From assembly GCA_001822815.1 (NCBI GenBank), contig MHSR01000008.1, positions 1 to 33,870 of the forward strand: a stretch of DNA of 33,870 nucleotides. The letters run 5' to 3'. Each line of letters starts with the position of its first letter. Position 1 is the first letter of the stretch. The notes under the pieces are model-generated. The model worked only from the letters and a program-made list of their open reading frames with translations. It did no database searches and was not told the DNA's origin. Below are positions 1 to 33,870 of the stretch, in pieces. The translations under genes and the position numbers were made by a program. Source of the DNA: Candidatus Terrybacteria bacterium RIFCSPHIGHO2_01_FULL_43_35. Lineage in GTDB: Bacteria; Patescibacteriota; Minisyncoccia; Terrybacterales; GWB1-40-14.

Positions 1-2
1 AA

Positions 3-392
3 CGCCAAAATTATTCCGTCGTCGTCCCGTCAGATTGGAACATTCAAGAACCAACAGCCGTTTACGATATTTTCAATTTTTTTGATGAAACGAACGGCTG
101 CCGATTTTCTTCCGGATATTCTGAAACCGAGATGACCTTGAGTGATTTTATCGATAAAACTGATCCAAGAAGAGATGAGTTTATTACAGTTAAGAATTAT
201 AGTATAGAGGATTTTAATAATCTGAGCGGAAAATATACAAAATTTGAAATCGAAGAAACGGGATATTTTGAAAGTTTAGATTTTGAAAAAAATAATCATG
301 TATTCAGCATCAGCTTGGGAGTGCTGGATGGAAATCGAGAAATATGTTCTCAAGAGTTATTGCAATTAGCCGAATCTTTGGAGTTGCGTTAG
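3..392 (+). CDS. C-terminal part of a PsbP-like hypothetical protein (5' end outside window)
   Basis: The reading frame of the listed 86-aa ORF stays open back to the first bases of the window (frame starting at base 3), so the ATG at 132 is probably internal and the gene begins outside. The visible 129 residues include a segment reading YSVVVPSDWNIQ near the start, resembling the 'YPxxW' core strand of PsbP/Mog1-like ectodomains, and the same type of segment recurs in the anchored proteins at 2106, 3096 and 3799. The N-terminus (signal or anchor) cannot be seen. The stop lies 49 nt inside the next gene, suggesting translational coupling. No enzymatic motif is visible; function unknown. The PsbP-like assignment is inference from sequence feel and neighbourhood, not a profile match. 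Confidence 0.6.
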   Translation, partial: RQNYSVVVPSDWNIQEPTAVYDIFNFFDETNGCRFSSGYSETEMTLSDFIDKTDPRRDEFITVKNYSIEDFNNLSGKYTKFEIEETGYFESLDFEKNNHVFSISLGVLDGNREICSQELLQLAESLELR

Positions 393-1990
393 TCGGTTTA
401 ACGCTTCCAAATTTTGTCTTTGCTGCGGATTTAACTAATCCGCCTTTTGAAGATGACGAGCCGTTTGTTTTAACACGTGGATACGAAACTCCAGCAACGC
501 ATGTTGGCAAAGAACAATATGCATTGGATTTTACACAAAGCGGATGTCTAGCTTTTCGAAAGCCAATTATTGCTGTTGCCGATGGTGAAGTTACAAAAGT
601 TAACGTGGATGATCGTCGTCCGCAGGGTGGAGGAGGGTACGGTTTATTCGTTTTAATTGGACATTCGGATGGAATAAAATCTCGTTATGCTCACCTCGAT
701 GAAGTTTTAATATCTTCGGGTGAAGTAAAAGCCGGAGATGTTGTCGGGTTAATGGGCAATACAGGACATGTTTCCGGAACATCTTGTCCCGAATACCCAG
801 GTCTTCACTTGCATTTCGCAATGTACAATCCAGACAAAAGCGCTTACAAGCCCGAGCCTATGCAAAAATGCACCGACGTCACGAATTCTTCTTCGCCCTG
901 CACTGATTTTACCGCTTGGCACAAATACAAATCGGAAACGATATTAACCCAAGAAGAACCGAAAGATTTAATAGCCAACGTTCAAAGTAGTGATACGGCT
1001 GTAATTTTGCCCAGCAACGATACTTGGTGGAATGATGTTGCGGATTTCTTTGACACGACAGTTTATGGCTGGACGACCATCGCCAACTCAATAGGGGATG
1101 CGTTTGCAAATTCTTTCTCAAATCCGGATCTTTTGAGCGCAAACACATCTCAAACCTTATCTCAAAATGACGCTTTAAATCCGCCATTTGAAGCACCGCT
1201 TGAAGGCTATGCTGTGGATTACGATATTGACAATTCGTCTTCGCCGCAAGATACGGATAACGCATCAAACCTGGTGCCACAGCCAGCACAAGATTCTAAT
1301 ATATTGCCGCCGGATAATTTAGTTAGTGATGATTCGGTTCAAGAGAATAATAGTTTGCCGCAAGATACGCAGATAACAGTTGACTCTAATATAGACGCAA
1401 GGGGCGGAGAGTCTGCGCCGCCTCTTGAGCCGCTTGAACCGTTGAATAATACATCCGAAGAAATTGAGCCGCTTGATACCTCAGAAACGCCAAAAGATTT
1501 TTCTAAGATGACCTCGCAGGAATACGCTGATTTTTTTGGTCCGTATGGTCCTCCTGGCCCCAACGGCAGCACGCCGCCAATTAATGATGCGTCCGTTCCG
1601 CCCGCGGCACCCGCATGCGCTGGTTTCAACGCGGAATATTTTGATAATAGGTTTTTGGAAGGCGTTCCAGTCTTTGTGCGCTGTGAAGGTGCTATAGATT
1701 ATAATTGGCAGCAGGGCAGTCCGGACGCATCAGTGCCCGTAGATGATTTTTCTGTCCGCTGGACAGGCATCTTCCCATTTGAAGACGGCAACTACTTGTT
1801 TTTTATGCTTACCGATGACGGCGCCAAGATTTATGTGGACGGCAACGTTGCTTTTAATGCTTGGTTAGATCAGGCCGTTAAAGCATACTCAGTTAATGTA
1901 CCCATGACCGTCGGACAGCACGAAATACGTTATGAATATTACGAACATACCGTGAACGCGGAATTCCACGCCTCATGGATAAAGCTTTAG
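344..1990 (+). CDS. Secreted M23 (LytM-type) peptidase with C-terminal PA14 domain
   Basis: The protein is 548 aa. Residues 1-27 form a signal peptide ending in NFVFA|AD, which fixes the ATG start even though it overlaps the upstream ORF by 49 nt. Residues ~45-165 are an M23 zinc metallopeptidase domain: H53 and D62 in HVGKEQYALDF, a YAHLDEV strand, and the HLHF motif (H155, H157) supply the expected zinc and catalytic residues. Family members cut peptidoglycan cross-links or glycine-rich peptides outside the membrane. Residues ~200-425 are a low-complexity Pro/Ser/Asp/Asn-rich linker with recurring SSPQDT and LEPLEPL words. Residues ~427-548 are a PA14 domain (NAEYFDN at its start, DDGAKIYVDG in the middle), a beta-barrel that often binds carbohydrate. 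I infer a cell-wall hydrolase targeted by PA14 to self or host glycans. The catalytic set looks complete. Confidence 0.9.
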   Translation: MFSRVIAISRIFGVALVGLTLPNFVFAADLTNPPFEDDEPFVLTRGYETPATHVGKEQYALDFTQSGCLAFRKPIIAVADGEVTKVNVDDRRPQGGGGYGLFVLIGHSDGIKSRYAHLDEVLISSGEVKAGDVVGLMGNTGHVSGTSCPEYPGLHLHFAMYNPDKSAYKPEPMQKCTDVTNSSSPCTDFTAWHKYKSETILTQEEPKDLIANVQSSDTAVILPSNDTWWNDVADFFDTTVYGWTTIANSIGDAFANSFSNPDLLSANTSQTLSQNDALNPPFEAPLEGYAVDYDIDNSSSPQDTDNASNLVPQPAQDSNILPPDNLVSDDSVQENNSLPQDTQITVDSNIDARGGESAPPLEPLEPLNNTSEEIEPLDTSETPKDFSKMTSQEYADFFGPYGPPGPNGSTPPINDASVPPAAPACAGFNAEYFDNRFLEGVPVFVRCEGAIDYNWQQGSPDASVPVDDFSVRWTGIFPFEDGNYLFFMLTDDGAKIYVDGNVAFNAWLDQAVKAYSVNVPMTVGQHEIRYEYYEHTVNAEFHASWIKL

Positions 1991-2006
1991 TCCAGCTCTA
2001 ATTTAG

Positions 2007-2015
2007 TGCTATCAT
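2007..2015 (+). promoter_or_regulatory. Candidate extended -10 promoter
   Basis: TGCTATCAT is a TGn-extended -10 element upstream of the anchored-protein gene at 2106. No good -35 is seen. The same TGn pattern precedes four other transcription units in this window, which raises its plausibility. Confidence 0.45.
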
Positions 2016-2025
2016 ATAGAAGCTA

Positions 2026-2101
2026 AAAGCGTAAAGCGAAAAAGTAAAAAGATAACCGGCTTATCCTTCTTTTATGCTTTTCGTTTTGCACTTTACGCTT
2101 T
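2026..2101. repeat. Palindromic intergenic repeat, AAAGCGTAAAG type (copy 1)
   Basis: The outer arms AAAGCGTAAAG and CTTTACGCTTT are perfect inverted repeats, and the interior consists of degenerate CGAAAAG/TAAAAAG words and their complements. A second copy with the same 11-mer at its left end lies at 13108-13192. Both end within a few bases of a start codon (2106 and 13195). It would fold into a long A/U-rich hairpin just upstream of translation. Confidence 0.7.
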
Positions 2102-2105
2102 CATT

Positions 2106-2783
2106 ATGCATCTGCCAAACATTCTAAGCTTAATACGCAAAAAACAAGATGAGGACAAGCGTATTATTATTCTCTTCGCAGCCTTTGTATTGAGCTTTTT
2201 GTTCGTTAGCGGATATCTAGGCTGGATATATTGGAAGTACAACGCCCATTTGCAGTACGGCGATCCCAACAATTGGCTCACGCAAGCGTCAGAAGTAAAT
2301 AACTTTTCTTTTCGTTATCCAACTGAAATGGATGTGATAGTTCCCCAAGACCAGATAAAATACCCCATATCTGTGGTTAAGAAAGGGGAGCGCGGCGAAA
2401 GCGTTTTAATTCAGCTTGGTACCTGGGACACCGAACCATTCCAAGATTTGGAAGCGGCGGTAAAAAGATATCAAAGCGCGACCGGCAATAAACGGCAAAG
2501 TGAAAAAATAGAAGAACTTGTTATAGACGGCCGCGGCGGGGTATTGTTTATACAGAATGAAAATACAGGCCGCCGTATTTTAGAAGCCTTGATTTGGGAT
2601 CCGGTCCCAACCACGCAAAACGAAAATGCCGTTCCGGTTACTGTTTCAGGCATATTCGGTTTACCCGGTTCTGCGCGCGAGATTTCTCTGCAGCTGCCTG
2701 GTAACGCCACCGCCAATGATCGTATTTTATACGAAAAACTTTACCGCGAAATACTTAATTCCGTTAAATTTATAAAGAGATAA
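2106..2783 (+). CDS. Membrane-anchored PsbP-like hypothetical protein
   Basis: The protein is 225 aa. A charged cytoplasmic N-terminus (~20 residues, RKKQDEDKR) precedes one transmembrane segment at ~21-45 (IIILFAAFVLSFLFVSGYLGW), and the rest should lie outside. The ectodomain opens with NFSFRYPTEMDV and closes with LYREILNSVKFIK, an arrangement typical of small PsbP/Mog1-fold domains in which a final helix ends in 'ilsSfkf'. No catalytic residues stand out. It belongs to a series of similar anchored proteins (partial at 3, 3096, 3799, perhaps 4589), probably tandem paralogues that have diverged. Its stop codon is followed immediately by the left inverted repeat of the GIY-YIG unit. Function unknown; a substrate-binding or envelope role is only a guess. 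Confidence 0.75.
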   Translation: MHLPNILSLIRKKQDEDKRIIILFAAFVLSFLFVSGYLGWIYWKYNAHLQYGDPNNWLTQASEVNNFSFRYPTEMDVIVPQDQIKYPISVVKKGERGESVLIQLGTWDTEPFQDLEAAVKRYQSATGNKRQSEKIEELVIDGRGGVLFIQNENTGRRILEALIWDPVPTTQNENAVPVTVSGIFGLPGSAREISLQLPGNATANDRILYEKLYREILNSVKFIKR

Positions 2784-3094
2784 TTTACCCAGCCCCAGTT
2801 TTGTATCTTTTTTATGTGGATAGTATATATTATTCAGCATGATGTTTCTAAAAATCTATATATTGGTTTTACGAGTGATTTGAAAAGAAGGCTGCTCCAA
2901 CATAATGCCAAAACAACCAAATCCACCAAAAGGAAAATAGGCATGTGGCATATAATTTATGCTGAAGCTTATCGTAGTAGGTCAGATGCCGTTGAACGCG
3001 AAAAGCGATTAAAAAGCCATGGAAGCGCAAAATTCAATTTATATAAACGCATAGCAGGCAGCCTTCTTTAGATACAAAACTGGAGCTGGGTAAA
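2784..3094. mobile_element. GIY-YIG ORF flanked by 24-bp inverted repeats (candidate mobile unit)
   Basis: Bases 2784-2807 and 3071-3094 are inverted repeats matching at 23 of 24 positions. The left starts TTTACCCAGCCCCAG and the right ends TGGAGCTGGGTAAA. They enclose one small GIY-YIG gene with almost no spare sequence. The left repeat starts directly after the stop of the 2106 gene, and the right repeat ends one base before the ATG of the 3096 gene. The single mismatch turns GGGG into GGAG in the right arm, giving the downstream gene a Shine-Dalgarno-like sequence 10 nt before its ATG. No target-site duplication is obvious. Alternatively the repeats could be a transcript hairpin kept for regulation. 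Confidence 0.65.
2814..3071 (+). CDS. Small GIY-YIG nuclease-domain protein
   Basis: The 85 residues are essentially one GIY-YIG domain of the UvrC N-terminal/UPF0213 type. The first strand WIVYII and second strand LYIGFT hold the two tyrosines, SDLKRRLLQH holds the catalytic-arginine region, and the glutamate of DAVEREKRLKSH is the probable metal ligand. Stand-alone domains of this size are common in bacteria, and their substrates are mostly unknown; the fold cuts one DNA strand. The residues needed for catalysis appear intact. The gene is basic (many Lys/Arg) and is enclosed by 24-bp inverted repeats that separate it cleanly from two otherwise adjacent paralogous genes, suggesting arrival as a unit. 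Its stop codon overlaps the right repeat by one base. Confidence 0.92.
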   Translation: MWIVYIIQHDVSKNLYIGFTSDLKRRLLQHNAKTTKSTKRKIGMWHIIYAEAYRSRSDAVEREKRLKSHGSAKFNLYKRIAGSLL

Positions 3095-3095
3095 A

Positions 3096-3719
3096 ATGAA
3101 CATAAAACATCTAAAAATAACCCCTATAATCATAATCATTCTTGTGGCCGCCGTTATTGTTATCCTTGCTGTATTTTGGTATAAAAATAGCAGTTCAATA
3201 CAAAATAATAGCGGCGTTTCTCTTTTTCCTCAGCTTGAGCGTTATTCCGAAGTACCCGCAGATTGGCTCTTGTTTAGCGAAGAAAAGTCTGGTTATTGGT
3301 TGTACTATCCGCCCGATTGGGTTACGGACGACACATTAAAAGACGTTCCCGAGGTTAAGGTGTTTCTTACTAAGGAAAAAGAACCGTCCGAAGGTTTTTT
3401 CATTATCCGTGCAATAACCGAACCCGGCCAGAGCGACCTTTCGTATCTTGATGGCCACTTTGCAGAAACATTCCGTAAGCAGGCCGTTGAAGGGACGTTG
3501 CGCGAAGAAAATGTGAACATTCAGGGCAGGGATTCAAAATCGCTCGAAGCAAAAGTGATCAATGCCGACACAAAAAAACCAGTGGACGCATATTTACTAG
3601 TCATTTCTGGACAGCAGAATAATCCCGCATATGCCATGTCGGCGATTATAGTCGGACCAAACGCGCCAGCGCTACTTGAGCAGGTTCAGCTCATGACTCG
3701 CTCCCTTCGTTTCTTTTAA
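3096..3719 (+). CDS. Membrane-anchored PsbP-like hypothetical protein
   Basis: The protein is 207 aa. A single N-terminal transmembrane segment at ~10-29 (IIIIILVAAVIVILAVFWY) precedes an external domain. That domain begins with SGYWLYYPPDWVTDD, a clear example of the 'Y.YPp.W' strand of PsbP-like folds, and ends MTRSLRFF, the usual final helix/strand. No enzyme motif is seen. A GGAG sequence 10 nt before the ATG lies inside the right inverted repeat of the preceding GIY-YIG unit, so translation of this gene may depend on that element. It is similar in size and layout to the genes at 2106 and 3799 and probably derives from the same tandem family. Confidence 0.75.
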   Translation: MNIKHLKITPIIIIILVAAVIVILAVFWYKNSSSIQNNSGVSLFPQLERYSEVPADWLLFSEEKSGYWLYYPPDWVTDDTLKDVPEVKVFLTKEKEPSEGFFIIRAITEPGQSDLSYLDGHFAETFRKQAVEGTLREENVNIQGRDSKSLEAKVINADTKKPVDAYLLVISGQQNNPAYAMSAIIVGPNAPALLEQVQLMTRSLRFF

Positions 3720-3798
3720 AGGCAGTTGAACTCTTGAACATGCAACCCGTCGTTATCGGACTTCTTACACATTTAATTTTTAAATCCGTTTAATTTTT

Positions 3799-4476
3799 AT
3801 GATTTCTCTACGTCGCCACATCCCGTTTTTGAACCGTAAGCACGTTTCAACAAAAGATAAAATAGTATCAGCCGCCGCGTTGATATTTGTGTTTGTTTTT
3901 ATTTCCGTTGCCCTGGTTTTTCTGCTCGGCAAGCAGGCAGGAGCCCCAACTGAAGACGACACCGCCCGCGGTTTTTCTTTTGAAACCAAAACAGCCCCTT
4001 GTTTAAATGACTCGCAGGCTCTTTGTGATAAAATTTTGCGGCCGGATTATAAATTTTCTGCTGTTGCGCCCAAAGATTGGATAGCCTCACAGCCAAATTC
4101 CGCTACCATTAAAGTTGAGAAAGAGGGCTTGGCGTGTCCTATTTTGTTGATAATGGGAGATAATGACAAATACGTTTCCGCCTCGGGCTGGGTTGATATT
4201 CTGAATCCTCCCGGCAAGAAAGGCCCCTTCATTAAAGACGTATTTGGCGGAGTAATTCCTGTGGGGCCCTCAAACTGGCCTGCCGCGCATATAACCACGC
4301 GGGGCCAGCTTGAAAACATAAGGAAGGAAGTTTATATTCCAGTTGGAAATGTGATTTTTATTTTAAATTATGATTTGAAGGCCCTGGTTGATAAATCCGG
4401 CAATTTTGCGCCGAATCCGGACGAGATCGTGTGTGATAAAGGATTGAATGATCTGCTTGCGGCTGTTAAATTGTAA
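3799..4476 (+). CDS. Membrane-anchored PsbP-like hypothetical protein
   Basis: The protein is 225 aa. A basic N-terminus (MISLRRHIPFLNRKH) precedes one transmembrane helix at ~22-44 (KIVSAAALIFVFVFISVALVFLL), then an extracellular domain. YKFSAVAPKDWIAS at ~85 matches the strand-W signature of PsbP-like domains. Four cysteines (two before the domain, one mid, one near the C-terminus in EIVCDKGLNDLL) could form disulfides outside the cell, a feature the two preceding paralogues lack. The 79-nt gap upstream shows no hairpin or Shine-Dalgarno; a TTTAAT hexamer ends 4 nt before the ATG. Function unknown. Confidence 0.75.
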   Translation: MISLRRHIPFLNRKHVSTKDKIVSAAALIFVFVFISVALVFLLGKQAGAPTEDDTARGFSFETKTAPCLNDSQALCDKILRPDYKFSAVAPKDWIASQPNSATIKVEKEGLACPILLIMGDNDKYVSASGWVDILNPPGKKGPFIKDVFGGVIPVGPSNWPAAHITTRGQLENIRKEVYIPVGNVIFILNYDLKALVDKSGNFAPNPDEIVCDKGLNDLLAAVKL

Positions 4477-4588
4477 ATTAAAGAGATGATGTTTAAGGAA
4501 TTTTTTTCTTTGTTGGCCATAAAAATAAAGCCGCCCAACTCCACTTTTGTTTATAAAGCCCGTTTGATTCTCCAGCCTAAACTTAAGT

Positions 4589-5290
4589 ATGAAATTTTTA
4601 TTTTTGCGCCCTAATAACAAAAAGTGGGGCTGGGTGGTTTTACGTTGGGCGTTTGTTTGCGTTTTGGTAATTCTATCCGCGCTTGCCGTTAAGGAAAAAC
4701 TGACCGTGCCCGCCCCGTATAATTCAAATTACCGCCCGCTTTCAGAGCAAACGGTACCGTTCACCGTTGAGTCTTCCGGGCCGGACGTCGGCGTTTATTC
4801 GCGCACGCTTGATTTTGGTAAGGGGAAATTTATTAGTTTATGGGTTCATCCGCCGGGCGAAGATCTGCGCATTGAAAAATTACGCGTGCGAAAGGAAGGC
4901 GCAACCGATGCAGAAATGCCTTATGCGTGGCTTCGTCTCAACGGCATCCGCGTTTATGTGCGCGTTCCATTTGTAAACGATGTTGCTGTATTTAGCGCAT
5001 TCCCGCCAAAAGATATAAGCAGTTTTAAATACGAAGGATACAAAGACGCGCAGGAAGAACAAAAGCTGTTGCTTGATTTAGAAGATTTGCCTTACATCGC
5101 TCCTGCAAGCGGCCAAACCTCAACACAAATATACGGTCAGTTTGCGCCGGATATCGCCCCGCGCGAACAGCGGCAAGGCATACGTTTTTGCCTTGAAGAG
5201 ATTTCAGGCACACTGTTGCCTTCGGGCCGTAGGGCTTTGACTTCTTTTGCCGCGCCAGTTTGTTTTTCTAGGATGGGCATTTCGCTCTAA
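4589..5290 (+). CDS. Membrane-anchored hypothetical protein
   Basis: The protein is 233 aa. A basic N-terminus (FLRPNNKKWGW) leads into one transmembrane segment at ~15-34 (VVLRWAFVCVLVILSALAV), followed by a ~195-residue outer domain. I do not recognise the domain. It has the general size of the neighbouring PsbP-like anchored proteins but no obvious YPxxW motif. Two cysteines near the C-terminus (RFCLEEI and APVCFSR) could pair. It closes the small-anchored-protein cluster; a promoter candidate for the next gene lies 40 nt after its stop. TAAACT ends 5 nt before the ATG and could make the message nearly leaderless, but the base composition makes this weak. Confidence 0.7.
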   Translation: MKFLFLRPNNKKWGWVVLRWAFVCVLVILSALAVKEKLTVPAPYNSNYRPLSEQTVPFTVESSGPDVGVYSRTLDFGKGKFISLWVHPPGEDLRIEKLRVRKEGATDAEMPYAWLRLNGIRVYVRVPFVNDVAVFSAFPPKDISSFKYEGYKDAQEEQKLLLDLEDLPYIAPASGQTSTQIYGQFAPDIAPREQRQGIRFCLEEISGTLLPSGRRALTSFAAPVCFSRMGISL

Positions 5291-5329
5291 AGGTCATGAA
5301 TGGGACTATGTTTTTAAAATAAGCGGCGG

Positions 5330-5335
5330 TATAAT
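5330..5335 (+). promoter_or_regulatory. Candidate -10 box for the beta-propeller gene
   Basis: A perfect TATAAT 32 nt before the ATG at 5368, just after the stop of the previous gene. The -35 region (TATGTT at 17-bp spacing) is poor. Confidence 0.4.
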
Positions 5336-5367
5336 AAGTTTAGATGCCGTTAAATTAACTCGTTCAT

Positions 5368-8300
5368 ATGAAAAAAATCACGATCCATTCCAATAAATAC
5401 ACCGCGTTATCGATTGCGATGTTGGTATTATTATACCAGTTAAGCGTCGGTATTTTTTTACCTGAAGTTGCTTACGCTTCTTCGCCGGTTTTTGTCAATA
5501 ACGGTACCGCCGATTCGGGCCTTATTACACCCGGCTCTACAAATGTTGTGGGGTTAAATATAACTCTTCCTCCACTTGACGCGGATACGTTTCTTGATTC
5601 TGATGGCACTGCCGCAACCGTTGCCGGAACGCTTGATTCTGCCTGGGATACCGATGGCATCCAGACGTTCAATTCATCCGGGACATATTCAGATGTTCCC
5701 AACGCCGTCGCGTTTGATTCCGTAAATAACAAGCTTTACGTGGGCGGCTATCAGGATACGAATGGAACGGGAATAGATGCTCTTATTTTGCGTTATAACG
5801 CTAACGGGTCGCTTGATTCGACATGGGATGGCGACGGCAAGGTTATCTATAATTATTCGAGCGGCGAGTTCACCGACGTAAAAGCTCTTGCGTGGGATTC
5901 TGCAAATAACAAGCTTTATGCGGCTGCGCGTTTGGGTACGAACGTAACGGATTTTGCCGTGTTTCGTTTCAACAGCGACGGTTCGCTTGATACGACATGG
6001 GGCAGTACCGGAGTTGTTACCTATAATTCTGGAAGCGCAAGCAATTACGATATTCCTCACGCTATTTTACTGGATGCGGCAACGGGTAAGGTTTATGTGG
6101 CTGGGGAGTATGATGGCTCGACGAGCAACATCGACATGCTCATTCTTCGGTATAACAGTAACGGCACGCTTGATACCACATGGGATTCAGACGGCATAGT
6201 TACTTATAATTCGGGCACGTCTTACGATATTGCGTACGCGCTTGCTTTCGATAGCGTCGATAGCGACCTCTATGTTGGTGGAAGAGGTCCGCTTGAAGAT
6301 GCTACCGTGCTTCGTTACAACAGTAATGGCGCGTTGGATACGGGTTGGGACACAGATGGCATTAAGGTTTATGATTCTGGCGGCGGCAATTATGACCAAA
6401 TTTACGCGTTGGTTTATGACGCTACAAATACGGATTTATACGCCGCGGGCGGACAACAGACTAATGGTTATGACGGTTTTGTTCTTCGTTACAACAGTAA
6501 TGGCGCGTTGGATACAGGTTGGGATACGGATGGCATTCAGACATATAATTCTGGCGGTACGCAAAACGATATATTTCAAGCCATACAGCGAGATTCGGTT
6601 TCGGGAAAGATTTATGCAGTAGGTTGGCAGGCAACGAATGATGCAGACTTTGTAGTGAATCGTTATACCAGCGCTGGCGCGTTGGATACGACATGGGATG
6701 CGGATGGTATTCAAACGTATGATGCGGCCGGCACCCCTTTTGATTCAGATCTTGCGTACGCGGCGGTGCTTGATACAACAAATAGGCGTTTTTATGTGGT
6801 TGGACAACAGAATACGAACGGTATCGATTTTGGGGTTTTGCGTTACTTTACCCATAACGATGGAGCCCCAAGCGCGATTACAAATGGCGATACCCTGGTG
6901 GCAATCGGAGCCAACACGCTTTGTGGAGATACAGACGGCACAACCGCGCCAACGAAAATTCGTACAGACGCCAACACGGATTGCGCAACGATTGATGGAT
7001 CGGTCGTTTTGGGAGAAGACACAACCGGAACCACTTTTAATTTAGGGGCTTCAACATCGCAAGTGCTTTTTCGCGATTCGGTGTCGGTCAACGGCACTTG
7101 GGATAGCGGTGAAGATATTTACTTCGATGCCGATGACAGTCTGCTGTATAACGCCGACACGGTTGATGCTATAACGGTTCGGAATCTTGGTTCTGCGGTG
7201 GATGCGACCGATATCTATATTGTTAAGTGGTGGGTAGACAATGGTGACGGCCAGTTCAGTTCTGCGACAGATGCGATCGTTGATTCGTTGTGTCCGTGGG
7301 ACAGCGCAAATGACTGGGAATGCGGTGATAATACAAGTCTTAGCTATGCCGGCTCTCCCGGAACGACATCACGGATTTATATTACATATGATCTTACGGG
7401 TTCTTCCACTGCTACCACAGGTCAGACAATACAATTACAGGTTGCCGCGTTTTCAGATAGCGGCACCGCAGGCGCATTTAATTCTGGGGATACCGGTATA
7501 TTCTTTTCTAACGCAGGCACTGCCAATACCGGCAATCATGACGGGCCAACGGCTGTAATAACTAACGATAGTACCAGAACAATAGGGAGCGCATCTTCGT
7601 CTTCGTCACCAACACAAAACGGAGTTCCTATTGTTGGCGGAGTTCCGCTTGAGCCGTTGGTTACGAATACCGAAACCGAAACTATTACCGATGAAACCGG
7701 CGGTTCTGTTACGGAAACCGCGGCAAATGACGGAAGTTCAGCAACCGTAAGCGTGGAAGAGGGAACTACAAGCGGAGATGCCGTATTCACAGTGGCAACC
7801 TATGTTGCTTCGGAAGTATTTACCCAAAATCCGTTGCCTTCTGGTTTAGATATTGGAGGCAAGGCCGTTTATGATATTACCGCAACTGTCGGTGGACAAA
7901 GCCTTGATACGTTTGTAAAACCCCTCACGTTAACTTTTGCTTACCAAGAAAATAATTTATCTGCCGGGGTTAGTGAAAATGACTTGCGCTTGGCCGTTTT
8001 TGGCGAAACGGAAAGTAATTGGTACGTTCTTGAAGATGCAGTTGTTGATGTTGCGACCAATACTGTTACCTATCAATCCAACCATCTGACGCGTTTTGCT
8101 TTAGTTAGGCCGGCAGATTCTAGCCCGCCGGCGCAACCAGCCAATGTTTCAGTTGCCGCTATTTCAAACGGTGTCAGGATTTCGTGGCAAAATCCGGCTT
8201 TAGATTTTCATCACGCCCGCATATTGCGAGCGGCAAGCGCAACCGAGACAGGAAGTCTTCTTGCCACCAATCTTATAGGTACGAGCTACGACGACACATC

Positions 8301-8832
8301 TATTTCTTCTTCCGAAGTTTACTACTACAAAGTTTTCAGTATTGACTATGCCGGAAACATGTCTTCGCCCGCCGCTGTTTCGTTCGGCGTCTCCTCTACG
8401 CAGTCGCAGAGCCCACCCGAAGGTCAAGTTTCGCCGGAGTCAAGCGGTGTAGCGGACGGGGATTTAATAAGAGCTCTAAACACGGTTGAGGTTTATGTCA
8501 CTAAAAAAATCGGCGCCACGGTCATAGTAAGGCATATTGTTAACCCGCGCATCTTTGATGTTTACGGCCACTTTGGCGGTAGCGCGGCCTGGAATAAAAT
8601 TGTGCCTGTTGAGAGCTTGGGCAATGCTCGCATTTCAGCATGGGTGCGTGGTTCAGATGGCCGCGTATGGGAAGTTAACGGCGACGCCACCCGTCATTGG
8701 ATGAATATGACTTGGCAGCAATTTGCGTCTCGCGTTGCCGCGGGCGACTCGGCTCTTGCCACCAGTCTTATTTTTGAAGTTAACGATAATGAATTGGCGC
8801 TTTATGCGGTAAGTTCAGACGTGCGTCCATAA
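5368..8832 (+). CDS. Secreted delta-60-repeat beta-propeller surface protein
   Basis: The protein is 1154 aa. Residues 1-38 are a signal peptide (LYQLSVGIFLPEVAYA). Residues ~88-495 hold seven ~57-residue delta-60 repeats, each starting LDTxWDxDGI and ending LRYNSNG with LYVGG/IYAVG in the middle; seven blades suggest a closed beta-propeller. Residues ~495-735 are an acidic Gly/Asp/Thr-rich beta region that I cannot assign. Residues ~810-910 resemble the ZU5-like module also seen in the 20463 protein (both end HLTRFALV). A fibronectin type III domain follows at ~913-1005. The last ~120 residues (GDLIRALNTVEVY...WEVNGDATRHW) match the C-terminus of the 9606 protein. No LPXTG or membrane anchor follows, so the shared tail may hold it on the surface. 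Likely an adhesin or structural surface protein. Confidence 0.85.
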   Translation: MKKITIHSNKYTALSIAMLVLLYQLSVGIFLPEVAYASSPVFVNNGTADSGLITPGSTNVVGLNITLPPLDADTFLDSDGTAATVAGTLDSAWDTDGIQTFNSSGTYSDVPNAVAFDSVNNKLYVGGYQDTNGTGIDALILRYNANGSLDSTWDGDGKVIYNYSSGEFTDVKALAWDSANNKLYAAARLGTNVTDFAVFRFNSDGSLDTTWGSTGVVTYNSGSASNYDIPHAILLDAATGKVYVAGEYDGSTSNIDMLILRYNSNGTLDTTWDSDGIVTYNSGTSYDIAYALAFDSVDSDLYVGGRGPLEDATVLRYNSNGALDTGWDTDGIKVYDSGGGNYDQIYALVYDATNTDLYAAGGQQTNGYDGFVLRYNSNGALDTGWDTDGIQTYNSGGTQNDIFQAIQRDSVSGKIYAVGWQATNDADFVVNRYTSAGALDTTWDADGIQTYDAAGTPFDSDLAYAAVLDTTNRRFYVVGQQNTNGIDFGVLRYFTHNDGAPSAITNGDTLVAIGANTLCGDTDGTTAPTKIRTDANTDCATIDGSVVLGEDTTGTTFNLGASTSQVLFRDSVSVNGTWDSGEDIYFDADDSLLYNADTVDAITVRNLGSAVDATDIYIVKWWVDNGDGQFSSATDAIVDSLCPWDSANDWECGDNTSLSYAGSPGTTSRIYITYDLTGSSTATTGQTIQLQVAAFSDSGTAGAFNSGDTGIFFSNAGTANTGNHDGPTAVITNDSTRTIGSASSSSSPTQNGVPIVGGVPLEPLVTNTETETITDETGGSVTETAANDGSSATVSVEEGTTSGDAVFTVATYVASEVFTQNPLPSGLDIGGKAVYDITATVGGQSLDTFVKPLTLTFAYQENNLSAGVSENDLRLAVFGETESNWYVLEDAVVDVATNTVTYQSNHLTRFALVRPADSSPPAQPANVSVAAISNGVRISWQNPALDFHHARILRAASATETGSLLATNLIGTSYDDTSISSSEVYYYKVFSIDYAGNMSSPAAVSFGVSSTQSQSPPEGQVSPESSGVADGDLIRALNTVEVYVTKKIGATVIVRHIVNPRIFDVYGHFGGSAAWNKIVPVESLGNARISAWVRGSDGRVWEVNGDATRHWMNMTWQQFASRVAAGDSALATSLIFEVNDNELALYAVSSDVRP

Positions 8833-8850
8833 TTCACATTGCGGAAGTTG

Positions 8851-8923
8851 ACCCCGTTAGAGACCACGCCCGCGCTTGCGCGCCCAAAGGGCCTGCGGGG
8901 CGGGCTGTCTCTAACGGGGTTGA
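8851..8923. repeat. CCCCGTTAGA palindrome (copy 1), possible terminator
   Basis: ACCCCGTTAGAGAC (8851-8864) and GTCTCTAACGGGGT (8907-8920) are perfect inverted repeats around a GC-rich centre (CGCCCGC...GCGGGGCG). It can end transcription of the preceding gene, although no T-run follows. The end of the right arm supplies the first base of the next promoter's -35 box. Related CCCCGTT/AACGGGG palindromes occur at 26686 and 31418. Confidence 0.7.
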
Positions 8924-8947
8924 CAAAATTCATGGGCTTGCTATACT
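8920..8947 (+). promoter_or_regulatory. Strong sigma-70-type promoter
   Basis: TTGACA (8920-8925), a 16-bp spacer, and TATACT (8942-8947) preceded by TGC (extended -10). This is the best promoter match in the window, and no ORF of useful length follows, which is why I read the downstream segment as an RNA gene. Confidence 0.8.
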
Positions 8948-8953
8948 GTACTT

Positions 8954-9022
8954 AGAGTGAGTGTTCCCGTGAGGGGACCCTTCTAGGTAGGCGAAAGACC
9001 TTGGGGTTTTCCAAGGTTTTTT
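8954..9022 (+). ncRNA. Candidate ~70-nt small RNA
   Basis: A predicted start ~7 nt after the -10 leads into a hairpin GTTCCC-GTGA-GGGGAC (8963-8978, GNRA-type loop), a short linker, and an intrinsic terminator ACCTTGG-N6-CCAAGGT followed by six Ts (8998-9022). AGGT at 8985-8988 could pair with ACCT at 8998-9001, competing with the terminator stem, so conditional termination is possible. No start codon and reading frame of note lie inside. I could not match it to SRP RNA, 6S, tmRNA, RNase P or a common riboswitch. The promoter and terminator are seen directly; the gene call is inference. Confidence 0.6.
8998..9022 (+). terminator. Intrinsic terminator of the small RNA
   Basis: A 7-bp stem (ACCTTGG/CCAAGGT), a 6-nt loop and TTTTTT directly after the stem. 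Confidence 0.8.
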
Positions 9023-9124
9023 GCTATTTATACTTATGGTTTTCTTCTACTTTTCCTTTCCTATCTTGTTTCCTCCCTATCCATCTCGTCTCCTTCTCTT
9101 CTTGCTATCCCCCTATCTATCTTC
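9023..9124 (+). other. Pyrimidine-rich tract (possible untranslated RNA)
   Basis: From about 9040 to 9124 the + strand is overwhelmingly C and T, with only scattered A and G. It includes TTTCCTCCCT, which contains the anti-Shine-Dalgarno core CCTCC, and repeated TCTCCTTC/CTATC words. There is no ORF. It lies between two intrinsic terminators, so read-through of the first would give a longer RNA (~210 nt) with an unstructured C/U-rich body. Composition is seen directly; an RNA role is speculative. Confidence 0.5.
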
Positions 9125-9163
9125 TCTCAATTCCTAGTTTTTAACTAGGAATTGAGATTTTTT
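9125..9163 (+). terminator. Perfect 15-bp intrinsic terminator
   Basis: TCTCAATTCCTAGTT (9125-9139), loop TTT, and the exact complement (9143-9157) followed by six Ts. On the opposite strand no T-run follows, so it acts on + strand transcripts. Confidence 0.85.
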
Positions 9164-9257
9164 GTGAATATTTTTGTGTATAGTCGTCTATTGGTTTTTA
9201 TTAATCATTACTTTGCTATATTATAATTTGATGCTTTTCGCTTTGAGATTTTAGCTA

Positions 9258-9327
9258 TATAATGATTGTGCCGGAAGGGCAGGCACTCACTTAATACCTA
9301 GTATTGGAGTCAAACCCCCTTCCGGCA
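9258..9327 (+). promoter_or_regulatory. -10 box followed directly by an 11-bp hairpin
   Basis: TATAAT at 9258-9263 (poor -35) is followed at 9269 by TGCCGGAAGGG, whose perfect complement CCCTTCCGGCA lies at 9317-9327, leaving a 37-nt loop. Transcription would start at the base of the stem. No T-run follows. It may be a structured 5' leader, a small RNA, or simply another palindromic repeat. Confidence 0.4.
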
Positions 9328-9329
9328 TC

Positions 9330-9585
9330 GTTGGAATTTCCAAGCACCAAGAAACAAGATGCAAACAAAGTCCAAATGTCAAAATCCAAAGTTCAATTCA
9401 AGTTTAAAATCCCAAGTTCAAAATTTGGCATTGAAGTACTTGGATTTGAATTGATATTTGACCCATTCGATTCCGCTCAGGATCATCCCGAGTAGAGTCG
9501 AAGGATGAGCTTTGTCATTTGAGCTTTCGCTTATTGTAATTTGTCTGGTGATTGTAACTTGTATCTTGGTTATTAAAATTACACA
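9330..9585. repeat. Dispersed intergenic repeat (CCAAG/CAAA words plus TTCGA...CTCAGGAT palindrome)
   Basis: The left part is made of CCAAGCACCAAG, AAACAAGATG and GTCCAAATGTC words, and the right part carries loosely complementary TTTGTCATTTG, GTAATTTGTC and GTATCTTGG words. In the centre TTCGATTCCGCTCAGGAT (9466-9483) pairs imperfectly (14 of 18) with the complement of 9485-9502. From general knowledge, repeats with these words are scattered between genes in many CPR and other environmental genomes. The ORF listed at 9304-9495 is a by-product of this repeat. The remaining bases up to 9605 are A/T-rich and show no gene. Confidence 0.6.
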
Positions 9586-9605
9586 GGATAGGTTTTATAT
9601 ATAAT

Positions 9606-11669
9606 ATGTTGAAGTGGCCCAAGATAATTCTGTTATTGTCCCCACTGATTATTTGTGGGGTTGTTTTTTATGCCGACAATGCTCGCGCCACGGTTTTGGG
9701 TGAGGTTTACGGTCCGCCATCTGACCTAAGTCCCATTTTTACACCAACGCATGTTTATCCGGTGAGCTGGGCCGCGGCAGTAGGTGACACGGTTAATTTC
9801 AATGTTGACAAGTCTTTTGATTTTCTGGGCCGCGCGCAGCTCCAGGCCACACTTAAAATTACCAGCGCCAAAGCTTATTTATATGTTGAGGACGCATATT
9901 TTTCTTCCTTAAGCATTCAGGCCCAGAGTGATTTTTTAGCCGGTCTGCAAAATTTGGCTAATGAATTTGACAACAATATATATCCGAAAGAAACCGCGTT
10001 TTTTGGGCTTCCTTGGGAACCGGGCATAGATAACGATTCACATATTACCATTCTTGTTTCGCATCTGGCTGGAAATTTTGGCGGATATTTCCGCACCGAC
10101 GATGAATATCCGCGTAGTCAAGTTGCAACAAGCAACGAGCGCGAGATGGTTTTTATCAATGCCGTCAATATAACTAATGCGGCCAGCTCCAACTCGGTCA
10201 GAAATTTTCTAGCCCACGAATTCCAGCACTTAATTAGTTTTTATCAGAAGACTAAATTGTTAAATTCAGATGATGATGTTTGGCTCAACGAATTGCGTTC
10301 AGAATACGCGCCTACAGTTGCTGGCTTCAACGATGTTTGGTCCGGTTCATACCTGCAGTCTAGAGTCGGTTCTTTCTTAACCAATCCTTCAGACAGCCTT
10401 AATGAATGGAAGAATGCTACGGCTGATTACGCGGCTATAAATGTTTTTGCGCATTATTTAGCCGATCAATATGGCTCAAGTATTATTAGCAAATCTCTTC
10501 AGCGGCCGGAGCGGGGTATTGTCAGTATTGATGCCACCCTTGCAGATATGGGCTTGTCAGATAAGTTCGGCGATATTTTCTTGAATTGGGAAATAGCCAA
10601 TTATATAAATTCCCCCACAGCTGGGACGCGCTATACTTATAAGAATCCCAATTTAACTTTTAAACTTATCGCACCCTCCAATATTTATACCGTTGACGGT
10701 TCCTTGAATTTCAATGTCGTGGGCAGTATAAAGGACTGGGCCGGCAGGTGGGATAGGATAAATTCAAGTACTAAAAGTCTTAAAATAAGTTTCTCCCCTT
10801 CTGTATCCAGCTATATTTTTAAAGTCGCTTCAATAATTGTTAACAAGAACGAAACCTACGAGGTGCGCAATATGTCTTTATTCGGAAGCCAAGCAGAAGT
10901 TATTGTAAATGGCATGGGTACTACGGTTGATCATGTTATATTTGTGCCGGCAAGCGAAACCAAAACATCTGATTTTGGTAATAATGAACCAACGCGTAGC
11001 TTTAATTTGTCTATGGCTACAGTAGAGCCGGCAAATTTTTCTGTTAATTCCGTTTCGCCAAGTGTCGTTTATGCCGGTGGAGGAGCCATAATTTCTGTTT
11101 CTGGAAGCAATTTCGTCAGCGGCATGACCGTCAGTGTTAACGGAATATCGGTTGCCGCGACTTTAGTCAGCAGTTCAACTATTAACTTTGTCATGCCTCA
11201 AGTTGTGGTCGGAAATGTTTGTTTGTTGTTTGCTAGTCCAGGAAGCGCGTCTATACAAAATTGTTCTCTGTTGAGAGTAGTCAGCTACGCCGAAGGCTCT
11301 CTTATCCGCGCAAGGGGGGATTATAAAGTTTGGATAGTCAAGAGCGGTTGGCGAAGACATATCGTTAATTCTGAAATATTCAGTTTTTATCCGCATCTCG
11401 GATTTACCGACGTAATAGATGTGGACCAGTCGGAACTTGACGCCTTCAAATTAAGCGCGTGGGTCAGGGTGCCACTAACACAAGATTCTTTGACTTGGCG
11501 AGTTTATGAAGTGAACGATGATGCAACAAAACATTGGATAACCTGCGCCGACCCAAACAATTGCGCCGCAAACTGGCTTGCTCATGGTGGTAATCCAGAT
11601 GGCATTTATACCATAAATCAATCCGAGATGAATTATTATTCCGAAGGACCAAAAGTTTTTCTGCAGTAA
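9606..11669 (+). CDS. Secreted HEFQH (M30/hyicolysin-like) metallopeptidase with TIG domain
   Basis: The protein is 687 aa with a signal peptide at 1-29 (LLSPLIICGVVFYADNARA). The zinc site is complete for a gluzincin: AHEFQHLISF with H204, E205 and H208, and ~20 residues later WLNELRSEYAP, giving the third ligand E229. This spacing and the NExxSE motif resemble peptidase family M30 (hyicolysin). Residues ~477-560 form an IPT/TIG immunoglobulin-like domain (VNSVSPSVVYAGGGAIISVSG). The final ~125 residues (GSLIRARGDYKVW...YEVNDDATKHW) are homologous to the tail of the 5368 protein. TATAAT abuts the ATG at 9600-9605, so if it is a -10 the message would start at or inside the ATG. Predicted to act at the cell surface on proteins; the substrate is unknown. 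Confidence 0.85.
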   Translation: MLKWPKIILLLSPLIICGVVFYADNARATVLGEVYGPPSDLSPIFTPTHVYPVSWAAAVGDTVNFNVDKSFDFLGRAQLQATLKITSAKAYLYVEDAYFSSLSIQAQSDFLAGLQNLANEFDNNIYPKETAFFGLPWEPGIDNDSHITILVSHLAGNFGGYFRTDDEYPRSQVATSNEREMVFINAVNITNAASSNSVRNFLAHEFQHLISFYQKTKLLNSDDDVWLNELRSEYAPTVAGFNDVWSGSYLQSRVGSFLTNPSDSLNEWKNATADYAAINVFAHYLADQYGSSIISKSLQRPERGIVSIDATLADMGLSDKFGDIFLNWEIANYINSPTAGTRYTYKNPNLTFKLIAPSNIYTVDGSLNFNVVGSIKDWAGRWDRINSSTKSLKISFSPSVSSYIFKVASIIVNKNETYEVRNMSLFGSQAEVIVNGMGTTVDHVIFVPASETKTSDFGNNEPTRSFNLSMATVEPANFSVNSVSPSVVYAGGGAIISVSGSNFVSGMTVSVNGISVAATLVSSSTINFVMPQVVVGNVCLLFASPGSASIQNCSLLRVVSYAEGSLIRARGDYKVWIVKSGWRRHIVNSEIFSFYPHLGFTDVIDVDQSELDAFKLSAWVRVPLTQDSLTWRVYEVNDDATKHWITCADPNNCAANWLAHGGNPDGIYTINQSEMNYYSEGPKVFLQ

Positions 11670-11684
11670 GCAGAAAAACGAATT

Positions 11685-11785
11685 TTAAATTTATAATTTT
11701 AAGTCAATTCAGCAATTTTTAAATTTTAAAATTAAAATATTCATTTAAAACTAAAAATTTAAAATTGAAAATTAAGAATGAATAA
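11685..11785. repeat. A/T-rich intergenic repeat (AAATTTAAAATT words)
   Basis: Overlapping AATTTTAAATTT, TTTTAAAATTAAAAT and AAATTTAAAATTGAAAATT words form several weak inverted repeats between the peptidase and murB. Similar A/T words occur at 13640-13745 and 20251-20285. No good terminator or clear promoter can be separated from the background. Confidence 0.45.
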
Positions 11786-11793
11786 ATCCTTTT

Positions 11794-12720
11794 ATGCATT
11801 TATCAGACTTTAAAACTAATATTATCTTGGCTCCTTATACCTCTTTGGGTGTTGGCGGCCCCGCGGATTATTTTTATGAGGCCAAAAACGAAGAAGACCT
11901 GACCGCCGCATTAAAGTTGGTTAAGGAAGAGAATATTTCATATATCATGTTGGGCGGCGGCACCAATGTCATGGTTTCCGATAATGGTTTCCGTGGGCTT
12001 GTAATAGTTGCGCGTAATAATGATTTTTCTATAAATGGAGAAAATATTTTTGCTGGCGCCGGTTGCCCCTTGGGCGTTTTAGTTGCTTCATCGGCAAAAA
12101 ACGGTTTGGCTGGTTTAGAGTGGGCCGCTGGTTTGCCCGGCACCTTGGGCGGCGCGATTTATGGTAATGCCGGCACGTTTGGCAAAAGCATTAGTGATAT
12201 TATTTCTGAAGTCAAGATAATTGATACTGAGGGTAAGGAAAGAATTTTTAATCAGCAGGATTGTGAGTTTGGTTATCGGAAAAGTATTTTCCAAAATACG
12301 CCCGGCGTAGTTATTGTTTCGGCCAAATTAAAAATGCAACATGGCGACTCAACTTTGTTGAAAGGGGAATTGAAAAAAAATGCGCTTTGGCGCCTAGAGC
12401 ATCATCCGCCCTATAAATCTGCCGGCTGCATTTTTCGCAACAGTAACCCATCTCCAGATGCGCATTTGCCGTTGCTTGAAACAGATCAACCCAAACAATG
12501 GTTCGATAAGGTTCCTTCTGGTTGGCTAATAGATAAAGCCGGCCTCAAGGGCAGTACTAATGGCGGATTTATCATATCTGAGGTTCACGGCAACTTTTTC
12601 ATAAATAACGGTACCGGAACAGCCAAACAGCTAAATGAGCTTATCGAAAAAGCTAAAAAAGATGTTAATGAAAAATTTGGCGTGGCGCTTGAAGAAGAAG
12701 TGCGGAGGATAGGATTTTAA
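11794..12720 (+). CDS. murB: UDP-N-acetylenolpyruvoylglucosamine reductase
   Basis: The protein is 308 aa, a cytoplasmic FAD- and NADPH-dependent enzyme that reduces UDP-GlcNAc-enolpyruvate to UDP-MurNAc, the second committed step of peptidoglycan synthesis. FAD-binding motifs are in order: YTSLGVGGPADYF (~15-27), MLGGGTNVMVSD (~52-63), and GLEWAAGLPGTLGGAIYGNAG (~108-128). SAGCIFRNSNP (~205) holds the serine that acts as general acid, and the C-terminal LIDKAGLKGS and HGNFFINNGT complete the substrate domain. The FGYRKSIF loop is present. Other mur genes are not in view, so murB is detached from a dcw cluster here. The start follows an A/T repeat with no Shine-Dalgarno. Confidence 0.96.
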   Translation: MHLSDFKTNIILAPYTSLGVGGPADYFYEAKNEEDLTAALKLVKEENISYIMLGGGTNVMVSDNGFRGLVIVARNNDFSINGENIFAGAGCPLGVLVASSAKNGLAGLEWAAGLPGTLGGAIYGNAGTFGKSISDIISEVKIIDTEGKERIFNQQDCEFGYRKSIFQNTPGVVIVSAKLKMQHGDSTLLKGELKKNALWRLEHHPPYKSAGCIFRNSNPSPDAHLPLLETDQPKQWFDKVPSGWLIDKAGLKGSTNGGFIISEVHGNFFINNGTGTAKQLNELIEKAKKDVNEKFGVALEEEVRRIGF

Positions 12721-12759
12721 AAATATTAGGACAGCAAAAATATTTTTTGTCCAAAACAG

Positions 12760-12768
12760 TTATCCACA
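12760..12768 (+). other. Perfect DnaA-box 9-mer
   Basis: TTATCCACA matches the DnaA consensus exactly. It is single, with only one other copy in the window (20336-20344, - strand) and no cluster or dnaA/dnaN neighbour, so there is no support for an origin. Confidence 0.35.
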
Positions 12769-12827
12769 CTGGTAATATTGACAGTCATATGTAAAATGAG
12801 ATTAAAGAGATCTTTCAGTTTCTAAAT

Positions 12828-12855
12828 TTAAAAAGAGTTGGTCGGCTCTTTTTAA
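12828..12855 (+). terminator. Hairpin in the leader of the Lys/Ala micro-ORF (attenuator-like)
   Basis: TTAAAAAGAG (12828-12837) and CTCTTTTTAA (12846-12855) are perfect complements around an 8-nt loop, with the T-run inside the stem. It lies 41 nt before the micro-ORF at 12896 and could terminate murB transcription or attenuate the micro-ORF. Confidence 0.45.
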
Positions 12856-12895
12856 GGACCATTTTAAGTCCGTTTTTCTAGATAGCTATTTCAAT

Positions 12896-12982
12896 ATGGC
12901 AAAGAAAGCAAAGAAAGCAAAGAAAGCCGCAAAGAAATCAGCTAAGAAAGCTCACAAAAAGCCCGCAAAAAGGCGAAGGTAA
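12896..12982 (+). CDS. 28-aa Lys/Ala/Arg-rich micro-protein (histone H1 tail-like)
   Basis: An ATG-to-TAA frame too short for the ORF track encodes 28 residues, about half of them Lys, built from AKK/AKKA repeats and ending KPAKRRR. There are no acidic residues. Such sequences resemble the Lys/Ala tails of bacterial histone H1-like and HU-extension proteins, which bind nucleic acid by charge. No Shine-Dalgarno is obvious. It has its own setting: a hairpin upstream (12828-12855) and a good intrinsic terminator downstream (13060-13085), with nothing else between. That setting and the unbroken KKA periodicity favour a real gene; a chance frame in an A-rich stretch remains possible. A nucleoid or RNA/ribosome-associated role is inference. 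Confidence 0.6.
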   Translation: MAKKAKKAKKAAKKSAKKAHKKPAKRRR

Positions 12983-13059
12983 GCTTTCTTAAGGCTCTTC
13001 TTTGGGCTTGGGAACCCTTAAAAATAGTTTTTAAGGAAAAATTATAGGCTCTATTAGCG

Positions 13060-13085
13060 CCCCCGCATAAATATGTGGGGGTTTT
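13060..13085 (+). terminator. Intrinsic terminator after the micro-ORF
   Basis: CCCCCGCAT, loop AAAT, ATGTGGGGG (9 bp, one G-T pair), followed by TTTT. Confidence 0.8.
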
Positions 13086-13107
13086 GCTTATAATGCGTTA
13101 TAATAAT

Positions 13108-13192
13108 AAAGCGTAAAGTTAAAAGCGAAAAGCTAAAAAGAATTTCGTGCGTTAGCTTCTTTTACCTTTTTCACCTTACGTTTTAAACTTTT
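13108..13192. repeat. Palindromic intergenic repeat, AAAGCGTAAAG type (copy 2)
   Basis: The left arm begins AAAGCGTAAAG and continues with AAAAGCG/AAAAGCTAAAAAG words. The right arm TTCTTTTACCTTTTTCACC... carries the complements. Same 11-mer and layout as copy 1 at 2026-2101. It ends three bases before the hpf start codon. Confidence 0.65.
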
Positions 13193-13194
13193 AC

Positions 13195-13590
13195 ATGCGT
13201 ATTCTCATTAAAGCTACAAATTTTTCGCTCACGCCCACGCTAAAGAATTATATAGAAAGTAAGATTGGTGCGGATATTAATGATATTTTGACGTCTAGGT
13301 TTGTATCTTCTTCCACAGTTAAAGGCGGTCGCGACACGATAGAAGCCAGGGTTGAGATTGGTAAGACCACGCGTCATCACCGCAAAGGCGATGTTTTTCA
13401 CGCAAGAGTAAGTATATCCTTGCCAGGGAAGAAACGTTTATATGCCGAAGCGCAGGAATGGGATATGCACGTCGCGATAGACAAGGTTAAAGATGAACTT
13501 TTCGCCGAGATAAGCAAGTGGAAAGAAAAAAGACGCACCAATATTAAGAAAGGTGGGCGCATGTTTAAGCGTCGTTTAAAGAAAACTTAG
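13195..13590 (+). CDS. hpf: Ribosome hibernation-promoting factor (short HPF/RaiA family)
   Basis: The protein is 131 aa. The fold is the ~100-residue S30AE/HPF domain: MRILIKATNFSLTPTLKNYIESKIG at the N-terminus, VEIGKTTRHHRKGDVFHARVSI in the middle and AIDKVKDELFAEISKWKEKRR at the end. Family members sit in the mRNA/tRNA channel of the 30S subunit and silence idle ribosomes. No long C-terminal dimerisation domain is present, so this is a short form; instead there is a ~20-residue basic tail (KKGGRMFKRRLKKT) that could touch rRNA. The palindromic repeat just upstream could influence its translation. Confidence 0.92.
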   Translation: MRILIKATNFSLTPTLKNYIESKIGADINDILTSRFVSSSTVKGGRDTIEARVEIGKTTRHHRKGDVFHARVSISLPGKKRLYAEAQEWDMHVAIDKVKDELFAEISKWKEKRRTNIKKGGRMFKRRLKKT

Positions 13591-13621
13591 CCGCAAATTT
13601 TCTTGCACATTTTCTTATTTT

Positions 13622-13630
13622 TGTTAAAAT
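13622..13630 (+). promoter_or_regulatory. Candidate extended -10 promoter for the arginine decarboxylase gene
   Basis: TGTTAAAAT is a TGn-extended -10. Downstream lies a ~110-nt leader containing A/T inverted repeats (AAATTTCTAATT near 13657 against AATTAGAAATT near 13714). Confidence 0.4.
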
Positions 13631-13748
13631 ATATTAATCAGTGAAATAATTAATAAATTTCTAATTAAGCAAGATTACTAATTCCTGATTACGGTAACAG
13701 ATGTGTTTTTAGAAATTAGAAATTTGAAATTAGAAATTAAGTTTTAAT

Positions 13749-14333
13749 ATGGTTCCAAGCGGAGTTCCGGCGCGAGTTTTTTTTACCTCGGGCGTAGGTG
13801 TTCATAATGAAGAGCTAGCTGCTTTTGAGACGGCTTTGCGCGACTGCGGCATTGCTCAATTTAATCTTGTGCACGTTTCGTCAATTTTTCCTCCGGGTTG
13901 CAGAAGAATCGCAACTTCTCAAGGTTTGAAATATCTGTCTCCGGGCGAGATAGTATATTGCGTAATGGCTCGGAATGCTACCAACGAACCGGGCCGTCTT
14001 GTGTCCTCGGCCATAGGAGTTGCTTTGCCGGCAGGAGATAAGCAGTACGGTTACCTTTCTGAACATCATGCTTTCGGTCAGACCGATGAATCAGCCGGCG
14101 AGTATGCCGAAGATTTGGCCGCCTCCATGTTGGCTTCAACTTTAGGCATAAAGTTTGATCCGGACGAAGCCTGGGATGCGCGCCGTCAGGCTTTCCGCAT
14201 GTCTGGCAAAATAGTTCGTACATCGCACGTTGCCCAGTCGGCAAGAGGAGATAGAAGGGGACGCTGGACCTGTGTTGTTTCTGCGGCGGTGTTCGTCTTT
14301 CCGCATCACCTTATTCAGCAAACATTAGCGTAG
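13749..14333 (+). CDS. Pyruvoyl-dependent arginine decarboxylase
   Basis: The protein is 194 aa. It converts arginine to agmatine and CO2. The self-processing site is visible in [13 protein letters not shown]: cleavage between S44 and S45 would leave a beta chain and an alpha chain capped by the pyruvoyl cofactor. Other family marks are [17 protein letters not shown] near the N-terminus (substrate side), the ARNATNEPG loop, and [22 protein letters not shown], which carries a catalytic glutamate region. Length is within the family's usual range (~160-200). Agmatinase follows 31 nt later, so the two make a two-step arginine to putrescine route. Upstream there is an A/T palindrome and an extended -10. 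Archaeal and Chlamydia enzymes are the best-known members. Confidence 0.93.
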
Positions 14334-14364
14334 AAACGAAATTACATAAGTTGATATATTGGTT

Positions 14365-15207
14365 ATGATCAAACAAACTTTTCTCGGAGTAGAAGAAACG
14401 CCGTATGAAAAAGCGCGCGCGGTTATCATTCCCGTGCCCTATGACGCTATGGCTTCATACGGCACCGGCGCTCGTTTTGGGCCAGATGCTATTTTGCGCG
14501 CGTCACAACAGGTTGAAACATACGATGAAGAGTTAGAACGCGAGCTTGAACATATGCCAGTTTTTACACACGAACCGGTATGGCCGGATAAATCTGCGCC
14601 TGAAGCCATGATAGATGTTCTTGAGAAGGTGATTGCTGAAGTGGCAGAGGCAGGCAAGACGCCAATTATTTTAGGCGGCGACCATTCACTGTCCATCGCG
14701 CCAACGCGTTATTTTGCTAAAAAATATCCTGGAGTTGGTATATTGCATCTTGATGCGCATAGTGATTTGCGCAAAGTTTGGGAAGAAAGTTCATACAGCC
14801 ACGCTTGTTCTATGCGCCATGCCTATGACTTGGGTGCAATGCTGGTTCAGGTCGGCATACGTTCAACTCCCAAAGAAGTAGTGGAAGAATGTAAAGAACA
14901 TCGCAAAGTTTTCTTGGCGCCGCACGTGCCTGTTGATGAAATAATGGCAGTATTGCCGGACAAAGTTTATATTTCTCTTGATATTGATGTTTTAGATCCA
15001 TCGCTCATGCCGTCAACCGGCACGCCGGAACCTGGTGGTATTGGTTGGTACGATATGCTTAAACTTTTGCGTGCGACAGCCCAAAAGAAGCAAGTTCTTG
15101 GTTTTGATTTGATGGAACTTTCGCCCGTACCCGGTTTAGTGTATCCGGAATATACAGCAGCCCGTCTTCTCACTAAATTCCTCGGATATCAATTTATAGC
15201 GAAGTAG
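14365..15207 (+). CDS. speB: Agmatinase (ureohydrolase family)
   Basis: The protein is 280 aa when started at the ATG (14365); the ORF track used a TTG six bases earlier. It hydrolyses agmatine to putrescine and urea. All Mn-binding motifs are intact: GGDHS, DAHSD (in ILHLDAHSDLR) and SLDIDVLDPS. The VPYDAMASYGTGARFGPDAIL stretch near the N-terminus is typical of agmatinases, not arginases, and its position directly after an arginine decarboxylase supports the specificity. A terminator (15290-15316) closes the pair. No spermidine synthase is nearby, so putrescine is the probable end product of this operon. Confidence 0.93.
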   Translation: MIKQTFLGVEETPYEKARAVIIPVPYDAMASYGTGARFGPDAILRASQQVETYDEELERELEHMPVFTHEPVWPDKSAPEAMIDVLEKVIAEVAEAGKTPIILGGDHSLSIAPTRYFAKKYPGVGILHLDAHSDLRKVWEESSYSHACSMRHAYDLGAMLVQVGIRSTPKEVVEECKEHRKVFLAPHVPVDEIMAVLPDKVYISLDIDVLDPSLMPSTGTPEPGGIGWYDMLKLLRATAQKKQVLGFDLMELSPVPGLVYPEYTAARLLTKFLGYQFIAK

Positions 15208-15289
15208 GCTACGTGACTTCCATGAAAGAACTTTTCATTAGCCGTACCACTTACGACGTAGAAATAATTTTTGCGTATTTGTAAGTATT

Positions 15290-15316
15290 AAAACTCGAGC
15301 CTGGGCCCGAGTTTTT
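15290..15316 (+). terminator. Intrinsic terminator after the agmatinase gene
   Basis: AAAACTCG (15290-15297) pairs with CGAGTTTT (15308-15315), with further GCC/GGC pairing inside and a run of five Ts. It separates the polyamine operon from secA. Confidence 0.8.
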
Positions 15317-15351
15317 ACTTTTTACAATACTTCTGTTATTGTGATTTACGC

Positions 15352-18090
15352 ATGGCATTTAAACTAGAAAACATATTCGGAGACGTAAACGCCAAGGAGG
15401 TCAAGAAATTGGAAGCTAATGTGGTTTTGGTGAACGCGCAAGAAGATAACGTTAAGACCCTTTCGGACGCTCAATTACCAGAAAAAACCAAAGAATTAAA
15501 AAAGCGTTTACAAGACGGTCAAACCTTGGACGATATTCTTCCAGAGGCCTTTGCTTTGGCACGCGAGGCCGCGCGTCGGACTTTGGGCCAAAGACACTAT
15601 GACGTGCAGTTAATGGGCGGCATGGTTTTGCACCAGGGTAAAATATCCGAGATGCGTACCGGTGAAGGCAAGACTTTAGCCGCTACAGCCCCAGCTTACT
15701 TAAACGCGCTTTCTGGTCTTGGTGTTCATGTTGTTACGGTTAATGATTATTTGGCCAAACGTGATACGGTCTGGATGGGACAAATTTACAATGCACTGGG
15801 GCTCTCTGTGGCTTGTATAACTCAAGAGCAGGCCTATCTTTACGACCCAAGTTTCAAGGGCAATGCGCAATCGGAAGAAAAAGAAGATAAGGAACGAGAT
15901 ACCAAAGGCGCATTTGAAGTTGTCGCCGATTTTTTGCGTCCGGTTTCCAAGCGCGAAGCTTATTATGCCGATATAACTTATGGTACCAATAACGAATTTG
16001 GTTTTGATTATCTGCGCGACAACATGGTTTTGTCAGAAGAAGAGATGGTTCAGCGTGAGCATAATTTTGCGATAGTGGATGAAGTTGACTCTATTTTAAT
16101 AGATGAAGCTAGGACACCGCTGATAATTTCATCTCCCGATAGCGACGCGCCAAAGCACTATGAAGAATTCGCGCGTTTAGTGCCGCGGCTTACCGCAGAC
16201 GTTGATTATAATATAGATGAGAAAATGAAAGCAGTTTTGCTTACCGATGAAGGCATCTCCAAAGTAGAGAAATACCTGGGTATACCTAATTTATATGCCG
16301 ATTCCGATCCAAGATTGGTGCACCATTTGGAACAAGCTTTGCGCGCGTACGTTTTTTATAAGCGCGACCGCGATTACGTAGTTAAAGACGGAGAAGTGAT
16401 TATAGTAGATGAATTCACGGGCCGTCTGATGCCGGGCCGCAGATGGTCTGAAGGGTTGCATCAGGCCGTTGAAGCGCAGGAAGGAGTAAGCATACAAAGC
16501 GAATCGCGTACCTTGGCCACTATTACTTTCCAGAATTATTTCCGTATGTATAAGAAACTTTCCGGCATGACCGGCACCGCTGTTACCAACGCCGAAGAGT
16601 TTGACAAGGTTTATAAATTGGAAGTTATTATAGTGCCGACCGCCAAGCCGATGATAAGAAAAGATCTTCCAGATTTGATATATAAAACAGAAGAAGCGAA
16701 GTTTAAGGCCGTGATCCAGGAAATAAAAGAATGCAATAAGCTGGGTCAGCCAGTACTTGTGGGTACGGTATCAATACAAAAAAATGAGTTTTTATCCGCA
16801 TTACTTGCCAGAGAAGGCATTAACCACGAGGTATTAAATGCCAAGAATCACGAAAGAGAAGGTATGATTATCGCGCAGGCCGGTAGATTTTCTGGAGTTA
16901 CTATTGCCACCAACATGGCCGGCCGCGGTGTTGACATTATCCTTGGAGGAAATCCTCCGAATAAGGAAGATGCTGAAAAAGTTAAATCTTTTGGTGGATT
17001 GCACGTTATCGGAACAGAGCGGCATGAGGCGCGCAGAATAGATAATCAGCTTAGAGGAAGAAGCGGTCGTCAGGGCGATCAGGGTTCTTCGCGTTTTTTT
17101 GTTTCACTTGAAGACGATCTGATGCGCGTTTTCGGCGGCGACCAGCTGCAAGGAATTATGCAGCGCCTCGGCGTGCCGGATGATCAGCCTATAGAAAGCG
17201 GTATAGTTTCTAAGGCCATTGAAGGCGCGCAAGCGCGCATTGAAGGTTTTAACTTTGATGCCCGTAAGCACCTACTTGAATATGATGACGTCGTAAACAA
17301 ACACCGAACCGCCGTATATAGTCGCAGGCGCCAGATACTTAAAGACAAAAAAGATGAATTGACGTCAAGATTAAAAGAATTGATCGAAGAAGAGATAGAA
17401 GATTTAGTTTTTGCCCATACCGAAGGCAATTATTATGCAGACTGGAATATAGAAGAACTGGTTGAAAACATAAAGACGATTTGCCCCTTACCCAATAATA
17501 CCCACGCCGATATTATACGTATTTACCAACAAGGCGACATGTCGGCGTTTGGCGATGATGTTGCTGGAGTAGTGGGCGATGAACCGGATGACCGGCGCGA
17601 GGCCGTAAAGAAGTATTTGCTTAAAAACATATTCGCGGTTTTGGATGAACGCTTAAAAACCTTTGCCGATCTTGCCGAAGGTCTGTTGAGATATGTGATG
17701 TTGCGTTCAATGGACGCGGCTTGGATGGATCATATCGAAGCCATGGAAGCCTTGCGCGATACTGTGCGCCTGCGCGCTTACGGTCAGCGCGATCCTTTGG
17801 TTGAATATAAGAACGAAGGCCGGCGGCTTTTTGATGAATTTATAAGAATTGTCCGCAGTCAATCAACCCGCATGGTATTTAGACTTGAGCCCAGAACTCA
17901 TGTAGTACAAGCGCCAAAAGTTGTGTTGGGTCGCGGCCTAACTAAAGGTCAAGGTGGCGGTTCTGGTCAAGTTTCTGGAGAAATTGGTAGGAATGATCCT
18001 TGTCCGTGCGGAGCGGTGAATCCAGCAACCGGTGAAGTATATAAGTATAAGAAATGTGGTTTAATTAATGCCTCGTATCATAGAAGATGA
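15352..18090 (+). CDS. secA: Preprotein translocase ATPase SecA
   Basis: The protein is 912 aa, in the usual size range. It drives proteins through SecYEG using ATP. Walker A is MRTGEGKT (~101-108), after GGMVLHQGKISE. The DEAD-like motif is VDEVDSILIDEARTP (~242-256), and the helicase motif VI region is QLRGRSGRQGDQGSSRF. A ~25-residue charged insert (KEDKERDTKGAFEVV) sits in nucleotide-binding domain 1 before YYADITYGTNNEFGFDYLRDN. The C-terminal SEC-C zinc motif is modified: CPCG and KKCG are separated by a longer loop than usual, and the common CH/CC pair is CG, with a His six residues later (NASYHRR). It is the export motor for the many secreted proteins in this window. Confidence 0.97.
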   Translation: MAFKLENIFGDVNAKEVKKLEANVVLVNAQEDNVKTLSDAQLPEKTKELKKRLQDGQTLDDILPEAFALAREAARRTLGQRHYDVQLMGGMVLHQGKISEMRTGEGKTLAATAPAYLNALSGLGVHVVTVNDYLAKRDTVWMGQIYNALGLSVACITQEQAYLYDPSFKGNAQSEEKEDKERDTKGAFEVVADFLRPVSKREAYYADITYGTNNEFGFDYLRDNMVLSEEEMVQREHNFAIVDEVDSILIDEARTPLIISSPDSDAPKHYEEFARLVPRLTADVDYNIDEKMKAVLLTDEGISKVEKYLGIPNLYADSDPRLVHHLEQALRAYVFYKRDRDYVVKDGEVIIVDEFTGRLMPGRRWSEGLHQAVEAQEGVSIQSESRTLATITFQNYFRMYKKLSGMTGTAVTNAEEFDKVYKLEVIIVPTAKPMIRKDLPDLIYKTEEAKFKAVIQEIKECNKLGQPVLVGTVSIQKNEFLSALLAREGINHEVLNAKNHEREGMIIAQAGRFSGVTIATNMAGRGVDIILGGNPPNKEDAEKVKSFGGLHVIGTERHEARRIDNQLRGRSGRQGDQGSSRFFVSLEDDLMRVFGGDQLQGIMQRLGVPDDQPIESGIVSKAIEGAQARIEGFNFDARKHLLEYDDVVNKHRTAVYSRRRQILKDKKDELTSRLKELIEEEIEDLVFAHTEGNYYADWNIEELVENIKTICPLPNNTHADIIRIYQQGDMSAFGDDVAGVVGDEPDDRREAVKKYLLKNIFAVLDERLKTFADLAEGLLRYVMLRSMDAAWMDHIEAMEALRDTVRLRAYGQRDPLVEYKNEGRRLFDEFIRIVRSQSTRMVFRLEPRTHVVQAPKVVLGRGLTKGQGGGSGQVSGEIGRNDPCPCGAVNPATGEVYKYKKCGLINASYHRR

Positions 18091-18097
18091 TAGTGAG

Positions 18098-18151
18098 GCC
18101 CCGTACCGTGCTTTTATCCGGAGCCCGTCGAAGGATGCTCTGGTGCGGGGC
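18098..18151. terminator. GC-rich hairpin after secA
   Basis: GCCCCGTACC (18098-18107) pairs with GGTGCGGGGC (18142-18151), one G-T pair, with further GAGC/GCTC pairing inside. The loop contains GTCGAAGGATG, the same word as in the repeat at 9497-9507, so this is probably a repeat-derived hairpin. There is no T-run directly after it. Confidence 0.5.
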
Positions 18152-18197
18152 GGTTCAGGGGAAAAATATAAAAAGAAGTGCCATGGAGCGTAGGTAC

Positions 18198-18206
18198 TGT
18201 TAAAAT
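18198..18206 (+). promoter_or_regulatory. Extended -10 promoter giving a leaderless message
   Basis: TGTTAAAAT with GTGCCA 17 bp upstream of the hexamer. The predicted start, 7 nt after the -10, coincides with the ATG at 18213. Confidence 0.45.
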
Positions 18207-18212
18207 ACAACT

Positions 18213-18302
18213 ATGAATGGAAAAGAACAACTCAAATCATTTAAGCAAGATAAAAATCCTGACAAGGAGATTAGAAAAGAATTGGAAGCGCAAGGTTGGT
18301 AA
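18213..18302 (+). CDS. 29-aa small ORF, possibly leaderless
   Basis: ATG-to-TAA frame of 29 residues, mostly Lys/Glu/Asp/Gln, ending EIRKELEAQGW. Its ATG falls where the extended -10 at 18198-18206 should start transcription, so it could be translated from a leaderless message. The next ORF (18327) starts 24 nt after its stop and has an AGAGG Shine-Dalgarno, consistent with one transcript. I recognise no family; the 'KELEAQGW' end looks like the first helix of small DNA/RNA-interacting proteins, but this is too weak to name. It could also be the remains of a longer gene. Confidence 0.4.
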   Translation: MNGKEQLKSFKQDKNPDKEIRKELEAQGW

Positions 18303-18326
18303 CGAGCAGGACAAGAGGTTACACGC

Positions 18327-18539
18327 ATGAGGCCATTTAATCCAGAAACAGGAAGATTTGATCTGAAAGAAGTTAAAATTACTGAGGACATTGAGAGAGA
18401 ATATTTAGAAAGATATGGCAGCGATGGATTCGTTGAGATTAAACTGATCAGGCCACATCGTTGGGCGGATAAGCTTGGTTATGTGGAAGATGAGCACAAT
18501 TATTATGTTTATATGCGTAAATCACAGAATGTGAAGTAA
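18327..18539 (+). CDS. Small hypothetical protein
   Basis: 70 aa, acidic/basic mixed, beginning MRPFNPETGRFDLKEV and containing RPHRWADKLGYVEDEHNYYVYMRK. An AGAGG Shine-Dalgarno lies 8 nt before the ATG, one of the few clear ones in the window, which supports the start. No signal peptide, membrane segment or cysteine. I do not recognise the family. It sits between a possible leaderless 29-aa ORF and the DUF1653 gene, so it may be part of a small-protein operon running into the MBL-fold hydrolase. Confidence 0.65.
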   Translation: MRPFNPETGRFDLKEVKITEDIEREYLERYGSDGFVEIKLIRPHRWADKLGYVEDEHNYYVYMRKSQNVK

Positions 18540-18574
18540 ATCCCGCTGGTGAGGCAATTAATATAAGAAATGTC

Positions 18575-18793
18575 ATGGAAAATAAATTAAAATTAGGCAT
18601 ATACGAACACTACAAAGGCAATCGGTACGAGGTTGTAGGAGTTGCGAAACATAGCGAAACGCTTGAGGAAATGGCCGTATATCGAGCGCTGTATGGAGAA
18701 GGACAGATTTGGGTGCGCTCACTTCGAATGTTTTTGGAAGATGTAGAAATTAACGGAAATAAGCTTCCACGATTCACTTATATAGAAATATGA
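18575..18793 (+). CDS. DUF1653 family protein
   Basis: 72 aa. The core LGIYEHYKGNRYEVVGVAKHSET, VYRALYGEGQIWVRSLRMFLE and a final NGKLPRFTYI-like strand fit DUF1653, a small beta-rich domain of unknown function found alone or fused to other proteins in many bacteria. It appears complete. Its TGA stop overlaps the ATG of the MBL-fold gene (ATGA), showing translational coupling and standard use of UGA as stop. No partner function can be deduced beyond this coupling. Confidence 0.88.
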   Translation: MENKLKLGIYEHYKGNRYEVVGVAKHSETLEEMAVYRALYGEGQIWVRSLRMFLEDVEINGNKLPRFTYIEI

Positions 18794-19548
18794 AATTAAC
18801 CGTATTGGGTTCGGGCACAATGATGCTTAAGAAGGATAAGTTTCCGTCTTCTTTTTTGCTTGAAGAAGGGGATATTAAGCTTTTGCTGGATTGCGGTTTC
18901 GGCGCTATTGCCCGCTTAAGTGAAATGGATATGGATTTGCGCCAGATAAACGCAGTTTTTATCTCCCATTTTCACGCCGACCACTTCGGGGATGCCTTTA
19001 ACCTTGTACATGCTCGATTTGTTGCCGACCTATACGAGAATAAGCCGCATAGTAAGCTTATTTTTATATGCCCAGAAACCACTAAAGATAGGTTTATGAA
19101 ATGGCGCGAAGTTTATTGGCCGGAACCGAAAGAAGATTATCCTTTAGAATTCAAGGAAGGGTCGCTTGAGATGGATTTAGGGCAATTACACATAGAAACC
19201 TTTCCGGTAAGCCATGTGCCGTGGTTTAAATCTGTGGGCATACGCGTTTCTTTTAAAGATAAGCTATTGGTTTATACCGGAGATATCGGTAGCTCTCACG
19301 ATTTTGAAGATTTAGTTAAACGTACGCAAAACGCGGATCTTCTGATGATAGAAGCCGCTGCTCAAAAACCGACTCCGAATCATTTCACGTTGGAACAGAT
19401 TCAGGAATTGACCGAAAGAGCCGCAGTCAAAAAAGCTTTAATAGTCCATACGCGTCCGCAAAAAGAATGGCAGGAGCGCATAAGAAATTTTATAAAAGAT
19501 AAACCCACTTTAATTTTAGCTGAAGATAAGATGACTTTCGAAATTTGA
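18790..19548 (+). CDS. MBL-fold (RNase Z-like) metal-dependent hydrolase
   Basis: The protein is 252 aa. The metallo-beta-lactamase signature is intact: ISHFHADHFGD (HxHxDH, ~58-68), FPVSHVPWF with the next His, YTGDIG with the bridging Asp, and the C-terminal ALIVHTRP with a final His. N-terminal MKLTVLGSGTMM and the phosphodiesterase-like order resemble the RNase Z/ElaC-type branch. The exosite of true RNase Z is not evident, and the first strand lacks a clear tRNA-processing hallmark, so I would not call it rnz. It could act on phosphodiester or cyclic nucleotide bonds. It overlaps the DUF1653 gene by 4 nt and is 12 nt from the PgeF-like gene. Confidence 0.85.
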   Translation: MKLTVLGSGTMMLKKDKFPSSFLLEEGDIKLLLDCGFGAIARLSEMDMDLRQINAVFISHFHADHFGDAFNLVHARFVADLYENKPHSKLIFICPETTKDRFMKWREVYWPEPKEDYPLEFKEGSLEMDLGQLHIETFPVSHVPWFKSVGIRVSFKDKLLVYTGDIGSSHDFEDLVKRTQNADLLMIEAAAQKPTPNHFTLEQIQELTERAAVKKALIVHTRPQKEWQERIRNFIKDKPTLILAEDKMTFEI

Positions 19549-19560
19549 TAAACAATATTT

Positions 19561-20250
19561 ATGCAGTTTGAACTATTAAAAAAATATCCCGAATTATCAC
19601 ATGGTATATCCAAAAAGAATTATAAACAGAGTGAAATTTTTGCCGCAAACCGCAAGACCTATTTAAATCAGCAGGGGTTAATGCCGACTCGTATTGCGGC
19701 CGTCAAACAGGTACACGGCAATAAAGTTTTATATGCAAGCCTTGATGAACCCACCGCCACTTTTCATGCTGATGCCTTGTTTACAGATAAGCCCAATATT
19801 TTTTTAACAATTAATGTTGCAGATTGCTATCCAATTTTTGTTTATGATCCAGTTAACAAAATTGCAGGCTTGGCTCATGCCGGCTGGCGAGGTATCACGA
19901 AACAAGTATTTTGTAATTTAATAGATTCTTTCGTACTAAAATTTAACTCCGAACCACAAAATATTATGGTTAGTGTAGGGCCAGGAATTGCAAAATGCCA
20001 TTTTGAAATTCAAGATGATGTTCTGGACAATTTTAAGGTATATGAGGATGCTATTTTTTACGATAAAGAGAAAATTTTTGTAGATTTGCCTGGAATTTTG
20101 AAAAAGCAAATTTTAGATAGAGGGGTATTGCTTAAAAACCTGCAATTTTCAGGACTTTGTACATATTGCGAAGAAGATTTATTTTTCTCCCGCCGCAGAC
20201 AAAAAGAATCCGATGACGTTATGATGGTTTATATCGGTATTACCGAATAA
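19561..20250 (+). CDS. PgeF/YlmD-type purine nucleoside phosphorylase (laccase-domain family)
   Basis: The protein is 229 aa, usual for the family. Motifs in order: AVKQVHGNKV (~52-61), INVADCYPIFVYD (~89-101), LAHAGWRG (~109-116), VGPGIAKCHFEI (~141-152) and a C-terminal CTYCEEDLFFSRRRQKESDD. The His/Cys/His set used for zinc and catalysis (QVHG, ADC, HAGWRG) is present. Members formerly annotated 'polyphenol oxidase' cleave purine nucleosides, and some (PgeF/YfiH) correct misincorporation in peptidoglycan precursors. In the second glycine motif CCFEV is replaced by CHFEI. The start follows the MBL gene by 12 nt, likely the same transcript. A hairpin at 20289 ends the unit. Confidence 0.9.
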   Translation: MQFELLKKYPELSHGISKKNYKQSEIFAANRKTYLNQQGLMPTRIAAVKQVHGNKVLYASLDEPTATFHADALFTDKPNIFLTINVADCYPIFVYDPVNKIAGLAHAGWRGITKQVFCNLIDSFVLKFNSEPQNIMVSVGPGIAKCHFEIQDDVLDNFKVYEDAIFYDKEKIFVDLPGILKKQILDRGVLLKNLQFSGLCTYCEEDLFFSRRRQKESDDVMMVYIGITE

Positions 20251-20288
20251 ATTAGAAAATTAAAACCAAAAATATAAAATTTTGGTAA

Positions 20289-20315
20289 GTAGCCAGCCCT
20301 GACGTGGCTGGCTAC
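20289..20315. terminator. Hairpin after the PgeF-like gene
   Basis: GTAGCCAGCC (20289-20298) and GGCTGGCTAC (20306-20315) are perfect complements with a 7-nt loop. It is followed by TGTAGTTTTA, a weak T-run. Confidence 0.6.
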
Positions 20316-20335
20316 TGTAGTTTTAATCCGGCCGT

Positions 20336-20344
20336 TGTGGATAA
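20336..20344 (-). other. Perfect DnaA-box 9-mer
   Basis: TGTGGATAA is the complement of TTATCCACA. It is isolated, 30 nt upstream of the promoter of the giant gene. It might regulate, or be chance. Confidence 0.3.
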
Positions 20345-20375
20345 CTTGTGTAGCATCAAAAAACGATCCAAAACG

Positions 20376-20384
20376 TGCTATAAT
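20376..20384 (+). promoter_or_regulatory. Extended -10 promoter of the giant surface-protein gene
   Basis: TGCTATAAT is a perfect TGn-extended -10. The predicted leader (~72 nt) begins with a hairpin: AGAAGGA (20385-20391) pairs with TCCTTCT (20409-20415), hiding an AGGAG sequence. Confidence 0.6.
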
Positions 20385-20462
20385 AGAAGGAGTATTAGCC
20401 AATTTTAATCCTTCTATCTGCCGGTCCAGCCGTTTGAGCCTGCGGGTTTAATTAAATTGAAT

Positions 20463-23400
20463 ATGTCAAAAGCTTTTATTTTACAAAACAGGCGGGTTAT
20501 CTCGACCTTCCTTTTGGCCGGCCTTGCAGGTACGGCTATTATTTTTGTCGTCTTGTGGGCTACAGTAGCCCACGCAGCAACGGTTGATATAACAATTACT
20601 ACCTCTGGATTTTCGCCCTCATCCGTTACTATTTATCCAGGCGATACTGTTCGTTGGACAAATTCTTCTGGTGCCGTAGCAAATGTATCATCAAATGATC
20701 ATCCGACACACACGTTGTATTCTTCGCTTAACTTAGGAGATTTTGCTCCGGGTGAAGTAAAACAATTATCGTTTACAACATCTACACCGCCTGGTTCGTA
20801 TGGCTATCATAATCATTTAGATCCAGCCAAGACCGGATGGGTTTATATTTCCTCCGGCCCCCCTCCAATGCCATCAAGTCTTGTTGCAACTGCGGTTTCA
20901 TCTTCGCAAGTTAATTTGACTTGGACAGACAATGCAACTAACGAAACGCATCAGAATATCGAACGTGAAGTTTCTGGTTCTGCAACATGGAGTACTTTAA
21001 CTTCGCTGGGTTCTAATATAACTTCCTATAGCGATACAACTGTTGTTGCGGGAACCTCCTATAATTATCGCGTACAGTCATGTCTTTCTGGGAGCGGTTG
21101 TTCTTCATATACATACTCAAATACTGTTACGGTTCCTTCTGTTGGTGATACTACTCCGCCAACCGCGCCACAGAATTTATCCGCTACCCCCGTTTCTTCA
21201 TCGCGGATCGATCTTTCGTGGGGGGCATCAACCGATAATGTGAGCGTTGCCAATTACAAAATTTACCGCAATGGCGCTTTCTGGTATCAAACTTCGCTAC
21301 TTTCTTATTCAGACACTGGTTTAACAGGCAACACGACTTATTCATATTATATTAAAGCAGTGGATGCGGCCGGAAACGTATCCGCTTCCAGCAATACCGT
21401 TTCATCGACCACGCCTTCAGGGACGGCGTCATGTGATGGGCTTACGCTTACATTCGCGAACAATAAGACTTCATACATCGTGGGAGAGACAGTAACTTAT
21501 ACTTATATTTGTACGCCGGGCGGGACAGCGGCTAACGTAACAGTACAAGTGGTTAATCCTAGCGGCGTTCCGACTACCTATAACTCCGCGACAAACGTTA
21601 GTCAAAATACTCTTGGTTTTGGCACTTCGAATCTTGCGGTTGGAACCTATACGTTACGTGCGTGCTTTGACTCGAATTGTTCACCGGTTACCGCAAGCCT
21701 TCCATTTTCCGTTGTTTCCTCGAGTTCTACTGATGTAACTTTGCCGGGCGTTGTTTCAAATTTGGCTTATTATAGCGCCGATTCAGATACGGTTACTTTG
21801 CAGTGGACAGCTCCTGGGGACGATGGAACATCAGGGACCGTTTCAGGATATGACATAAGATATAGCACTACGTATCCTTCTTCATATAGCAGTATTGAGA
21901 ATTGGTTTAATTCGGCTATTGCAACGACCAATATTAATTTTGACCCTGTTATATTGAGTCCTGCTGGCTCAATACAGAAAGCTACGGTTAAGGGCTTGTC
22001 TTCAGGTACAAATTATTATTTTGGACTTAAGGTGCGTGATGAAGCTTATAATTGGTCACCAGTTTCTAATTGGGCAAATGCTACTACTACAGGAGGCACA
22101 ACCATGGGAGTGCCTAACGCACCAACTAATCTTACAGCAATTACCATATTGTATAACCAGGTAACGCTTAGCTGGACGGATAATTCCTCCAACGAGCAAG
22201 GGTTCAGAGTTTATCGCAAATTGACAACAGATTCAAACTGGCCAACCACTTACTTTTCTGTTGGCGCAAACGTATATAATTACACCGACACCGCCGTAAT
22301 GCCGTTGACCGGCTATAATTACAAAGTTGCGGCATATAATGCTGATGGCGTTATAGAATCCGGCGCTATTATCGTTTCTACGCCGGCAAGCGGGACACAA
22401 ACCGGAATCCCAAATGCCCCAACCAACCTCCAGTTTTACTTAACGACCAGCAATCAGGTTAATCTTAATTGGTACGATAATTCATCTAATGAAGATGGTT
22501 TTAAGATATTTCGAAAGAGGGCCGAAGACGCCTGGACCTCAATTCATTACGCCGTCGTGCCGGTTAACATACTTACCTATGTCGATACCGCTGCCGAGCC
22601 CGGTAAAAGTTATTATTATAAGGTGGCTGCATATAATGCCTCCGGTATTTCTTCAGAATCTAATCTTGTTTACGTGATGATTCCAAATTCAGGTGGAGAT
22701 TATCCAAATCCTCCATCTGCTTTGCGTCAGGAGCCTACACCAACCGGCTCTTCTGGTATAGCCTTGAGATGGGATGATAACGCAAATAACGAAACAAAAT
22801 TCAATATTTATAGGCGTATTGTTGGATCGACCGAATACCTGTTTTTGATTCAACTATTAGGCTCAAACATAGTTTCTTATTTTGACGGTAGCGTAAGCGC
22901 AGGAATTTATTATGATTATGCGGTTGAGGCTTGTCGTGAAGGTTATGGCTGTTCTTCTAATCGCGCCGAGTTGATACACGTGGCTTTTGGTGTTGATGTA
23001 TCCGGAGGTTCTATTTATGGGAAGGTTAGTACCTCAAGCGGTCAAGCAGTACTTAACGCTCGTGTTGAGTTAAGGAGCGCTTCAAGCGCGGCATTCTTTA
23101 TGTATGCCAATAGCGGTGCTGATGGAGGATATAGGCTTGATGGCGTTCCTTTCGGTGGTTATTCGTTGTTGGCTTTTCCGCCATACGACCGCAGCGATTT
23201 GTTTTCTTCTTCAGCTCAATCCGTAAACGTGTCGGATGGGACTCCATTATTGCGTGATCTTCAGCTCAGCGGCGCTTCAAAAACCATACGAGGTTCCGTT
23301 AAAAGAACGGATGGAAGAACAATTATTGATGCGGGAGTTGGCGCATGGCGCCTTGATGGCCCGGGAAACGCAAGTGCGGTTACTGACGCTAACGGAAATT

Positions 23401-26400
23401 ATTCGCTTAGTGTTTTTGGCGGAAGGTGGAACGTGGGCGTGCGTCCTATGAGCGCAAGCGCTGATTGGTCATATAATAAAGAGCCGCAAACTGTTGAGTT
23501 TTTATTTGATTCTTCCGTTGAAACAAAAACCGTTAATTTCGAAGTTTCTTCTACTGATGCTTGGATAAGCGGTTCCATAAAGAATGCTGATGGCAGTGTT
23601 CTTCCTGCCGGAGTCGTAAATAATATAGGTTTCTTTAACCCGACGACTAGAACTGGCGCTGGTGGACAAATTGATGTCAGCGGAAATTTCAAGGTGGGTA
23701 TTCAAGCCGGTATTTACGAAGTTTATATTAACTTTTCAGATGCTACGCTTTATGCTCAGCCGATAGCATCTGTTTCAGTAGCTCAGGGAGAGAATAAGAA
23801 TATCGGAATTATACTTGTTTTGAAGAAATCCGGTGAAATAATACGTGGTCGTGTAAGCGGACCAAGCGGAGAGGCTATAGTTGGTGCCGAGGTCCATGCG
23901 TTTATGACAGACGGCGGTGGATTTGTTTCAGCCAGGACCACTTCCGACGGCAATTATGAATTGCGCGTATTCCCCGGAAATTGGAACGTGAGTTTATTAT
24001 CGTCATCCCTTGGCGCCTACACTTTTGCTGGCGCCGCGAGGCCAGGAGTTGTTCAAGCCGGACAAGTTATTATCATGGATTTTGTGTTGACCAAAGCCGA
24101 AGCCGTAATTTTAGGAACGGTAGTTAATTCTTCAGGGACCGTGTTAAGTGATTTCTTCGGCAGTTTTTCAGTAAGACCGCAAGAGGGATACGGTTCAAAT
24201 TCGCTGTTTTACGGTGGACCGGTTGGAAGAGGCCTATTTAATATAGGAGTTCCGCCAGGAAATTATTTGGTAACGGTTTATTCCGGATATAGCTCAGCTT
24301 ATCCCTCAAGTGTGGATGTTGCCGTATCTGTGGCCCGTGGAGAAACCGCTAAAGTTTCGATAGTTGTTGTTAAAAGCTCCACGGTTTTGCAAGGCACTGT
24401 TAAAACCGCTGGCGGCACAGCCGTGACTGGAATAAAGATATGGGTGTTTGCCAATAAAGATACAAATACTTGGCGAGAAGCTTTAGTTGATGCGTCAACA
24501 GGTAAATTTATCATGAACCTTTATCCCGGCACTTGGAATGTTGGCATGAGGACCGAAGGTTCATCTTATATGATCCCACCTCCATCTATACTGAATTTAG
24601 TTGAAGGACAAACTTTGACGCATGATTTTATAGTTAGCGCAGCCGATGCTTTTATAGGCGGTAAAATAACAGATCCATCTGGTAAGTCCGTTGCCAATTT
24701 GTTGGTTTCTGCCGATAATCGAAGCTTCACTCAAGCCGGTACTGTGTTGCCTGGAGAGATAAGGTCTTTCCATGCGTTTTCTGATTCCGTCGGTAATTAT
24801 AAGATAGCGGTTCCATCGGGCACTTATTATATACATGTTTTCTTGGGAGGAACCTCGGATTATCAGGCTCCTGATGAAAAAAGTGCTGTTGTGGCCCAAG
24901 GTGAAACAAAGAACATCGATCTGGTTTTGGTGACAGCTGGAGCAACGCTGCAGGGGCGTGTTACCGAGGGCGGTATCGGAAGACCGGCATTTGTGTGGGC
25001 TTGGAAGGAAGCGGGCGGCACGGCAAATATCAGAGCCAATACCGACGGTTCTTACTTGTTGCGTTTGGGCGTAGGAAGATGGAAAGTAGGCGCTGGTTTT
25101 GAGAGAGATGGAATATTATTCAAGGCCGCGGAGATCCCGTTAGATGTTGTTTCTGAAGGCACATATAACGCAAGCCTTGTGCTGGTAGAAGTTAACATTG
25201 CGGTACCGGAAGTTGTTGTAAATAGTTCCGATGCGTTAGTTGATCAAATCATCAAGAACGATCAAGGAGTTCAGGTAAACATTCCAGCCAATGCCATGGC
25301 AACTCAAGGTTCAGTTACTGTTACTTTGACACCTACAGCTGATGCTGCTTCACAGGGCATAAATAATGTTATTGGTTTAGCTTATGAAATAGCTGCCTTG
25401 GATAACAACGACCAAAAAGTTAACAGCTTGAACGTTCCAATAACCATTACTTTGCCTTACAACGAAAAAACAATAGGAATTGATGAAAATTCCTTGGAAC
25501 TCGCTTTTTGGGATGAGGCTTCTGGATCTTGGCAAGACGTTGCCGGATTCTTCGCGGATACAACAAATAATGTTGTTACGGGTTCAACAACACACTTAAC
25601 TCGTTTTGCGTTGGTTGCGCCGGCCGACATCACTCCGCCGACCTCTCCGACTTCGATACGGGCCAAGGTGGAAACCGGCAAGATTACCTTAAGCTGGAGA
25701 AATCCGACCTCCGATTTTCATAGTGCGCGTATCTATCGTTCGCTTATCGCCGGAGATAAAGGAGTCAAGATTGCAGACAATATCATTAGTTTAAGCTGGA
25801 GCGATTCAGCCGTACAGAATGGAGTAAAATATTACTATAACGTGAAGGCGGTGGACTTGGCCGGCAACGAATCTTCAAGTTTAGCCCAAACGTATGTTGT
25901 GGGAGGAGAACTTACTACAGGCATAATCGGTCCGTACCCCTCGGGAACTCTGTTTAGATTGGTAAATAGTCCGACCGTATGGTATGTCGAGGGCGGCCAG
26001 CGTCGGGCCGTGCCTTCACCGGCCGTATTTGACGCAAGATTTGATTGGAAAAACGTTAAAACAGTATCCGATTCTGATCACACGAATTTATATACAGAAG
26101 GTTCCGCAGTAGGATTTCCAGACGGCATGTTGGTAAAAGGCAATGCCCCGACGGTTTATGTTATTGCTGAAGGCAAGAAGTTGCCCATTGCAAGCGCTGA
26201 AGCGTTTAATGGACTCGGCTATAAAAGGGGGAATATTAAAACTGTTAGTGAGGGCGAACTTGCGGTTCACGCCACTGGTCCCGTCGTATCTTCCGCGGCA
26301 ACATATCCTACCGGAAGTCTGATTCAGAAGGAAGGTGAGTCTACGGTTTGGTATGTGGATCGAGGATTAAAACGAGGATTTCCGACGCTGGATGTATTCC

Positions 26401-26663
26401 AGGTTCGTAAATTTAGTTTCAACAACGTGATTAAAGTTTCGTCTTCTGTCCTTGACTCCATACCATCAGGCGCCCCGTTGTCGTATCCCGATTATACGCT
26501 GGTTAAAGGTGACGCTCCCGAAGTCTATTTTGTGGAAGGAGAAAAGCGCCGTCATATATCTTCTGCAGAGGCATTTAATGCCAACCAATATGATTGGGGG
26601 GCCATAAGAACTGTTCCGGATAGCGTTCTTAATATTTTACCAAAGGGTAGCCAGGTGGGTTAG
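20463..26663 (+). CDS. Giant secreted multidomain protein (cupredoxin, FN3, carboxypeptidase-regulatory-like repeats)
   Basis: 2066 aa from the ATG at 20463 (the track used TTG 20457). Residues 1-37 are a signal peptide (VVLWATVAHA). Residues ~38-135 are a cupredoxin-like domain with DHPTHTLY and YGYHNHLDPAKTGW; the usual Cys and Met copper ligands are absent (YHNH instead of YHC..H..M). FN3 domains follow (two at ~137-322), an Ig-like segment to ~420, then four more FN3 to ~845, several with NAPTNL and WTDNSSNE. Residues ~847-1576 are eight ~90-residue carboxypeptidase-regulatory-like repeats (IRGRVSGPSGEAIVGA). A ZU5-like domain (~1580-1720) ends HLTRFALVAP, then one FN3. The last ~245 residues are four WYVEGGQRRAVPS-type repeats. 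No anchor motif. Its own promoter lies upstream. Likely a long stalk-like surface adhesin. Confidence 0.85.
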   Translation: MSKAFILQNRRVISTFLLAGLAGTAIIFVVLWATVAHAATVDITITTSGFSPSSVTIYPGDTVRWTNSSGAVANVSSNDHPTHTLYSSLNLGDFAPGEVKQLSFTTSTPPGSYGYHNHLDPAKTGWVYISSGPPPMPSSLVATAVSSSQVNLTWTDNATNETHQNIEREVSGSATWSTLTSLGSNITSYSDTTVVAGTSYNYRVQSCLSGSGCSSYTYSNTVTVPSVGDTTPPTAPQNLSATPVSSSRIDLSWGASTDNVSVANYKIYRNGAFWYQTSLLSYSDTGLTGNTTYSYYIKAVDAAGNVSASSNTVSSTTPSGTASCDGLTLTFANNKTSYIVGETVTYTYICTPGGTAANVTVQVVNPSGVPTTYNSATNVSQNTLGFGTSNLAVGTYTLRACFDSNCSPVTASLPFSVVSSSSTDVTLPGVVSNLAYYSADSDTVTLQWTAPGDDGTSGTVSGYDIRYSTTYPSSYSSIENWFNSAIATTNINFDPVILSPAGSIQKATVKGLSSGTNYYFGLKVRDEAYNWSPVSNWANATTTGGTTMGVPNAPTNLTAITILYNQVTLSWTDNSSNEQGFRVYRKLTTDSNWPTTYFSVGANVYNYTDTAVMPLTGYNYKVAAYNADGVIESGAIIVSTPASGTQTGIPNAPTNLQFYLTTSNQVNLNWYDNSSNEDGFKIFRKRAEDAWTSIHYAVVPVNILTYVDTAAEPGKSYYYKVAAYNASGISSESNLVYVMIPNSGGDYPNPPSALRQEPTPTGSSGIALRWDDNANNETKFNIYRRIVGSTEYLFLIQLLGSNIVSYFDGSVSAGIYYDYAVEACREGYGCSSNRAELIHVAFGVDVSGGSIYGKVSTSSGQAVLNARVELRSASSAAFFMYANSGADGGYRLDGVPFGGYSLLAFPPYDRSDLFSSSAQSVNVSDGTPLLRDLQLSGASKTIRGSVKRTDGRTIIDAGVGAWRLDGPGNASAVTDANGNYSLSVFGGRWNVGVRPMSASADWSYNKEPQTVEFLFDSSVETKTVNFEVSSTDAWISGSIKNADGSVLPAGVVNNIGFFNPTTRTGAGGQIDVSGNFKVGIQAGIYEVYINFSDATLYAQPIASVSVAQGENKNIGIILVLKKSGEIIRGRVSGPSGEAIVGAEVHAFMTDGGGFVSARTTSDGNYELRVFPGNWNVSLLSSSLGAYTFAGAARPGVVQAGQVIIMDFVLTKAEAVILGTVVNSSGTVLSDFFGSFSVRPQEGYGSNSLFYGGPVGRGLFNIGVPPGNYLVTVYSGYSSAYPSSVDVAVSVARGETAKVSIVVVKSSTVLQGTVKTAGGTAVTGIKIWVFANKDTNTWREALVDASTGKFIMNLYPGTWNVGMRTEGSSYMIPPPSILNLVEGQTLTHDFIVSAADAFIGGKITDPSGKSVANLLVSADNRSFTQAGTVLPGEIRSFHAFSDSVGNYKIAVPSGTYYIHVFLGGTSDYQAPDEKSAVVAQGETKNIDLVLVTAGATLQGRVTEGGIGRPAFVWAWKEAGGTANIRANTDGSYLLRLGVGRWKVGAGFERDGILFKAAEIPLDVVSEGTYNASLVLVEVNIAVPEVVVNSSDALVDQIIKNDQGVQVNIPANAMATQGSVTVTLTPTADAASQGINNVIGLAYEIAALDNNDQKVNSLNVPITITLPYNEKTIGIDENSLELAFWDEASGSWQDVAGFFADTTNNVVTGSTTHLTRFALVAPADITPPTSPTSIRAKVETGKITLSWRNPTSDFHSARIYRSLIAGDKGVKIADNIISLSWSDSAVQNGVKYYYNVKAVDLAGNESSSLAQTYVVGGELTTGIIGPYPSGTLFRLVNSPTVWYVEGGQRRAVPSPAVFDARFDWKNVKTVSDSDHTNLYTEGSAVGFPDGMLVKGNAPTVYVIAEGKKLPIASAEAFNGLGYKRGNIKTVSEGELAVHATGPVVSSAATYPTGSLIQKEGESTVWYVDRGLKRGFPTLDVFQVRKFSFNNVIKVSSSVLDSIPSGAPLSYPDYTLVKGDAPEVYFVEGEKRRHISSAEAFNANQYDWGAIRTVPDSVLNILPKGSQVG

Positions 26664-26685
26664 CAGCGATGATTATTAGTGCAGG

Positions 26686-26714
26686 CCCCGTTTCGTGAAC
26701 AAACGTAACGGGGT
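26686..26714. repeat. CCCCGTT/AACGGGG palindrome (copy 2), possible terminator
   Basis: CCCCGTT (26686-26692) and AACGGGG (26707-26713) close a 14-nt loop 23 nt after the giant gene. The GTG start given in the ORF track for the next gene lies inside the loop. Confidence 0.55.
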
Positions 26715-26724
26715 CTTGGTTCAA

Positions 26725-27525
26725 ATGGGTAGAATCAAAAAATCGATACATAAAGCGATTATTGCCGTAATGATTTTATTCTGTGGCGCAGTGGTTTTTA
26801 TATTATCTTTGAAGACGCCGTTTGTCAGCGAGCATCCGTTAATAAAATTAGTTTTACCCTCCTCGACCGGATTAAGCTCCACACAGTTCAAATCCCATTT
26901 TTACGAAGAGCCAGAAATTTCTTTAGAGAAAATACATATTCAGGCTTTTTATCTGGTTCCCGAAACATTGCAGGTCAATATGCCCGCATCATGGAAAGAT
27001 GATTTTACAAAAGCCCTCATTAAGATACGTGAATTTCACAGCGCCCAATTTAAAAACAGTTCAAATATAACGTTCTCTCTTCTGGAAACCCCAGTTTTGA
27101 CCCAAGACGAGATTATTGCTTCTATTCCCGTCGGCATAGACAGACCCTCACGGGTAGATTTGACAAAAATTGACCAATTCATCGAATCAAAAATCTTGAC
27201 ACCGGGAGCGTTTTTTTATCGCAGTAATTTTGCAGAAATTCCGCCAGGAGCTTTTGTGGTCAAGTTGATTTTCCTTGAAGGTCCTGCCGCCTTGGGAGCA
27301 GAAGGCATTGCTATTTTATCCAGAAGTTATTTTACCGATCCCGTCGTGAATTACGGCACAAGCTTCCTTTACCACGAATTTGGACATGCGCTTGGTATGC
27401 CGGATTTGTATGATTCTGAAAGCGGCGAGACTTTTTCTGACGGCATAATGGGTTCTGGCCGTTATCGTTATATCGATTATGTCCATTTGGATCAGGACAT
27501 AAAAGTTAAGATGGGCATAAAATAA
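26725..27525 (+). CDS. Membrane-anchored HEFGH zinc metalloprotease
   Basis: 266 aa from the ATG at 26725. I prefer it to the GTG at 26695, which lies in a palindrome loop and would only add 10 residues before the basic N-terminus. GRIKKSIHK precedes one transmembrane helix (~10-28, IIAVMILFCGAVVFILSL), and the rest should be extracellular. The active site is YHEFGHALGMPDLYD (H217, E218, H221, then G224 and D227), an HExxHxxGxxD pattern as in M6/M7-type metalloproteases, followed by GIMGSGRY, which fits a Met-turn. No pro-peptide cysteine switch is seen. The histidine-kinase gene begins 7 nt after its stop, so the two are co-transcribed. Confidence 0.85.
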   Translation: MGRIKKSIHKAIIAVMILFCGAVVFILSLKTPFVSEHPLIKLVLPSSTGLSSTQFKSHFYEEPEISLEKIHIQAFYLVPETLQVNMPASWKDDFTKALIKIREFHSAQFKNSSNITFSLLETPVLTQDEIIASIPVGIDRPSRVDLTKIDQFIESKILTPGAFFYRSNFAEIPPGAFVVKLIFLEGPAALGAEGIAILSRSYFTDPVVNYGTSFLYHEFGHALGMPDLYDSESGETFSDGIMGSGRYRYIDYVHLDQDIKVKMGIK

Positions 27526-27532
27526 TCTAAAA

Positions 27533-29557
27533 ATGAAATTCGTTCCGAAGACAAAAAATACATATGGCGACGAACATATTCATCCCGCAAAAGGCGGTAT
27601 ACGACAGAAACTCTTACGCAACTTCGTGATTCTTGGGTTGGTGCCAATTATTGCCTTGAGTATTGCCGGTACTATTTTTCTTGTTATTTCTCGCCAGGAG
27701 AGTATAGAAGAAACCGAAAATCTGCTTTTGAAACAGAAGGCAGAAGAGGTTTCGCGTTTTATTGACGAGACAATAGATGCTTTTGAAGTCCAAGTTGGTT
27801 ACGAGTTTATTGTTCCTCCATCTTCCGGTTATCCGCTGTCGGAAACAGGAATTGCCGCCCTGTATGATTTTAGGTTGGATGCGCAGTTATTTTTACTACA
27901 AAGTCTGTTGTCAACAAACCGCAATTTAGTTGAAGCTGCTTTTATAAACACTCTTCGCACCGAAGAAACAGATACTATACCCAAAAAGCAATTACCGCCT
28001 CCGGGAAAGGAGACAAGAGTTTTAACTCGGCAGCAATTTGAAAACCCCGATTTTAATTACAATTTATTGGATTGCGGCTTAGGTCACGAAGTTTTGGCGG
28101 CAGGAGATTGCGAATATTATGCATTTTATCCCTCCTCAGAATTATTCAAGCAGATTGCGGCCGGTAAGAATTATATTGGTCGTCCATATAAAACGCTGGA
28201 AGGATATTTTATAACATTGGGCGCTCCGGTTAAAAACAGCAACGGTAAGGTAATCGGCGGCATACGCGGCGAACTTTCGTTAAAGCCACTGGAAAGAATT
28301 TTTGCTCAAGCAACGCTCGGAACCAGAGGATATGCTTATCTGATAGACGATTCAGGTTTTCTTATTGCCGCCACCGCAGGTAAAAATTTGCCAAAAGATA
28401 CGACAATAAAAAATACTTTAACCGAAAAATTAGATAAAAGCGTTGGGGTCGTTAGTGCCGGCGTTTCCAGAAATATTTTTGGAGATACGGTTATAGCTTC
28501 GGCGATACCTGTGGGTAGGCTTAATTTGGCTATTATAACCGAATGGCCCTATTCGGATGCTTATTCGGTGGTATATTCTCTGGTCAACCAAGCCGCAGTT
28601 TTCATCCTTATAATTTTAGCGGCCACAGTTATTTTGAGTCGCGTTTTGGCCCGTCAGATAACAAGACCAGTAAACATTTTGCAGTTTGCGGCAAGTAAAA
28701 TAGGGAAGGGCGATTTCGAACCGATATCAGAAATAAAAACAGGTGATGAGCTTGAATTTCTGGCGCATTCTTTAAATAAAATGGCTCAAAGCTTGAAGGA
28801 AATTGAAGAACTGCGCAAGCAGGCCTTGCAGGCTCAACTCTTGGAGGCCAGTTTGGCCAGAGAAAAAGAGCTTGTTGAAATAAAAGATTCCTTTCTGGAC
28901 ACGGCCTCGCATCAATTGCGTACGCCGGTTTCCGCCATACGGTGGCAACTGGAGTTGCTACAAAGCGAAAAAATATCCGATACGGCTAAAGAATTAGTTC
29001 AAGGAGCTTATGAACATGTAGAATTCTTGTCGGAAATATCATCCGATCTAATTAATGCCGCAAGTTATGGTGCGGGTTATCAAGTTAAGAATTTTACCGA
29101 TGTTTCTCTGACTAAAGTAATAGATGAAGTTTTGACCCAGTTTTCTTCGCAGGTAGAGCAAGCCAAGCTTAAAATAAGCAATATTCCTGCAGAGAAGGAC
29201 GTTTCGGTATCTGGTAGCTATCCAGCGCTACGAGTTTTATTTGAGAATATCATAAGGAACGCTATAAGATATACTAAAAGTGAAGGTCAAGTTACTATTA
29301 CAACAATAAATCAAGCTGATTCCGTGGAGGTCCGTGTTGCTGATACGGGTATTGGTATTCCCGCAGAAGAGCATAAAATGCTTTTTCGACAATTCTTCCG
29401 TGCAACCAATGCCATTGAGACAAGGAATGTTGGTACGGGACTCGGTCTTTATATCGCCAAAAACATAGTTGATGGCCATAAGGGCAATATTTGGTTTATT
29501 TCTGAAAGAGATAAGGGCACAACCTTGTTTATCAGCATTCCGGTCAAGCGACAATAG
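27533..29557 (+). CDS. dCache-HAMP sensor histidine kinase
   Basis: The protein is 674 aa. TM1 at ~30-52 (FVILGLVPIIALSIAGTIFLVI); a ~290-residue extracellular dCache-like sensor, with GRPYKTLEGYFITLGAPVKN and TRGYAYLIDDSGFLIAA; TM2 at ~345-370 (QAAVFILIILAATVILSRVLA); HAMP (~371-425, ITRPVNILQFAASKIGKGDF); a short coiled coil; HisKA with SHQLRTP (phospho-acceptor His ~459); HATPase_c with an N box IRNAIRYT, G1 VADTGIGIP and G2 GTGLGLYIAKNIV. All kinase motifs are intact. No response regulator is in the window, so it is an orphan here. Its operon partner is a surface metalloprotease, suggesting that protease level or product is sensed or controlled. A terminator follows at 29578. Confidence 0.95.
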   Translation: MKFVPKTKNTYGDEHIHPAKGGIRQKLLRNFVILGLVPIIALSIAGTIFLVISRQESIEETENLLLKQKAEEVSRFIDETIDAFEVQVGYEFIVPPSSGYPLSETGIAALYDFRLDAQLFLLQSLLSTNRNLVEAAFINTLRTEETDTIPKKQLPPPGKETRVLTRQQFENPDFNYNLLDCGLGHEVLAAGDCEYYAFYPSSELFKQIAAGKNYIGRPYKTLEGYFITLGAPVKNSNGKVIGGIRGELSLKPLERIFAQATLGTRGYAYLIDDSGFLIAATAGKNLPKDTTIKNTLTEKLDKSVGVVSAGVSRNIFGDTVIASAIPVGRLNLAIITEWPYSDAYSVVYSLVNQAAVFILIILAATVILSRVLARQITRPVNILQFAASKIGKGDFEPISEIKTGDELEFLAHSLNKMAQSLKEIEELRKQALQAQLLEASLAREKELVEIKDSFLDTASHQLRTPVSAIRWQLELLQSEKISDTAKELVQGAYEHVEFLSEISSDLINAASYGAGYQVKNFTDVSLTKVIDEVLTQFSSQVEQAKLKISNIPAEKDVSVSGSYPALRVLFENIIRNAIRYTKSEGQVTITTINQADSVEVRVADTGIGIPAEEHKMLFRQFFRATNAIETRNVGTGLGLYIAKNIVDGHKGNIWFISERDKGTTLFISIPVKRQ

Positions 29558-29577
29558 GGGATGAGGTTATTTGTTCA

Positions 29578-29610
29578 ATCCGCATATCTATTATAGATAT
29601 GCGGATATTT
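29578..29610 (+). terminator. Intrinsic terminator after the histidine kinase
   Basis: ATCCGCATATCTA (29578-29590), loop TTA, and TAGATATGCGGAT (29594-29606) are a perfect 13-bp stem followed by ATTTGTTTT. Confidence 0.75.
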
Positions 29611-29613
29611 GTT

Positions 29614-29643
29614 TTGACTTATTTGTGGTTTGGGGATTACAAT
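29614..29643 (+). promoter_or_regulatory. secD promoter, near-leaderless
   Basis: TTGACT (29614-29619), 18-bp spacer, TACAAT (29638-29643). The predicted start (~29650) lies about 4 nt before the ATG at 29654, giving a leaderless or nearly leaderless secD message and ruling out the TTG start at 29630 used by the track. Confidence 0.6.
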
Positions 29644-29653
29644 AGTTAGGCTT

Positions 29654-31399
29654 ATGAAATTTCAGCCTATATTCAATATAATATCGAGACCGATAGGTTC
29701 GGCTAAACGGTTTTTTAGTGGCGTATTTAGGCCCGTAAAATGGCTTTTTGGATTGGGGTTTAAACCGTTGGCTAAAGTACTAAAACTGATTGTCTGGTCA
29801 TCGCGCTTCTCGAAACCATTATTGAAGCCGATGCGCTTTTTGCTTTTAAAATTAGCCAAACCAGTTGAATGGATAGGTGAGGGGACCATTTGGGGCGGAA
29901 AATTCCTCTTGGGAATCTTTGTTTGGCCATTTAGAAAATTGTGGTTATTCTTGCCGTTTCGCAAAAATATCGAAAAAAGGAAACGCAGACGCAATATCTT
30001 AATTTTAGTTTTTATTTTTAGCGTGTTCGCGCTTCTGATTGTCTATCCCAACGTTTGGAATTATCCTTATAATCAGATAGAGCCGCGACTTTGGGGAGCC
30101 ATTGAGAATCTATCTTCTAAATACAATAAGCCGCAGATTAAAGACTGGGCTTCAAAAATTAAAATAACAAAACTTACCGTGAGACCATTTCTTTTGGGGT
30201 TGGATTTGCAAGGCGGCACGCAATTGGTTTATGAAGCGGATTTACACAACATTAGCCCTCAAGACTCTAAAAATGCGCTAGAATCTTTACGGGATGTAAT
30301 TGAAAGACGCGTCAATTTATTCGGTGTGAGAGAGCCGCAAGTTCAATTGGAAAAAAGCGGAAATTCTAACCGCCTACTCGTTGAACTCGCCGGCATCAAA
30401 GATATCAATCAGGCCATAAATGCTTTAGGCAAGACTCCATTTCTTGAATTTAGAGAAGAAAGGAGCCAGGAGGAATTAGATGCTATAAGCCAGGGCCCAA
30501 GCGGAGAACCCTTGCCGCAACAACAGCTTCAGCGGCCCGAAATTATTTTTAAGACGACAAAACTCACAGGACAATATCTAAAAAGAGCTGAGCTTACTTT
30601 TGATCCAACCACGCGTCAAGCCACGGTAGGTCTCCGTTTTAACGATGAGGGTAAAGACATATTTAAGGAGTTAACCGCACGTAATGTTAATAAGCGATTG
30701 GCTATATTCCTTGATGGTTATATAATTAGCGCCCCAACCGTTCAACAGGAAATACCTTCGGGTGAAGCGGTTATAACAGGCACCTTTTCTATTCCGGAAG
30801 CTCAAGAATTAGTACGTAATTTAAATGCCGGAGCCCTTCCCGTGCCTATAAACCTTATTTCTCAGCAAAGCGTTGGTGCAACGCTAGGGCAGGAATCATT
30901 GAATAACATAATGCGCGCCGGGGTAGCGGCTTTGATTGTGGTAGTTTTGTTCATGTTATTACTTTATCGCGTGCCCGGAGCAATTGCTGTTTTCGCCTTG
31001 TGTATTTATTCTGTTTTGACTTTAGCCATCTTTAAGCTACTTCCGGTAACTTTTACCTTGCCCGGCATCGCAGGTTTTATTCTTTCTATAGGTATGGCGG
31101 TTGACGCCAATATCCTTATTTTTGCGCGGATGAAAGAAGAACGTAGGTGGGGACGTTCGGTTGAAGACAGTATTGAGGCTGGTTTTGTGCGTGCCTGGCC
31201 CTCAATACGCGATTCAAACATCGCGACTTTAATAACGACGTCTATTCTATATTTTTTAACCACGAGTTTCGTGCGCGGTTTCGCCTTGACCTTAGGGATC
31301 GGCGTTTTAATGTCTATGTTTTCAGCGGTATTCATCTCCCGTCTTTTGCTTTTGCAGATAGTTCATACCCGTTTATCTAAATGGCAGAAACTATGGTAA
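29654..31399 (+). CDS. secD: Protein translocase subunit SecD with N-terminal extension
   Basis: 581 aa from the ATG. SecDF uses the proton gradient to pull proteins out of SecYEG. Family motifs: LGLDLQGGTQLVYEAD (D1), IERRVNLFGVREPQVQ, FLDGYIISAPTVQQEI and GEAVITGTFS of the periplasmic P1 domain, then five transmembrane helices from ~419 including GIAGFILSIGMAVDANILIFARMKEE. Unusually, ~110 residues precede TM1 (NILILVFIFSVFALLIVYP at ~113): a basic, aromatic, Pro-rich segment with repeated KPLxK/RPxxW words. In typical SecD, TM1 is near the N-terminus. The extension is likely cytoplasmic or membrane-surface. The ATG is chosen over TTG 29630 because the promoter's -10 would overlap the latter's coding region. 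Confidence 0.93.
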   Translation: MKFQPIFNIISRPIGSAKRFFSGVFRPVKWLFGLGFKPLAKVLKLIVWSSRFSKPLLKPMRFLLLKLAKPVEWIGEGTIWGGKFLLGIFVWPFRKLWLFLPFRKNIEKRKRRRNILILVFIFSVFALLIVYPNVWNYPYNQIEPRLWGAIENLSSKYNKPQIKDWASKIKITKLTVRPFLLGLDLQGGTQLVYEADLHNISPQDSKNALESLRDVIERRVNLFGVREPQVQLEKSGNSNRLLVELAGIKDINQAINALGKTPFLEFREERSQEELDAISQGPSGEPLPQQQLQRPEIIFKTTKLTGQYLKRAELTFDPTTRQATVGLRFNDEGKDIFKELTARNVNKRLAIFLDGYIISAPTVQQEIPSGEAVITGTFSIPEAQELVRNLNAGALPVPINLISQQSVGATLGQESLNNIMRAGVAALIVVVLFMLLLYRVPGAIAVFALCIYSVLTLAIFKLLPVTFTLPGIAGFILSIGMAVDANILIFARMKEERRWGRSVEDSIEAGFVRAWPSIRDSNIATLITTSILYFLTTSFVRGFALTLGIGVLMSMFSAVFISRLLLLQIVHTRLSKWQKLW

Positions 31400-31417
31400 T
31401 AATTAAATTTATATATG

Positions 31418-31546
31418 CCCCGTTAGAAAATTGTGTAATACTATGAAACATTTGATACATATTAAGTTAATTGGTTATTTTGCAAGCGCCAAAAAAGTCC
31501 GCAGTACTTTTTCGGCAGCTGACTCGAGGCCAATTTTCTAACGGGG
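31418..31546. repeat. CCCCGTTAGA palindromic unit between secD and secF (copy 3)
   Basis: CCCCGTTAGAAAATTG (31418-31433) and its exact complement (31531-31546) enclose ~97 bp with no ORF. An inner hairpin GCCAAAAAAGT (31488-31498)/ACTTTTTCGGC (31506-31516) also forms. The right arm ends one base before the secF ATG. The arms share CCCCGTTAGA with the palindrome at 8851. It resembles a small non-autonomous insertion, or a regulatory RNA hairpin. Confidence 0.65.
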
Positions 31547-31547
31547 T

Positions 31548-32486
31548 ATGCGTGAATTTTCTATAATTAAACACCGATGGATATTCTTGATATTTTCTGC
31601 AATTTTAGTGTTTGCAAGTATTTTTTCTTTGACGGTTTGGGGTTTGAAATTGGGCGTGGAATTTAAGGGCGGTTCATTAATGGCCGTTAAATTCGATGAC
31701 AAAGTGCCAGCGCGTGAAGAATTAATTTCCGTTCTTTCGTCTGAAGATTTAGGTGATATTACAGTACAGCCATCCGATAACAAGACTTTGATTTTGAAGT
31801 TTAAGTCGGTTGACGAGGATACTCATCAGGAGGTTTTGAAAAAAATAAAAGACTTGGCTCCGGGCGAGGAGAGCCAGTTTACTTCTATAGGTCCGGTTGT
31901 CGGCAAAGAGCTTGAACAGAAATCAGCCCTGGCCATAGCTTTGGCTGTAATCTGCATAATGTTATACATAGCTTGGGCCTTCCGCCGTGTTTCAAAACCC
32001 ATTTCTTCTTGGCAATATGGCTTGATCGTGGCCATTGTTGCTCTGTTGCATGATGTCATCATTCCTCTGGGTCTTTTTGCCGCCCTTGGATATTTTATGA
32101 ATATAGAGATTAATGTTGCTTTCGTGGCCGCAATCCTTACTATTCTTGGCTTTTCTGTTCACGACACCATAGTTGTATTTGATCGGACAAGAGAGAATTT
32201 GAGGAAAATATTTGATAAGTCTTTTGGGGAAATAGTAAATACCAGCTTGAATCAAACATTGGGTCGTTCACTTGCTACATCTATAACCGTACTTCTTACC
32301 ATAGGCGCAATAGGCCTTTGGGGCGGGAGCGCAATTGCCGACTTCGCCCTTGTTTTGTTTGTGGGCATTGCCGTTGGTACATATTCATCCATTTTCGTTG
32401 CCGGTCCATTGCTTATAGAATTACAGCGCGTAAAGGTATTTATGGGAGGGTTGCGTAATAAACGACGTAACAGGCGATATCGTTGA
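31548..32486 (+). CDS. secF: Protein translocase subunit SecF
   Basis: The protein is 312 aa, the usual length. TM1 at ~11-32 (WIFLIFSAILVFASIFSLTVW) is followed by GLKLGVEFKGGSLMAVKF (the SecF D4-like motif), a small periplasmic domain, and five helices from ~122, including LHDVIIPLGLFAALGYF and ILTILGFSVHDTIVVFDRTRENL, the most conserved SecF segment. It pairs with the upstream secD, but the usual tight spacing is broken by a 148-bp gap containing a 16-bp perfect inverted repeat whose right arm touches this start codon. There is no room for a normal Shine-Dalgarno: GGGG lies only 1 nt before the ATG. Confidence 0.96.
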   Translation: MREFSIIKHRWIFLIFSAILVFASIFSLTVWGLKLGVEFKGGSLMAVKFDDKVPAREELISVLSSEDLGDITVQPSDNKTLILKFKSVDEDTHQEVLKKIKDLAPGEESQFTSIGPVVGKELEQKSALAIALAVICIMLYIAWAFRRVSKPISSWQYGLIVAIVALLHDVIIPLGLFAALGYFMNIEINVAFVAAILTILGFSVHDTIVVFDRTRENLRKIFDKSFGEIVNTSLNQTLGRSLATSITVLLTIGAIGLWGGSAIADFALVLFVGIAVGTYSSIFVAGPLLIELQRVKVFMGGLRNKRRNRRYR

Positions 32487-32519
32487 CGATAACGAATTAT
32501 CGAGGTAGGCTATAGTTTG

Positions 32520-32676
32520 AGTTTTGACTCAATATTTATGAGGTAATCCCTCGGCTTCGCCTCTGGTCGTTCAGACTCTGAAGAGTCTCAGATCATTCGA
32601 TTCAGAGAATCTCAGATTCGATGAACTCGAAGAGATGCACATTGTGCAATCCCTCGCAAAGCTCGGGAGCAACCAC
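32520..32676. repeat. Cluster of small palindromes upstream of rplU
   Basis: Successive hairpins include AGACTC/GAGTCT (~32574-32588), TCGATTCAGAG/CTCAGATTCGA (~32599-32624), TGCAC/GTGCA (~32636-32648) and CCCTCGCAAAGCTCGGG. AGGTAATCCCTCGGCTTCGC (32541-32560, part of a 23-bp unit to 32563) recurs inverted at 33821-33843 with one mismatch. No gene is seen; the segment could fold as an rplU leader, though I see no known L21 autoregulatory motif. Confidence 0.5.
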
Positions 32677-32681
32677 GGCAT

Positions 32682-33113
32682 ATGCAGCTTGCAGTCATAA
32701 AAACAGGCGGAAAACAATATTTGGTAAGCAGGGGACAACGAATAGCCGTTGAGACTTTACCGTATGAAAGCGGTAAAGAATTTGATTTTAATGAAGTCTT
32801 ACTTCTTGTTTACGCTGGCCAAGTCAAGGTGGGCATGCCCTTTGTTGAGGGGGCTAAAGTCATGGGCAGGATAATTTCTCATGGTTTGCATGATAAGGTT
32901 ATTGTTTTTAAGTTTAAACCCAAGAAACGTCAAAAGCGCAAGAAGGGCCATCGGCAGTCATACACTCTCGTTGAGATTATGGACATAAAAGATAACGCCC
33001 TTAAAGCCGAAGCGCCAGTTTCAAAACCTAAAGAATCTCAAACCGGCCCAAAACGAAAAACGGTAGCTTCCATAAAGGCAAAAAGAGCTGTAAGGCGATC
33101 CGTTTCAAAGTAA
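32682..33113 (+). CDS. rplU: 50S ribosomal protein L21
   Basis: 143 aa. The L21 core (~1-103) is clear: MQLAVIKTGGKQYLVSRGQRIAVE at the start, DEVLLLV-like FNEVLLLVYAGQVKVGMPFVEGAKV in the middle, and VIVFKFKPKKRQKRKKGHRQSYTLVEI, the basic rRNA-binding strand. A ~40-residue Lys/Arg/Ala/Pro tail (AEAPVSKPKESQTGPKRKT...) extends beyond the usual ~103 aa. In most bacteria rpmA (L27) follows; here recR lies convergent instead, so the pair is split or L27 is elsewhere. A GGGAG sequence 13-17 nt upstream of the ATG could serve as Shine-Dalgarno. Confidence 0.96.
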   Translation: MQLAVIKTGGKQYLVSRGQRIAVETLPYESGKEFDFNEVLLLVYAGQVKVGMPFVEGAKVMGRIISHGLHDKVIVFKFKPKKRQKRKKGHRQSYTLVEIMDIKDNALKAEAPVSKPKESQTGPKRKTVASIKAKRAVRRSVSK

Positions 33114-33124
33114 TTTTCTCAACA

Positions 33125-33153
33125 AAAAACGTCCCGTATTTCGGGACGTTTTT
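33125..33153. terminator. Bidirectional terminator between rplU and recR
   Basis: AAAAACGTCCCG (33125-33136), loop TATTT, CGGGACGTTTTT (33142-33153). A 12-bp perfect stem with T-runs on both strands serves the two convergent genes. Confidence 0.85.
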
Positions 33154-33156
33154 GTT

Positions 33157-33768
33157 CTAGTTTCTGTTTTTCATTGCTCCACGCAATGTTTCTTCGTCGG
33201 CGTATTCTATCTCACCACCTGAAGGCATGCCTATGCCCAAGCGGGTTATTTTGACGTTTTCTGATGAGGACGCAGATTCTATAACGGCTTGTTTCAGCCA
33301 TAAAGCTGCAGCATTGCCCTCTGATGTTGGACTTAGGGCGAGAATAATTTCTTTAAGATTTTGATCAGAAGAAACCCTCTGTTTTAACTCATTGATTCTT
33401 ATGGATTGGGGGTGGTATGCGATGGATAGCCTTCCGCCCAGAACAAAATATTGTCCTTTAAATACGGCGGCTTTTTCGAGTTGTTCAAGATCGGTGTCTT
33501 CTTCAACAACGCATAAAGTGCCGTTGGCACGTTTTGGATCGTGGCAAGATGTACATAGCCTTTGAGCGGTATTTTGAGTTATGGATATGGCCCGGAAGCA
33601 TTTTTCACAATTTCCAATATTGGAAATATTCTCTAAAGCTCTTTTCAGGTCTTCTCTTTCTTGCGGGCGTCGTAAAATATAAAAAGCGCACCGAAGCGCT
33701 TGGCGCGGTCCGATGCCCGGTAGTCTTCTTATAAGATCTGCTGTTTCACGTATTGGCGGCGGTAGCAT
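33157..33768 (-). CDS. recR: Recombination protein RecR
   Basis: The protein is 203 aa, typical length. It works with RecO (and RecF) to load RecA on gapped DNA. The helix-hairpin-helix region LPGIGPRQALRCAFYIL (~15-31), a four-Cys zinc finger (NCEKCF ... LCTSCHD, ~52-76), a TOPRIM domain starting LCVVEEDTDLEQLEKA (~84-99), and a C-terminal Walker-like IGMPSGGEIEYADEETLRGAM are all present. In the C-terminal motif the common VPxGGE reads MPSGGE. It is the only - strand gene, convergent with rplU across a shared terminator. Its upstream (right) side carries direct repeats at the window edge. Confidence 0.95.
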   Translation of the reverse strand: MLPPPIRETADLIRRLPGIGPRQALRCAFYILRRPQEREDLKRALENISNIGNCEKCFRAISITQNTAQRLCTSCHDPKRANGTLCVVEEDTDLEQLEKAAVFKGQYFVLGGRLSIAYHPQSIRINELKQRVSSDQNLKEIILALSPTSEGNAAALWLKQAVIESASSSENVKITRLGIGMPSGGEIEYADEETLRGAMKNRN

Positions 33769-33775
33769 GTGCTAG

Positions 33776-33870
33776 TTGTTGCCCACGAGCCGCGCCGAGT
33801 GGTTGCAACAACTGCATCCTGAGGCGAAGCCGATGGATTACCTTTTATTGTTGCCCACGAGCCGCGCCGA
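33776..33870. repeat. 23-bp direct repeats 72 bp apart at the window end
   Basis: TTGTTGCCCACGAGCCGCGC (first 20 of 23 bp) occurs at 33776-33798 and again at 33848-33870, the last base of the window, so more copies may follow outside. Between them are a hairpin half-site GTGGTTGCAACAAC and, at 33821-33843, the inverted partner of the rplU-upstream 23-mer (32541-32563, 22 of 23 identical). Confidence 0.7.

Follow-up and report, generated by a model that had tools for sequence, protein, structure and literature searches.

Comparative evidence for two small non-coding RNAs predicted to recognise each other through two intermolecular helices in a class of Patescibacteria

Two short structured elements, designated RNA A and RNA B, occur some 300 nucleotides apart in the window, i.e., the whole stretch of 33,870 nucleotides analysed here from the 827-kb genome of Candidatus Terrybacteria bacterium RIFCSPHIGHO2_01_FULL_43_35. 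Genome comparison confirms the prediction that A is a small non-coding RNA gene equipped with a promoter and a terminator, and shows its conservation among ultra-small, Parcubacteria-type bacteria of many families; the recognition of A and B by two intermolecular helices is well supported by covariation. A and B would thus represent a dedicated pair of small RNAs, the likeliest outcome of which, with a probability of about one half, would be the regulation of B by A, B often being the leader of the next gene. Few base-pairing RNA pairs can be traced by covariation over dozens of families, and A/B is one of them; the comparison of genomes thereby supports a specific interaction between two RNAs in the candidate phyla radiation, a bacterial group about whose RNAs almost nothing is known. 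The two new RNA families now possess covariance models, and their single-copy syntenic genes render them testable in cultured members as well as in metatranscriptomes. The initial annotation of this DNA dealt with A; B was absent from it. The coordinates of all features are collected in Table 1.

Table 1. Features of the A/B locus, in window positions.
Feature	Position	Strand	Basis
RNA A promoter, TTGACA-16-TATACT with TG extension	8920..8947	+	11/12 consensus; kept before A in relatives
RNA A (putative, about 72 nt), in which a hairpin follows each of segments 1 and 2, the second hairpin being the terminator	8954..9025	+	covariance-model homologues, covariation
A segment 1, GUGAGUG, complementary to B CACUCAC	8957..8963	+	matching variants of helix 1
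A hairpin, GUUCCC-GUGA-GGGGAC, between both segments	8963..8978	+	covariation in the stem; variable sequence and loop
A segment 2, CUAGGUA, complementary to B UACCUAG	8983..8989	+	covariation of helix 2
A terminator stem, first U-run inside the stem	8990..9025	+	folding, covariation
B -10 box TATAAT (likely)	9258..9263	+	seen directly
RNA B hairpin: closing stem, internal loop, ACUC:GAGU stem, apical loop	9269..9327	+	covariance model R3
B CACUCAC, pairing with A 8957-8963	9284..9290	+	helix 1
B UACCUAG, pairing with A 8983-8989	9295..9301	+	helix 2
B GGAGU, paired internally with ACUC (9285-9288); would be freed on A binding	9306..9310	+	covariation
Gene after B, secreted peptidase-like protein	9606..11669	+	order with murB (11794), hpf (13195) and secA (15352) conserved in relatives

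The promoter of A, previously proposed as the strongest of the window, is indeed the sole sigma-70 site scoring at least 11/12 in the 33.9 kb, where eleven sites of 10/12 also occur. Its -35 box (8920-8925) and its -10 box (8942-8947) are separated by a spacer ending in TTGC, which makes an extended -10. An RNA of about 70 nt ending at 9022 had been announced; the length of 72 nt and the terminator agree with this, but the end is better placed near 9025, because the first U-run is part of the terminator stem. The RNA folds at -33.5 kcal/mol (z = -4.1) and no ORF of note overlaps it. A belongs to no known RNA class, and the initial annotation could not match it to one either: Rfam 15 gives no match above the gathering threshold in the window, and more permissive scans return nothing relevant at E<=10 for 8820-9620 or at E<=0.5 for 11 homologous loci.

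A direct search recovered two further copies of A, one with 92% identity from a member of the same genus and the other from another family. A first covariance model built from these 3 sequences (R1) yielded about 20 convincing copies among 286 genomes of the class, the weak matches L057, L058, L060, L061, L063 and L064, devoid of both promoter and segment 1, being excluded; a pattern match in G023 falls inside a penicillin-binding-protein gene and was discarded as due to chance. With the rebuilt model, A is found in 75 of 272 class genomes, in one copy each with one exception, the short calibration of these models leaving their E-values rough. Across the class, A is organised as GUGAGUG-hairpin-(C)UAUGUC-terminator, and both the variable hairpin and the terminator hairpin occur in all copies. 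The initial annotation had held that an absence of conserved structure or of compensatory changes among relatives would argue against a small-RNA gene. The models built from homologous regions do reveal a conserved structure, in which 95.4% of the stem cells are paired and 15 of the 16 pairs display changes on both sides. The hairpin with a GNRA loop is present in the window as described, whereas its loop is not conserved among relatives. The best sigma-70 site upstream of A reaches at least 10/12 in 57% of the loci, as compared to 1% in shuffled sequences.

RNA B was first met in the sister genome, as an element downstream of A that is 81% identical to positions 9269-9327 of the window, and of the 272 class genomes scanned with the covariance model R3, 88 have a single copy of it. 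It consists of a long stem with an apex reading CACUCAC-nnAA-GACAUAG-..GGAGU. In the stems of B, 98.2% of the cells are paired, 13 of 14 pairs are changed on both sides and the covariation score amounts to 0.777, against 0.194 in shuffles. The ACUC-GGAGU helix inside B also covaries (ACCC/GGGU, AUUC/GAAU, GCUC/GAGC), and replacement of the ACUC core by ACCC is accompanied by that of GGAGU by GGGGU, a correspondence predicted by an internal ACUC-GGAGU pairing of unbound B. The unpaired AA and nAAnC of B are conserved as well, and pairing with A leaves both unexplained. Many B copies are preceded, 10-40 nt upstream, by a TATAAT-like element, and 47% of the upstream regions contain a sigma-70 site of at least 9/12 (11% in shuffles); both A and B are presumably transcribed. 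A role of B as terminator or attenuator of the next gene was rejected, a U-run following the stem in some genomes only (L119, L131). Two elaborated forms of B were encountered. Members of family f28 (L128, L136, L138, L140) possess nested B modules forming rods of two or three tiers; in these, the loop of an outer B-like element is occupied by a long palindrome, whose apex bears a further complete B. In L047/L086, the two A-binding segments of a second copy of B are separated by an additional hairpin (CCCCGTAGTAGA..TCACTACGGGG).

A and B occur together in 58 of the 272 genomes, where 24 would be expected by chance. Usually, B is located 85-300 nt from A (centre to centre), downstream on the same strand. 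It lies on the opposite strand in about 16 loci, this turned-round orientation being that of most of family f28 and of part of families f37, f55 and f77; in most such loci, the turned-round B points at the terminator of A, and no gene follows it. Among 333 genomes searched across the phylum, the 8 matches obtained were restricted to this class, and viral contigs gave none; the pair thus appears confined to the class at the sensitivity used. Named genomes with the B motif belong to Giovannonibacteria, Tagabacteria, Gribaldobacteria and other Patescibacteria, all of which we take to be placed in the GTDB class Paceibacteria. A literature search found no description of A or B, although absence there is no proof.

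In the window, GUGAGUG and CUAGGUA of A are complementary to CACUCAC and UACCUAG of B, respectively, and in a third genome both sides of the second helix have changed together (AUGAUGUA with UACAUUGU). Both RNAs were present in 66 loci, of which L140, with a bare terminator as its A match, was left out of the pairing tests, leaving 65. For helix 2, native partners display 86.7% of paired cells and 104 double changes, against 65.2% and 40 for shuffled partners. The native covariation score is 0.511; shuffled partners have a score of 0.15 and reach at most 0.233. The helix-2 segment was anchored by hand in 14 of the 65 loci, and partner shuffling lessens the effect of shared ancestry without fully removing it, but changes on both sides over 26 families would be hard to obtain otherwise. 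Slid registers bring the covariation score down to 0.06-0.15, and the result is the same with one genome for each of the 26 families. An alignment-free test, independent of the anchoring, compared the region of A behind the hairpin with the loop of B: own partners pair with a mean of -10.7 kcal/mol and non-cognate ones with -5.5 kcal/mol, while 20,000 permutations of partners gave a lowest mean of -6.8 kcal/mol, none near the native value (z = -19.3). Weak helix-2 pairings also exist, e.g., in family f33 (-2.6 kcal/mol).

Helix 1 is nearly invariant, with 99.5% of cells paired in native partners against a mean of 98.1% and a maximum of 99.0% in shuffled ones, and its rare variants match each other: GUGGGUG/CACCCAC, UUGGGUG/CACCCAA and AUGAGUG/CACUCAU. 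Family f5 provides an independent test. There the models found A and missed B, and a B hairpin could be read behind A with helix 1 changed on both sides: CAACCCACUU of this hairpin can form ten pairs with AAGUGGGUUG of A, and in G035 a match of CAAUCCACUU to AAGUGGAU is found on the opposite strand. Covariation of helix 1 is strong in this family. Covarying intermolecular helices, the mark of a small RNA with a base-pairing partner RNA, are found for A, f5 included, and suggest that A has a dedicated partner RNA. RNAcofold predicted no heterodimer of A and B, the proposed complex being a crossing structure beyond what this program can represent.

Cell-wall and ribosome-hibernation genes recur in the vicinity of the pair, murB occurring at 50 and hpf at 43 of the A/B loci, and secA at 40. 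Among 71 loci, the gene starting within 150 nt after B is murB in 21, hpf in 3, a peptidase gene of the window type in 3 and another gene in 16, a variation which led to the rejection of B as the leader of one particular gene. B occurs at most 150 nt upstream of a murB, hpf or peptidase gene in 27 of these 71 loci, also when A is more than 800 nt away, and it remains with the murB cluster in loci where A and B are far apart (L073, L102, L113, L136, L138). A start codon or a Shine-Dalgarno sequence of the next gene is located in the base of the B stem in L084, L091, L110, L142 and L144.

According to the preferred reading, A would be a constitutive small RNA produced from its near-consensus promoter and B would be its receptor. 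Depending on the lineage, B would either open the transcript of the gene downstream, as in many of them, this gene being murB, hpf or one inserted ahead of these, or be a free-standing partner where it is turned round. In the free state, the second segment of B would be exposed in a loop and that of A would be single-stranded; contact would be made there, and CACUCAC would then be exchanged onto GUGAGUG by strand exchange of the hairpin. As ACUC and GGAGU are paired with each other in unbound B, the arrival of A would open its apex; where A carries ACUCC behind its hairpin (e.g., L106, L122), GGAGU could also pair with A. The B stem, helix 1, the A hairpin and helix 2 would associate into a four-way junction and, since A and B present the two intermolecular helices in an identical order, the far ends of these arms would have to be tied by the nnAA conserved in B. 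Both this geometry and the regulatory outcome are inferred; the reading as a whole draws on the co-occurrence of A and B, their cognate specificity, the proximity of B to murB, hpf or the peptidase gene, and the translation signals in the base of the B stem. Against regulation of B by A stands the pairing of A with the apex of B only, which would leave the basal stem closed. Moreover, the variable gene after B and the turned-round copies heading no gene argue against a cis leader as the general role of B.

Two other readings are serious rivals. A and B could constitute the two subunits of a single RNA particle, an obligate heterodimer held together by a four-way junction and exerting a core function in the neighbourhood of cell-wall and ribosome-hibernation genes; the complex itself would do the work, perhaps with a protein bound at the conserved nnAA, and the neighbouring genes would be incidental. 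Such a particle, which may be likened to U4/U6 or to two-piece tmRNA, is possible if doubtful. It would account for a pair conserved over at least 26 families in one copy each, for the conserved unpaired AA and nAAnC left unexplained by the pairing with A, for the turning round of B without loss of pairing and for the lack of conservation of the gene behind B. However, B keeps close to murB even after A leaves, and no obviously fitting function is missing from the genomes: tmRNA is present, and the lack of any 6S RNA over the cut-off in 18 relatives, including G000, was obtained with a model that is weak outside model bacteria. If true, the particle would be a bipartite bacterial housekeeping RNA of Paceibacteria, of a type undescribed before and categorically new.

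The initial annotation had also suggested that A may be a switch, an AGGU/ACCU pairing competing with the terminator and controlling read-through into the next segment; A would then be a riboswitch-like attenuator. These four nucleotides can indeed pair in the window, but a 4-nt complementarity of this segment with the terminator arm is kept in only 2 of 65 relatives (0.8 in shuffled sequences), the AGGU lies within segment 2 and covaries with UACCUAG of B instead, and B may be located on the other strand, all of which makes an attenuator very improbable. The second serious rival, somewhat less likely than the particle, is that B is a sponge or antagonist, titrating an A that would act on other mRNAs through GUGAGUG and segment 2. 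The promoter of A is stronger than that of B, A resembles a trans-acting small RNA with a 5' seed, and the rods of family f28 carry two or three nested A-binding modules, in line with a sponge; sponges are, however, usually less conserved than A/B. A neighbouring pair of such logic is known in Campylobacter jejuni, namely CJnc190/CJnc180 (PMC8687705).

CJnc190 and CJnc180 are cis-encoded antisense small RNAs that originate from one locus and pair with each other; one acts as an antagonist of its partner, and one depends on its partner for processing by RNase III (PMC8687705). A and B resemble them as two small RNAs from one locus with mutual pairing and differ by being non-overlapping and by using two short segments in the same 5'-3' order; no sequence relation was detected between the two systems. 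Since mutually binding RNA pairs are already known (PMC8687705), the kind of system represented by A/B is not categorically new. The raiA motif RNA or ModT (RF03072), with eight helices and two pseudoknots, occurs in Bacillota and Actinomycetota (PMC11706538). It is likewise a conserved structured RNA and is named after raiA (hpf), a gene also found near A/B, but its Rfam model gives no match at the A/B locus. The tigRNAs of TIGR systems bear two short guide segments per small RNA, and the paper describing them mentions Patescibacteria; they derive from arrays of 36-nt units with box C/D motifs, their spacers address opposite DNA strands and they work with a Tas protein (PMC12045711). An identity of A with a tigRNA was dismissed, both segments of A pairing with the same strand of B and A occurring in one copy per genome; no 36-nt arrays, box C/D motifs or Tas protein were seen with A/B.

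In CopA/CopT and RNAI/RNAII of plasmids, a strongly promoted small RNA binds a structured leader via hairpins and strand exchange, and CopA, the exact antisense of CopT, forms a four-way junction with it. In A/B, only two segments of 7-15 nt pair, they follow a permuted order, and two distinct chromosomal genes encode the RNAs; a cis-antisense pair of the CopA/CopT type was discarded on account of these separate genes and of the lack of continuous antisense complementarity. The A/B locus is not the tmRNA locus either, the tmRNA of the genome being located elsewhere (G000:C13:56360-56745). A weak 6S RNA match of 33.4 bits, below the cut-off, occurs at G011:C147:5604-5752, 6S RNA being otherwise undetected in the class.

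The surroundings of A contain additional structures. A long inverted repeat occupies positions 8847-8924 of the window (stem of -61 kcal/mol, z = -8.9), the -35 box of A forming the end of its right arm (CGGGGTTGACA). A repeat of the same design and of other sequence, with the same GTTGACCCCG/CGGGGTTGAC ends, is present in the sister genome. Between A and B, positions 9125-9157 form a terminator-like hairpin of 15 pairs (TCTCAATTCCTAG..CTAGGAATTGAGA) followed by T6. Small ORFs resembling GIY-YIG nucleases by eye occur in the sister genome (L032:8230-8480) and in the window (2814-3071); that of L032, just upstream of A, is flanked by two TTGACCCCGCACCTAT repeats and perhaps belongs to a mobile element.

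The sister genome also harbours, twice, a strongly promoted small RNA immediately preceding a tRNA-Asp-like gene (L032:8838-9030 and L161, G001:C15:16906-17118), which is not found in the genome of the window. It is organised as an arm, a hairpin CGAAACC..GGTTTCTG, another arm and a terminator, and looks, from its sequence, like a second RNA-pair system built on the plan of A/B. Both arms are complementary to the anticodon-arm region of the tRNA (ACTTGATAGGTAGC/GCTACCTATCAAGT; GTTGACAGACAGC/GCTGTCTGTCAAC), and where one copy departs from the other, the change on one side is matched by a change on the opposite side.
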